Of a stretch of DNA of 64,000 nucleotides, positions 1 to 64,000 are shown piece by piece. Each line of letters begins with the position of its first letter. Within the stretch, counting starts at the first letter, position 1. The translations under genes and the position numbers were made by a program. Location of the stretch: positions 1-64,000 of the forward strand of contig CM018610.1 in assembly GCA_009192285.1 (NCBI GenBank), read 5' to 3'. This DNA comes from Morchella semilibera (taxonomy: Eukaryota; Ascomycota; Pezizomycetes; Pezizales; Morchellaceae). The notes under the pieces were generated by a model, which was not told where the DNA came from, did no database searches, and saw only the letters and a list, made by a program, of their open reading frames with translations.

Positions 1-72
1 CCCTAACTATAACCCTAACTAACCCTAACTAACCCTAACTAACCCTAACTAACCCTAACTAACCCTAACTAA
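1..72. repeat. Telomeric repeat, decamer variant
   Basis: After one degenerate start, the ten-base unit AACCCTAACT recurs about six times in perfect register, which is TTAGGGTTAG on the G-rich strand. The C-rich strand runs 5' to 3' from base 1, as expected for a left chromosome end. Most filamentous fungi use plain TTAGGG, and internal telomere-like tracts in this window are of that plain type, so the alternating TTAGGG/TTAG pattern is unusual. Only about 72 bases are present, so the tract is probably cut short by the assembly. Confidence 0.9.
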
Positions 73-400
73 CTGCTTGGTGTGTTGTTTTTTCTGGGGG
101 TGTCGCTTCTGTGCTCACTGGTTAGACTCGGTCTTGGGGTTGTGCCTCAGTTATGGGCTGGGCTGTTTTTGTGGGTTTCTGGAAGTGTTTTGGTCTTCGC
201 TGGACTGTTTGTAAGTACCTGACTTGGGGGTTGTGCCTCCTGTATGGTTGGGCTGCGGTTCGGGTGGGGGCTCTCCTCCCTCGCATGGGTTTCTAGTTGT
301 GGGTTGTTCGATCCTTCCTGTATGGGCGGTTGATCGGGGCTCCTGGGATTCCCCTTAGCTTGTGTAGTTAACGAATTTACTTGATCACTAACCCTAACTA
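73..400. repeat. GT-rich degenerate subtelomeric repeat
   Basis: Directly inside the telomere the plus strand is G/T-rich and contains two clear copies, about 90 bp apart, of a block built on GTTGTGCCTC followed by TATGG.TGGGCTG (near 138 and 229). A related GGGTTTCT segment follows each (near 172 and 285), and a third, weaker echo (CCTGTATGGGCGGTTG) lies near 317. One more decamer-type telomere unit closes the block at 388-401. It looks like an old tandem subtelomeric repeat. The open frame across it on the minus strand is Pro/Asn-rich low complexity and is not called a gene. Confidence 0.5.
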
Positions 401-401
401 G

Positions 402-3272
402 CCAGCCAATGAGAAGGAGCGGCCATGCATGCAACTACAATTTTGATTAACCAACGATTCCCTTTATTATAATGTCATGTAGTATCTCCCAGAAAGACTC
501 GTAGCTTATAAGTAGTTGAGGAAGTTTGGTGTCCATCGCGTCGTAAAATGCTGACCCCTAGGGAATAAGCAAAGATTACTAACAGATATTAGCTTCCTTA
601 TCAAATAACCTCATACAAATTTCAACCCTGTATTAAAGTGGGGTCAGCATTAACAGCCTAAGGGATAAACCCTGTGCACCTGCGCCGAATTAGAGTACGG
701 AGATATTTTAAGGGTCTTGGTATATAAGATAGGGGTCTTAGCTATATGTATGTAGCCTTTTATTGGTGGTGTCCACGAGCTTTGTAATCTGACTGTAGAA
801 GGGACTGAATAGCACAAGACCTGGTTGGTAAACTGACTTCATGACTATAGACAGGTCTTATATCCTAATAAGTGAAACACACTGTGTCCTTATGGTAATG
901 ACATACGTGCTGGAGAATAGGCCTAGGCACAATGGCTGTCTCCTAGGCACGGAAGCAACATACATTACAAGGGCGAGAGGCCACTCGAAGATTGAGTGGT
1001 AGTTGGTGTGGGGCTGTCGCGCTCGTGCGCAGTGTTTCTCGGGCGGTTCTTTGAAGTATAGTCATAAAGCACCCGGCCGGAGTCTAGGGCCCACACCTTA
1101 TCTAAAATCCCTAAGCATTTTCGCCACAACGGAAAGAATTGAAACAAACTATATTCTCACAAAAAAATCTAGGCCTAGGTGAATGTGGTTTTGTTCCTCT
1201 AAAAAGGTATGTGTTACTGGGCGCTAATTGAGGAGTAGCCTACCACAAAAACTCAAAAAATTGGCTATCTCGGGCCATGGATTACAATTGGTTAAAGGGT
1301 GTAGACCAGGTCTGCTTATAGTAATTTTGATCCCATACGCATAGCCAACTTTTCAAGTAATGGCGGTACTTTATAGATTTCTTGCGGCCAAGACCATCTC
1401 GCTTCAGGTTATACTGGGGATTGGTTAGATGCTAGGAGCCACGGCGAAAGTTGTCTCAGCCCACCCACTCATGCTCAGGTATTGTAGCCAAGCTTTACAG
1501 TTTATGCACCACTACAGGTACCGCCTCCCCACCTACCTATCATCCTTAAATTCTAACGGTGTTGCAGAGGCACCCAGGAGACCATACCCTCGAGCGTGCG
1601 AGTCTTCACCACCCGCGCGCTATACAATGATCAACACCATAACTACATGTACTTATACGTACGTACGTACGGGATCACGGCAGCCGACATGTTGACAAGC
1701 ACTAGATCCGTCGGAGCCTATTCGAAGATGGAGCCCACTAGAAAGATACCCTCTTACTACTGACAATATGTTGATCCCCACGTCCCTACCCACCACCGAG
1801 AGCCGAGTCGCAGCTACACCTCCCTAACACTGATCGCATCTCTCTGGATTTGTCTTCTCATTGACAGCTAGCTGCTCCCCCCTTTTCAAGCTTTTGCGAG
1901 GACACCTAGTATCCGACCTGCAGGACTAGTACCTCTGAAAGCTTGTAGCTGATCATTAGTGTCTTCAGTACATTTGGCCTATTTTTGCTGTCCTATCCCT
2001 TGAATTACTATCTCGCACTAGTCCTAGAACTGACAATGTCCCTCTAGCTACAATTTTTACGGCCGCTATATCTATCTACACTAGCGGAAACACTACACAT
2101 AATGCTACCTACCCGATCGTAGCAGAGACTATCAGAGCAGCTCTTTATTCCTGTTGATTTACGGGTAGTGGCAGTAGTGGCAGTTGGTGGTGCATCTGGG
2201 GGGGTAGAGTACATAAACATGGACAAAGGTTTAAGCATAGCCTAGGGCTCTAACACCACACCCGAGGACCAAGCGAGCTGGCGCTAACACAGGGGTAGCC
2301 GATATTATCTAACCTATTTTTATCTCTCGCTAGCCCCTCTACACGCGCCCCACAATGCAGTACTTCTATGGCACCTATCAACTTTGCTAGACAGCAAGAT
2401 ACACAATAACGGGTATGGCTCATTTTAGCTTTAGATATTGCGCACGTTTTTAGTTTGTGTTCCATAATCCCCCTCCCCCTCTTTGATACCTATCCATTGT
2501 GGCGGCTTTGGACTGAACCGCCCATACCCCCATGATCTTTACCCCGTGGGTAAGGAAATACCCATACCTATCTCCACAATTACCTCGATCTCTTGTAAGT
2601 GTGGCGGGATAGAGAGCAGGGAATATCAAGCCACGCAGCACAGCCCCACAATAGAGCTTTATATCTTTCTTGCGCCGACTCTAGTTTTAAAAAATGTCTT
2701 ATAGGGTCGATCAAAACCGGCAAAACCCCGCACGGTAGATATTGCACCCTTGGAGTTTTTATCCTCATCTTTTATCACTCGACACTAGGGTTAGGGTTAT
2801 TACCGTATATCATGGTCAAGCCCGCAACATGAACCGGTGACCCGGGACTAGATCCCCTTCGTTTCATCTGCTGATGTTGCTATCTAAATATATATAAAAC
2901 ACCTACATTGCGTCTTGTGGTCTCTTGAATCCTGATGCCACTCCTCTTCCCCCACTCCACGCCCCATATCGTGAGGCTCTCCTCCCTACCCATTCTCCCT
3001 CTCACTACCTAATATGTACCCGCGCACACACCCAGCCCCATTAATGGCGCGAGCTTTGCGGTGCGTGGCTGGTGGTTCAAGCTTGTCATCCAGCTCAGTT
3101 GCTGCCTGAAATTATTCTGTAGCCCTGGGCTCGGGTTCAAATCAGGACTTATGATGTATGAGGTCCCGTTGGGGGTTTTATGGACTCATGTATGTGACAT
3201 GTCTTGTGTGGCGCGGGAGGGGCCGCCATTAGGTTGGAACCGTCGTTGAGGTGCTCGAATCGGTTGTCACGC
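402..3272. other. Gene-poor subtelomeric DNA
   Basis: No gene is supported. Open frames are short and share no recognisable domain. Notable pieces are a TACGTACG run near 1657-1670, a TACATGTA palindrome at 1644, two TTAGGG units at 2785-2800, and a weak tRNA-like A-box/B-box pair at 3066-3075 and 3134-3143. The minus strand around 2160-2230 is Pro/Thr-rich and could be a coding remnant. Confidence 0.5.
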
Positions 3273-3274
3273 TA

Positions 3275-3430
3275 CCGCATTAATTCGAATAAACGGCCGG
3301 TCACACAAGACGTCGAAGTTGCCTTTTCAAGCTAGTATGAGGGGAGATTAGGGGGTGTATTCAAGACAAAAAACCAGATACGGGAATTTCAACGTCTTGC
3401 ACCACCGGCCGTTCATTCAAATTAATGCGG
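3275..3430. mobile_element. MITE (TA target), 156 bp
   Basis: Terminal inverted repeats of about 50 bp begin CCGCATTAATTCGAATAAAC on the left and, read on the other strand, CCGCATTAATTTGAATGAAC on the right, and continue through CGGCCGGT and CAAGACGT. Both ends are flanked by TA (3273-3274 and 3431-3432), the duplication typical of Tc1/mariner-type transposition. There is no coding capacity, so it is non-autonomous. The arms differ at several bases, so the insertion is not recent. Confidence 0.8.
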
Positions 3431-3432
3431 TA

Positions 3433-6400
3433 CTCGCTACCAACTCGGTGAAAGGGTCTGGAGATATGGTAATTTTTATATATACCCCGGACTACTGTAG
3501 ATACATGTATTTTTGATATCCCCAAATATTGTGGCTCTGAAGCCGGCCTGAGATTTGTTGTATCAATCCGTCCGTGATAGGTTTCTTGAAATAAGGTTTC
3601 AAGATCTCTAGTCTCTCATTGGTAAGGTTAATGCCTCCACACCCGAGATCGTGAAACAGGTAATCATGCTTCCTATCCATGGACCGTGATATGTCCTAAA
3701 GGTATGCTCGATGGAATATATGCTGTCATATTATCTGAGAATGTATATTGTCCTTACAAGGTCCATGGGGCTGTAAGGTTAGAAAATAATGATTGGGATC
3801 CCGGGAATGATTAATGAATATCTGTTAAAAGAGATTCACCAAATCCGCAAAAGTCTCGTGCTTGTTATATTTTAAGGGGTGAAGCTCGGAGGGTCCGGTA
3901 GTCTCTAGTTTCGTACGTGAAGCCTCTCGTCTTGACGGGGCGCTATATCTTTGAGCATAGCATATAATGTAACCAGATTAGGGATATCTATTGAGGTTCG
4001 AAAGTGAGGTTTCTCTGGGGTCGGGATGTGAATCGCGCCTTGTAGGTTCGTTGGGCTCAGTCGGAACCAAAATACTAGCCTGACTGTTATCCCTTAATTT
4101 ATCAATATTGCTGACCCGCGATAAGAGAGGAACTAAATTTGTATGCCATTATAATTTATATTTAATGCGGAAGATAACAGGATCTGATAGTAAAGCCACA
4201 TCAAATTAAAGGATACGCTATATCAGAAGTACGCGACCCTGTTGCTGGTTGCCTAGGAAAAAAATATTCTATCACGTGGCTACCCTCGACAATAACTATT
4301 TTTGATACGAACATTAATCCCAGGACTATTAAGGGCAGGAGAGTGAATATAGACATTTAACCCAAACAGAGCTCTATCAACCGAGGAGCCTCATTTGCTC
4401 GGACTAAGTGTTTCTAGCGCCCTGCGAGGGCCAATATATAGTGATTGTACGTTCGTTTAATATCTCCTGTATAAACAAACCACACCTGCTCGGTCGGTGA
4501 CCGGGAGAGGGGGGGGGGGGCGCTTGATTCGGGCTACCTTAAAGCTCACAATCTAGCGATAAGCCAATTGAATCTTTTAGAGTCCACTCAAGGGATACGG
4601 TGACATGCCGTAAGATCTCTGCATTTCATTCAATGCTGGACAACAACTAATTCAGATAGGATGTGAGAAATTTCTCTCTCGGCGTGGTGAACCTAAGGCT
4701 TAGGTTTATCCACTCAATCCATCTAACGTGTTTATGTAGAACCCGGTAGGCTTTAGTTTCTATGCTTTATCTCAAACCTGAACTAAAGGCTAAGAGTTGC
4801 TAGGTATTCTCTAATTTCTATATACGTCAAAGTAAAGATATCTAAGCTAAGGGACCGACGAATTCAAACCAGGTCACTCTTGGTGTAACAATATTCTACT
4901 GCGCATTAAGTGGCCACGACTACGTAGTCTTGGTATGTATGTACTCGTCCATGCATGGCCAATAGGGTTCGCCCATTAGATCTTGGGTGTTCTGGAGCTC
5001 GCACCTATATAGAGCTGTTTGATGGGCGTCGGAAATGGAAAATGTGATACGCACGATTAGCATATGGTCATACATATCAATGCTGCTTGAGTTAACACCA
5101 TTTAAACCCCTTGGCGCAAATCTTTAGGGAGTAGGTATCTCTTGGCGCCAATCGAACCTTTGAGGTAGGTACCTATATGTATATTATACTGTAGGTACCT
5201 ATATGTATATTATACTGTAGGTACCGCTCGCGTATCTGCAAATGATTGGAGTACTGTAGCAATTGGATATAATCATCCATGTTCAAGCGAGACAGAGCAG
5301 AAGAAGGCTGTTTGTAGGAGATGACCCCCGAAAGGTATTATCACATGGACTCAGGGCTCGGTACCGTATGCACATCGATATCACCAACTTGCCTAGGAAA
5401 CTTAAATTCTTGATAGTCCCGATGATATGGGACTAGTTAACTCTTTAACATTAGGAGTGATTTAGCTAATTCATGTGCTCTATTTAGGACGTAAAGTCCA
5501 TGCAACGGCAGGTTGGACCTCCCCTGATACATATCATGTAATCCGTAACTTTCGTATTTTTGATTAGTGGATGACTTCCCGTGGGAATTTAGGTTCCAGG
5601 ATCTGGATCTAGACTGGGGGGGGGGGGTCGGTTCAGATTTCTAGAGCTCGGGAACCTGGAAACCAGTAATATGGTTGGTTGTTCGTGGGCCTTTGCCACA
5701 CTGGCTAGAAAATCTAGGTTCTAAGCTTTCTACAGGAAGTCGTCCAGTACATCCTATGCCTTAACTGAGTGGACCCGTTGGCACCTGCCCAGAGGATTGG
5801 TAGGCCAACGAGCGGTCTTTAATTTTGACGTCTACATGTATATTCAGCTTTGCGCTTACTCAAGCCCTGAAAGCCTGCTTGGCATGTATAGCGAGAGGTA
5901 GGGCTAAGGTGGCTGGTCTCGCCAACTGGGATCTTCCCATATTTCTATAATAATTTTACTACTCGTGGCAGGCACCAAGAACCTGAACATCGTTCTCCTG
6001 GTAGTCACTACTTTGGCCCCTGTTAGCGCGTTTTTATGTTCAGGTTCTTCATGCCTGTCGCGAGTAGACGCTGTATTCCGAAAAACTGGCCAAGGTCCCC
6101 GGTTCGTGAATAGACTGTGTACATATAAGATACATTTTTCATCTAAAATCGGTCTGGTCCATCTCGGGGTGGCCAGCCTAAGATCGCGTGTTAGTAGTTT
6201 ATTCGATCTATATAGTTAGAGGCCTATCCATGAATCCAAAGTATCTGCCAACCGCCAGGAACACTTTCACCATTGAGCGAGATATCTGACTGGTGAGTGC
6301 CAATGAAAGATCTACGGGGGGAGGTTTTACTCGCCAATTGTAAAATAATGCCTGGGTCGCCGTGCAAAGAATCAAGAGACCTTTTTTTCTTTCTCTTTCT

Positions 6401-6823
6401 TTTCTTTTTTCCTTTTTTTCCTTTTTTTTGGAGGGGGGGGGGGAGCTATCGCGCGAGCAGGCAGAGCCATCAGGCCAGCTGCTCGCAGCCGCACCATCGA
6501 TACATACTACGCTGCTAATGGTGGGCCGGTCTCACTTATCTAAGGGCAATATTAGGTTATAAAAGGCAGCCCCCATACCTGCGCGTTCAAAATACAAATA
6601 AGAGCCAAAGGTAGAAAACCTGACCCCTCTGGAGCTCACACGACGTTAAACAAACACGACTTCGATTCTCTCCGGCGCTACGCAGCTGTATCCTTTCATA
6701 TGAACAGTGTAAAGCATGAAAATGGCGGTCCTAATCAAGATGGGGGGATCTTTTATTGGTTCCAGAAAAAAAAAGGTAGGTACTGACCTAAAACCTCCTT
6801 CATACACTCCAACAGATCAGTAA
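3433..6823. other. Gene-less stretch with simple repeats
   Basis: No supported gene across more than 3 kb. It contains long G runs near 4508-4520 and 5618-5627, a 26-bp tandem repeat at 5165-5225, and a pyrimidine tract running into a G run at 6380-6443. One short plus-strand frame (5965-6219) has a hydrophobic start and several Cys residues, like a small secreted protein, but it has no ATG and follows a possible 3' splice site (GTGGCAG), so at most it is a lone exon remnant. A short ATG frame at 6716-6775 ending in GTAGGT could be a first exon of the next pseudogene, but the frames do not join. Confidence 0.4.
5165..5225. repeat. 26-bp tandem repeat, 2.3 copies
   Basis: The unit GTAGGTACCTATATGTATAT plus TATACT occurs twice perfectly, then restarts with GTAGGTACC. 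The identity between copies points to recent slippage or duplication. Confidence 0.85.
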
Positions 6824-9061
6824 TTTTCTCTAGAGAACATTGAACCCTCAAAAGAACAACCAAAACCGGTGCTAACAAAGAGTACCCCCGCCGTGATATC
6901 CTGGCATTCTTGGACCATAGCACCGTGTTTCGTTACTGGCGTTCTCCTCGGGCTCAATTTCTCGAACTTTTCAATTGGCAGGGAAATTGGCACTACCCCG
7001 GAAAATACTTGCAATAATCCAACTATTCTCGAAGGCTCACGAGATCTTATCATCTTAATGGTGCTTGGGTTACTCAACATAGCACAACAGGCCATTCAGC
7101 GCGCGATGATTAAAGGCGGCACATTACTTGGCTTGATGGGGGCTGAAGGACTCGAACGTCCTCTTTATCTTCTCGCAAGAATTTCGGGCCGCCTTCTCAT
7201 ACAGTCTCAGGTCTCGTAGCCCAAAACAGAAGAAAATCCGCCAGCTCGTAGCCTTGATCATTATTGTGTGCAGTCTTTGTACGGTTGTTGGGCCGGCAAG
7301 TGCAGTCTTGATGGTTCCGAAACTCAATTTGTTTTATGAGCAATCATTAGAGTGGAACAATACTGCAAGTTCGATTTGCTATCCATACATCATGATTGAC
7401 CCTCGATTAGGCTCACCCGATGCGACGGGCCGGGATTACATGGTTAGCAACATTTTCACAAGCCTATACCTAAGTTACTGGCTCAATTTATTACCAGCCA
7501 GTAGGTCCGATCTAAACATCTCTGAACCCGGATCATTAGAGTCGGGGGGTTTACTACAACAATCACATCGCTATAGCGACTTCGGAATTCCGGTAGTAGT
7601 CAACACATCCTCCACGATGAATCGCATCCTTAACAGGAATGGAACATGGCAGGGCCCAGGTGGGACAAATTTTTCCACAGTGACTCTTGAGGATACATAC
7701 TCCGTTGCTTTATCTCTTCATGACCTTAAACCTAGGAAGAGATGTGAAGGAGCGGTTTCCCGCCCCGTCACAGACATGACAGGGGTGTTCTCCCAATCTA
7801 CATGTAGAAGCAGGGACAAACTCCGCTACACTGGTTATAATTCCTCAGACTTCTATTTCAAATCTGTTCACCACGATAGGGATGAAGGCTCTGACATACA
7901 TAGCAATGCTTTACTTCTACTTTACGAGAGAACTATCAGTCACTATGATGATCATGAGTCTTCGCAAGGGGACGCTAGTCGCATATGGATGCCTCATATA
8001 AGGAAGATTTGGGTGACTGAAGGCTTGATGGAAAAGCGTCACAATATGTTTACCGACACAATCCTCATTGTGCTTGAAGATGACGATTTGCCGAATAAGC
8101 TAACCGTCTGCTCAAAAATGTTGTGGCTTTAAAAAGTGTGAAGGCAACCTCATCAAAGCAACTATTTAATCCAGATCTGATCCAGGTCAACAGTGACAAC
8201 TACTCTTACTTTCATCTTACCGAAGGGTTGAATTCAGCTTCAGTCACACGAAACCTCTTTTACTATGAGGGCTGGTTTGATTCGATTTATTTCTGGACCG
8301 GTTGGGACGCCGAGCTGGACACCTATCTAAATATGACAACATTGCCATACCTCCCACTGAATATGTCAAGGGTTACCCCAAATCTTGAACTTGAAGCATG
8401 GGCAGAGGGGCTTGCTCAATTCCCTTATGAAACAAAATCCAATCTTGACCCAAGAACATTTGAGCTAGCCGTGGGCGGTGCTTTCATCGAGGTTATCTCG
8501 AGAACAAAAGCTTCACCTACCCAATACTCCTCAGTATTCAACACATCAATTCTCTCAAGTTCTGGAATGTGGGACTTTCTCCCGCAACAATATCCCGATA
8601 ACCTGATGATCGAACCGAGCTTGCAATGTCAACGCAGAAACGGAATTCTCGATATTTATCACGATGCTTATGGCTATCAGTAGAAAACAATATCTAAGAT
8701 ACTAAGCATGGCGGTACTCCTTTTGCATTGCCTTGTTGCAATACTTGGATCGTTTTGGCAGTGGTATAGAGGCAGTATCACCAGAGCATGGGGAACTGTT
8801 GCGGGGTACGTGACCCTGGGTCTAGGATCGGGTCCAGGGAAGGTGGCTCCGGCAAACACATGCGCAGGAATCAGGTCAAAGGAAACTTTAGGGACATTCG
8901 TGGGAGTCAGGGAGACACCTGTCCCGACTGGGGGTGGATATGAAGTGAAGCACCTAGAACTAACAATATTACACGGCAATCCTTCGAGAGAGAAGGAGCT
9001 TGCCAAGCCTGGAATTCCGTACGGAGCGGCTTTAAATATGTCGGCGAATGTTGAATTATGA
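6824..9061 (+). pseudogene. Broken fungal multi-pass membrane protein
   Basis: Reads as one long protein of an uncharacterised Pezizomycotina membrane family: an N-terminal hydrophobic segment (HSWTIAPCFVTGVLL), a region containing QRAMIKGGTLLGLMGA, a membrane segment ending in the family-typical GPASAVLMVP (about 7266-7310), a large extracellular part rich in N-x-S/T sites, and a last membrane helix (AVLLLHCLVAIL) near 8708 followed by a soluble tail. The frame changes once in a run of five G at 7138-7142 and again near 8115-8130, and there is an in-frame TAG at 8681-8683 just before the last helix. The gaps are too small to be introns, so I call it a pseudogene, or a gene damaged by assembly indels. 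The first exon is not resolved. Family assignment rests on remembered motif patterns. Confidence 0.6.
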
Positions 9062-10847
9062 AGTTAAGGCTGTTTCTAGTTCTGCTGAACCTACGGAGAT
9101 CCGTGAATGAGTTTGGGTAGTTGGGAAATGGTTGATATATATTTAGTTTTTGAACTTCAAGGATTAGTTTGTTTTCGATTTTGTCGGCTCTAGGATGCAT
9201 TTTCTAGATGTTAATATCATTCATAAGATTCAAGTGAAGGGTATTGACATCGCACTAGGATATTGAGTGCATGTGATAAAGCCGCGCCCCGATGCAAAAG
9301 GCGGGGAGGTATCTATACCCAGCTTTCCAGTTCACAGCATGACGGCTTTTGCTGCCTGTTGGAGGTCTGGGCATTTGAACGGATTAGTTGAGCAGCTTGG
9401 CTTGGTGGTGCTGATCCAAATACTAGGCCTCCATGAAGAAGAATGCGTCTTCACCGGGTAATCATGATCATATGAGCGAGTGACCACTACATGTACCTAG
9501 TGCACTACGCTACCTACAGCACAAAAAGTTACATGTAGCGAGCAACCAATACGTTACTTTGCACGGCTGCGAAACTCAAGTTAAGTAAGGCATTATTTTA
9601 CCCTCCTGCTATGGTAGGGACACTGTAAGCTTTATTATAAACAAATGCGTATGGGAGAAGAGATTTCAACGGCTTAGCCTTTTGAGCGAGGGCTGGCGTT
9701 AAAGTATGCACATATATATTTCTATTAATCACATGCATAAAGGAACCGATATTATATTCCCTGGTATAGATTCCGCCGTTGGCTTTGGCGGCACAGAAAG
9801 ATTCGCCTCAGCAAAGGCTTCGGCGGGCCGGTAATTTAGTATAATAACGTCCTATCATATATCACGGAATGTAGGAGCAGAGTTCATGACTATCGCTTAT
9901 ATTTGATTATCGCGATGCCCAACACTCCTGGCTCTGAGAGCTAGAGTCTCACCAGTTCATCAAAGGAGGCTGAGGTTATTACCACGGCGCTCTCTAGAAT
10001 AACTTCCGTCAGTCAGTTAGACTTTCCTACCTCCCGCGTGAATTGCACTCATTTACTTTTCAATTTGCTACAACATTGGCGCAGGCGCGAAGTCAACCTC
10101 CTTGAGTTTATCCAGACAATGGGTCAAACTGTCAACCAACCCCGGCGAACCGATCTGGAGAGACCTACTCAGGATCCGAGGTTCTAAATAGAATATATCA
10201 AACTTAGCGACGGTCCTTACAAACGAGGAAGAACCGTGTATGTATAGTATCAAGACATCCCTTACTTTTGCACGGGAACGAAGTCTACTGTTGTGGCCAA
10301 CTGTTCGTTTGGCCTGTCAAAGAGCGGGGCAGTCTTTAGCTGTCGACCGTAGGGCCCTTATTAATTACTCAAGAACTATATCCGCTTAGGTACCGCGGGT
10401 TTGTATTACGGGGCAAGAGGTGCACAGGGGTTGATCGTTTGAATCCATAGCGCATGCTATAGGGCTCAATTAGTTAGTTACATGTATTTATATATATGTT
10501 AATAGCTGTTAAGAGCTGTCTCGCTGGCTACCAAGTCATTTAAGCAACATTGTATGTACCTACCATAACTCACATGTTACGTAGTTATTATAACTACATA
10601 TATATATAGTAGGTGGGGGGGCGAAATGAGAATATCACCATAGCTTATGCCATGTATTTATTGGCTGCCCACAATCGTTGCCATCATATCGACTTGAGGT
10701 CCACAGGGCTAACCAAGTCAAACCATAGTCCCAAGACTATGCCCTCTATCTCTATGCCACACTTGCTTATTATTCAATAATACATGCAGCCCGAAGGTCC
10801 ACGCCTAACCTGTTCCACAACGTCTTTGCTTACCCTTGGAATTCGTG
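9062..10847. other. Gene-less spacer
   Basis: No gene supported. Contains three TACATGTA palindromes (9488, 9530, 10479), a CCGCC/GGCGG hairpin near 9773-9792 and AT-rich runs around 10485-10610. Confidence 0.4.
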
Positions 10848-10849
10848 TA

Positions 10850-10972
10850 CTCGAAGTTTTCTAACGTTTCCGAACTGGACTGGGTCTGCATACCACCAAA
10901 ATCTAGTTGCCAAGCACGATTTACGCCCATATGCAGACCCAGTCCAGTTCGGAAACGGTAGAAAACTACGAG
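10850..10972. mobile_element. MITE family A, copy 1 (123 bp)
   Basis: Almost the whole element is an inverted repeat: arms of about 46 bp start CTCGAAGTTTTCTAACG on the left and CTCGTAGTTTTCTACCG on the right when read from the other strand, and both continue CTGGACTGGGTCTGCATA. TA lies on both sides (10848-10849, 10973-10974). It shares the end CTCG and an inner ACGTTTC...TGCATAC pattern with elements at 24554-24675 and 47258-47351. It is non-coding and would fold into a long hairpin. Confidence 0.85.
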
Positions 10973-11435
10973 TAAGTACAGTACCTCTGCTATAGCTATA
11001 CCGAATGCCAATAAGACCACAAACCTGCTATTACGGACAGGTTTGGTGATTCGGGCCCTAACCCCACATCGAGGATGGTGTGGAATTCTATTTCCTGTAA
11101 CAAATAATCTGCTGTATCGAACGAAAATTTCTTGGAATGTGTAGGTTCGTTATAGTGGAGGGGGACTGTGTTTACTCACTGATACTGATATTGCCTTCAC
11201 CCCTAGCTCTCATTCAACTCTCTTATGGTTACTGGTGATTAACAAAGTCTTTGCTTATTCTTTCAGCATTTTCCCTCGTTGATGTTTTTTTTTTAGTGAT
11301 TGCAGGAGCTCCATAGTTGACTTCATGTATACATACATGTAGCTATAGCCTTCGAAGGTTGGCTTGTAACTACGGTATGGTGGCAGACCATGCGAGCCCT
11401 TTTCTAAAAGGTTTGCTGTAAGGAATCTTTTGCTA

Positions 11436-11666
11436 TGTCCCGGAGGCACCAGACTGGTGAAATGTCCCTCACGCATTAGTGTGGCCTATGAAGGAAATGA
11501 TTAACTGAAACAAAGCAGCAATGTGCGAAGTTTATGGAATTTCTGAGTATTCTAGAGACTACATAGTAATGCGGCGAACTAGATCTCTGTCTAAGCTAAC
11601 GAAAACATGAATCACATGACATTTATGCATGAGAGAGATTTCGCCAGCGTCTGGTGCCTCCGGGAC
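11436..11666. mobile_element. MITE family B (231 bp)
   Basis: Inverted ends of roughly 45 bp: the left starts TGTCCCGGAGGCACCAGAC and the right, on the other strand, starts with the same 19 bases, then both continue with TGG.GAAAT and CTCTCA/CCCTCA. TA flanks both sides (11434-11435, 11667-11668). The centre has no coding potential. The perfect outer 19 bases suggest it is fairly young. Confidence 0.85.
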
Positions 11667-12197
11667 ATAAGGAACGGAGCACAGCCGATTATCACGTTCA
11701 CTAAAGCGAGGTGCGACTGTACTCTACATATATTTTTTAACGAGGGCCAGGAGTAAAAATAAAAATAAAAAAAATACATCTATGGCTGGAGAAGCTATGT
11801 GTAAACTTCAGTGTTTGCAGCCAATCAGTCTTTAGAAATTTGGAGATCTGCTCCCATAATTGTACTAGCGCCTAGCCTAACGGTCCAATTCCCATACAAA
11901 AAAGATTCCTCTGCGGTTTACACACCCACGGCCCCCTATGCCCTCTCACGCCATAGGTAGGTAGGTAAATACATACATCTAGGGTTTAGGTATTGATTTC
12001 TTATTTCTGCACCTTCATTTAGATTATTCTCCTTCCTATCTCACGTTATATGGATACAGGGATCTGCTCTGGTCAATTAGCGGCGCAAAGGGCAGGACGA
12101 ACACTAATCATAAGAGCTTAAGTTAAGCGAATCTGCAGGGACCGGCATTCGTTGGTGGGAGGAATGCCATATGCTGTATGATTGATAATTCCAGGTA

Positions 12198-12302
12198 CAG
12201 CCATAAGAAACCTTGCTGTAAGAAAGAGTGCACCAAAATCTCACTCTAAGAAACAAAAACCGCCGCAAACTTGGTGTTTCTTATTATAGCGAGGTGTCGC
12301 TG
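12198..12302. mobile_element. MITE-like element, CAGTCGCACC type
   Basis: The right end, read on the minus strand, begins CAGCGACACCTCGCTATAAT after TA. The left end begins CAGCCATAAGAAACCTTGCT after TA (12196-12197). The arms match only in part, but both lead to a shared AAGAAAC...CGGCGG hairpin core. A second right end of the same type (GCGAGGTGCGACTG followed by TA) lies alone near 11710-11723 and may mark a truncated relative. Confidence 0.5.
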
Positions 12303-12642
12303 TAGATAAGTCTAATTAGCTAACCGATCATAGCTACAGGCTGAGTAAACAAACGGCGTCCCCGACACCTCCACCCAATTGCTTGATAGATCGTCTATAC
12401 CCTCTGTGGTATTCTAATACTACATATGAAGCGCCATACTACAATAAATGTCCCTACTCCTCTACGGATATAACAACTACCACGCCTCCTTTTCTTTCTA
12501 AACTCTCAGTTTAGCGCAAGAATTATTAGGGGATGATCATAAAACCATCGTTTTCTCCCCACCATCTCGTGGGAATGGAAGAGTACATTTGATTCTTTCT
12601 TTACTTGACAGTCGTTACTTAGGCTTTAACATCAACCCAACC

Positions 12643-14679
12643 ATGAAGTTTTCGGTCCTCCCTACGCTTTTGTTCTCTGGGTCTTAGTGTGGTGCTTGCG
12701 CATTATGATGGTGGGTGCGGTGGATACTGTGTCAATACGGTGACGAGCACAGTGTGGAGTATCAGGAGGAGGTATGCATCTTTGGAGTCTATGGGTGATC
12801 TATCCCGCGATAGCAGGATATGTAGATGCTATTCTAAATGGATATTAATATTTTGTAGGCACATAGTAAGCTCCCAGGGACAACAGTAACGCAGTGGGTG
12901 CCGCCAACTACAGTCACCAAGGCGAGTACAAAATACTTATCCGGACAGGATGTGGGAAAAACGGTATAAATCATATAATAGATATAAAATCCCCTAATGA
13001 AAACTAGAACCTCTAGAGCTGATAGAGATTAGCGTGACGTTATACACAAGCACAACAACATATGTAATCTCCACTGCTACGATCCCAGCGAGCACCAAGA
13101 CCGTCACAGCCAACGGAGTCCTCACCACCGTCACTATCCCCCCGACTATGATTCTTCCCGGCGGCGTATCGACGACTACTCTGACGACCCACGATGTATG
13201 CGACACCACCACCATCACCAGCTCGGAGTACTCTACTATCACTGTACTTGCGACCACGACCCTCACGGCTCCGGGAGCGGGTGAGGTTACAATCATTACT
13301 ATTCCAACGACTGTCACGCTCCCCGGAGAGGCGGAGACCATTACTGTCCCAATAACACTTACCATCCCCGGTGCCGAGGAAGCCACTACCATTACTGTTC
13401 CTACGACCCTCACTATCCCCGGCGCAGGCGAAGCGACCACAGTTACCATTCAGACAACTTTTGAACTTCCTGGGACTGCCATCACATCTACACTCACAAT
13501 TCCGGGAGCTGGCGAGGTCACGAGTATCACAATTCCTGGCGTTGGAGAACTTACAACAGTAACTATTCCCACCACCGTTACTCTCCCGGGGGAATCTCAG
13601 ACTCTGACGGTTCCCACAACTCTTACTATTCTAGGTGTTGGAGAGGTTACCACTGTTACAGTCCCTACAACGATTGAGCTCCCTGGAACTGTGATCACAT
13701 CTACTATTACGATTCTTGGTCCTGGAGAGGCTACGGCAGTCACCATCCCAATGACTATTTCGACTACAGTTGAGCTTTCAGGCACCACATCTACTATCAC
13801 CATCCCCGGCGCTGGTGAGATCACCACTACCACCATCACAGAACTCGGGGAGCTTACAACTGTCATTGTCCCCACCACTGTTACTGCTCCCACAAACAAA
13901 CACTGCCCCAACAACAGTCGAGCTCCCTGGAACGACATTATCGACGACATTGACCACCACCAACACGGGCGAGCTCACCACTGTTTCTGTTCCGACCACT
14001 ATTACTGTCCCAATTACTATCTCTCTACCAACGCAACCAACTACAGTCACCATCACGGAGGAGGCCGAGGGCAAACTCATCACCATGACTGAACTCTCAT
14101 CCACGACGACCACCGTCCGGGAGTCGATTACAATTACTGATACTGTTACCGCAACAGTTGAAACCGTAACTGTGAACGAGACGCCCGTAGTCACGGTATG
14201 CCCAGGGTGAGTTTATATTTAAATCCCCCTTCTTATCTCTCCATTCATTGGGCCCTATCTTACAGACAAATCACCTCTCTAGTACTTGTACCGTCATCAC
14301 CGCGGTACAAAATGGTGGTTTTGAGATTGGAACTATCAGTGCCGACGGCAGCTGGACGCTGTCCAATCGACATGGCTAACACCGGCTTTGTAAGTGCTGC
14401 TGCTCGCTTTGGTAGTCGTGGCTTGTAAGTAAATTCCATCCCCCGCGAGCCCACCACCGTGCTGACCTTCCTTCCCCGTAGTCGCATTGTTGGCAGTACC
14501 GCCGGCACGCAGTTCAGGGCCACAATCGCCCAGACAGTCCCGTCTACCCCGGTAGATCCTACGTCTTCCGCTTCTCGACTGTCATGCCCGCCGCGGCGCC
14601 GGGGCTCTGTGTGGTCTATCTGTACGCAAACAATTCTATTTCTCAACCGATTATCCATATGAGCCCGCTGGCGCAGTAG
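12643..14679 (+). pseudogene. Broken Thr-rich adhesin-like cell-wall protein
   Basis: A start at 12643 gives MKFSVLPTLL, which with one frame change completes a secretion signal ending SVVLAHYDGG. From about 13034 to 13890 runs a Thr/Pro-rich tandem array of 20-28-residue units of the type TIPGAGEVTTVTIPTTVTLP, typical of fungal surface proteins with O-glycosylated stalks. The frame changes near 13895, and the array ends with VTVETVTV and a CPG. An intron fits at 14207-14282, after which TCTVITAVQNGGFEIGT begins a carbohydrate-binding-like C-terminal module. A second intron fits at 14425-14481, and the piece RSYVFRFSTVMP...CVVYLY near 14600 lies in yet another frame. At least three frame changes make it a pseudogene, or a badly assembled gene. 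The role, cell-surface adhesion, is inferred from composition. Confidence 0.6.
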
Positions 14680-16690
14680 GGGTGGACGCATCCGCAGGGG
14701 GTCTGGACGGCCACCGCGAGGATACATTTGCATGTGAGGTGCACGGGTGGGGGGATAAATAACAGGTTGTCACTGGAGGAGGTGTTAATGCCGTTATTGT
14801 AATTGTGGGTGAGGGGCCGCCCGGGGGAGGTGGGGAGAGGGGAGATGTATACGGTATTGAACGGAGATGGCAAGGTGATTGATAGGCAAGAGCGCATATA
14901 GATTATATATATATAAATACATATATCAATACGACGCAGTCGAATATATCTATGACATAAGCATCTCAAGACTCTCCCTAGCCCGCCTTGCAGAGGCGGC
15001 GGCGTCCTTCTCAATAGCGGCTTTTGCCATACACCTTACTCTCTAATGCGCTGGGATGAAACTTCACATAACTCATGAAATGATAGATAACAATGAGGAT
15101 CGTATATTGAGCTGAATGTGGGTGCAAAGAGCACTACATGTAGTGCTCGTGTTGAGGGAGGGCTTTGTAGTCTGGCTGATGGGGTATGATCCGGTTCCCG
15201 CATCTTTACCCTCACCCTTAACCTATACATGCTCATCGATTCACGCTCTGCATTGCAGCTCTCTACTATAGTAGCCCGCATCTCAGAAAGCTAGGTGGCT
15301 GTGACCATGATGTAAATAGTGGCTTCAGGGCGGGGGAGAGGTAAAGAGTAATTTGGTTTACTGGAATGCGCTGATTTCTTAAATCGTCAGTTGCAAGGCT
15401 ATGATCAGTGACTACGCTTCTATAAGTGGTAGGTTTTACGAATCTAAGCTTTACCTATGGTAGCATGTGTATACAGTCATAGATGGCACAAGCATGTCTA
15501 AGAAAATTACACTGATTTACGGTATACATAGATGCCCCGGGCAACTGGGAAACGTATGGTTTCTGTCACAGTAAATAGCTAGGATGCCCAATTAATAGTC
15601 TTTTAAGGGGGAATTGCTCACCGCTACCCACAGTGCTGATAACTAGGAACCTGTACGTTATTATTTTTGTTGATTCGTTGGTTGGCGGATGAAACGTAGC
15701 CTATATGGTTAACGAATTATTTAACAAACAAACTTAAACAGCGATCCAAAGCCGGTCTCAGATAAGCTTTAACCGGAACTATAGCTTCATAGATGTTTTC
15801 AAAAGGATTTAAAGTAGGCCATTCATCAACGGACCGGGTCGGTCTTAGATGTATGATGGAAGCATAACGGTACAATATGGTAACCCTAACCCCAACAGTA
15901 AAAAAAAACATTTTAAAAAAATTACGTACACAACTCCTCTAAAGGCGATCCTCAAACTATATGTAATAGATTATTTCTTTATTTAGTAGCTTTAGTCATG
16001 ACCCCACACTAGAGGATGAAAGGTAAATCTCATCGGGAAGACTGTCATGGCCGGCGACATCAATGATGGGTGATTGATGAGATAAGACTGTATGGTAAAG
16101 GAGGAGTAGAGGCGAGGTTTGAAATTGTTTTGGATGAGCCTTGAGTTTTTTCTTTTTGGGGGCTTGTCTGGTGAATGATGAGGCTCGAGATAGCGAGCGC
16201 GCCAGGTTGGCTAGTGTTGAGGAGGGCTGAGACGATGTTTCTTTTGTTTTTTCTTTGGAAGTTGGCGGTGGAGGTTGCTGGTCTGCTGAATGTCCTTTAT
16301 TGGATGTGGCCAGAGGCTGGCGGGGTAGTTCTGGGGATAAAATGGTGCGATATCGTCATAGCCTTATGGCTGGATACGATTACTGATGTAAACAAAAAAA
16401 AAAAACTGTCATGGCCGGCTTACTAACCAATCTTGTAGGCGGGCAAGGGTAGGTGGTAAATTAAAAATACTACACAGGGGGTGCCGGTGGGTTTATGGGT
16501 ACCAATAGAACTCCGTAACAAATCTAAAATCTGCAGCCACAAGAGTACAATCACAATATTTGAGAAGGAGAGTATCCATTAACGCTTGAAGTAAGCTAGA
16601 GTGAAACAGATAAGTACATCCGTAAACTTCAATACCAAGAATATTCATGTTGTAAGGAGAAAAAAAGCAACCCAATAGCCCTCCCCCAAG
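14680..16690. other. Gene-less spacer with a 20-bp palindrome
   Basis: No gene supported. It includes a perfect 20-bp palindrome at 15129-15148, CCCTAACCCC telomere-like DNA at 15881-15893, and a 14-bp direct repeat CTGTCATGGCCGGC at about 16040 and 16406 whose significance is unknown. A plus-strand frame at 16175-16426 has hydrophobic stretches but no recognisable family. Confidence 0.4.
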
Positions 16691-17394
16691 CTAAACCGCG
16701 CAATACTTTAACGAAAGTTTCAGAAAATCATTCCCGAATTCGGGAATATCTTTGATAATCGTAGCCATCTCTTCACCATGGTCTATGTAGACTACTTTCA
16801 GCGTTCGCACAATTTGAGTCCCAATATTTGGAAAGTCCTTCAGAAGGCCGATATTGAGTCCACTCAAATAAACCTCACTCCAAAACCTTATGCACTCGAT
16901 ACCTTTCAACTCGCTCATGGCATTTACTACCCCAACCATTGCTGCCTTTGTGAGCCCTTCGCAATCATATTTGTCGCCCGCGACATAGACCCCGATATGA
17001 AACACGCCTTCAGCACGGTCGGCTGTAGGGGCCTTCAGATTGGAAGACATGTCTTCGCAAGTGTATGGGTACGTATAGTGCCCAGTATACAAAAACTCGA
17101 TAAGCGCTGCAATAGATTCTGGGTTTTCCCCGGGCATTACGATTTTCTTTTGAATTGCCTCAGAGAACCGACCATCCAATGCAGCAGCGAAGAATGGAAT
17201 GCGAGATATGACTCTTCATACACAAAGAACTCGGTTCTTGAGGGCCCTACTACCAGGGTTACAATCGGCGACATGAGGTTACTATTTCTTGTCAGCGGAG
17301 AGATCACGGGTGCATGGGTAGGATTACCGTGCAAATTGTGACAGTGCCTCCAAACCTTCTGATGCCCCGGTGCTACTGGGTGGCCGCTTCTCAT
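16691..17394 (-). pseudogene. BTB/POZ-domain protein, one frame break
   Basis: The N-terminal part reads SPIVTLVVGPSRTEFFVYE, the first strand and helix of a fungal BTB/POZ domain. After one frame change near 17190 it continues LDGRFSEAIQKKIVMPGE, then IAALIEFLYTGHYTYP, which matches the BTB pattern of an aspartate-G-x-F-x-E turn followed by a LYTG-Y strand. A C-terminal half with VYVAGDKYDCEGL (the usual YxxADKYxxxxL helix) follows, ending at 16691. BTB proteins form dimers and often serve as adaptors, but this one has no further domain. The ATG could be at 17394 or, better matching the domain start, at 17274. A single missing base in the middle of the domain means pseudogene or sequencing error. 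It lies tail-first beside the lectin on the same strand. Confidence 0.65.
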
Positions 17395-17497
17395 ATTTGA
17401 TTACAGGTGATATGTAACTCCCCTTTGCACAGTTCACAAACGTGGCGGAAAGAGAATTTATATACTCGCCACTAGATGTAAAAATCAACTCTCTATT

Positions 17498-18088
17498 TTA
17501 CCTGGTCGTATTGACGGAAAGGACATACCAGGTTCCAGTGAAATATAGCAGTCCAAGTTCACCCTTAATTGCTGGATCTAGAGCAAGTTTTGATGCGTCC
17601 CAAACCATCTCGTAGCCGTTGAAGAGCCCTGTGTACGGCCCGGATTTGACTCCTATACTACCATTGGCAAACGGATAACACGTAATATGGATATGGAAGG
17701 TTACCTCTATTGGTTGTAACCCGGAGTCCCGATAGCGCGTTATTATAAAAGCTCCCTTCCACAACAGTGATATACTCATCATCATCTAGTAGAATTTCTT
17801 TCTGAGAACCACTTTTTCTGCGCCCACGTTCGAACCCCTGCTGATTGTTATAATCAACCTAGCAAGTTAAGCCGTTAGTATCAAAGTAGGCGCGATAAAA
17901 GCGATCTACATACAGGGCCGGCGACTAACCTTCAAACAGCCAATGTAGTTATTATCATGCCAAATGGTAATTTTTTTGATACGTGCGTTACTAATATTTG
18001 ATGCGGATGGCTTATCATCAAATCCCATCCCCACCCCCGTACTCCCCGCCTGGTTGGTAGTAACGACGTTTTTACGTGGAATCGTCAT
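17498..18088 (-). pseudogene. Jacalin-like lectin, spliced, one frame break
   Basis: Starts at an ATG at 18088: MTIPRKNVVTTNQAG, then GMGFDDKPS...ARIKKITIWHDNNYIGCLK, the GG-FDD/I-x-x-I-x-I-W pattern of jacalin-fold lectins. A 71-nt intron (17929-17859, GTTAGT donor, TACTAAC branch site, TAG acceptor) joins this to VDYNNQQG and then LDDDEYITVVEGSFYNN, the L-x-x-x-E-Y-I-T-x-V-E-G motif of the same fold. The frame then changes around 17665-17690, and the remainder (VKSGPYTGLFNGYEMVWDAS...) ends at 17498. Jacalins bind sugars, and in fungi they are often secreted or defence-related; there is no signal peptide here. The break could be decay, an extra intron or an assembly indel. Confidence 0.6.
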
Positions 18089-20246
18089 TTTGTAGGTCGT
18101 AGAGCTGGTGCGGGGATTGAAAGTATTCTTCTGCCTCTGGTCTTAATCTTGATCAGGCCCCCCATCGGCCGGGTAAACCTAGCGCAACAACTCAATTAAC
18201 CACCGTGCCAAAACATGTTAAGGTAGGCACGAATAGCTACGGAATTTTAAGTCTTGAATTTTCCTGCAAGCTGGATTCAATGTTACTCATACCATACTAA
18301 TACACTTCCTCTCCCTCTGCCTATGGGCTAGTTCATTTTAACACAATACTCCCCTCAGTATATACAGTCATGAAAGGCGCAACTTTTGGAACGCTCCTAT
18401 CGCACTAGCTACGAAGGATACATGTACCTTAAGCTGTTGATGCTGTCCTCATATACCGCAGAGCCAGGGCTTGTATGAGAGACTAAGCACTCGACAAGAA
18501 GGAAAAATCAGCCAGCATTTGCTCCTCCTGTGAGCCCTCATACAGTCTCTTTGACAACAACGTCCGCAAGAGTCATTAACAGTACTACATTGAAATACCT
18601 ATGGCTATATGGTGAACATAGGATGCGTACCCCATATGGCTTTTTTGAATGTCGTACTTCAGAATATGTCGTTTGATATTTAGAATATCAATGCTTGGAA
18701 CTATCCTTTGAGAGTATACTGAGCATGAGATCAGAACGGAATGGCAAACGCATTCTTGATTCATGGTCCTTTTAAATAAATAATGAGTTTAGGCACTTAA
18801 AATTAGTGCGATCTGAATTACCTGATTTGTAATGTCAGACGAGTATCTCTGAGTACCATCCCCCACACCAACCAGCCTCAAGAGCAAAGCACGAGCGGCG
18901 CAACCGCCACGAACAGCTTAGAGTCAGCCAAGTAACATAATAGGATCCCCTGGGTCTCTTATAACCCGACGACTTTACAATGCCCAATGCTATTTGTGAG
19001 TAGAAAAGACTGTTGGGGAGGCCTGACTTGATACTTTTGGATCGAATATCCTCGTTGTTGGAGGTAGGAATGACCGATGCGCGGGGCGATCGGGGGGTTG
19101 GGGGTGGGGGGGTGGGGGGGTGGGATTAATTAGAGATAGAAGATTTCTTTGATGCTCCCTTTGAGGATACGCAGGACTGCTTACCCGAAAGAAACGCCGA
19201 AATGCAATGCCAGATATGACATCAATTGGGTTACCAGATGAGCTCTTCTAATTGGTTCAAAATCTGGTTGGCATACTAGGGCATAAGGTCTGGCGCCAAT
19301 ATCTTAAACAGCAATATACTTTATATATATGTAATTATATGTGTGTAGCCTATTCCTCAATCAGCTTGAATCTTAAGTTTATACCTACATCTGTAGGTGT
19401 GAGTACTCGTGTGTCTGCACACTTAAACCTCGAGCAATCTATTATCCTCGTAGTTGTATGCGGAAAGTCCGGTAAAAGTCACGGTTTCGTGCAGATACAT
19501 GATTAACAAGCCGGAGTTAGCGAATCACCGCCTATCACTCATCTCAACCTAGATCACAGACGATCACTTGGCATCATATCTTCCTTAGTTTTGAGGAAAT
19601 ATATCAAGAAATATATAATAGACTTCGTTACTCTTTAACTTTGAGTACAAATGAGGTGTCTCATATAGTAAGACAGTCACATACATCTACTATCTACTAT
19701 CTACTATGTACTAGATTATGACATTTTCGCACTCCTTGGCATAGCAACCTTATTGGTTGAGAGTTACGGAGGTAACCTGTGAACTGAATTGTATCACAAG
19801 GCAATGAAAGGTTAAACTGGCGGGAATTGGGGGGGAGGGAGGGCCGAAGGCTCCCATAATTACATGTACGTACCGTAGAGAGAGGATTAGTTTACCGTTG
19901 TTCCTTAAAATTTACACAACTCGCGGTCGCGAGGTGGTAACCCCTAGTATATATGTACCGGATATAAAGTCCTAGGCAAAATGGTTGATTGTGCTCGGAA
20001 GCAACACTCATTACAACACTTAGACCCCATTTAAGCGACAATTTTGTGGGCCAAAAATGCACGAGAGTCCAAGGCACATATCGCACTAAAAGAAGAGGTT
20101 ATCAAGATTTCTATATACTCTTGCAGCCTTCTACGTCTTGGTACTGCTAGCTACCGGTCCTAGTCTAGTGAGGGTACCGAGATACATCATTATCGCCCAG
20201 CTATACGAGATGCACTTCTATGCGGAGTACTTAAGGATCTTTTTTC
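18089..20246. other. Gene-less spacer with G-quadruplex-like tract
   Basis: No gene supported. The plus strand at 19092-19124 is almost pure G in five runs parted by one or two T. CTACTATCTACTATCTACTA (microsatellite) lies near 19686-19706. TACATGTA occurs at 18419 and 19861. Confidence 0.45.
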
Positions 20247-23200
20247 TCACTGCTGGGTGTTATCCTCCTCCACTTCCTCAATAACATTCAACAGACCTCT
20301 TTCTCCAGTATCTACTAGTTCATCCGAGACCCCCGAGACTTCCGATATATCCGACCGATCGTCAACACCTCTTCCTCGCCGACCTAGAGTGTAGTTCTCT
20401 GTGACATCGTCCTGGCTTAGCTTTTTGACATATATATCCCTTTGCGCCTTCACCTCCGATTTCCGACAGATACCATAATGCCATTCCCCGTCGTCGGAAA
20501 TGAACCAACCGTAGGCATATGCTTGTTGGAGGATGCCAGTACTCTTATGAGGGTTAACACCGAAGTCGATGTCGTCTTTCACTGTACTAGCATAAAGTGA
20601 TGCGTAAAATCCCACCAGACATGTCGGTAAATGTCCCCTCGGTACCGGTTTTCTCCGCAAAAAGATTGCTAGTAGTACTAGTATGGTATACAGAATCACG
20701 CTGCCTGCTATAGCTGTCATGGCGTGGTTTGTCATAACTCTGTTCAAGCGTAGGGCTAATGTTCCAGCCTCTGTGTAGCTATCCCCTTGCAACATGACAT
20801 AGTCATTAAGACGCAACTTTATTGCGAATAGACGGCGGTAGATATCCTCGAAGGCTGGTGCAATCTCAGTTGTGTTTGGCAGGTAGGTCACTTCGCCGGA
20901 GCTCTGATTATAGACAGCTGGGTGCAGAATATTCATGAAATAGTTTACCCAGACGAGCTGAGTATATTCTGTCCGCCTTCCTACCCGCGGGAGAGTGAGA
21001 GAAGAAACAAAGTCATTTGTGATGTATCCCGGGGGAAAACTAACACTATCGTTCTGTGGGTAAAGTGATAATAAGTCTGCCGCTGGGAGTGCACGCTCGT
21101 CTGATGTATTAAGAATCCGTTGCGTGCTGCTCACAGTTGCTGTGAGCTCGTATACTATCTCAGTGACCTCACAGGAGAGGGCAATAACCCTAATGTTGGA
21201 AAAGCTATATCGCTGGGCCCAGAAGGGGTATATAGTACCAGGACATTCGGGGTTTTGGTAGACCTCACCATTACCGCCGAAAGTGCTTTGTGGCGTGTCG
21301 CGGAGAAAAAGAAAATCTTTTCTCCTAGAAAGACAGGTGCCATTGAAGCCCATGCTGATATTAAGATATCCCTCGCCCAACCCGCCACTCGGGAATTCTT
21401 CCACAGGAAGAAGTGTACAATTAATATTCGTTCCGAAGGCCTTAGTACGCCCTTGATACGATATAATAGGATCTGAAGGAGGCTCCGAGGGATAAAATGG
21501 GACCACATATAGGTCTTTGGTTGTCCATGACGGGAGGTCGATGTGGGCGGTAATGTTGCGGTCAAGACTGTTGTACATGTCGCTGTCCATAGGAGTCATC
21601 CTCTCTGTGAATCGGAACAACGTGTACCCGCTGAGATCCCTACGAAAGGAAACGCCAAGGTCGGTTGCTGAAAAAAGACCAGAGATAGCCACTGTGAGGA
21701 CATTAGATAATAGTATGGTGGTAGTGAGTGCGGCAAGAATGAACTCTCGCGAACGTAAGGCACTAAATAGCTGAAAATGTGGTGGAGATTTATCGAAGTC
21801 GGTAATCAGAGAACGTTTTGTTAAGCCTGTAGATACTTTATGATTTCTACTGTACCGGAGGGGTGACTGGTAAGGCCCAAGCATACAGTAGGCAGATCCA
21901 AGGTTGACGAGAATCGGTTCGAAAGCCATCCCCAAAATCATTGGGATGAATGTGTAGTATAATTTGAATTGAAACGAATCAGGGCTACCGCCGGGGGGGA
22001 GACCTACACATGGGTATCATGTTAGATGATTTCAAGGGCACTAATAAATGTAAGTTTTACCAATATAACTTCTCGACATGATGTAAATGACCACTAGCAA
22101 CGCCCCTAGAATGGTGAAAAAGCTCAAGAGCCCAATTCCCGTAGATGCTTTCAGTACCCACAGTTGCTCAGCCCTCCAGGGCTTACTCGGAACAATCAAA
22201 TCACCATGTCCTTCAGATAAATCCAAAACCTCTATCCTAGGTCCCCGATTATCAACGGCCACCAGCCTGTACCGTAGGTCATCTCGATTAAGCTTCTTAC
22301 CCAATACCCTTTCAGAGTAGAACTCTGAATTTTTCAATACTGCGCACATATCCGGGCTTGCCTTGAGTAACTGTAACGCAGTCGCAAGACTGTTTGGCTC
22401 CCTCTCCAGGTTACACGGCCGAATGAATGTTCGGACAGCCAGCAGACACACCATACATGCCAGGAGGGCAAGGCAAGCTTGGGCGCCACGTGCAGAGAGA
22501 TTATTCACCGTCAATCCTTTAACCTTAGTACTTCTCTCCACCGATACCGTAACCGCCCCAGTCTTATTCACGAGCTCTTGCCCCATACCAACCGCAAAGT
22601 AGAGTTTAAATGTATCTTGATACAAAGTTGCGAGTTTTTCCGGGTCGAGAAAGTCGGGAAGGCTCTCCAGAGTCTGGTTGATAAATATTGATGATGTAAG
22701 GGATGAGCGAGGTTTTACTTCACCCCGAGAACCTGAGGTTGCAAGAGACACGTTTTTGGGCAAGCCCATACGCTGCCGAAGCTGTGTGTTATCATAAGCG
22801 ACCAATTCTGGTCTCATCCCCAGAATCCTCACAGCAACAGTGCTCTGAAGTGCCGGCTTAAAGATATCATATCCGATGTAGGATGGGTTAGAATTTAACA
22901 CCCTTTGTAATCCCTCGAGCCCTCTCAGTTGGGTCCTGGTATTATTTATGGGCTCGAAATCCATAACCTCACCTGCAGGCATCCTGAATGTTCCTGTGCC
23001 TGCCTCTGAGTGATAGGTGGCGTTGCAAAAAATTGCAGAGAGATCCTGAGGTAAGAGTGATTTGGGGCCATTCTTGTCGCTGCTTGCGAATATGTAAAGG
23101 TGGTCATCACCACCGAGGGGTTCTGCGTGGTTTGTCCAAGTTGCGTTGAACTGTAACTCCGAGCCGGTTGATTTAAAGACTTTGTCAACCTGGCCCAAAT

Positions 23201-24288
23201 CTTTTGTATCCACACAGTGCAGGTAAGGAACCGTAACATTAGTTTCATAGTCACTCTCCTCCAAAGATATGCTGCAATTGTATCTAGGGCTCATGGGGTT
23301 TGTAAGGCTGATAGTAGGCTTGTCTCCACTGGTATATTTTACTTGTGCAGGCAAGCAGTCAAGGTCTGCAAAGAACCTTGTAGTCTCGCTGACCCAGGTC
23401 TCATTCGGGCCAATCCACGTACCCTTCAAGTCGAGCCAAGTGTCATTTTTGTTAAACCAGGTGTAATTCTCCCCAATCCCTGTGCTATTCTGCCTATTTG
23501 TGGTATAATTGTTGCCGATGCTCGTGATGGGACGTAGTGGGAGTAGGGCGTAAGTGGGGGTTGTAAAGGGCGGGAGACTTCCATTCAGCCAGAGGTAGTC
23601 ATAAACCGGATAAGTGAAGTTTGGGGAATAGGCCTCGTGAGACCCATCCACCTGACTGAGGGTATGGCGGAGGGCTGTAGCGTTGGTGTAGACATTGAGG
23701 TCGGAATCGGTGAAGATACCAGAGACAAGGGGGATAACGACGAAGCTTGCGATTATCTGGATGCAGGCAGTGAGAAGAATCGTGTAGTGTCTAAGGTTTG
23801 AAGCGGATGTAAGTTCGTGAGCTGGTGCAGAGATGCGGGGCTGACTCGTATCTATACCTTCGGCGCCCTGAAATAAAAGGCAGAGAGATCAAGAGTTGAT
23901 ATGGGTAGTCCAGCAGTATCGAGTCCTTCCCTGTGGCGCCTTCCTGAGTACTCATACTAAAATACGGCTCCAACCGTAGAAAGTCATGGTGCGCGACTGT
24001 CCACAGGAGGCTAAAGGCCACGGTGATGATTGTAGGGAGTAGATTATAGATGAACCAGTCTAGATCCGATATCTGAATGGCCGAGGCCTCACCAAACACC
24101 CGGCATCCTCCCGCTGAGCACCCCCGAATGATAAGGTCGATGAATACGCATGACAATGAGAAGAGAATTAATACGACGGTAAGATAGGGGGTTCGAAGAG
24201 GCCAGGGACGCCAACCGGCGGATGATTTGATATCCTCGGAGACATCATCAACACGATCATGTTTTACCAATCTCTTGTAGCCGGTCAT
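20247..24288 (-). CDS. DUF3433-family membrane protein (1,305 aa)
   Basis: Three exons join in frame: 24288-23858, 23790-22061 and 22003-20247, with introns of 67 nt (donor GTATAG, acceptor TTAG) and 57 nt (donor GTAAAA, branch CTAAC, acceptor GTAG). The start ATG is at 24288. Exon 1 has the family-typical GWRPWPLRTPYL and two membrane helices (LTVVLILFSLSCVFIDLII and LLPTIITVAFSLLW), then LEPYF. Exon 2 holds a large, N-x-S/T-rich non-cytosolic domain and helices near its end. Exon 3 repeats the module (FIPMILGMAFEPILVNLG, then MLGPYQSP) with further helices and an acidic tail. Two DUF3433 modules and a length above 1,100 residues are usual for this Pezizomycotina family, whose function is unknown. 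It has no breaks, in contrast with its neighbours, so it is probably expressed. Its size and topology suggest a plasma-membrane or secretory-pathway protein. Confidence 0.9.
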
Positions 24289-24553
24289 TAATGCTATAGC
24301 TTTCGGGTGTCGCTTAGCAGAGAGAGAGGATGGAATCGTGCGGGTGGGTATATAAGTAAGTATATGGCAAGGAGAAAAAAATGAGTTTCAATAACCCAGA
24401 TGTGAAACTGAATACCCTGACACCAGGGGTAGAAGTTAAACGTTTTGAGGTGGGGAGACACTGCCCCAGCGTTTTATTTCGATATATGTGACCTATCATA
24501 TGTGGGAGACTACATCAATCTGTATTTATCCACTCGCGGTTTAAAACTATCTA

Positions 24554-24675
24554 CTCGTCCTTCCATGACGTTTCCAAACACAACCAATATTGCATACCAT
24601 ACAAATAGGGGGACCTGGCACTTTTTTGTGTGTATGCAATAGCAGTCGTGTTCGGAAACGTTATGGAATTAGTAG
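24554..24675. mobile_element. MITE family A, copy 2 (122 bp)
   Basis: Arms of about 45 bp: the left reads CTCGTCCTTCCATGACGTTT and the right, on the other strand, CTACTAATTCCATAACGTTT, both followed by CC.AACAC.AC and ATTGCATAC. TA is present on both sides (24552-24553, 24676-24677). It lies about 0.27 kb upstream of the DUF3433 start, so it could act on that promoter, but nothing in the sequence shows that it does. Confidence 0.8.
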
Positions 24676-24677
24676 TA

Positions 24678-25558
24678 CTGGTAGAGTACTCAAACCGTCG
24701 GACCGGAGTGGAGCCGCATTGGCGGGGTGATGTGCAAGGTCAAGTGGTGACGAGCGTTACTAGCATTGATGGTTGGACTAGGGTGCGGTTCCGCTGCGGT
24801 ATCCCATAATTATATAATTATACACAGAATTTATTAGCACTGGCCACTTGTTGGCATTTTAGATGACGGCGCGTACGCACATAAATAGTAACCATTCAAG
24901 GACCACAACGGTGTTAATTATAACCGTAGTTTGGAGAATTGGCCGGGGGTCATGATCAGAATTACACCATACATATGTATAGCCCGGACAGTCGGGTAGT
25001 AGTGTCGCCGAGGAATGTGCTTGTATGTAGGGGATCGTAGCAGGGCTACATATAGCTTAGCTACTAGGTGCCACGTGCTCTAAAGTGCTTCTTCTGTGTT
25101 GTACTGGAATGTAAGTACATATTAGAGCGATGAGGCCAACAGCTTCCGGGTCTAGAGTAAATATTGAGTTCTTGGTCGAGGGTGAGCCAAAACGTTGTGG
25201 CACAGCTAAGATGACGAGAGGTGGAATTAAGGAAAGGAGCAGCGTGTCACGGACGGGTTAGGACATAGTAGTTAATTACATCAAGTAGCTACATGTAACG
25301 CCCAGATACTCTTGTTGCTCAAATTTGAAGTGTCGTGCTTAGTCAACTGCCCTGTCATTAATCCTCTACACTGTGGCTTACTGCGTGTGATTAGGGGTTT
25401 TGTGTATTTAGATATTTGGAGGTAGAGGTTAATTAGATAATGTAGTTCACTATTCACTAAGCTCTAACTAAAACTACTCGAACTATGAACTATGAAACTG
25501 ATGATATTAATAATAATAATCAAGAGGAACGAAAGAAACAAGCCAATAGGAAAGAACT
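24678..25558. other. Gene-less spacer
   Basis: No gene supported. One TACATGTA site at 25290 and short AT-rich runs. Confidence 0.4.
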
Positions 25559-26394
25559 AACCAAGAACACGTAATCATGGCACCAAGCGCTAAGCGCCGT
25601 GCTGACTCATAGTGCCAAGACCTCGCTAACTTTCAGGCTTCCCACCACTAGCCCCACAACACCAGCCTCAGTCGGAAAATAATAGTCGGCCGATGGGTAC
25701 TCAATGTGTTCTCCCCGGCAACCGACCTCCCCGCAGATCCTTCGCAGGCTAACCACTGAGTCTTTTGTTGAAGAGAAAGAGGTGGGCTATGCTCCTGGAC
25801 CCGAGAAGGAAAAAGAGACTCGCAAGGCCGTCCCAGGTAATGCCCTCCCTTCGTATAGCTCCCAGTTAAATACCAAGATCATTGCAAGTCTAGGCTTGCC
25901 ACTATCGAAAATACGTGGATTCTAGATCCTAAAAAACCTTCAGTTGAAGAGAGACTCGGCCAATATTTTCTGTCTCAGAACACGCGAGTCCCCACTCACT
26001 CATCCTCGACGCTAGCGATGACGAATGGCAACCCTTACCGGATCCCGACGACACGCTGAAATTGGCAAAGTCGAACCGTGATATGATAGTCAACTTCCAC
26101 TCCCGGTTTGGCCAGTCATTACTCTACCCACCAGGCTACAGTATTCGCGCCCACTGTCGATGCAATACTCCACATGTGGAAGATCAAGGTAAGTGTCGCA
26201 AACTGCGTAGTTCGAGAATCAAGCTGACCTATTCTTAGATGATGACGGAGCAGATTACAGATAGCCTTACCAGTCTTCTGAGTACATCCGGCGGCACTCG
26301 ACACCTGCCTACAGCTTTGCTTCTAGGATCCATGGATATTGACCCACCAACGGAGGAAGGCTCTGGGAGTGATGCGTATGAGGAAAGTGAGTGA
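25559..26394 (+). pseudogene. Spliced coding remnant, family unknown
   Basis: Several fragments in different frames look coding: ESFVEEKEVGYAPGPEKEKE (about 25759), PSVEERLGQYFLSQNTRVP (about 25939), DASDDEWQPLPDPDDTLKL (about 26010), then VFAPTVDAILHMWKIK joined across a well-formed 50-nt intron (26189-26238, GTAAGT donor, CTGAC branch, TTAG acceptor) to MMTEQITDSLTSLLSTSGGT and an acidic end at 26394. The proper intron argues that it was once a gene. The frame changes and the lack of a clear start argue that it is decayed. I recognise no domain. Confidence 0.35.
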
Positions 26395-27500
26395 TGGTTG
26401 AGCTTGGTGTCACAGGAAAGGCCCTTTGCCGGTGTTGGCTTGTGAGTGCTTTGAGTCGTAATGGTGGGACTGGATCTTGTTGCAGGTATTATGAGCGTGG
26501 TGTTGTTGGATACATTTTATTTGTTTCCTATAAGGTAACTCTTTGCCAGAGCTTGGGATCTATGGACAATTTTTCAACGTATCATTTATCACAATATAAA
26601 GCGGCGGGAAGCCGATGCAAACCCCTGGTGTAAACAGTGACACATTTATGGATTCGTTTCTCTGTCGTGGCGGAAAGTCTGCGTATGAGAGGTATATCTA
26701 GTATAGACTCGGACACACATCGACACCATCCGCTACCTATACACCTCTTTTATCTCATCCGCTACGCTATGTATACGATTGTTGATATATCGTATATGCC
26801 CGAAGGTTCTTTTGTAAACGGCGCCAGCTGCAAAACTGACACCCTCCAGCTCACGCTCAACCTCCTTGGCCCCAACGCCGGGACAGGTAACCTAACTACC
26901 AACTTTCAGCCTACCGTCAACAGAAAACCCTGCATTAGACGCCCGAAACAGTCCCGCAAGGCGGGGGGGTAATGCATATAAGGTGAAAAAAAGTGCGAGG
27001 AATATATTGATTATCTCGAATTCAACGTTACTCGTCTCCCTGTCTGGCTGTATCTATCGTTTGTACCAAAGCCGCCAGGAGAATCGTTCTAACGGGGCGG
27101 GGTCGGGATTCAAGGACGGGACGGGGACGACTCGGGATACGCCGGAGTCGGGACAGGTTCGGGTTCAGGTTCGGGTATAGGTTCAGTGACTGGATCGGAG
27201 ACGGCTCCGAGCGAGGTAGTTTACGGACAGAAGGCCAGAGGACGAAGTTTGTATTTACTAACAGAAAGAAGACATTGCGTAGAGGAGCTAGAAAGGTAAG
27301 GAAATCAAGGACCTTGTATATAGATAACTGTGCCCCCCGGCAGCTCCGCTACTTACAAACCTCTTTTACTAATACCGACGAAACCCACAGAACCTATTTA
27401 TATGCTCCCATCCATCCCTCTCCAGCCGTATTTTCGTCCCAATTCAAATCACCCACTATCACTCGGACTCTGAACCACACATGCGCACCTATTCAAATCC
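26395..27500. other. Gene-less stretch, repeat-like GGGACGGG region
   Basis: No gene supported. Around 27098-27185 are repeated GGGAC/GGTTCGGGTT motifs, a short minisatellite-like patch. A frame at 26637-26972 has some coding texture (YMPEGSFVNGASCKTDTLQL) but no recognisable family. Confidence 0.35.
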
Positions 27501-27530
27501 ACACCTATACAAACCCTCAACCGTTGCGAC

Positions 27531-27865
27531 TTTGCTACACGTCACCTCTAGGAACGCCTCCGAGTTTTGCTCCAGGATCCATCTATGCACGTCACCTTTA
27601 GGAAACTCACCACGTCGCTTCATCCTCAGGATCAATCCCTGCACGTCACCCTCTGATATCATTTCGTATAAATGCTGCGAGCAGCACATTATCTTTAGGA
27701 GCGCCTACAACTTTGTATGCGTCGTGAGCTGTCCGTCACCCTTAGGAACGTCACCATGTCGCTCCAGGATCAATTCCTGCACATCCCCCTCAGGTAAGAC
27801 TTTGCAGGTATATGTTCCGGGCTGCACATCACCTTTAGAACCGCCTCTGCATTATACGGGTTCCC
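27531..27865. repeat. Degenerate ~45-55-bp tandem repeat, about 7 units
   Basis: Units begin CACGTCACCT or a close variant (CACATCACCT, CCGTCACCCT), continue with TTAGGAACGCC, then CGCTCCAGGATC or similar, and end in TATG/CCTG. They recur at roughly 45-55-bp spacing. In one plus frame the units read TSPLGTSP...RIN-C, so the array may derive from a repeat-bearing gene, but copies have drifted and the frame is not kept throughout. Confidence 0.6.
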
Positions 27866-29294
27866 GGTGAGGTGGGGCCCGGGTTTGGGCCAGCGCCACC
27901 CCTGCCAGAGCGACCGTAAAGGCTCACCTCTGCTTGCATCTACCCGCCTGCGCCTCCTAAATCACCACCCCTAACTGGCGCCAGAATCATGACAAATCAC
28001 CCGGTTCTACTCGGTCATGGATCATCACTCGATCGCGGGTCGCATATTAGGGCTCGCCTCCGCCCGATTTTGGTACTTGGTGGAGGCGGCGGCCCAGGCA
28101 CTGCTTTGGTGCAGGTGGACCCAGTGGCGGTGGTCCCGGGAAAGGTGTTCGCCTGCAAGAGGTGGTGGTGGTCCCGCCCTAGGTGGTCCCGGTCAAGGTG
28201 GTGCCCTTTAGGTGGACACCCGTAGTCGTCGACCCTGGGTGTGCGACCGACGGAGAACCAAAGCGTAAGTCCCACCCGAGTACGCACAATTACGAGGGCG
28301 TAACCATTCTATAACCGAAGCTTAGAGTCCTTAAATCCTACCAAGCACGATATCGGGCCTCATCATGAGAGTTGGTGCAACATAGTAATACTACTCTGTT
28401 GAGGGTACCAACGTATTTAAACTACCCTAGATTCTCTTGCAGCTCGCGCCCTACCGTTTCTCTTTCCTTGAGTTTTGCTCAGCCCCCCCCCCTTTATTCC
28501 TTATCACCCTCTTTCCGCGTCTTGGCTTTTTTTGTACCATGCTCCACTTATCATTGCATTGCCGATCAACTAGGTGCAACGATTAACGTGTTTCACCGGG
28601 AAAGCAATCATCACTGGGAAAGCGATCAGTGTAGGTGGTGCAGCCGGCTACAGGTCGCGCGCACATCTCGGAGTGTGATGAGGGCGAGGATTGAGTAGAG
28701 CCTGTTCTCTGCTGCGGGGGTGTGTACGCGCCACTTCTGGGCGAGGGGCAGGATAGAGTGAAGAGAGCACCGGGGAGAGAGAGGGGGAGGGGGAGAGATA
28801 TGCATATCTGAGGAGTGAACATGCAGAAGTACGAGTCGGAGTATAGACGGACATGCTTCCCGGGATCATATAAAGGCTTCACACAGATCGCACTCTACAC
28901 CTAACGAGTACTCTTGTACGTGCACAAGCTTTACGCTCACAGCCAACACACACTACCACATATTTTCTATACTCGCAATTTCATAGCGCTGTTAGGAGCA
29001 GACCCCTGAACGCGTGTTAAGCTTTTAATTCATAGCTTAATTTGCGCCAGATTGGGTGCAAGCAAATAGCTGCATACCCCATGGATCGAGTGATAAACTA
29101 TAATCACATATAAAAAATCCTAAAGACGCACAAAAGGTCTCTCCATCGATCACGGGAAACAATTCTACTAGTGCGCTATCTGAACTTTGATACGGGTAAC
29201 CCGAGGTCACTTTTTACCCTCATGATCAGTCGGAGAAGAGAACAACCCGGAAAAGAAAGAAAAGCGAATGAAGGATAGTGTCTATGTACAGATT
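27866..29294. other. Spacer with GGTGGTCCCG-rich patch
   Basis: No gene supported. 28080-28215 is rich in GGTGG and GGTCCCG repeats, and 28765-28800 is a GA-rich tract. Open frames here are low complexity on both strands. Confidence 0.4.
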
Positions 29295-30577
29295 TTAATC
29301 GAATAAATTCTCCAAAGCATCCATGTTGGTGGAACAATTGGACAACATGTGGTCGTCCACCATACCCCGTATGAACCGCGCCTCCCCAAACCTCTGATTC
29401 ACATTCAAAATCTCCGCAATCTCGAGCTTTCCCTTCTCTCCAGTATCTATTACCCACACCCTTCCAGGAGGGACCAGCTTTTTGTGTGTTGCAAGGGACC
29501 GAAACTTTGCCATATAGGCATCGGGGTCCACTTTATTCTTTGAAAGACCGTCGACTATAGCAGCCAGGTACGGGGTGTTCTGCTTGAGATACAACGCAAC
29601 CGCCCTGAAGTCCCGGATCGCCCCGTGACTGAGAGCTGGGACGACGTCGTTCTTATTGACAAGGGAGTAGGTCATGGTCTTTGTCCTCTGCCGCAGTTCC
29701 TCGTCGAGGGAGGCTGCCGGCTCAAAACCGTAACATTCGATCTGCCTTCCAGGAACCGTCCTCGCGTTGGTCAGGAAACGACCATCACCACCTGGGTCTG
29801 CTAGGAGGGGGGCTAAAAGGCCAGCGACTCCTCCCCCGAGTGAATGGCCCACCACTACCAACTTGTAATCTGGATTCCTCGCCAGTGCCCTCTTCACCTG
29901 AGCAACCAGTAGAGGATACTCGACCAGCCCTTGGGCAGACTGCCACATCCCCCATGGACCTGATACTTTTTGCCCCACAGGTCAACGTCAGTATAGAGGA
30001 ACCGCACATCCTTCAGGGCACCCTCCAGGGTTGCGGTCCCTTTCAACGCCACAACCACCGACTTCTCGCGGTCATCCACGGCCACAAAGTGCTCTAGCAT
30101 TGCCTTCCCGGCCACTGCCTCTTTGTTGACGTATGGCTGCACGTTGCGCCGCGCGATACCCGTGCGTTCCGCTATGTACTCCTCGTCCGTCTTGAGGGGG
30201 TTATCTGATCCGTAGGCCGCACTGGCATATTTCATGTAGTGCGAGAAGCGCTTCGCGATGGGACTGTCCTCAACACTCGAGTATCTTCGTGTCTCATATA
30301 TCGGCTTGCTGCTCAGCGCCTGCATAATCGCCATCACCGACAGGGCAACATTTATGTCGGTGAACGTGAGCTCTCCCGAGAACTCGCGGTGCACAATACT
30401 TGAAATCTCGAGGATGGCATCGCCCGTGTGCGGTGGGAGGAAGCGTTTGATTGCTTCTGCCGCGGCTTTCTGCGCGAGGGGGTCGTTTATAGTGGCGCCA
30501 ATGCCTGATGCTACGGCAGCACCCCCGAAGCTCCAAGATAGGACGCGGCGGGTAGCTATACGGCCGACGAGCGCCAT
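29295..30577 (-). pseudogene. Class-3 lipase, one frame break at C5 run
   Basis: The start ATG at 30577 gives an N-terminal hydrophobic segment (about residues 14-30), then a helical region and RSYxK-like PIYETRRYSS, then EHFVAVDDREKSVVVALKGT, the usual first strands of the lipase fold. The nucleophile elbow GHSLGGG follows, then NKNDVVP with the likely acid Asp and MVDDHML with the likely catalytic His, so the whole triad is present. The reading frame shifts once inside VHGG/GMWQSAQGLVE, exactly at a run of five C on the plus strand (29949-29953). Everything on both sides is conserved, so an assembly error at the homopolymer is at least as likely as real decay. Total length would be about 428 residues. 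It resembles fungal Lipase_3 / diacylglycerol-lipase-like proteins. The substrate, an acylglycerol, is inferred from the family. Confidence 0.75.
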
Positions 30578-31591
30578 CGCTGGACAAGAGGAGATATTCG
30601 GTAATTATTGGGAGAGACTAATTGAGTGGGAGGTGGGAGGTTGCTGAAGAGGTTGGGATGGGATTCACTGGAAACTTATAGGGTAGAGATAGAGGTTCAG
30701 GAAGGCTATCGAGCCCCCTCACTAGAAGCGGGCGCTAATAGCAGAGATTTCTTCTGAAGCTCGTCATCATGAAAACAGAGATATACTTCTAAGTATCGAT
30801 AGGTGGGGGATAAACTTCAGCTAGAGTTGGATCTACAATAGCACAGCGAGGCATGCTCAGAATCATGTGCAGCATAGCAAAAAAAACCTGGCAATGACTT
30901 GACCATACGTGAACCCCTTCCTGATGCACAGACAACGCCGTAGTCAATGCAGATTATACAGAGGTTACAGGGTGGCATTAAGCTACTTAGGCAATGCGCG
31001 AAACACCAGGAGCTCAGTGGACATTTGGCTTCACGATAAAGGAATGTGCGTACGTACACGCGCATGCTGAGTTTATGGGGTTACAATATGTGCAGGGATC
31101 GGGAAATCAACTCTCTGTACTTCACCTTAACATTGATCGATAATATGCATATAGTAGGCGTAATTATATAGTGCTCCAGAATCACATATGCATATGGAGA
31201 GTTTAGTGATATGTAGGTATTATCGCTCATTGGACAATAACGTCAAACCACTAACTCTCGATCAATACCCTTATCCTCTTATCCCGAGAAAAAAAAGCAA
31301 GGTCCGTGCATTTAGACCACTATGTTTTATGGATATTTTATATTCAAACACCATCTGAATTTAGAGGCATGTCGTGATAGGTATTTGGGGTAATTGGGCC
31401 AAATGTGCATATTATATCCAAAGGGGAATTGGATCACATTGTGGTCATTGCACTAGTACAGCTGTTCAGAAGCACGGATGAAATTTCGGAGCTTACCGAG
31501 CTGAGCACGACTACCATGTATCAGAATTTGAAGTGTGGGAAAAAAAAGTCACTTTTCTTTTAACGACCCATCGTTTATCACTATTGACAAT
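30578..31591. other. Gene-less spacer
   Basis: No gene supported. Mostly AT-rich with several AAAAAA runs and paired ATATGCAT motifs around 31145 and 31186-31192. Confidence 0.4.
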
Positions 31592-31593
31592 TA

Positions 31594-31805
31594 TTAGAGC
31601 CTTTTAGTCCCCCATATTTTGGCCATTTCTCGTCCATCTCTCAGACTCGCAGCGCCGAGCCCTGTAAGAGTTTAAAATAGACCAATAGCGAGCTTTGATC
31701 ACTACAGATCGTTTCCGATTTAAGCACTCTTACAGGACTCGGCGCATGTCTCGGCGCTGCGAGTCTGGATTATGGACGAAAAATGGGAGGACTAAAACGC
31801 TCTAA
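31594..31805. mobile_element. MITE family D (212 bp)
   Basis: Imperfect arms of about 75 bp. The left begins TTAGAGCCTTTTAGTCCCCC and the right, on the other strand, TTAGAGCGTTTTAGTCCTCC. Both then hold CGTCCAT, AGACTCGCAGCGCCGAG and CCTGTAAGAGT. TA flanks at 31592-31593 and 31806-31807. It is non-coding. Confidence 0.8.
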
Positions 31806-31807
31806 TA

Positions 31808-31911
31808 GAGCCTTTGCGTAAAGGACTCCAGCTCTAAATTCGAATTATCTAATTGGCTAATGGGAGGCACCAATCAAGTTACCAGAAATGGAGCCTTTCG
31901 CGCAAAGACTC
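31808..31911. mobile_element. Short MITE abutting family D (104 bp)
   Basis: Inverted ends: the left GAGCCTTTGCGTAAAGGACT and the right, on the other strand, GAGTCTTTGCGCGAAAGGCT. The TA at 31806-31807 serves as left flank here and also as right flank of the preceding element; another TA lies at 31912-31913. The shared TA suggests one element landed at the very edge of the other, or that the two are arms of a larger relative. Confidence 0.6.
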
Positions 31912-31913
31912 TA

Positions 31914-32600
31914 ATGACAACGAATGCTAGCGTTCTTCCCCACCCTAGCCCTCCTGGGTGCTGTGTGAACGCTAATAATAACCAAACGATCATGCGCACA
32001 TATATGCACATCATCGAGAGTACTAGGGGCAGGCGAGGAGAGCCTGAGGGCGAGTTTTGATGGTAATAACCTCTGATTCGCGGCTGGTGAAAGCTACACC
32101 AAATTGCATTTTCAGGTTCTTCTTGCCCAACATCCGCCATGCTTTATCATTGATTATTGGCGTAAGGTAAGCCGAAAACACCCCCCCCCCACACACACAC
32201 TCCCATTGACTCCATGGTTATCAATGAGGTGAAGTTCAAGACCAATAAAACACCCTCGTCCACCGCTATCCACAAGCACATTTGGGTCAAGAGACGACGA
32301 CTTCACGTACTGGCATATTCATGGTAATGATATATCAGAGGACGCTTCGGGATATGGACTGACACTGACCTTTTGTTACATCCATAGCCTCTGAACCGAA
32401 TCGATTAATCTCCTCAAAGGCCTAAGCCAGAGCAAACGATGGTATGTAGTACATGTGCCTCCTCCGCCATCGTAGCCACCTCACTGATCCACCGCCGTCA
32501 TTCACTTTAGCCTCTACGTCTCGCCGTGGGTCCTGATCCAGCCAAAGCATATCCATAGGTAATACCATGGTGTTCCTGTGGACCGTGTCTGGCGGCATGG
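31914..32600. other. Spacer with no supported gene
   Basis: No gene supported. A run of C followed by ACACAC lies near 32189-32210. Confidence 0.35.
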
Positions 32601-32739
32601 AATACCGTTCTTGCCCGAGACCGCGGCCAGAGCTAATAGGACGCACGAGTCGGGCAGCCAATAGCACTCCGTCCTTCCCACAGATCCGTGGGGCTGCAGG
32701 GCTTTGCCATGGTTGGTAGTAGTCTTCTAACGCCCCACC

Positions 32740-33012
32740 CCAGCGGAGTGAAGAGACATCATAGGATGATAAGAAGACGTGGAGCCAGAGGAGGCTATGC
32801 AGGCGCTGTTGCGGGCGTTTGGTTGGTGAAATGGCCCTGCTCATTTCGACCATAGCTATTTCCTCTGGGCTGGGTGTTTGCTGTATGTGACGCAGGACAC
32901 GTGTGGCTTATTGCGAGCGGGGAGGTCAGACAGTGGGGGCCATTTGTGGCTACGGCGTTTATTGCGGTGTCTGATGTGGCCATGCATGTTGGTGATGGGC
33001 TGGTTCTCGGGT
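32740..33012 (+). pseudogene. Possible membrane-protein exon remnant
   Basis: On the plus strand, MALLISTIAISSGLG is followed in a neighbouring frame by VFAVCDAGHVWLIASGE, then QWGPFVATAFIAVSDVAMH and VGDGLVLG, ending at a perfect donor GG|GTGAGT (33011 onward). Three hydrophobic stretches and the donor site suggest the first exon of a multi-pass protein broken by one frame change. A 143-codon frame on the opposite strand (32422-32853) has no family signature and I regard it as the less likely reading. Confidence 0.3.
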
Positions 33013-33732
33013 GAGTAAAGAAACTAGTTCGTATCAGCAGGTTAATCGGCCGGTAGCTTAAACATAGAATAATAGGACGCAACGGAGAGACACAACTCAA
33101 CACTCGCCCCAAACCCCCCTTGATACCAGGTATTTATGTATTGGGCCTCTAGCGTTTCACTTATTATTCTTTGCTCTACTTCTGGTGACCATGACTAGGA
33201 CCTCGTTACGCCAGGGCTTAATTTGCTACGTCCTGTTATCTCTGCCAACTTGCAATACCTCTGTGTCTTTGGTGCTACCCGTCGGTGCTCCCCTATTCCA
33301 GCAGCCATGCGTCACAGACCCCTACGAGTTGTTTTTACTTGATCTAAGTGTAGAGCTTCCGAATCCGCTGCCAGAACCAAGAAGCGGCTGATCTCGAAAA
33401 CACCGCTCATAGTGGAATCCGCATCGCATGGAGAGCCAGTATTTGACTAGCACAGTCTCACAAACCTTTCGTCGATAACCCTTGCCCGCACCCATGTCTA
33501 GATACCCCCAATTTTTGCCAACTTGCAATATCCCCACAGGAGAAAACCACAACCCCAGTAAGGACGTTGCATCTCCCTATAAAAAGTGCCGGTATCGTAA
33601 CACTCAAGAAGGTTCGGCGCCAGTATCATTCATGGAAGCTTCTAGCACGTTCCTATTGCCTGGCTCCCGCATCAACATTGCCAGGGTGGGGGGGGGCTTA
33701 TAAAAAAAAGGCAGGGTTAGGGTTTGCACGAG

Positions 33733-33774
33733 TGATGCGGTTTGCGTGATGCGGTTTGCGTGATGCGGTTTGGT
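33733..33774 (+). promoter_or_regulatory. Three tandem 14-bp repeats upstream of a TATA box
   Basis: TGATGCGGTTTGCG occurs three times back to back, the last copy changed at its end (GGT). It sits 12 bp before a TATA box and just after a telomere-box-like GGGTTAGGGTTTGC (33713-33726). Position and tandem spacing fit an activator-binding array. The factor is unknown. Confidence 0.45.
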
Positions 33775-33785
33775 GAACTGTGGGG

Positions 33786-33793
33786 TATATAAG
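33786..33793 (+). promoter_or_regulatory. TATA box TATATAAG followed by CT-rich initiator tract
   Basis: TATATAAG is followed by about 50 bases of almost pure C/T (33796-33848) and then an A/C-rich stretch free of G runs, the common layout of a strong fungal promoter and 5' leader. Transcription would begin near 33820-33850 and run into the stem-loop array. Confidence 0.5.
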
Positions 33794-34008
33794 AAGCCCC
33801 CCCCCTCCCTCTCTTCCTTCCTCCCCCCTCCCTCCCTTCCCCTCTCAGCCACCACCCACCACCAAGACCGATTTCTGTAACGGCCAACAACCTTTCTAGT
33901 CAACCTCCCCAACTGCACAAAACTAACCTAACCCTGAAATCAACAACCAAACTAAAGCTAAGTCCCTCCCCATCCCGATCCCCCCAATTAAACACACTCG
34001 AAACACAA

Positions 34009-34137
34009 ACGGTTACTAGCCGTGACGTGCCTGGTTACTAGCCAGTGTCGCCCAAAGGCGCAGGTTACTCGCCTGTCATTGAAAGGAGCAGCCCCTTACT
34101 AGGGGGCTGAAAGCTGCGGGCCAGGTTATTTGCTTGG
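34009..34137 (+). other. Array of five stem-loops with a conserved 7-base loop
   Basis: Five hairpins, each with a 7-base loop: ACGG-TTACTAG-CCGT (34009-34023), CTGG-TTACTAG-CCAG (34031-34045), CAGG-TTACTCG-CCTG (34061-34075), CAGCCCC-TTACTAG-GGGGCTG (34089-34109) and CCAGG-TTATTTG-CTTGG (34121-34137). Loop starts are 22, 30, 31 and 30 nt apart. The stems differ from one another but stay paired, while the loop is nearly fixed, so structure rather than sequence alone seems to have been kept. A further small hairpin, CGCC-CAAA-GGCG, lies between the second and third. It falls in what looks like a transcribed leader, roughly 400-530 nt upstream of the 34540 start codon. It could be a leader element, a non-coding RNA or a decoy for an RNA-binding protein. 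I know no named family. Confidence 0.55.
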
Positions 34138-34188
34138 AAGATTTTGTGGTGTGGGCGGGGGGTGTTTTTAATCTTGTGCTGACTTTTG

Positions 34189-34213
34189 GTGTAGGATAGG
34201 ATAGGATAGGATA
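34189..34213. repeat. (AGGAT)4 microsatellite
   Basis: Four perfect copies of AGGAT follow GTGT, between the stem-loop array and the coding start at 34540. Confidence 0.8.
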
Positions 34214-34539
34214 CGAGTGTTGATATTACCTTTTTGTTTATTTTGCCTTTTATTATGTTTATTATGTTTATTTGTTATTTGGACTTGCTTGTAGAATTCT
34301 TGAATCTCTGTATGTCGGTATCTAGTAAACGGCGTATTGTGATGGCTACTATTTCTTGCATAACCGTAGTTGTTCCTTGGGCAGTCGAAATAAAGTTGTA
34401 ACCGTGCGTTTTCGTCCAACCCTACCTGACAAGCCACACCCCAGCCACACCCCAACCACCCAGCCACCCAGCCACCCCAGCCACTTAATCAGCCCATCAT
34501 CGCTTCTTCTCTCCTCTCACAACCAAAACAATCATCACC

Positions 34540-37237
34540 ATGGCGAGCATCCCCACATACTTCACCACAAACCCCGACTACAAGACTTGGTCTCTACACT
34601 CGTTCCTCGCATCAGAGCTCCCATCTACAACTACAACAATCGACAACGCGACAAAGCGACGACTCGGCGACGCGTGGAACAGCACCCTGCTGCACTATGC
34701 GGCAGACGAGGAGAACCCGAGACGGGCGGGGTGGGCGGAGAGGTTGAGGAGGGAGTGGAAAGATGTGAGTATTCGGTGATATTAAATTACAGGTTTATCT
34801 ATGGGAATATTCATATTCAAGGGGTTGTAATGGTGGTGAATCGAGTCTCGGTCGGTAGGTTTTTTTGGGTGACTCGGGGGATGAATGATGATGGTGATGC
34901 TGACTAAGTATGTCTTGGCGGGAATGTGTTAGTAAGCGAGGGTCAATCACAACTCAGCAACCGAGACCGGGTCGCCGGTTATTTTCCCCCCCCATCGCTC
35001 CAGCACCGTCCCGCTGCCGGAACAGATGCGGGTTACATGCCCGGCCGCTGTCCTCTCTCTCTCTCTCCCATCGGGGCCGACACGGTGCCATCCTGCCACC
35101 GTCCCCCCCCCCTTCATCGCCGCGATGGATGCCGTCCTGCCATCCCCCGCCCCATATACATATATCTCTCTACCTTCCCCGTACGCGTGTGCCGTCCTGC
35201 CACCCGCGTGCAATGACCGGAGCCCGTTCTGCCGCTCGTGCCTTCTTGCCGCGCGCGGTGGGGCGGAGGCCTGCCGTGTCTACAACGTCGCTATATCTCC
35301 TCTTCTAGAGGGGATAGACGGATCAGAGAGCCGCCCCGTGGTAATTTCATCATGGGCCGGTGATCTGCTTTGTTTTTTGTTTTTTTTTTTCTGCCCTGTT
35401 TTGCACCTTGCGTGCGGTGGTGCGGTCGTGGCTGACGGGTGGATGAGATGATGCGGTGTTGTAGCGGGTGCCCTCGTGCCACCGGCTGCTTGTCGCGTCG
35501 TCTGTCTGTCTGTCTGTCCTCCGGCTGCGCTGCTGTGTCGCATGTTTACTCCTTCGCTCGCTCGCTCGTTTTCTTGTTGACCGTTGTGATGCTAACACGT
35601 GTAGAAATCGACAAACTCGCAGACGGCATTCAACTCGTGGATCCAGGCGCAAGACCCTGCAACGTCGACCCCGGCCCCCTCACCCTCCGTCCCCTCCCCA
35701 GTCCCTTCCGTCGCCTCCTCCGCCTCCGCCTCCCTCCCACCCCCCGCGCCCCCCTCCCGTGCCCCCCGCAAAACCACCCACAAACGCCCGCGCGCATCCC
35801 CCCTCTCCCGTGTCTCCGCAACCACAACCTCCTCGTCAGCCTCCGTGTCCCCAGACGACAGCATCTCCATCGTCTCCAGCACCAGCAGCAGCACCAGCAG
35901 CAGCGCCGCAAGCGGGCTGCTCACGTGGTGCATCCCCAGCGCCGCGGAGCTCCAGGCGCAGTACGACGCTATGCAGAGGAAGGGCGGCGTGGAGGCGCTG
36001 GTGCGCGGTAGGGCTGTGGAGGCGTGTGCGCGCGGGGTGGGGTTCGATGCCGCGATGCTGTGGGTCGTTGATGAGGAGGGAAGGAAGGCGGTGCGGGAGG
36101 CGGTTGAGAAGGAGGCGCAGCGGGAGGCGGCTGAGAAGGAGGGAGAGGAGATGGTGGAGGTGGCAGCGCCACCGATTCCGGAGGTGCCGGAGAGAGTCGT
36201 AAAGTATTTGGAGAGGTTTAAGGAGGTGGGTCTTAGTGGTTTTTTTTTTGTCTTTTTAGTGATAGAAATAAATTGTTTTTGTTTTTTTGCGTGCGTGTCG
36301 TGTTTGAGTTTATGCCGTTTTTGAAACTGTTCTCCCATCCCTTCGCCGGAGCCCTGCCGCGTCGATATCCCATTACCGCCCACTAACCTCCTCCCGCACA
36401 GACAACCAGCACACCCCCCACCCTCTCCGAAATCCTCCACACGGCCTCCCAAGCCCACGCAGACCTCTTCCCAACCCCAACCCACCCCGACAAGCTATGG
36501 GTCGACTCGGCCATGACCCTCGCCCACCGCCTGACATCCGCGCGCTTCCTCTCCCTCCCGCTTACAGAGGGCACCTACGACAGCAGCGTCCATCCCACCT
36601 TCTGGCAAAACTACTTCCTTGACGGCCCCCTGTGGGTGCAGCAGTACCCCTCCCCCTTCCTCCCCCTCCCCCTTCCTCCACTGAGTGCAGCTAACACCAA
36701 CAGGAAAGAGACGAAGCTGCCAACGGCGTCGCCGCTGGCGGCGCTACGATGGGACGGCGTCTTCCTGCCTAAGCGGGCGCTGGCGAACGGAACGCGCCCC
36801 GCCTTCGGGCTCATGGAGGTCTGTCGCGACATTGGAAGCGACGCGGTCAAGTCCCGCCGCGACTGGATCAAGCTGATGCTGGGGCTGCGGGAGGTGCTGC
36901 GGGTGCTGCGCGGCGCGGTTGGTGCTGGCGTGCAGGGGCTGGCGGTGGTGGGCGTGCTCTTGACTGGTATGTGGCTCTGTCCTGTGTGCGGGGGGGGAAG
37001 TGGGCTAATGTGGGGGCGGGGGTAGGCGCGCAGACGACGGTCATGGTCATGAGCTGTGCGGGCGAGAATCTGTACTCGGTTGTTGAGGGGGGCACACACG
37101 TGTTTCCGACGGAGATGGAGGCGGTGGTGGAGGGCGTCACGGCGTATCTCAAGCCTATTTGGCGCGCGAAGGAGATTATGGTCAGGTCGCATGCGGTCGT
37201 GGAGGAGTGCTTTCGCGGGAGGGAGTATGTGATTTAG
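34540..37237 (+). CDS. Uncharacterised 516-aa protein, nuclease-like signature
   Basis: Five exons join in frame: 34540-34764, 35605-36225, 36402-36631, 36704-36966 and 37026-37237. The start CACCATGG is strong. Exon 1 encodes MASIPTYFTTNPDYKTWSLH. Exon 2 has a Pro/Ser/Ala-rich linker, a Ser-rich run and a helical, Glu-rich segment (YDAMQRKGGVEALV). The C-terminal half holds LWVDSAMTLAHRLTS, RWDGVFLPK (about residue 375), FGLMEVCRD, DWIKLMLGLREVL and EGGTHVFPTEMEAVVEGV. The order R-x-D-G, then G-x-x-E-V, then D-x-x-K-L recalls PD-(D/E)xK-like fungal proteins, but this is inference from pattern only. GC content is higher than in neighbouring DNA. The first intron is 840 nt, exceptional for this window. 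The third intron (72 nt) is a multiple of three without stops, so a 540-residue form could arise if it is retained. Confidence 0.65.
34765..35604 (+). other. Unusually long (840-nt) intron with simple repeats
   Basis: Donor GTGAGT at 34765, branch-like GCTAAC and acceptor GTAG at 35604. Inside are CT repeats (35049-35069), GTCT repeats (35498-35518), CTCG repeats (about 35550-35568), a T-rich run (35370-35391), and at least three copies of TGCCRTCCTGCCA (near 35089, 35129, 35189). Other introns in this window are 48-176 nt. It probably grew by insertion of repeats. Confidence 0.5.
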
Positions 37238-37575
37238 AGGGGTGTGCGGGGTTCGGCTTTTTTACTTTGGTTTAGTTTAGTTTATTGGCGGCGACTGTCG
37301 GTTATGTTTTATTTGTCGCAGATGGGGTAATGTGTGTATATACCCAGACTGGTTTTAATGACTGAGCGCGTTTGTGGTAATAAAGTGATATATGCTTCGA
37401 TTTGGGGGGGGGTTTAGTTTCTTTCCTTCCACTGGACAGATAAATATATGAAAACCAATAAACTTGAGTTTATGATCCTCTTTTTTGTGATTGATCTTAC
37501 AAGTGCGGCTTGAACATGGCCTGTCACTCGTGCATAGGATATCACTCGGTCAGGACTCATCACTCGGTATAAAGG

Positions 37576-37605
37576 TGAGTCATGGTGACTCACTCGGTTT
37601 ATATA
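37576..37605 (+). promoter_or_regulatory. Paired bZIP-type sites before a TATA motif
   Basis: TGAGTCA (37576-37582) and TGACTCA (37586-37592), inverted and three bases apart, match the Gcn4/CpcA binding consensus. TTTATATA follows at 37598. TCACTCGG occurs three times nearby (37548, 37560, 37590). No convincing gene follows within 1 kb, so the target is unclear. Confidence 0.35.
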
Positions 37606-40600
37606 CTTGGCCCGGGAGGGCTTAGTCTCGGGCTTGATCGATAGTTCATACATGCAACGCTTGGTCTCTGGCGGCGGTGGGGGCGGGGATGTGTTGATCG
37701 TGGTATGCGAGCTTTCTATGTCTTGCCACCTTCTGCTTTCCGGTCTATTCCGGTTTTTATCCTTCCCGGTTTTCCATTTACTAGTACCATCCTCTTCTCC
37801 ATTTTCCGTTTTATAATTTAGCCCTTTTTATATCTCCACCTCGCTAGCGCGGGGGCTCAAATCATAGCTTGATGAGGGATGTATGAACGACTCATAAGAT
37901 TGAATGAACTATATACTATATCTCTAGCTTAAGCTGCGGGGGGGCTGCTCTTATGCCTAAACTTAAACCAGGGCATCACCACTCCACACCCAGCCGTAGG
38001 AAGCGCCCCATACAGCAGTGAGGTGAGGGGAGTTTTCGTTTATATTGGGTTAGAAAACAGTCTGGTAATGGTACTTCGTCTTATTGTTGTAATGGCTGGT
38101 TAACATGCACAGGAGGTCTGGATAAGGGGCGGACGGGCGATCGGGATAGTATTGGCGGGGCAGTCAGGATTTGGTTATATCATCACCATTGACAATTAAC
38201 TCGTTCACTGTTTAGTTGTAGCGCCTGCTTACTCCACCATGCTATCGTATCGCTTGAGCACAGCGATGGACCAGATAAAGCATTTATTATCCTTATGTGT
38301 GTGTTGCAGCTGCTGAACCACACCCTGCACCAGGTGCTCGGAGAACGTTTTAAGTGCAGTTATTTCTTGCGATTGTCCTTGCCATCTCATGTCATGGTTG
38401 GGTATCCTAGCCGGCCGCCCCAGCCCGCTTAAACAGCGCTCCCACGGAAACCTATTTCTCTTCCGGACAGATTTACATTGAACTTAGCTGGATCTATTGT
38501 CGGGTGTCATAAGCAACTGAACATTCATGTTGCAACCAAAACCTATATAAGAACGCAACTCCAAGTAATTATTACTCCGCAGCTGCAAGGAAATTGAGGA
38601 GGAAAATTTATAGATAGACTCCCTGGCTATGAGGGTATCTTTAGCTCAAGTGTCTTATCAGGAGCTCTACTTCGAAACCCCCGACTTGTTAGGTGACTGG
38701 TTCGGTGTTACATCCGACAATACCAACCACTGCAACCGCCGTAAGAGAATTAAGTGGTTTGTACTGCAGGCCTATTAATGCCTTGGTATAGGATGATACG
38801 AAAGTCCAAATACTCGGGCTTAGGGCATTATCTTTCATATGTTCTCCGTGGTCTACATGAACGCCTATCTCTGAATGACTACTAGGTAAATATGCAGAGC
38901 TTGATTAAACCTATAAAGCCGTGTGGAAAAATTCTCTTGAACTGCATAGCCCACGCACCGCGGGGGAATCTGTGTGTGTACGTAGAGCTTACATCTCGAG
39001 TGGCTCACGTCGCAGGGTCAAAGTGTGCGGGATATAGGACTGCAGTAGAGCGGAGGATATGTGATATCTTCCCAGTCCCCGGTTGGTTACCTGTCGCTTC
39101 CCAAGTCTAGATGATGTTGAGAGGGGGGTGTACATGATGCAAGCCATTGTGGTGGACACGGGGCGGGACGAGAAAACCTATCGAACAGTAACCCTAACCC
39201 TGAACTGGAAGTTTGCGGTGTCTTTTTTTTTTGTTTAATTTATTAATTGTAAAAAGACTTGAGAATAGTTTTGAGATCTTTAGGACTAGTTAGGTCTTGT
39301 TGTCCCCGAGGCTACGTTTGTTTTGCCGAAAGTCTACCCATCATTATATTAGGACCAATGATTACTCTCTACGGTGCGTGATCCACAGGCCAAATACCTA
39401 CCAACCGAATCCCGTCAAATACTCGGCAAATCTATTTGCCTTAGAGTTAAACCTTTCAGATCGAGGGTATCATGGGGATGGATAACTTGCTTTAGCCTGA
39501 TAAACGGTAACACATTAGGATGATAGGGTAGAATTGTAACGAATGATCAGTGGTGGTTCATGATTTATCTTTGATTAGCTCTATTAGAGCTGGTGTTACC
39601 TATCCCGATGGCCATTCAATTTTTCTTTGTATATCTCCTCCAGTCCCGACACATACACAATGTCGGGTTACATACTGGGTATATAATGGCGCCGATAGAT
39701 ACTGGAGTATGATACTAGAGTATGATGCTGTAAATTCGGGTGGGGGTGGGTGCTGGTTCTGCCCCAAGCCTAGGTTCTAGTATACAGATTCCACGCTTCC
39801 ACTACAGTCTAATCAACGGAGTCTGGCCCTTTCTCAGTGCCTCCTCTCCTCACGCCTCTAATATCCCATATGCCGTTTAAACTCATGTGTGCTTTATAAG
39901 AAACTATTCTACAGAATACAGTGTGTTGGTGCCCCCTGGGATTGTCACAAAGTGGCTATCGTTTGCGGGGATTAGTGGACTTCTCCAACTTCACTATACG
40001 CGAGATACGGGCTCTGGGTCCGATTTCGAAGGTATCCCGCTTGGGAGTTTCAAGACGCATACACGCACCTACATCTCAATATCCCCGTAAATCTCGTTCC
40101 AGAATCTTTTTTTTCTAGGCCTCGGTAGGAGATGAGGGCGATATCCCCTTCAATGGAGGTGTTGATTTAAATTGTAGTAGTCACGACAAATGGTCTGGTA
40201 ATCCCTAACCCTATCCTTGGTACGTGTCCGTTCCTCCACAGCTCGATTATTAGTCAATTCAGTAAGACCATTAAGGTTTAGCCTCAATTCGCCGCTGCCT
40301 CTTCTGAGGCTGCTAAGGCGCTCTTATATATCGGAGGGTGTGGGGCGAGTTGAGTTCTTAATAAAAATGACCTACGTGACTTATAGAATTTTCTGTGTCG
40401 GGCTTGGCGTGAAAAGAACTTTCAAAACCCAAATTCCCTAACTAGGAGAAACCCTAATGGATAAGGATGATATGAGTCGCCTTTCAGCCGTAGAAAAACC
40501 AGACTAGGGCAAGTTGTACGTAAATTTATGCGACTAGGAACTGTGAGGCCGTGCCTGACGACATCCTATGTTGCAATAGCGGATCCATGCCCCAGCCGCA

Positions 40601-41543
40601 CATTACCCTACCAACTCATTTTTATTTGTAGTGTCGCTGCATTTCATTGTACTCTCGGGTTCCAGTTCCCCCCCCCCCCCCATCTGATCGGACTTGCAGA
40701 AAGGCTATTGCGCTGGTACATCTCTTAGCAATTCTGTCCCTATTACTCGTTGCTGGCTTCAGAACGAGATCGACACTCAAAATATCAATAGCTCCCCGAC
40801 CACGGCTGGTATTTGGTACACACAAAAAGCTGCCAAGGCCACCTTTTGTGTGGCATGCAACAGCAATCGAGCATTTCTTGGTGTCTACAGGTGGCGAGGT
40901 TATAATCAACGAAACGTCCGCGTTATTGTATGATCTGGGTCCCCTTGGAGGACCATGCATGTTGAATTCTTCCCCGCACCACCCGCGGTAGTCGTATGTG
41001 TGTGAACTGAGTAAACTTCATACACTGCATGTCCCTTTATATTACAGCTTGTGATGGCCGTGTTTTGGACCATCCCCCCTGGTCGTCGCCTACGTTAGGC
41101 CTTCGGTGAGGCCACTAGAGCAGGAACTATAGCGTGTTTCTATCGCTCCATTTGGTTGGTGGGCTACGCATAGGGGGGACCTCCGCTTTTTGATCCCTTC
41201 CTGACGCCTTGATAATGTTCCCCCTATGGGCACCCTTGCCACATGGGTCAGAAAGTGTCCATCTTTTAGAAATAGAAAGAAAAAGCAAGGGCTAGTGTGT
41301 GTTCTGTTCCGGGCATTTGTACGCTGCCCGGTGGCCTTACACTTAATTGATTCATGAAATATGGGGATCATACCGGGCAGAGGACCTCATAGTTTGACTA
41401 GAGCATAGCATTATATTTTCCTTCTTTCGTTTTTCTCTTCTTTTCTCTTCTTTTTCTTTTTCTTTTTTTTTTTTTTTTGGGGGGGGGGGGGGATCGGGTT
41501 TACGTCGACAAAATTAATTATTCTCAGGCGTTTCCTTGGATAA
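37606..41543. other. Gene-less stretch
   Basis: No gene supported in almost 4 kb. It holds telomere-like CCCTAACCCT at 39189-39201 and 40205-40215, a C run at 40668-40681, a GGCCT/AGGCC hairpin near 41098-41113, and a T-rich tract that turns into a run of about 14 G at 41444-41492. Frames at 39887-40090 and 40694-40933 are isolated and unlike any family I know. Confidence 0.4.
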
Positions 41544-41545
41544 TA

Positions 41546-41880
41546 TGGAGCGGTAAATGTGTCAAAAGTAATTGTACCAACGGTGGTATAAGCACTGAAT
41601 CTCAGCCCTTGCTCCAGTACAAATGCCGACTCCCAGTCACTACTCTGCATTATCATTAATGCCAACAGTTCCACATCGGTGGTAAAATAGCTGCCACCAG
41701 TGGCAGAATGACCCACCACTGGTGGCGAAATTCCCCACCGGTGGACAACCCCCATATATACCGGCATTATATAGCCTCTTTTGGCCAAAAGGTCTGTGCT
41801 TTTATCCATTTTAATGTATAACTGCTGGTATTATTTTCACCACCGTTGGTAAAATCACTTTTGACACGTTTACCGCACCA
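41546..41880. mobile_element. MITE family F, copy 1 (335 bp)
   Basis: Arms begin TGGAGCGGTAAATGTGTCAA on the left and TGGTGCGGTAAACGTGTCAA on the right (other strand), continuing AAGT.ATT and CCAACGGTGGT. TA flanks (41544-41545, 41881-41882). The interior carries several variants of the palindrome CCACCGGTGG, one exact at 41735-41744. It is the same family as 55611-55983, which matches in ends and interior order, including CTGAATCTCAG-like and GGCATTATATAGCC segments. Confidence 0.9.
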
Positions 41881-41882
41881 TA

Positions 41883-43144
41883 GGATTTGAAGTTAAAGTT
41901 ATATACGAGGCTGCTAGAAAATATTTAATCTGAGAATATAATAGGAGAAGACCGATTCGCGGATTAGATGTTATTTTCTTTTGGATTTTGTAGGTTTCCT
42001 TTCAAGCTTAGCCTTTCCCTTCTACCATCACAAAAGCATTTAAGAAAAGTAGCTTACAGACCATCATACTGCGGCTGCAACACAGCATTCAATAAAATTC
42101 TTATTCAAGGTAACACAGTAGTAAATCTTCTTCGCATGGTCTTTACATTATATAGAATTAAGATGTTTATATCGTGCTGTGGTTAGGTGTTTAAAGTTTG
42201 TGCTGCTTGGGGTACCCTTGCTTTTTGCTACGATCCCTTAATTTAGATGGTTCAAAAGGCTGAAATTATCTCTCTTAATTTAAACAATTTCTATCTTTCA
42301 AGTGGGGTAAAACCGGCAATGTTGTCTACGCTGGGCCATGGGTAGGGGTGATTTTAGATACGGATAGAAGAAAGTCGGTAAGAGTTCACAATACCTTATT
42401 TTCTTCATAACTCTAATTAAAGTACCTTTATGTTCTCCTATGATCTGCCACGAATTACTATCTCTCTCTGAATCTTGGCTATCCTGCATAGCGGGTTGTG
42501 GCTATACAGGGGCAGGTATTAAGTGATCGGACGGCCTAGCCACAATTGTGTCTGCAAACACTTTCCCCGGTGGCGTTTCGTCCGATTACTTATTACCGAT
42601 TGATGCACCCCGATAATACACATTTATGCGGCATAGTAATGCCTACGGAGCCAATCGCAATCCAACCCAAGATGACTGGAACATCCTATTCCGGGCAACA
42701 AAATAGACACATAACAGAGCGATTCCACATTAACATAGAAACGCTAAAAATATGGCCGGTAGATTTAAGACCAAGAGGTTTTTGCATGTTATATCTCTCA
42801 GAACTTCACTAGCTATAGCGTGGTGGATCAGAACTTAAATTTTCAGGTAATTACTTCGAACTCTAACGTTGAGGCTGCTCGAATAGCTTAAAGATGTCAT
42901 TAGTGATTTAGAGAACTGTCTCACTGATGTAAAGGCCATACAGCTGAGTCTACACGGTTTTATGAAGCTTGGTGTAGAGCTCCCCCGCCCGTATGCTTGT
43001 TTTGCAGAGGTTATGTGATAGTAACAATATACACATATTTTACAGTCATTAGTTTTAGTAATTGGTATTTTACCACTTTCTCAAGCGACACTTATAATGA
43101 CAATATTATCCATGCCAAACTGAGATTTGCAGCGCTAATAAGTG
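41883..43144. other. Gene-less spacer
   Basis: No gene supported. Open frames are short and composition is AT-rich. Confidence 0.4.
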
Positions 43145-44496
43145 TCAACCTTTCCTTGATTCCACGACCATCAACCACGAGTCCCTAGCGGTGACAGTAA
43201 TTCTTATTGTTCTGCTCTCCTCGGCGGCCCTGGTCTCCTCGTTGCCTTCCCCGCTAGGCATTTCGCTTGGGAGTTCCTCGTCCTCCTCGGGTGTTCTCGA
43301 CCTGTGATTACCTCCTCCACTGTGCTCTCCGCCGGGAGATTGCGGGTCAACCCCTGTGTGGGTATCTGACTCCGGGGAATTTTCGATTCTCTCGGAATTC
43401 TCGGTTCTCTCTGAATTCTCTGAATTCCCGGTTCTCTCGGAATTGTCCATGCCCGAGCTCTGTCTCCCACTGGGGCCCGCATCTGCGTCCTCGGCGCTTC
43501 CAAACTCCTCTCGCTCCCCCTCACTAAACTCTACCTCCTCCGAGTCTCTTAGTCTTATTCTTTTATATGGCCTTGTTTCGTCTGGGTGCTGTGCGGGCCC
43601 TGCTACTTCCTCCGCACCCTCTTCTTCCTCTGCACCCTCTTCTTCCTCTGCGCTCTCTTCTTCCTCTGCACCCTCTTCTTCCTCTGTACCCTCCTCTTCC
43701 TCTGTACCCTCTTCTTCCTCTGCATCCTCTTCCCCCTCTGCACCCCCTCCCTCCCCCGCACCCTCTTCTTCCTCCTCGGTAATATCTCTGTTGTCCTCGT
43801 AGCTAACTACTTCCATTTCTCTTTTTCGTTTCCTCCGCGTCCTCTCCCTCAGTGCTATCATGATTTTGTTTCCCGCCTCGTTTACCGCCGCTCTTACTTC
43901 CTGTCTGACCTTCCGCGCCTCCCTGGCATCGTCTGGTAGTATAACCCTCTCGATTACCTCCTTTTCGATCTGGCCGCGGACCTCCTTGGGTATGTCCAGC
44001 CACGTTTCATGCTCAGTGTCCCCTATTTCCTTGCGGTATATACGCTTCGAGACCCGAGTCAGTAACCATCATGAGTTTTAATGGAGTAGCGATCATGACT
44101 CTAATGAAATTTTACATACCCGCAGCTCCAAGACTGTCGCAGTGTGATCCATCCTTCTTGCCAACTGTACAAAGGGGTCTTTGGCGGCGAGTTTAGCGGT
44201 TTGATCGACTGCAATCCGTGTCAATCTAGCAACTCGAGTATGCCATGCCGAATTACGAGATCTATGTGGGATTGTTGAGAGGCCCTTCAGCATTTCCTCG
44301 ATGTCAGGAACATTAGCAGCCCAGTCTTTAGTGTCGATGACGTTTTTGCGCAGGGTACGCTGTGAATCTCCTTATTAGTACCTACGAAGATTTAGAGAAG
44401 GGCGGCTCTATGTACCTGTAGTCTCAAGATACTGTATCCTGAGGGCCTTCCGAGCGCGGATAGGAGGGAGGTGAAGGGGTTGGTACCATTAGCCAT
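43145..44496 (-). CDS. Uncharacterised 406-aa Glu-rich protein
   Basis: Three exons join in frame: 44496-44416, 44359-44120 and 44044-43145, with introns of 56 nt (GTACAT...CACAG) and 75 nt (GTATGT donor, TACTGAC branch, GAAG acceptor). It starts MANGTNPFTSLLSALGRPSG. Residues 28-107 are helical and charged (KDWAANVPDIEEMLKGLS). After about residue 108 comes RIYRKEIGDTEHETWLDIPK, then a basic RTRRKRKRE patch (near 175) that could be a nuclear signal, then a long Glu run built from EEEEGT/EEEEGA units coded by an 18-bp tandem repeat (about 196-258), a second basic patch RPYKRIRLRD, and NSERTENSE repeats. No domain is recognised. The acidic tract and basic patches suggest a nuclear, perhaps chromatin-linked, protein, but that is a guess. 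It has no breaks, so it is probably a live gene. Confidence 0.65.
43600..43780. repeat. 18-bp coding tandem repeat (Glu-rich)
   Basis: On the plus strand CTCTTCTTCCTCTGCACC and close variants repeat about eight to nine times in phase with the reading frame of the Glu-rich protein. The repeat number is likely to vary between strains. Confidence 0.75.
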
Positions 44497-46893
44497 CTCT
44501 CGATAATTTGCGGGGGGTCGGGTGCTCTGTGCATGATATCTCCAAGTGCGTCCGAAGCGACTGACTTTATACTCCAGAGAGTGCTTACAACTCATACTCA
44601 TCTTTGGACGAGAGCAAAGGTATCAACAATACCAACTGGTGGTATTGAGAAGGCCCGCGCGCAAAGTCTCCAGATGAACTGCTCCATTTTGGAAGGATTA
44701 TTAATCCCATAGATGTAGAAGGGAATGGGAATATGTGGATAGACAATTCAGCCCCTCTTCCTCACTCTGGTTGTTGCTCTCTGCATACTCGGCGAAAAAT
44801 CTGTAGTGGGGGCGGAGTGATTATCCATGTTAATAGCTGTATGGGCACCTAGAAGCCTAGGAGTAATAAAATTGTCATACACGACTCCGTGGGTAAGGAT
44901 CCCTCTGACACTGACTGATTGACAATGTATCTCAACTGAAATGAGTGGTAGAACCCGAGCAGTAGGCTGTCTTGTACAACAATCAAGAGCTTTAGGCCTG
45001 ATCAGGGAGGTTTTATCCTAAGTATGTGCTGTATTTAGGACTGGTCAACTTGAAGTAGGAATGGTCTTAATGGGGACATCCGCATTGCATTGCCTTACAA
45101 GCTAGGTTGTGCGCCTTTGCACGCCTTCATACGCAGCAACAACTTGAAAATCTAATTTCTGATCAGTTCCCTAATTTGGGGCGTTATATTTGTAGGCTTG
45201 GGCCCCGATATCCGTATACTTGTGTGGGGATCTTGCCGGGGTTGGCCGCAATGATTATTTCTTATTTTTTTGTTCCGACTTCTATGACATGAGAGAGGAC
45301 GGGAACCTAGGAACCATGTTTACGCCCGTTTGGGATAGTACCCCGTTTGCTTTAACAGGTACGGCCAATCTAAGGTCCTTTGATATTTGATTTCTCGGAT
45401 TGATTAAGGGTTTGGTTTAGCTTGTAGTGGCACGCACAGGGCAGTCAAGGTCGCGCTCTACTCTCGCACTATAGTAATCTCTCGACCTAAATAATCTCCA
45501 CCATCTTTTTTCTTACGCCCCACTTGAGTTATCACTGTATCCCGAAATGAAACCGGATGGCTATGATGTACACTAAGCTATCTTAACAGTCTATCTTTGA
45601 GTCTTCTACATAAAATTTTGCCCTGGAGGGTAGGATCCACGCATGATGATATATCTTATAGTTTACTAACCAAAAATCGTTCGAATTACCTGTAAATTAA
45701 TATGTTTTGTCGCTCGTTATGGTAACGGTGACACTGACGGTGACAAGCCGGTTAATGCCGATCACTACAGGTGCCGGGGGCTCGGGCTGCCGCTTGTCAA
45801 GAACGTTCTCCGTACATGAGAGATCGATTCAAGTATGTAGAGTAGATTCAAATTCTTACAAGGATTTTAACACGCGTGGGACACTTTACAGCCCTTGGGG
45901 TTTCCTGCAGCGCGGTTCTTGGAACGACTAAAAATGTAAATCATATAAACAGGTGAATTTTAGGCAGCTATCACCATATTAGGTTTCTAAACAAAGATTA
46001 ATTACGGCGGTTGGTGAAGCGAACAAGTTCATCAGGGGGCTGCATTACTGCGGCACATATACTCGCGCGTTAATTAAGTCCGAGAAATGATTTTGGAGAG
46101 ACGCAACGCAACCCTAACCCTAACCCTAACACGACTTTATAGTTAGCCAAGGCAGAGAAACAACAAAATAAGGTCAAGTAGGAGAATAAATCCGACCAAA
46201 ACCAAGCCACCCTGTACCCTGAAGCAAGCATTAAAGGCTTGAGGTGAATGACTCCTGTCCAGTTAATGCTGCGTAACCGCCCACTCCATTATTGGTAGGT
46301 AACGAATGATATGTGGAGAATGACCTGTACTGAGGGAGGTCTAGACGGCTGGGTTTGTTTTGTGCCTGCAATTGCAACTCGAAGCAGTCAACACTTTGAT
46401 GTAGTATCCATCAGGTATATTGTATAGGTAGGTTTCACGGGCCCATCCTAATGGGCAGAGCCATCCTACAGCAACCATACCCGACTTGTAATATTTTCAT
46501 TCAGATGCATATAGATATAGCCACACAACCCTGCCGCACTGTACTTAAATCTCACAGCCTCAGACAGGAACCGCGCACATATATCCGACATTGATATACC
46601 TTCAATCCAGTAGGTACCTGCCAACTATGTAAGTGGCTGCCGCCTGGCAGGCCCGGCCTGGCAGTGCAGTTTTTTCAAACCTAACACTTATCATGCCTGG
46701 TGTGGCACAAAAAAAAAAAAGATTATGCCAAGGCAGCAAGTTTGCAGTGCACCAGATTCTGAGCGGGTCTCAGCCTACCGGATGATAACTGTTTACCCGT
46801 AAATTACTTCCCCTGTTCCCGAAAAGGTCGGGAGTCCTCAGATCATTTTTTAGTAATTTTACTACCAGTAACCTCCTCGGAGCTTTCCCAGCA
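44497..46893. other. Gene-less stretch
   Basis: No gene supported. Includes internal TTAGGG-type repeat at 46110-46130. Confidence 0.4.
46110..46130. repeat. Interstitial telomere-like tract
   Basis: Three and a half perfect copies of CCCTAA. Unlike the chromosome end, this is the plain hexamer unit. Confidence 0.85.
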
Positions 46894-46895
46894 TA

Positions 46896-47041
46896 CAGTC
46901 GCACCTTGCTATGCCCGATGCCGAAATTCACCAACTCTCAGGGATCTGGGATTGCAAATTGATTGTGAAATGGAAAAAAAGAACCCCAGAGAAGACCGTA
47001 TATTCGGGACAAAGGATCTGGCACATAGCAGGGTGTGACTG
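46896..47041. mobile_element. MITE, CAGTCGCACC type (146 bp)
   Basis: The left end after TA (46894-46895) reads CAGTCGCACCTTGCTATGCC. The right end on the other strand reads CAGTCACACCCTGCTATGTG. Arms match over about 20 bp and then diverge. The right flank is TG rather than TA, so one flank has mutated. It is related to the ends seen near 11710-11723 and at 12302. Confidence 0.6.
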
Positions 47042-47257
47042 TGGTTGGGTCCCATCGTAGAAGCTTCCTTCGCATGGCTCAAGGGTTCTGCAAGGCAGAA
47101 GATCATTCTAGAATTCCTGATCGGCCTCTCGATCGGTGCATGCATCCCATCAACTTGGCTCCTGTATGGTGTATTCAAAAACGGTCCGTACGTTTTCAAA
47201 CGTCAGAGTACCTACATATCACTCCATTATCCTTTCGAATCAGACTGGGGGTCTATA

Positions 47258-47351
47258 CTCGTTTTTCGCTGACGTTTCTGAACTGGGCCATTATTGCATA
47301 CATACACCCAAAATCATGAGCTTGGCGCATTTTTGTATGGCGAAATACGAG
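47258..47351. mobile_element. MITE family A, copy 3 (94 bp)
   Basis: Ends CTCGTTTTTCGC and, on the other strand, CTCGTATTTCGC; TA on both sides (47256-47257, 47352-47353). The interior GACGTTTCTGAACTGG and TATTGCATAC match copies at 10850 and 24554. It is shorter and more diverged than those. Confidence 0.65.
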
Positions 47352-47473
47352 TACTCTACCTACATGTAAACTAACCCGGTTTTAGCTTTGTACAGGTCCA
47401 ATGCAGAAGTATTATAACCTCACTACAGACAAAAACTTGCATTAACATGACGCATTAACATGACGCATTAATT

Positions 47474-47602
47474 GAGAAAATTCGTTGCACTGCAGCAGGG
47501 GTATGAGCCAACCAGAAGCAATATTTGGACGTCAATATGCAGATGTAAAGACGGAGATTCTAGAATTGGTAGAGAAGACCCTGCTGCAGCGCAACGAATC
47601 TT
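47474..47602. repeat. 25-bp inverted repeat, 129-bp span
   Basis: The left arm reads ATTCGTTGCACTGCAGCAGG and the right arm, on the other strand, ATTCGTTGCGCTGCAGCAGG, with only one difference in 20 bases. No TA flank is evident, so MITE status is open. Confidence 0.65.
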
Positions 47603-49694
47603 CATCGTGCGTATTCGCCTGTTCACGTGTTTCCGCGTTTTCCCGTTCAGAAGTTTACGTGACATGATCCTCTTCCCTTAATTTCAAAAACATACTCCCA
47701 ATGTCATGCTATGAATCTAGTTACTGGGTAAAGTGAAATCTTCTGTTGTATATCTTCATAAATAAAAGGTTAAAGGGATTCAAGAAATGATCCCTAATAT
47801 ATCGAGAGTCAGGTCATGTCTACTCTACTACAATCAGAAGCACCTATATGTTAAGGGCTAGTAAGCAAATAAGCAGCATAAACACACTAGCTACTAAAGT
47901 GTTATTTCCATCCCCCGAGGAGGACGCACTCCTTTCCAGTTTGCGCGTCTTGAAGCGAATTGAGGGGAAGATGGAGAGAGGTCCGACAACGGGGTTTTCG
48001 CATAGTTAGGGTGCATAAAGTCATGCATATGGCCCCGTATGCGCAAGTAGGTCAATTTTTTCGTTGTCGGATACCAAGCATCAGTATATCATAAGCGGAT
48101 GTATCAGCTTAAGGTCTGCACCAGACAATGCAAGTTTCTGTATAACTACATCTACAACAATTCCCAGAGTAGTAGTCAATTCACTCTAGGCATACCTGGC
48201 GCATTGTCGGATGCGAAGGAAGCAAAACCTCATTTTTACCCACTGCTTGTTTGTTTATTTTTGCATATAGGTTCTGCAGCCTGTAGGCGCACCTCCTATC
48301 TAAAAAGACGCTACGAAAACTCTCTATTATCGTAGCTACTCCTTTGCTCCAGCACGCATACATGAATTCTTGCCCCCAAACTTGCTGCCCCTGCACTACA
48401 TCGACCGTACGGCCGTGACCATCGACTTTCTTCCGCCCCACCCTACCCCGGTCCCTGTCCTACGCTGCCTTGAAAAGCAGTACCTACCCCTCACCTAGGA
48501 TTTACATATCCCTTCTTGACGTCATATCCTATACGATGATTTTCTATCACATATTCTGCCCTTGTCGTGAAGGCATCGGTCTTTCCGGGGGTGGTTTGGC
48601 CGGCCACAGTCCTAGGCCTGCCGAGTACGTTAATGGTCAAATGAATCCAATCTGTTCGTTTCTCTTTTACCAAGTTAAAGGGAAGAGAGAATCGATAACA
48701 AGTAGAGATATATGGTATCAGGAGTAACGAATTAGAAGCTGTGAGAATTGCTAGCAGACTTGCTGCCCACGATACCCTTGGGTAGGCTGGGACATGTCGA
48801 AGACCAGTAATCCGGGTTTGTCCATTGAAAAGCCCGAAGGCTGTTTTTTCTCTTAGTAGTCACCCTTGTCAACCGGTGTTGCCGTAGGGTAGACCCAATA
48901 TGAACTTGGTCCTCTCGCAGAACATTTAGTGAAACAGAATTGGTTTCAATCGGTTAAGGCGTTTATGAAAGGCTTAGGTACTCTTCAAACTCTAGGCAGT
49001 AATAACTGGTGAGATGCCTACCGTCTAAATTGAGCACCATGCACCCGCGAGGAATTAGGCGCCCACCAGTGGCTTTTCTGAAACCACCCCTAAAATATCC
49101 GCTCCTCCTTTGGCCCACATGGGAAGATCTGATTTAATGGAATGTTTGTGGATTGGATGAGAACGGGATATTTCTAAAGGACCATTTGTTTAGGCAAGAG
49201 GGTAGTTCAAGAGCTGCCTCCGCCTAGATGGGGTCGCTACGGGCCACTCATCGACGTTCACCCGTTGGGTTGACTACCCGCACGCGGTGTTTTTGGCGGT
49301 TGTTCGGTTTGCCGGTTTGGGCGTGTTTCCTGGGACCGTTTGCAAGGCAGTTTGGTTCGGTTCGGCTCCTGGGTGGGGGGGGGGGGGCGATTTTGTATGT
49401 AGCTGGAACTCCCCATACAAAGTACGAATACCTTATTTGGAGGAGGCCCTGACACTGTGTTAGACTAGCCCCAAGGACTCAGAGTGGTTCTGCAGTATAA
49501 GCCCGGTCCTTATTCGGTCAGTTCAGTTTACGCCAGTTACAACCATTGGAAACACTACTAACATGGCGCTTTTGGTATTACGGACGTCCTGAGCATAAGA
49601 AATTCACTTAAAGTGTGCTTAGAAGCCCTGATGAAATTTAAGTGGTAAAAGTATAGTAGGTAAGAAATGTTGCTAGTATTGGATATCTTTAAAC

Positions 49695-49725
49695 CGCTAA
49701 GATAGGGCCTAGTAGTATCTTAGCG
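49695..49725. repeat. Perfect 10-bp inverted repeat
   Basis: CGCTAAGATA and TATCTTAGCG are separated by 11 bases. Its role is unknown. Confidence 0.75.
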
Positions 49726-52479
49726 TACTAGGGGTACCATATCTCTAGGCACCAACTCACCTTAAAATTCTTTCAATGACATCCATCTCTTCATCGTCCC
49801 TTCCTGCACTGCCTCATGCTGGTGTAGGAATAGTGGCCTCATGAGGGTACTGTCCGGCCCACTATGTTGATTTCAGGTCTCAGCGGTGGTGGGAGTTCAG
49901 CTACCGATGGTGAAAGACTAGCCAATTTCCGTGAAAGATGGTGGTGTGTACTATTTATTGCCAGACCCTTGCCTAACACTATCCTGTGCCATAGGCAGTA
50001 GTTGAGTCGCGTGGGCGGGCGATGCTATGCCCCCCTACCCCCAAAGAGAATGACTGCTGCCTTAAACATAAACTCTCCTCTTGCTCACGACCCGAGTATT
50101 CAGTTACTGGTGACGCGTATATCTGATTACTCTGATGTGACGGATCCAAAACAGGCCATGTATTCTAGTCCATCCATAAATTCTGTCAGTCCCCCACCGG
50201 AATACCTTCTCCAAAGAGATGCCTGGGCTACGCAGACCTATTATGCCTCATCTAACCCCTACGAAATTAAGTACTCCTGATTCAGGTGTTTGGCACAAAT
50301 ATACCTAGGCCCTGCGTATTTAAATCTTTGTCCTAGTGATATCGTAGCACTATATAGGGGCCTGTAGCTCATTGAAGGTTTATTCCTCCTGTTTCCGCCT
50401 GCGATATTAGACTGCACGTACGCAGCTGGACTAGGTTAACTACCACTAGCTATGTGATGTCTTTGTTGGAGGGATCGATATTAGGCTATCTTTGGTTCCG
50501 AGTGAGGCCTTTCTAGACGGGTTGAAACGCGGGCAAGGATGAACTTTTTTTTTAAAAAAAAGGCTTCTTGGCAGCCCAGGAAAACGGTCTTAGAGGAGTC
50601 CAAGCTATAGTACCCCCAGGAAATAGCTCAGTTATTGCACTGTAATCACATTAGTGTAAGTGCCCGTGTCTATTAATCAATGCGCCGGAACCCCCCCCCC
50701 CCCCATGATATACAAGTGAGAACGTTTTCTAACCGGTACGAGCTCAAGAATTGACGATATTCGAACCAGCATGCCTCCTAGAGTATGCAAACAGAGACAA
50801 GTGAGTGTTCCTGCTCTTAGGCTTACCCAAACGCTGCCCGCGATGCAAAAAGGGACGAATACCACCCCTCGGTCGTTCATCCCCGCCAGGTGACAATCGA
50901 AACGGCGAAAACCCAATGTTAATTTTCTTTTATACTTAAATTACTGCCCATACCTCTGTACTCTATACCACGCAGATCCTCCCGGGATTCTTTCTGGACC
51001 AAGAATGTGTTTCCTATATGAACTTTACATAAGGTCCGGTCCAGGAACCGGAGTAGTAATAGTCAAAGACCAAACCTTGTTCCGCATTCCGTATATGGAG
51101 ATTTCCAACAGAGGGAGTTATGGACCGGGTTTTCACACGGGATATATTCTTACTTTAACCACGTGAACAGCAAATCAGGGGCTGGTGGCTTACCAATTGT
51201 CTGTTACGGGAGCTCTCTCCACGTTCCCGTACGGGGATGAGCCCTCTCTCTCCCTTCTCTCGCTCCATCTAATGTAGCCTTCTTCCCTTAATACTCTGCT
51301 GGCGCCTTCAGCACAACTATATTTTTTTATCTCTTTAAGATATCTTTTGATATATCGTTTAGGGATGGTCGGTTCCTTTATCATTTTCCTCCTGCTTGCT
51401 GCTCCTAGCCGCCCGTACGGCGTGTTCGAGAACAACACCATCCCCGGCCCCCAACATCTTATCCTGTGGAAGCTGGGGAGCTTTCATCACCCTTAAACAA
51501 CCGGTGCAGGGCACTCCTGATAAGAGGTAATGAAGCCTAATCCTGGATTAAAACGGCCAACTGTTCAGCTAAACACAAGGCCGTCATCATGGTGAGCATA
51601 GTTTCTCAGGTGGTGATCGATGACTCTGAGAGTGGTGGTATATCGACCCTATGCCTTCTTATTACAACCCTCAAGAAATATATATTAGCATGTGTATAAT
51701 AGGGTAGAAATTCCAATCAAAGACCCAAGTGTAGTTTTTGAACGCACACTTCCTTTGCAACGCCAAGTCACACCAGCATGAGTCCTAGTATCTATCAGAG
51801 CCCTGGCTGGTCTGTGTGGCAACGCTTCTTGTCTGTTTGCACCGCTGCGGGGTAAGGACACCAACATTCCAACATCTCCCCTCTGCCAATAGGGCTGCTA
51901 CACCTTTTCGATTAGGCCCCTAGTGCTCGGCCTCCTGGTTAACATCCGACATCGGCGGGCGTCTCATGGTATAGTACTCGTTAGAAAGAAGGCCTCGAAG
52001 ATCTCCGAGTTGCCGCTAAAGTACTTTTAATTCAAGAATCTTTTCGGGATATCAAGCAGCAGATGCTCAGCCTGACAACCGCTCCCTGCTAGTCACATTA
52101 TGCCCGACGGGGATAGATTTTTTTTTTTTTTTTTTTTTTCGTATTGGTAGTACTTGGAGCTGAGGGAAGTACGTTAGTTACATGTAATTACGCGAGACCG
52201 GAGACAGGTTCACAGACTAAGTGAGTCCTCCGACGCGGAGGTAGAAATCGGAATTGTAGAGAGACAGGCCTTTTTGAGTATGCAGTATACTCGTGGATTG
52301 TACTCGTTGGTGTGTATTATTGTTGATTGTGGATGGGGGGGGGAGTTGGTTGTGGATGGTTCATTGTAACAGTGCGGTGTGTGCCTTCAAATAGGTCTAG
52401 ATGCCAAGCCCGCCCCACGAGTGACATTTAGTGATACGCACCCGCACCCGCGCCCTAATTAACAGTCCCAAATTCTACA

Positions 52480-55470
52480 GGCACAGCGAGTTGACCGGGT
52501 AATCAAAAGATAGTAACAACTGCTGGACATTGCTTTCAAGATAAAGAAAGCTAACCCATCAGCTTCTTTCCGTATCGGGAAGATAGTTTCCTTATTTGGA
52601 TTCATCTATCCGATTCGAGATATGATTTCTTTAGCTTTTTTGTATATATGGATCTATTTTTCTTTATTCTCATCTATCTATAAAAATAGGGGCTTTACCC
52701 ATAGATCGGGTAGGATCAATTCACTCCTTTTTGACTATCCTACTTCCTATTAGAGAAACCGATATCCCTATATCTATCAACTACATAATAAAAACACCTT
52801 TTGCCCCTTCTTTCCCAACCCACCCACCCACCTTAACCCAACTTGATTCTGCAACCCTATCCATCAACCATCACCATATCAAGTGCTCTGGACCCGCTTT
52901 ATCTCTCTCCAGGCCAGTACCACCTATGTCTCGAACTTAGGAGCATCATTCTATCACCTCTATACGTTAGTACCCCACCCCGCACCCACCGCTGGGATGC
53001 CCAATACCTCACCTCCTTTATGTAGTCATTTGCTCTTCACCTCCACACACGCACTCTAGTTCGAATGCTAATATAGATTAGATGGCAGGAAAGGCTTAGT
53101 TATAATATGATCAAGCACCCTTATACTTAAGTTGTCAAGGTTTACTAAGTACAGCGACCACCGCAAGCGGCCGCCCCCGTCACCATACAAACAAGTGACT
53201 GGTACTACCGGGGTAGTAATGTAACAACTAAGTCCTTATCTTACCGATAACTGGGGCTCAATTCAAAAGCACCTAATTGAAGCCCATAACACGAACTGCC
53301 CAAGCCTTCAAAAAAATGAAAGAACCAACACAAGCCCTCAGCCGCGATATAGGAGTGAAACAGATAGAGAAAGCTAGCTATTTCTTGAAGCTCGGGAGGC
53401 CACCATAAACTGCGGAGGCTTCCGAAGGATCATGTATGATTTCATCTGGGAAGACAAAAGCTTTTCACACAGGTAAAAGCCTGGCCAAGAGGTATAAAGG
53501 GTGGCATAGACAGCGCCGTTGTAAGACTCTACCTCAAATGATATCCCCCAGGGAAGAAAGAGTCTGTGACTTGCCTGGGAGAAAGAGGCATGAGTGGGGC
53601 CAGTTAGAAATCACTCAAGTGTTGGTCGCTTGGTTAGGTAGCTTATGTACTACTACTAGATCTAGAAATTCGGGGATTGGGGGTCATCTACCAGGGTTTG
53701 GGGAACCCTATTTTAACTCATACCCGCCAGCACCCCGCCCGGATGTGGCAGGCCAGCAACGGGCGGGTATAGGAACAGCACAACACATGATCTCTCACTC
53801 TACAAACCTTGATCCGAGCTGAGAAGGGGGGGGGGGCTAATTGCTTCATCCGATACCAGGAGTTATCTTGGCCCGAAACGGAGGCTCGAGTGATAGCTTA
53901 TGACTGTATGCGAGAAGCATCAACTACGCCAAGATAAAAATTCCCGATAACGGTATATGAAAGAACAGCTTCAGTTGATGGAGGAGGGATATAACTGCCT
54001 CCGGGAAGCTAAGGGAATAACAGAATCACAAAACGGGCAAAGAGGACTCTTTCCCGGCCCACGATTTCGTGGGATGGGAAGATTGGAGTAGGAAGGCAAC
54101 AGGCTAGACAAGAGAGTGTTAAAAGCTTGCAGCCCACAATGAGGAACTGATAGAACTCAAAAGAAAGCCTTTCCCATGAAAGGGCGAGGAAACGAGAAAA
54201 ATGCTTCATACCCGGGTAGGGAGTTATTGGAAGAAGTCCCAATGATTTAAAAGCCTCTAGCGATCAAAATATCGGTGGAAAGGAAAAGCGCTATGTCAAT
54301 AGATATGCCTAGACTGCAAGAGAAACACAACCCCCGCGCGCGCACAGGGGACAGGCCGCAGCAGCAGGAAAATACTCACCCTCATCTAGAGAAACATTAC
54401 CCCAAAATTAGGTGCGGGTGGATTATCTAAAATAATCGGGGGATAAAATGAGGAAAACTGCAATTGGAGTCAAAGTCTCATCTGCTATAGGAAAGGTTTG
54501 TGTTAATGGGATATGGCTGAAAAAATTCCCGGACCTGATGATTAGATGTCTGGGTGAAAAGATGAACAGCTATCATATCTCATCGCATCCTATTTCACAG
54601 AAATTCAGATTTCTAGTGGGAACAAACAGGGAAATTGTCCTACCCAACTTAGGGGCTGTAAGCAAGAGTGCCAGGCTACCCGTATTAGCAGGAGGAAGGA
54701 CGATCCCATAAGACCTCAACTTTTTTCATGGGAAACCACATGGCTATGGGCATGGATACAAAAGCACAATTACTTGCAGTCTAGGATCTCACTACAAAAT
54801 CTCCAACCCATAAGGAAAAGAAGTTCTCATATACCATCCTCGGCCAGCCATAGAGCATATACGTAGGACCATGTGCAACGAGGAAAGCAAATCATCCCGC
54901 ATGGCGCCGCGTCTCTTAATCTGGATCTTAATGCGGGGCCACAACCACTGAGTGTAGCACATGAGAGCGGTTACCCTTGTATTTTCTGTCCGTTCCATGA
55001 GTATTCTAGTAACCCATCATGATGAAAGTATTACCCTTTTCGTTCCCATATCCTAATCCCTATACTTCAACTCCACCTCACAAAGGATCGCTATATCTTC
55101 AGCGGGGGTAGCGAAAAGAAAGGTGATAAGTGGGGTCATATCCCATCAATTGGCGGCTCCAAAGACAGAGGGTGATATTCAGTGCGATAGGCAGTCCAGT
55201 CTTCAAGGAATTGGATCAATATATTATGCCGCGTTATGTTCCGAAACCTCCGCGAAGTTCATGGCCAGCCGCATATTTCTCCTCCAGGATATCTTTTCTG
55301 GCTTTGGTAAGTATTTCACGATGCGGACGCGGCCACCTAGTCCAAAACATCAGAGGATTAGATTAATCTACTCTATTCAGGATAATTCTACTATTGCCTG
55401 TTAACTGTGCTGTAAACTACGCGTACGGGTGGTATGTTGCGACCAAGTTCTCCCCTTTACGTCCTCTACC
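52480..55470. other. Block of distinct texture, possible organelle-derived DNA
   Basis: This 3-kb block lacks the TACATGTA sites and TA-flanked hairpins seen on both sides. It is purine-rich with GGAAAGG, GAAGAAAG and AAGCCT words, and resembles intergenic DNA of large fungal or plant mitochondrial genomes. The longest ATG frame (53436-53822) has no known family. No rRNA, tRNA or respiratory gene is recognised, so a nuclear insertion of mitochondrial DNA is only a hypothesis. Confidence 0.3.
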
Positions 55471-55610
55471 CCCCCTTGCAAACTCTTGATAATGGTTGGG
55501 TTATCCAAAACCGAATTATGGTCCACCCATAGACACTTTTTAGACACAGTGTGATGCTATTAATCTGTACCTGATGCTTCAATGCTTCAATGCTTCCTAG
55601 TCGAGCTATA

Positions 55611-55983
55611 TGGAGCGGTAAACGTGTCAAAAGTAATTTCACCAACGGTTGATAAACTATATATTTACCACCGGTGGTATTAGTGCTGAATTTCAGTCTT
55701 TGTGCCAGTATAAATGCTAAGTCTCAGTCTTTATGCTACGTTTGTGAATATTCAAGGATTAATGCCAACACTTATAAAGCTTTCCCACCGGTGGTAAAAT
55801 ACCTGCCACCAGTGGTGAATTTTCCCACTGGTGAACAATGTTTATATATGATTGGCATTATATAGCCCCTTTTGGCCAGAAAGTCTGTGCTTTTATCCAT
55901 AAATGTTGGTATTATTTTCACCACCGGTGGTAAAATAATTTACCACCGTTGGCAAAATTACTTTTGACACATTTACCGCACCA
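55611..55983. mobile_element. MITE family F, copy 2 (373 bp)
   Basis: Ends TGGAGCGGTAAACGTGTCAA and, on the other strand, TGGTGCGGTAAATGTGTCAA; TA flanks at 55609-55610 and 55984-55985. CCACCGGTGG occurs exactly at 55668-55677, 55785-55794 and 55921-55930, with several near copies. It matches 41546-41880 in order throughout but is 38 bp longer, mainly from extra internal segments around the palindromes. Confidence 0.9.
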
Positions 55984-55985
55984 TA

Positions 55986-57427
55986 GGAGCTAAACCTGTG
56001 GAGGCGTATTTTATTGCCGGAAGAAGAAATGATAACTTAATTAAAAAGGGAGCGTAACTACATGTATGTAGTGACAAAAGAAAAAAGAAAAATTCAAGTC
56101 CCAAGTAAAGAACCGGACTGTTGAAGGCAGCCTACTATCCCCAGCAAGAAATAAACCTAACCTATAATCCCCATTTACGTAAATTACCGGAAAACACAAG
56201 ATGCTTAGGTTCTCATTATACCGGTAAGGGTACGCTGACATCCCCCATCTAGAGCGTAGCCAAGATGCTTAAAGCTAGACGGCCGCCGCAGTACACGCAA
56301 CAGAAATATGCGTCAGTGTACCAACACCCGCCGTCCACGGGGCTCATTGGCGTATACTTGTCTTTTCCTCCAACCGCTTTGTCTGCTTTCAATTTCATGA
56401 ATATATCTGCAAGACTGCAGCTCACGCCCTATGTCCCCCAAGATAGTTTAGTCGCCAGTAGGTAGGCCCCTTGTGGACTCCAATTGCCAAAATATCAAGC
56501 TTCCCATACTGCGACTATTAGAAGTCGGACCCCCGGGTTTCATTATTTAGAGTTTTTCGGGTTTTGCTCTGTGGGTGGCCGGATGATGCACTGAGATTTA
56601 TTGAACCATATGGGCAGGGCCACCATGGGGCACCCTAGTAAATTGGTTGGTGGTAATGGGAGCGCTGCTCCCCCGTTCGGAACCCCTAATACATGTAGTA
56701 AATAGTCGGGGTTTAATAATTTGAAACCTGTCGAAAAACTGACAGAAGAAAGTCTTGATAAAATGGTTGATTCCTCCAAAGTGAACATAGATATTGGTAT
56801 TACCATATAACCAGCACACTAGCTAGTACATAAAACAGAAAACTCTGTAGTTTATGGTCAACAGCCAGGATAAACCTGGGTGAGTATCATTTTTGTCCCC
56901 ACCGCTCTCATGACCCAATGCTAAGGATCGGAAGCCCAAGACCCAATCAAGAGTACACGCCCCTTTGGGCACCTAGCCCCTATCCTTTCAACCACCCACC
57001 CACTTACTGACATAGAGCAAGTATAGCATAGATCAACCAGATCACAAAAACAAAATAGCACAGAACAAAACTAGACTGGCTTAAAGGCTCAGTCGCACGC
57101 ACACAAAAAATACGGTGCACCTCCTTCCCCATATAAAAGAGGGAAAGGAGGAGGAAAGAAAAAGGAAAGAAAAAAAAGCAAAACAAGGAATATGAGACTA
57201 AACATCGGGTTATTCAACCTTTACGGCTCTAGTTACCCGGTAACTTCCTGCTGAAGTATCAAGAGAAAACACAAGGAAACGTATGATGGGACAAAAAGGC
57301 CCCCAAACAAATTGGAAGAGCCAAAATATGGAGTCGAGGCGCAAAGGCCTCAAGGAAAAAGGAAAGAGGAAAGAAGAGCAAAAAGAAAGCAAAAGCGGAT
57401 ATAATTTTCCCGGAAAAATTGGCGTCA
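55986..57427. other. Spacer between subtelomeric and core gene space
   Basis: No gene supported. Purine-rich on the plus strand at 57120-57180 and 57330-57400, close to the 3' end of the NYN gene. TACATGTA at 56059 and 56690. Confidence 0.4.
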
Positions 57428-58810
57428 TCACTCATCCAGTAACATCTCTGTAAACTGGTCCAGTTGAATGTACCTAAATTTACCTTTCCATTTTGTCTTG
57501 AACTCAGCAGCCCTATAACTGAATCCTAAACTCTTCTTGAAAGCCACCAGCTCAACGGCCCACCCTTTAATCAATGCTCTCTCCACCACCTTGAAGAAAC
57601 CCGGACTGTATTCCCCGGCCGCCGCATCGCCTGATGCCAAGACTAGTGTACTCGGCTGAAAATCGACGATTGACTCCATCATTTTCAGATGAAGAATCTC
57701 ATCAACCCCCTGCTCCACTTTTGCCATTCGCACCTTCGCTGGGGCGCCTGTATCGGAGCCTGACGAAGAACTGTATTTAACAACTCGCTCTTTGACGACT
57801 CTTTCGAGGATACTGGTTTCATATCCAAGCGCTTCTGCTTCGCGAATAACGGGGGTAATAGGCGCACTCCCTACAAGGGCCCTTTTTACGGCTGGTCGTC
57901 CACGTTCAAGGATGAGCGAGAAATTGTGAAACGAAAACTTGGGGGCACGAATCCGTGCCGACTTGGGTTGACCACGAATCTGCTTAATCAGTTCATAAAA
58001 GCTGATTAAGATCTTGGAAAGGTCAGCGATGATAAAGATACAAATGAGTGCAAGTGGGGAGCTCACATTGGAATTGTCTATGAAGACATGTATATCTGTA
58101 GGGTGGGGGATTATGGGGCGGGGGATATCAAGATTGAGGAGTGCGGGGCGATCAGAAGGGAAGAGCCGCATTATCATCTGCATTAGCTGAGCTTTACGCT
58201 CGCTAATGGAGAGCTCTGAGGTCCGAATTACCGGGCGCTGCGGGAGGCCGTTCCGAACGACGGGTGCTAAACCGTCGTGGCCGGCCAAGATACTGGCAGG
58301 GATAAGGCGGGTGCGCGGGGTTGATCGGGATATCTCTTCTGCGACGTGGGCACGATTTTCGAAACCCGTTGGAGCGGCGCGAAATCGAATTCGGGTAGGT
58401 TTGCGAGGAATCTCTTCAGTTGTATCTGTATGAGTTTCGGTAGTATCGGTAGTCGGGGACGGTTCGGGGGAGGTAGACGTTCCATTAAGTGTGACTGTAA
58501 CGGTGGGGCTCCTCCTCCTCTTTCTTCTTTTTGATCTCCCCTTTTCAGGAGAGTCTCCAGGCGGTTGAGGAGGAGGAGGGGAGGGGGGAGGAGTAAGAAT
58601 GCTGTCTAGTGACGGAAGGGGTTCAGAGTCATTTTGGCAGTCATTCAGGAAACTCCAAAGGGCTGAGAAGTCACCCAGTGACCTCTCGCCACCAGCAGCA
58701 ACGTCTGATGTCGCAGCCTCTGGATCGAGTTCAAATGGATTTTTGGGTTTTGTGGAAAGTGAATCCAGAAGATCAATCACTGGGGAGAGGTCGAATCCTG
58801 TACTCCTCAT
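57428..58810 (-). CDS. NYN-domain protein (442 aa)
   Basis: The ATG at 58810 begins MRSTGFDLSPVIDLLDSL. The same frame is open for 29 codons upstream but without an ATG. The N-terminal half is low complexity, with a PPPPSPP-type run and KRRKRRR, a likely nuclear signal. The C-terminal half is a NYN (PIN-like) domain: HVFIDNSN (about residues 241-248) with the first acidic residue, then an ERGRPAVKRALVGSAP segment, LVLASGDAAAGEYSPGF with the central Asp, and WAVELVAFKKSLG. These domains bind or cut RNA. A 54-nt intron fits at 58066-58013 (GTGAGC donor, GCTGAC branch, AAG acceptor). It is a multiple of three and lacks stops, so unspliced RNA would code 18 extra, mostly hydrophobic residues right after FIDNSN. 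The gene lies back to back with the R3H gene across about 0.9 kb. Confidence 0.8.
   Translation of the reverse strand: MRSTGFDLSPVIDLLDSLSTKPKNPFELDPEAATSDVAAGGERSLGDFSALWSFLNDCQNDSEPLPSLDSILTPPPSPPPPQPPGDSPEKGRSKRRKRRRSPTVTVTLNGTSTSPEPSPTTDTTETHTDTTEEIPRKPTRIRFRAAPTGFENRAHVAEEISRSTPRTRLIPASILAGHDGLAPVVRNGLPQRPVIRTSELSISERKAQLMQMIMRLFPSDRPALLNLDIPRPIIPHPTDIHVFIDNSNVSSPLALICIFIIADLSKILISFYELIKQIRGQPKSARIRAPKFSFHNFSLILERGRPAVKRALVGSAPITPVIREAEALGYETSILERVVKERVVKYSSSSGSDTGAPAKVRMAKVEQGVDEILHLKMMESIVDFQPSTLVLASGDAAAGEYSPGFFKVVERALIKGWAVELVAFKKSLGFSYRAAEFKTKWKGKFRYIQLDQFTEMLLDE
58013..58066 (-). other. Stop-free 54-nt intron inside the NYN domain
   Basis: Splicing gives FIDNSN-ILISFYELIKQ, the continuous first strand and helix of the domain. 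Retention would insert VSSPLALICIFIIADLSK next to the catalytic Asp. Splice signals are good, so I favour splicing. Confidence 0.75.
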
Positions 58811-59703
58811 GTACAGAGGCTGTAGCGAAGTGAACTCGCCGAATCTAGTTGCCGTTGGCTTTGGTAGTTGAGTTCCGATAACGGGTAAGTGCGACAACCG
58901 AAGCTATAAATGGTGAAGATTTCTTATCAGGTGTCAGTTCTGGGGTATGAGGACCAGAGAAGGGGAATAGACATGTATTAAATGGGCAAGACAGATTTTA
59001 AAAAAAGGAAGGAAAAAGAAAAAAGAAGGGGAAAGATGAAAGATTAAGGGAAACTAAAGGGTTTGGGGGGAAGGGGGGGGGGGATTTAACAAAACAGGAC
59101 GTACGGGAAAGAGAAGAGGAGGGAGAGGAAGAAGGAAGAAGGAAGAAGGGAGGTGAGTTGTTTCACCATCAGCTATGGCGATCTGGTGTGAAGTGGAGTA
59201 CAGTGCAGCATAGTACGATTGGGTATGTATAAATTATGTAACAGAGCTGCATGTATTGGTATGAACGGTGTACCCTCTAATACTCTCTACACAGGTTCTC
59301 TAGATAACGGGGTCCACTTCCCGTCCCCACGATCTGTGCTGTGTGTGATTCATAAGAAGAAGAACCTGGGACGATAATTTAGGTGGTGGGTGGTGGGTTA
59401 GGGTTAATCCTAATTCTCCCATCCCTTCCCCCGGGCCCACCCCCCCCCCCCCCCCGTTAACCGTATCAGTCGGCTGATAGCTGGTATGGTGGTCCCCTGC
59501 TCATCTCTCCTTATCTATTCAGTCATCCACGATATCTAACCCCCCCCCCGTTCTTACTCTCTTCCATCTTATTCGTCTATCTGACCTTATTCCCCCCCCC
59601 CTTTTCGTATCGTCATAGATTCAACCGCTATATAAATTAGCTATATTGTGCCCTCAATTCCCATTGTCATAATCAGATCAGTAGAGAATACCATCATCTC
59701 ATC
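58811..59703. promoter_or_regulatory. Shared region between divergent NYN and R3H genes
   Basis: Contains purine-rich DNA (58998-59155), two TTAGGG units at 59396-59407, C runs near 59440-59456, 59541 and 59593, pyrimidine tracts, and a TATATAA at 59629-59635, 69 nt upstream of the R3H start codon. Both genes probably draw their promoters from here. Confidence 0.55.
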
Positions 59704-60732
59704 ATGGCTATTCATCAATTGTCTCCAACTCCCATCGACCCTACTACCCCTAATGCTCAGAGTTTTGTCACATCGGGAGTTACTCTAAGCATCCCTCTCG
59801 ACGCTAATGTAGAACCTCAGCCTTCTACTGCAAGGTCTCGTTGCGCGGCAGCAGCCACAGCCTCCACAGAACGCCGAGACAGTTTGAAACGTCGTGAGGC
59901 ATTGCTCCGTGGAAAGGAGGGAAGTCGGCGTCGTCAACGTTGGGAGAATGGTACTTGACAGCCCTTTGCGCTCTCTCTCTCTCTCTCTCTTGGTTTAAGT
60001 TTTTGACGATGTTGTGCAGATCGCTTGCTCTCGAACCCCCATGCCGTACCTCCCTCAGCCGCAGACTGGGAACCTAGGCCTTTACACCCCAAGAAGCATG
60101 TCCCATACGAGTTCGCCTCGCTGTGGGATACACCCGCTTTCCAAAAGCGGCACCAGCGTAACGCAGTGTCCAAGCAAGAGGTTGTTGATAAGGTTCCAAG
60201 GGAGCTGAAGGCTCGCTTGAAGCGTTCCCATGCAGCCGTAGATCTGCTCCATGTCTTAGAGGAGGAGGTTAGAAGATTTGTTTTAGACGCGGAAAAAGAA
60301 ACCTCTCGTGAAATAGAGCATGAGCGTCCGGAGAGCCCGGTTCATGTCAATATTGAGGACATAGAGGATGAGTCAGACGAAGAAATAGTCTTTGTCAGCA
60401 AGAAAATGAGATACCAGATGAGACAGAAGGCGGACATGAGTTCGTCGGTACCGTCTGTTGCGGATGTGAGGGAGACGGAGAAGGTTCTCTTTGAGAGTCT
60501 ACTTTCAGACCCTAGCGCCTCCTTCGGGTAAGACTCCTTAAAAACGCGCCGAGTTGTTGGATACTGACGTTGTAGACGCTGGCTGGTTCATGCTATTGCC
60601 TCGTACTACGACCTCAAGAGCTGGAGCGTCACTACCGGAAACCAACGGCTAGCCTACATAGGCTTCAAGGATAGCTCCGCGACATCAAGGCTGCCTAGAG
60701 GCATCCCAAAGCCTCTCTATCTAATGCTATGA
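59704..60732 (+). CDS. R3H-associated / R3H domain protein (303 aa)
   Basis: Three exons join in frame: 59704-59950, 60020-60527 and 60576-60732, with introns of 69 nt (GTACTT...GTGCAG) and 48 nt (GTAAGA donor, ACTGAC branch, GTAG acceptor). The start ATG at 59704 follows ATCATC. Residues 1-60 are polar; then LLRGKEGSRRRQRWENDRLL and ADWEPRPLHPKKHVPYEFAS form the conserved R3H-associated N-terminal domain. A coiled, acidic middle follows (LEEEVRRFVLDAEKET), and the C-terminus has RWLVHAIASYYDLKS, with the R-x-x-x-H of an R3H domain, then GNQRLAYIGF. R3H domains bind single-stranded nucleic acid. This two-domain layout is common in ascomycetes but its cellular role is unknown. No breaks. Confidence 0.9.
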
Positions 60733-62240
60733 ATGTCAATACGACTTGAATATACTTATACTAGAGGGTGACGTTTCAATAGCCCAATCTCCTTTCTCTC
60801 TCTCTTTCTCATACACATTTCTGTGCAACGATACACTGTTTTTGACCATTTAGTAGAGTGAAGAAGACTTTTAATGTTAGATGCCGCACCTTTCTTTAAT
60901 TAGATCACAGAAATATAATTCCTTTGCCTAAGACATACGGGTGACTGATGTATTCTTGGCATCGTTGCCTAAACGAACGGACCGGGGGTCCGCTCCATGC
61001 TATCCCGATTGCTCTCGAAACAAACACAACTCCACCTCTACCTACTAATGAACATGTGAAATCATCACAGCGTATAATCCTATCGATACTATAATCCCCA
61101 TGAGTCTTTCCGGCAAGTGCGTTCCATCAGCAGTCTTGGCTGTGAAATTGAATGTGAAATGTCCTGGTTTGTATCTGCCGCTTATAGAACCATTCCAAGA
61201 AACTCTTATGAATCACATACGCTTCTGGTGTCACAAAGTCAAAGCTACGGCCCCCCTCCCTGGCCATAGTAGCTTAACTACTCCTGCTCTAGTTAGCTCG
61301 ACTCAGTTTGCCACGAAATTGATGGTTGGCGCACTTGATATGAACCCATTTCGTTGCCGGGGCACACATATCGGCGTAAGGCTCTCTTCGTTTCGTCTAC
61401 CTTGAGAAAAACTGCATAATCATCCGTTATACTGGATCTAGAGCTTGGGCCATCCATGGTCCTGGTCTGAAAAAAAAAGATCAGTACATTGTCATAAATG
61501 TGCTTGCGATTGGAAAGTATAACTGAGACCTTTGAAGCAGTGTTGGCGGGCAAGGGTGTAGGTATAGTCGTAAAAGAGCTCCATCCTGTGGTTTAGAATC
61601 GGTAGCGGGTGTTTGAGGTAAAGTGCATTTAAGGCAAACCACATTAATGCGGATGCCAAGGATTTGTAACCAGATCTGCAGAGGGTACATATATTTCCTC
61701 TAAATCTAAATGGTATGTACCTACGCTATATCACCCCATCAAGTCTCTCTTTACCTTGAGCTAGAATTCTCTAAACCCCGGATGACTAGAGACTAATGAA
61801 CTACATGTATATGAAATATAGACATTACCTTAAGGTATATAATTACATTCTCATTTGCGGCTTCATAACAAATTTAAAACTCACCTCCTTCTCAAGGAAT
61901 TCAGCAAGACATTGAGGCTAATTGATCGAAAACCGTACCAGATAGCCTACTCTGAACGTTTGCATGTACTCCTATTCCAAGGCCTTTTTTCTATCCCGGA
62001 GTGAATACATGTATTGTTAATCCGGAGTACTCTAGGTAGAATTTTAAAGTCTTTCTTGCCACCAACCCTGCATAAACAATGCAAGTACGCCCAAAGAGGA
62101 CTAGCGCCAGTCCTAACTTGAGCCTCAATCTACAATTAACAACGGTGTCCACAAGCCGAACCTCTCCAAACAACTCCACCACCACCACCCCATGTTCCGC
62201 TAAACACTAACCCTCCCATCATCACTCGCACGAACAAAAT
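60733..62240. other. Intergenic region, overlapping weak frames
   Basis: Opposite frames overlap here: plus 61100-61405 from an ATG, and minus 61293-61553 with TRTMDGPSSRSSITDDYAVFL after a pyrimidine-rich TTTCAG acceptor. The minus one has the better coding texture and could be an exon of a small decayed gene, but I cannot join it to a start. TACATGTA sites at 61802 and 62006. Confidence 0.35.
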
Positions 62241-62981
62241 ATGCATTCTTCACTCGTGCGCATTCAGAATGTTTTTGGATTCTTCACCACAGTTTCCTTC
62301 TTTGTTGCAGCTCTGGTAGCTCTGTCCAGTGTGTTGTTCCCAACGGAACCAACAGCTAGGACAACTGTTGACATTACCAACTTCAAGGTGTATGTAAGGC
62401 TGGTCCTGGGCAATGTTGGTGGATGCTGATGGCATTACAGAATGAAAGGCAGAGTCCGACAATACCATTCCTCGAAACCTCAGGAGCTCGCAACGATCAA
62501 CTTCGATCTTGAAGCTGGTGAGCTACACCTCCACCCCCTCCCCTCGGGATCACTACGCCCTAGTTTGAGAACTAATTGTCATCAGATCTGAAGCCTCTCT
62601 TCAACTGGAACACTAAACAGGTCTTTGCTTACGTCTCCGCCTCCTATCCTGGCCTGGAATTCGTATGTTCCCCGCCCTCCTCGCCCGCGCACGTTCGCAT
62701 TTTTAGTTTCGAGTCGCTAACACTCATAGACCGAGAATGAAGTCGTGATCTGGGACCGGATCATCAGCTCTCCCGCAAAAGCGAAACTTAACCTCAAGAA
62801 CCAGAAGCCTAAATACAAGCTCAACGATATCACCGGCAAGATGGCAGAGAGGACCAATTTGACGTTGACATTCCACTGGAATGTCCAACCTCATGTCGGG
62901 GCCTTGACGTGGGGAGATAGTGGGAGCTCAGAGCCGGTTACACTACCCGGCTTTGAGAAGAAGAAGGCGGGGAGTGTTTAG
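62241..62981 (+). CDS. SPC3: Signal peptidase complex subunit Spc3
   Basis: Four exons join in frame: 62241-62389, 62441-62517, 62586-62662 and 62730-62981. Introns are 51, 68 and 67 nt with donors GTATGT, GTGAGC and GTATGT. The 184-residue product, the same size as yeast Spc3, starts MHSSLVRIQNVFGFFTTVSF, with one membrane helix at about residues 11-32. The lumenal part follows: VDITNFKV, HSSKPQELATINFDLEADLK, PLFNWNTKQVFAYVSA, YPGLEFTENEVVIWDRII and LTLTFHWNVQPHVGAL, all hallmarks of the SPC22/23 family. Spc3 is a core subunit of the endoplasmic-reticulum complex that removes signal peptides. The gene is intact, single-copy and essential in yeast, and marks ordinary core gene space. Confidence 0.95.
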
Positions 62982-64000
62982 GATGATGCTAAATACGCAT
63001 TTATATCTTAAGAGTGCTAAGATTATCATAATACAATACTACGGCTCGGGATACCAGTGTTTTTCTAAGCCATAACAGAGCACTCAAGAGGCTCGCTACC
63101 TTTAAGGGACACGAGCTTGTGGGAGTCGGAAGTGAGATTGATAAAATTGTGACAACATTTATGAAAGCAAAACTTGTAGTTCGAAGGAATACACGGCCCA
63201 CCTGCCGCTGACTGAGCTCCCTACATACCGGGCCTTAGGATCACCTGCTCGTCGGAAACTAGCTGCTAACCCTGCGGCTACGGAATACTCTAAAGCTTGA
63301 TAGGGCAATAGCCTAGCCTGATCGTGTTCAGCCTGGGCAATACTTAAGTACATGCACATACATATTATTCAATGTGGCTTTACGCCTTATAGGATTGTTC
63401 AAGCTCGCAACGACAATCTATACAATAATCTCTTTGTGTGTTCCATAAGCCAGTTGGCTTGGGTGAAGCCGACATGGAATATCTAGTATCATAATTAAGG
63501 AGACTCGGTCACCATATATCACTCGACCTGTGCTTATATCAACAATAGCCCTACGCAGTTCAATGATTGATAACTCATATTGAACGCGATAGGTTGTGGC
63601 AGAACCTTGCTCCCTTCGATAGTCCCATCGAGCGCTTCCCGACAACAGGAAATTCATTACGTAGTTGGTGCATCACTCGAAAGTTTACCTAGTTATTAAT
63701 AATATATAATTAACCAAAGATCGCTCCTACAGTGTGAAGTAAGAGTGAGGATTATTTCTAGAACTAGTGTATTTATAATTCTCTTTAACATATCTTCCCG
63801 CCTTAAGAATGCCACCCCACATCATTGACTCTTAATATATTACACTATGACGTCCGGATCCACATCTCCATTCCTGCTAATCGACACCATCATTGGGCGG
63901 TCTATAGGCGCCCCGGCCCTTTGGTTTTTAGTGTATCTGAGATCCGATACCCTATAGCCCGCTTGCCACTAACGTTTGGCCCCCCAGGTACCCCTCCAGC
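62982..64000. other. Downstream region, no gene recognised
   Basis: Short frames only, without a recognised family. The window ends here, so a neighbouring gene may begin beyond 64000. Confidence 0.4.

Follow-up and report, generated by a model that had tools for sequence, protein, structure and literature searches.

The question raised by this locus is why five short hairpins should stand in a row with almost the same loop while the stems that carry it differ from one to the next, and whether such an arrangement is best understood at the level of RNA, at the level of DNA or as an accident. The stretch analysed, hereafter the window, comprises the opening 64 kb of contig C8 in an ascomycete genome assembly; the array was pointed out in an earlier note made from the letters of the window. 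The answer favoured below, a tentative one to which we would give a little less than an even chance, is that the array forms the structured body of an mRNA-like noncoding ascomycete RNA of some 0.5–0.6 kb, read from the + strand, which would serve as a multivalent dock or sponge for a factor that reads the loop.

The hairpin array

Both the loops and the stems were found at every place where the earlier note had put them, and the five-hairpin structure at 34009–34137 (+) is real (Table 1); the stem CAGG/CCTG originally given for hairpin 3 is present, and can be extended by one outer G.U pair to GCAGG/CCTGT. The description of the units as lying about 30 nt apart holds for the later start-to-start intervals (29, 29 and 32) but not for the first, which is only 22. 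Written as DNA, the loop is TTACTAG in units 1, 2 and 4, TTACTCG in unit 3 and TTATTTG in unit 5, so that as RNA the consensus is UUAYUNG. In RNA the first U of the loop can pair with its last G in all five units, and a second pair, U-A, follows in units 1, 2 and 4; because of these pairs the open part of the loop would comprise just 3–5 nt.

Table 1 Features of the array and of the presumed transcription unit around it (positions in the window).
Feature	Positions	Strand	Sequence or remark
Telomere-repeat-like box	33713–33725	+	AGGGTTAGGGTTT; in presumed promoter
14-nt repeat, three copies	33732–33773	+	GTGATGCGGTTTGC; in presumed promoter
TATA-box-like word	33787–33793	+	TATATAA, then a C/T-rich tract; presumed promoter role
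Presumed 5′ leader	33850–34008	+	G-poor, without ATG; A.36 C.40 G.08 T.16
Hairpin 1	34009–34023	+	ACGG UUACUAG CCGU (DNA ACGG/CCGT)
Hairpin 2	34031–34045	+	CUGG UUACUAG CCAG
Hairpin 3	34060–34076	+	GCAGG UUACUCG CCUGU
Hairpin 4	34089–34109	+	CAGCCCC UUACUAG GGGGCUG; loop-adjoining stem bases swapped
Hairpin 5	34121–34137	+	CCAGG UUAUUUG CUUGG; one G.U inside stem
Presumed 3′ part	34138–34388	+	G/T-rich; TAGGA repeat at 34192–34213
Presumed poly(A) signal	34389–34395	+	AATAAAG

A presumed transcription unit

To judge from motifs and base composition, the flanks of the array (TATA box, G-poor leader, the array itself, G/T-rich tail, AATAAAG) look like one small transcription unit. The composition of the presumed leader resembles that of the leader of the next gene, 34420–34539 (A.28 C.51 G.07 T.14), and there is a similar correspondence at the other end between 34138–34400 (A.21 C.11 G.25 T.43) and the 3′ part of that gene (A.18 C.12 G.31 T.39). 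AATAAAG occurs in the window twice on the + strand and nine times on the − strand (AATAAA occurs 21 times on +), and its other + copy, at 37379, lies after the stop of the next + gene. Further TATA-like words, both TATAAAA, are present at 33579 and 33700 (0-based count). Downstream of the TATA box, ATG is first met at 34255 and again at 34264, 34312 and 34342, and no reading frame passes through the array, there being stops inside it in all three + frames; in the presumed unit the array thus occupies the place usually taken by a reading frame.

The earlier note had assigned the array to a likely transcribed leader. The transcript-like make-up of the region stands, but the array seems to belong to a small unit of its own, ending near the AATAAAG at 34389, rather than to the leader of a coding gene. 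The coding-gene version of the idea is nonetheless the alternative that survives best, although we consider it rather unlikely: the gene at 34540 would have a long 5′ UTR with the array inside it, or in an intron of that UTR, and there the hairpins, or else a factor bound to their loops, might hinder scanning ribosomes or splicing. Such a leader would be on the correct strand, 403 nt upstream of a well-set ATG at 34540, and could include CTGAC...GTAG at 34178–34195, picked out by eye as a candidate branch site with a candidate 3′ splice site, yet it would have to run through the AATAAAG and the G/T-rich stretch, which resemble a transcription end, and past the four intervening ATGs listed above, while the gene already has a C/A-rich stretch of its own immediately upstream (34420–34539). 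Structured RNAs in the introns and UTRs of fungal mRNAs do have precedent in a fungal survey (PMC8216456). On balance a stand-alone noncoding RNA is the likelier of the two.

Stem covariation and the choice of strand

That varied stems remain paired round a near-fixed loop, which was the central observation of the earlier note, is borne out when the units are compared: all 20 core stem pairs are kept across the five units, while identity, taken pairwise over units, is 59/70 (84%) in the loop as against 20/40 (50%) and 17/40 (43%) in the two stem arms. A near-fixed loop between diverged arms is the opposite of what neutral decay of a tandem repeat would be expected to leave. In an alignment of the units 30 of 32 pair cells hold standard pairs, with two-sided changes at five of the eight pairs; neither count was reached in any of 500 column shuffles, and the number of further pair types was reached in one of 500, but it must be remembered that this result is not a probability, because the five units probably share descent, so that relatedness remains, and because the structure was drawn from the same units. 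Sliding the register of the alignment left it at most 50% paired in every case. When the 3′ arms were dealt among the five units, full pairing (20 pairs) was obtained in two of the 120 orders; the second of these exchanges units 3 and 5, between which the arm CAGG is shared. It is likely that the five-hairpin structure is under selection as RNA.

As to which strand would be the RNA, wobble pairs are found under every loop (U.G, 5/5), inside the stem of unit 5 (G.U) and outside that of unit 3 (G.U), and since such pairs exist only if the RNA is the + strand, a + strand RNA is favoured; the − strand can pair at 19 of the 20 core places. Folding calculations give a comparable picture. Taken in isolation as + strand RNA, all five units fold (−5.7 to −15.6 kcal/mol), while unit 5 as − strand RNA forms no structure. 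In context, the mean pair probability on the + strand is 0.74–0.98 for hairpins 1, 2, 4 and 5, hairpin 3 being the weakest (0.18–0.48), and the corresponding values on the − strand are 0.57–0.94 for hairpins 1, 2 and 4, 0.02–0.16 for hairpin 3 and 0.02–0.09 for hairpin 5. In folding energy the region does not stand out (z −0.90, with 33 of 200 shuffles equally good), and over its full length the presumed transcript is surpassed in stability by all 100 of its shuffles (z +2.63), in our opinion because the leader, being poor in G, is open. The support for the array is thus its pattern, rather than its folding stability.

Much of this also bears on the suggestion that the feature belongs to the DNA itself and has no role as RNA, the dyads being either protein sites or palindromes perfected by replicative template switching, which is able to restore palindromes. 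Such an origin, which we regard as unlikely, would accommodate the Watson-Crick character of 19 of the 20 core pairs and the presence of a presumed promoter within about 350 bases of the array, but it sits poorly with the way in which the units differ. A protein reading sites in DNA should keep the arms, yet these vary, unit 4 going so far as to swap GG/CC to CC/GG; template switching, for its part, would not hold the loops at such high identity while the arms diverge, nor would it favour wobble pairs, whether those closing the loops or those added in units 3 and 5.

Controls for chance

Within the window the sequence TTAYTNG occurs as a potential loop 80 times (49 on the + and 31 on the − strand); five of these have stems of at least 4 bp, all five being the array units, and the other 75 have stems of 0–3. 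For a more general measure, same-loop clusters were defined as hairpins with 7-nt loops alike to within two differences, clusters of at least four hairpins being those of interest. When the whole window was dinucleotide-shuffled 40 times and the + strand scanned, 20 of the shuffles gave a cluster of three and none a larger one; in 20,000 shuffles of 33995–34160, 31 reached three and again none went further. Looser scans with shorter loops do find other clusters in the window, namely one of five hairpins whose loops have 6 nt (− strand, 34420–34563, within a C/A-rich repeat), and some clusters of four with 5-nt and 6-nt loops. As a natural control, both strands of 65 further loci of this genome, 200,123 bases in total, were scanned, these being derived from the searches and hence not a random sample; they yielded one 7-nt-loop cluster above three (locus L022), which is a plain tandem repeat, together with one cluster of five having loosely similar 5-nt loops (locus L031) and eight clusters of four with 6-nt loops. 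The units of the L022 repeat form short hairpins whose stems are near-identical. When the five units are made into a covariance model, as the earlier note had proposed, they score 19.7–23.1 bits, by construction, and the next best place in the window scores 12.2.

These controls speak against regarding the array as chance, or as a functionless tandem repeat in decay, an explanation to which we attach a slightly lower probability than to a feature of the DNA. It is true that this is a single copy in one genome, and that the spacers before units 3–5 have the letters AAAG in common (by eye), from which descent by tandem duplication is suggested; on the other hand, not only the shuffles and the natural control but also the opposite rates of change in loop and arms, and the two-sided changes in the stems, argue against simple decay.

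Searches for a second array and for known families

The segment 33800–34400 has no second copy in its own genome (56.76 Mb, 23 contigs), and five patterns run over both strands of those 56.8 Mb found no second paired array, one copy of the array being seen. The reversed patterns served as controls, and all match counts include the array's own. The pattern GGTTACTAGCC gave 11 exact matches (2 own) vs 43 for its reversed control; TTACTAG twice, 11 (1 own) vs 31; three loops starting TTACT, 40 (3 own) vs 29; a GG-stem plus second loop, 9 (3 own) vs 9; and three loops starting TTATT, 34 (0 own) vs 29. Not one of the GGTTACTAGCC loci outside the array has a TTAYTNG hairpin with a stem of 4; among the 52 loci from the first four patterns none has two TTANTNG hairpins with stems of at least 4 on the same strand; and in the 25 matched texts without a locus the inner-loop stems reach at most 3.

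The earlier note knew of no matching family, and Rfam 15 agrees, having no match to the array when 33000–35500 was searched with E up to 5; the sole match in that range, at 35291–35321, is at chance level (14.1 bits vs a gathering score of 60). A tRNA gene model found 0 tRNAs in the window. Among the literature matches listed for UUACUAG, and among those listed for hairpin arrays or kissing loops, nothing was found that matches the array. One candidate considered was self-kissing of the loops through the palindrome CUAG, which was set aside because units 3 and 5 do not have it. Another candidate was complementarity to 18S rRNA, in which CUAGUAA occurs as well; the 18S rRNA word that was looked for is absent from the assembly, in which 5.8S rRNA gives one sub-threshold match (39.5 of 42 bits) and none at gathering score.

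Comparison with known systems

The closest parallel is bacterial. In CsrB and RsmZ the hairpin loops carry GGA, which is read by the protein CsrA. These are noncoding RNAs in which several hairpin loops of the same motif stand on varied stems, an arrangement suited to protein titration (see also PMC4005645 and PMC7652899). The array resembles them in that a single loop motif recurs in several hairpins whose stems vary, and in that no reading frame runs through it, and differs in that its loops are UUAYUNG, none of them containing GGA, and its host is a fungus. By analogy, the simplest reading is that the array would work like CsrB/RsmZ in principle without being a member of that family.

Among eukaryotes, yeast included, the protein Smaug/Vts1 reads a CNGGN loop whose stem is free to vary in sequence; the loops of the array do not conform to CNGGN, and GG is found in none. 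We know of no fungal noncoding RNA that is built as an array of one loop on free stems. The survey of fungal structural RNAs already mentioned reports 17 that are conserved, with covarying stems, in ascomycetes, whether stand-alone and intergenic or located in UTRs or introns (PMC8216456); unlike the present case, none is described as an array in its outline or abstract, and the word “tandem” is absent from its main text.

A proposed stand-alone multivalent RNA

If the array is taken as the body of a stand-alone RNA, the proposal would run as follows. The + strand unit would be transcribed as a short mRNA-like RNA carrying the array, and a factor acting in trans, most probably a protein that binds RNA, would read the loop whatever the sequence of the stem; with five sites in 129 nt the RNA could then gather or titrate this factor, much as CsrB titrates CsrA. 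The variation in the stems may be tolerated simply as pairing alone matters there, and it may also serve to prevent cross-pairing between neighbouring units. One loop motif on freely varying stems is a mark of sponge or platform RNAs, which are best known in bacteria, and if the array proves to be transcribed and conserved it would offer a tag of natural origin, with five sites, for isolating the protein or RNA that reads the loop.

The match to tRNA-Thr

A possible lead comes from the loop itself. The anticodon loop of the genome's tRNA-Thr(AGT) is CTAGTAA, and its reverse complement is exactly TTACTAG. In the search for this tRNA, eight of the 11 rows found are one sequence (the reversed control gave nine rows), and ARAGORN called tRNA-Thr in four of the seven loci run, out of 11. 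The match can be put to use in two ways, and in either, on the + or on the − strand, it could be coincidental.

In the first, the array would be read from the − strand, where CUAGUAA 7-nt loops would mimic anticodon arms and bind threonyl-tRNA synthetase (ThrRS) or a tRNA-modifying enzyme; this is most improbable. Units 1, 2 and 4 do show CTAGTAA on that strand, equal to the tRNA-Thr(AGU) anticodon loop, and they fold there in context with the probabilities already given, but units 3 (CGAGTAA) and 5 (CAAATAA) are without U33, − strand unit 3 barely folds in context and unit 5 does not fold, and both promoter and composition favour the + strand. ThrRS-like genes (four loci of eight matches) have no such hairpin, the longest stem being 2. 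There is precedent in yeast, where, according to PMC9956033, ThrRS binds an anticodon-arm-like element in the RPC10 mRNA; that element likewise has a short stem and a tRNA-Thr-like loop (CUAGUAA being present on the opposite strand of three of the five units), yet it is a single element within coding sequence, whereas the array has five, on the strand less likely to be transcribed, two of them without U33.

In the second, the + strand loops would themselves read tRNA, the array kissing anticodon loops so as to sense or restrain tRNA-Thr(AGU) and tRNA-Ile(AAU), which we hold to be just as doubtful. The invariant UUAYU is, in units 1–4, the exact complement of positions 34–38 of the tRNA-Thr(AGU) anticodon loop (its 3′-stacked part), the loop of unit 5 is taken to complement the anticodon loop of tRNA-Ile(AAU), and the most variable place of the array loop falls opposite U33, which is unpaired within the anticodon loop. 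Working against this is the fact that A37 of these tRNAs is normally t6A, which hinders pairing; in addition, two rows with CTAATAA, the loop expected of tRNA-Ile (L066 and L067), were not called tRNAs by ARAGORN, and by our own estimate an anticodon-loop match of this kind would arise by chance roughly once in 10 to once in 200 cases (0.5–10%).

Telomere-like words and the neighbourhood of the array

The window begins with a telomere (1–70) made of a non-canonical 10-nt repeat, (CCCTAACTAA)n, with TTAGTTAGGG on the opposite strand; on the + strand of the 64 kb CCCTAACTAA is confined to 13–72, and among the literature matches listed for a telomere of the CCCTAACTAA type no such telomere was found. 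Telomere-like words recur near the array, as the box in the presumed promoter (Table 1), which we take to be a telobox, and as AACTAACCTAACCCT at 33921–33935 in the presumed leader. The + strand of the window contains the word AGGGTTAG twice and the complement of this word 13 times, with five of the 13 in the telomere. From their sequence, the words at 33713 and 33921 are possibly sites of a telomere-repeat-binding factor. Because of the word in the leader, telomerase RNA was also considered, and was rejected, as AACTAACCTAACCCT at 33921 would not template TTAGTTAGGG.

The gene downstream of the array (34540–37237, +), which has a leader-like stretch of its own, appears to have its first intron at 34765–35604 (GTGAGT ... 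CTAACACGTGTAG, by eye), and two exon stretches scanned gave no Pfam match. Elsewhere in the window, one of nine stretches scanned matches DUF3433, a domain of fungal distribution, and introns contain branch-site-like words CTAAC or CTGAC (by eye); like the G-poor leaders, these features are indicative of an ascomycete fungus. Upstream of the array there is a class 3 lipase gene on the − strand (29298–30577), which has a 70% DNA match on contig C17. Dispersed short repeats at 31593–31807 and 38492–38711 are found on many contigs; the first has inverted-repeat ends by eye, giving it a MITE-like look. Finally, in the contig pairs C9/C10, C12/C13 and C21/C22 the search matches fall at nearly equal coordinates, so that the assembly seems to be in part a two-haplotype one.
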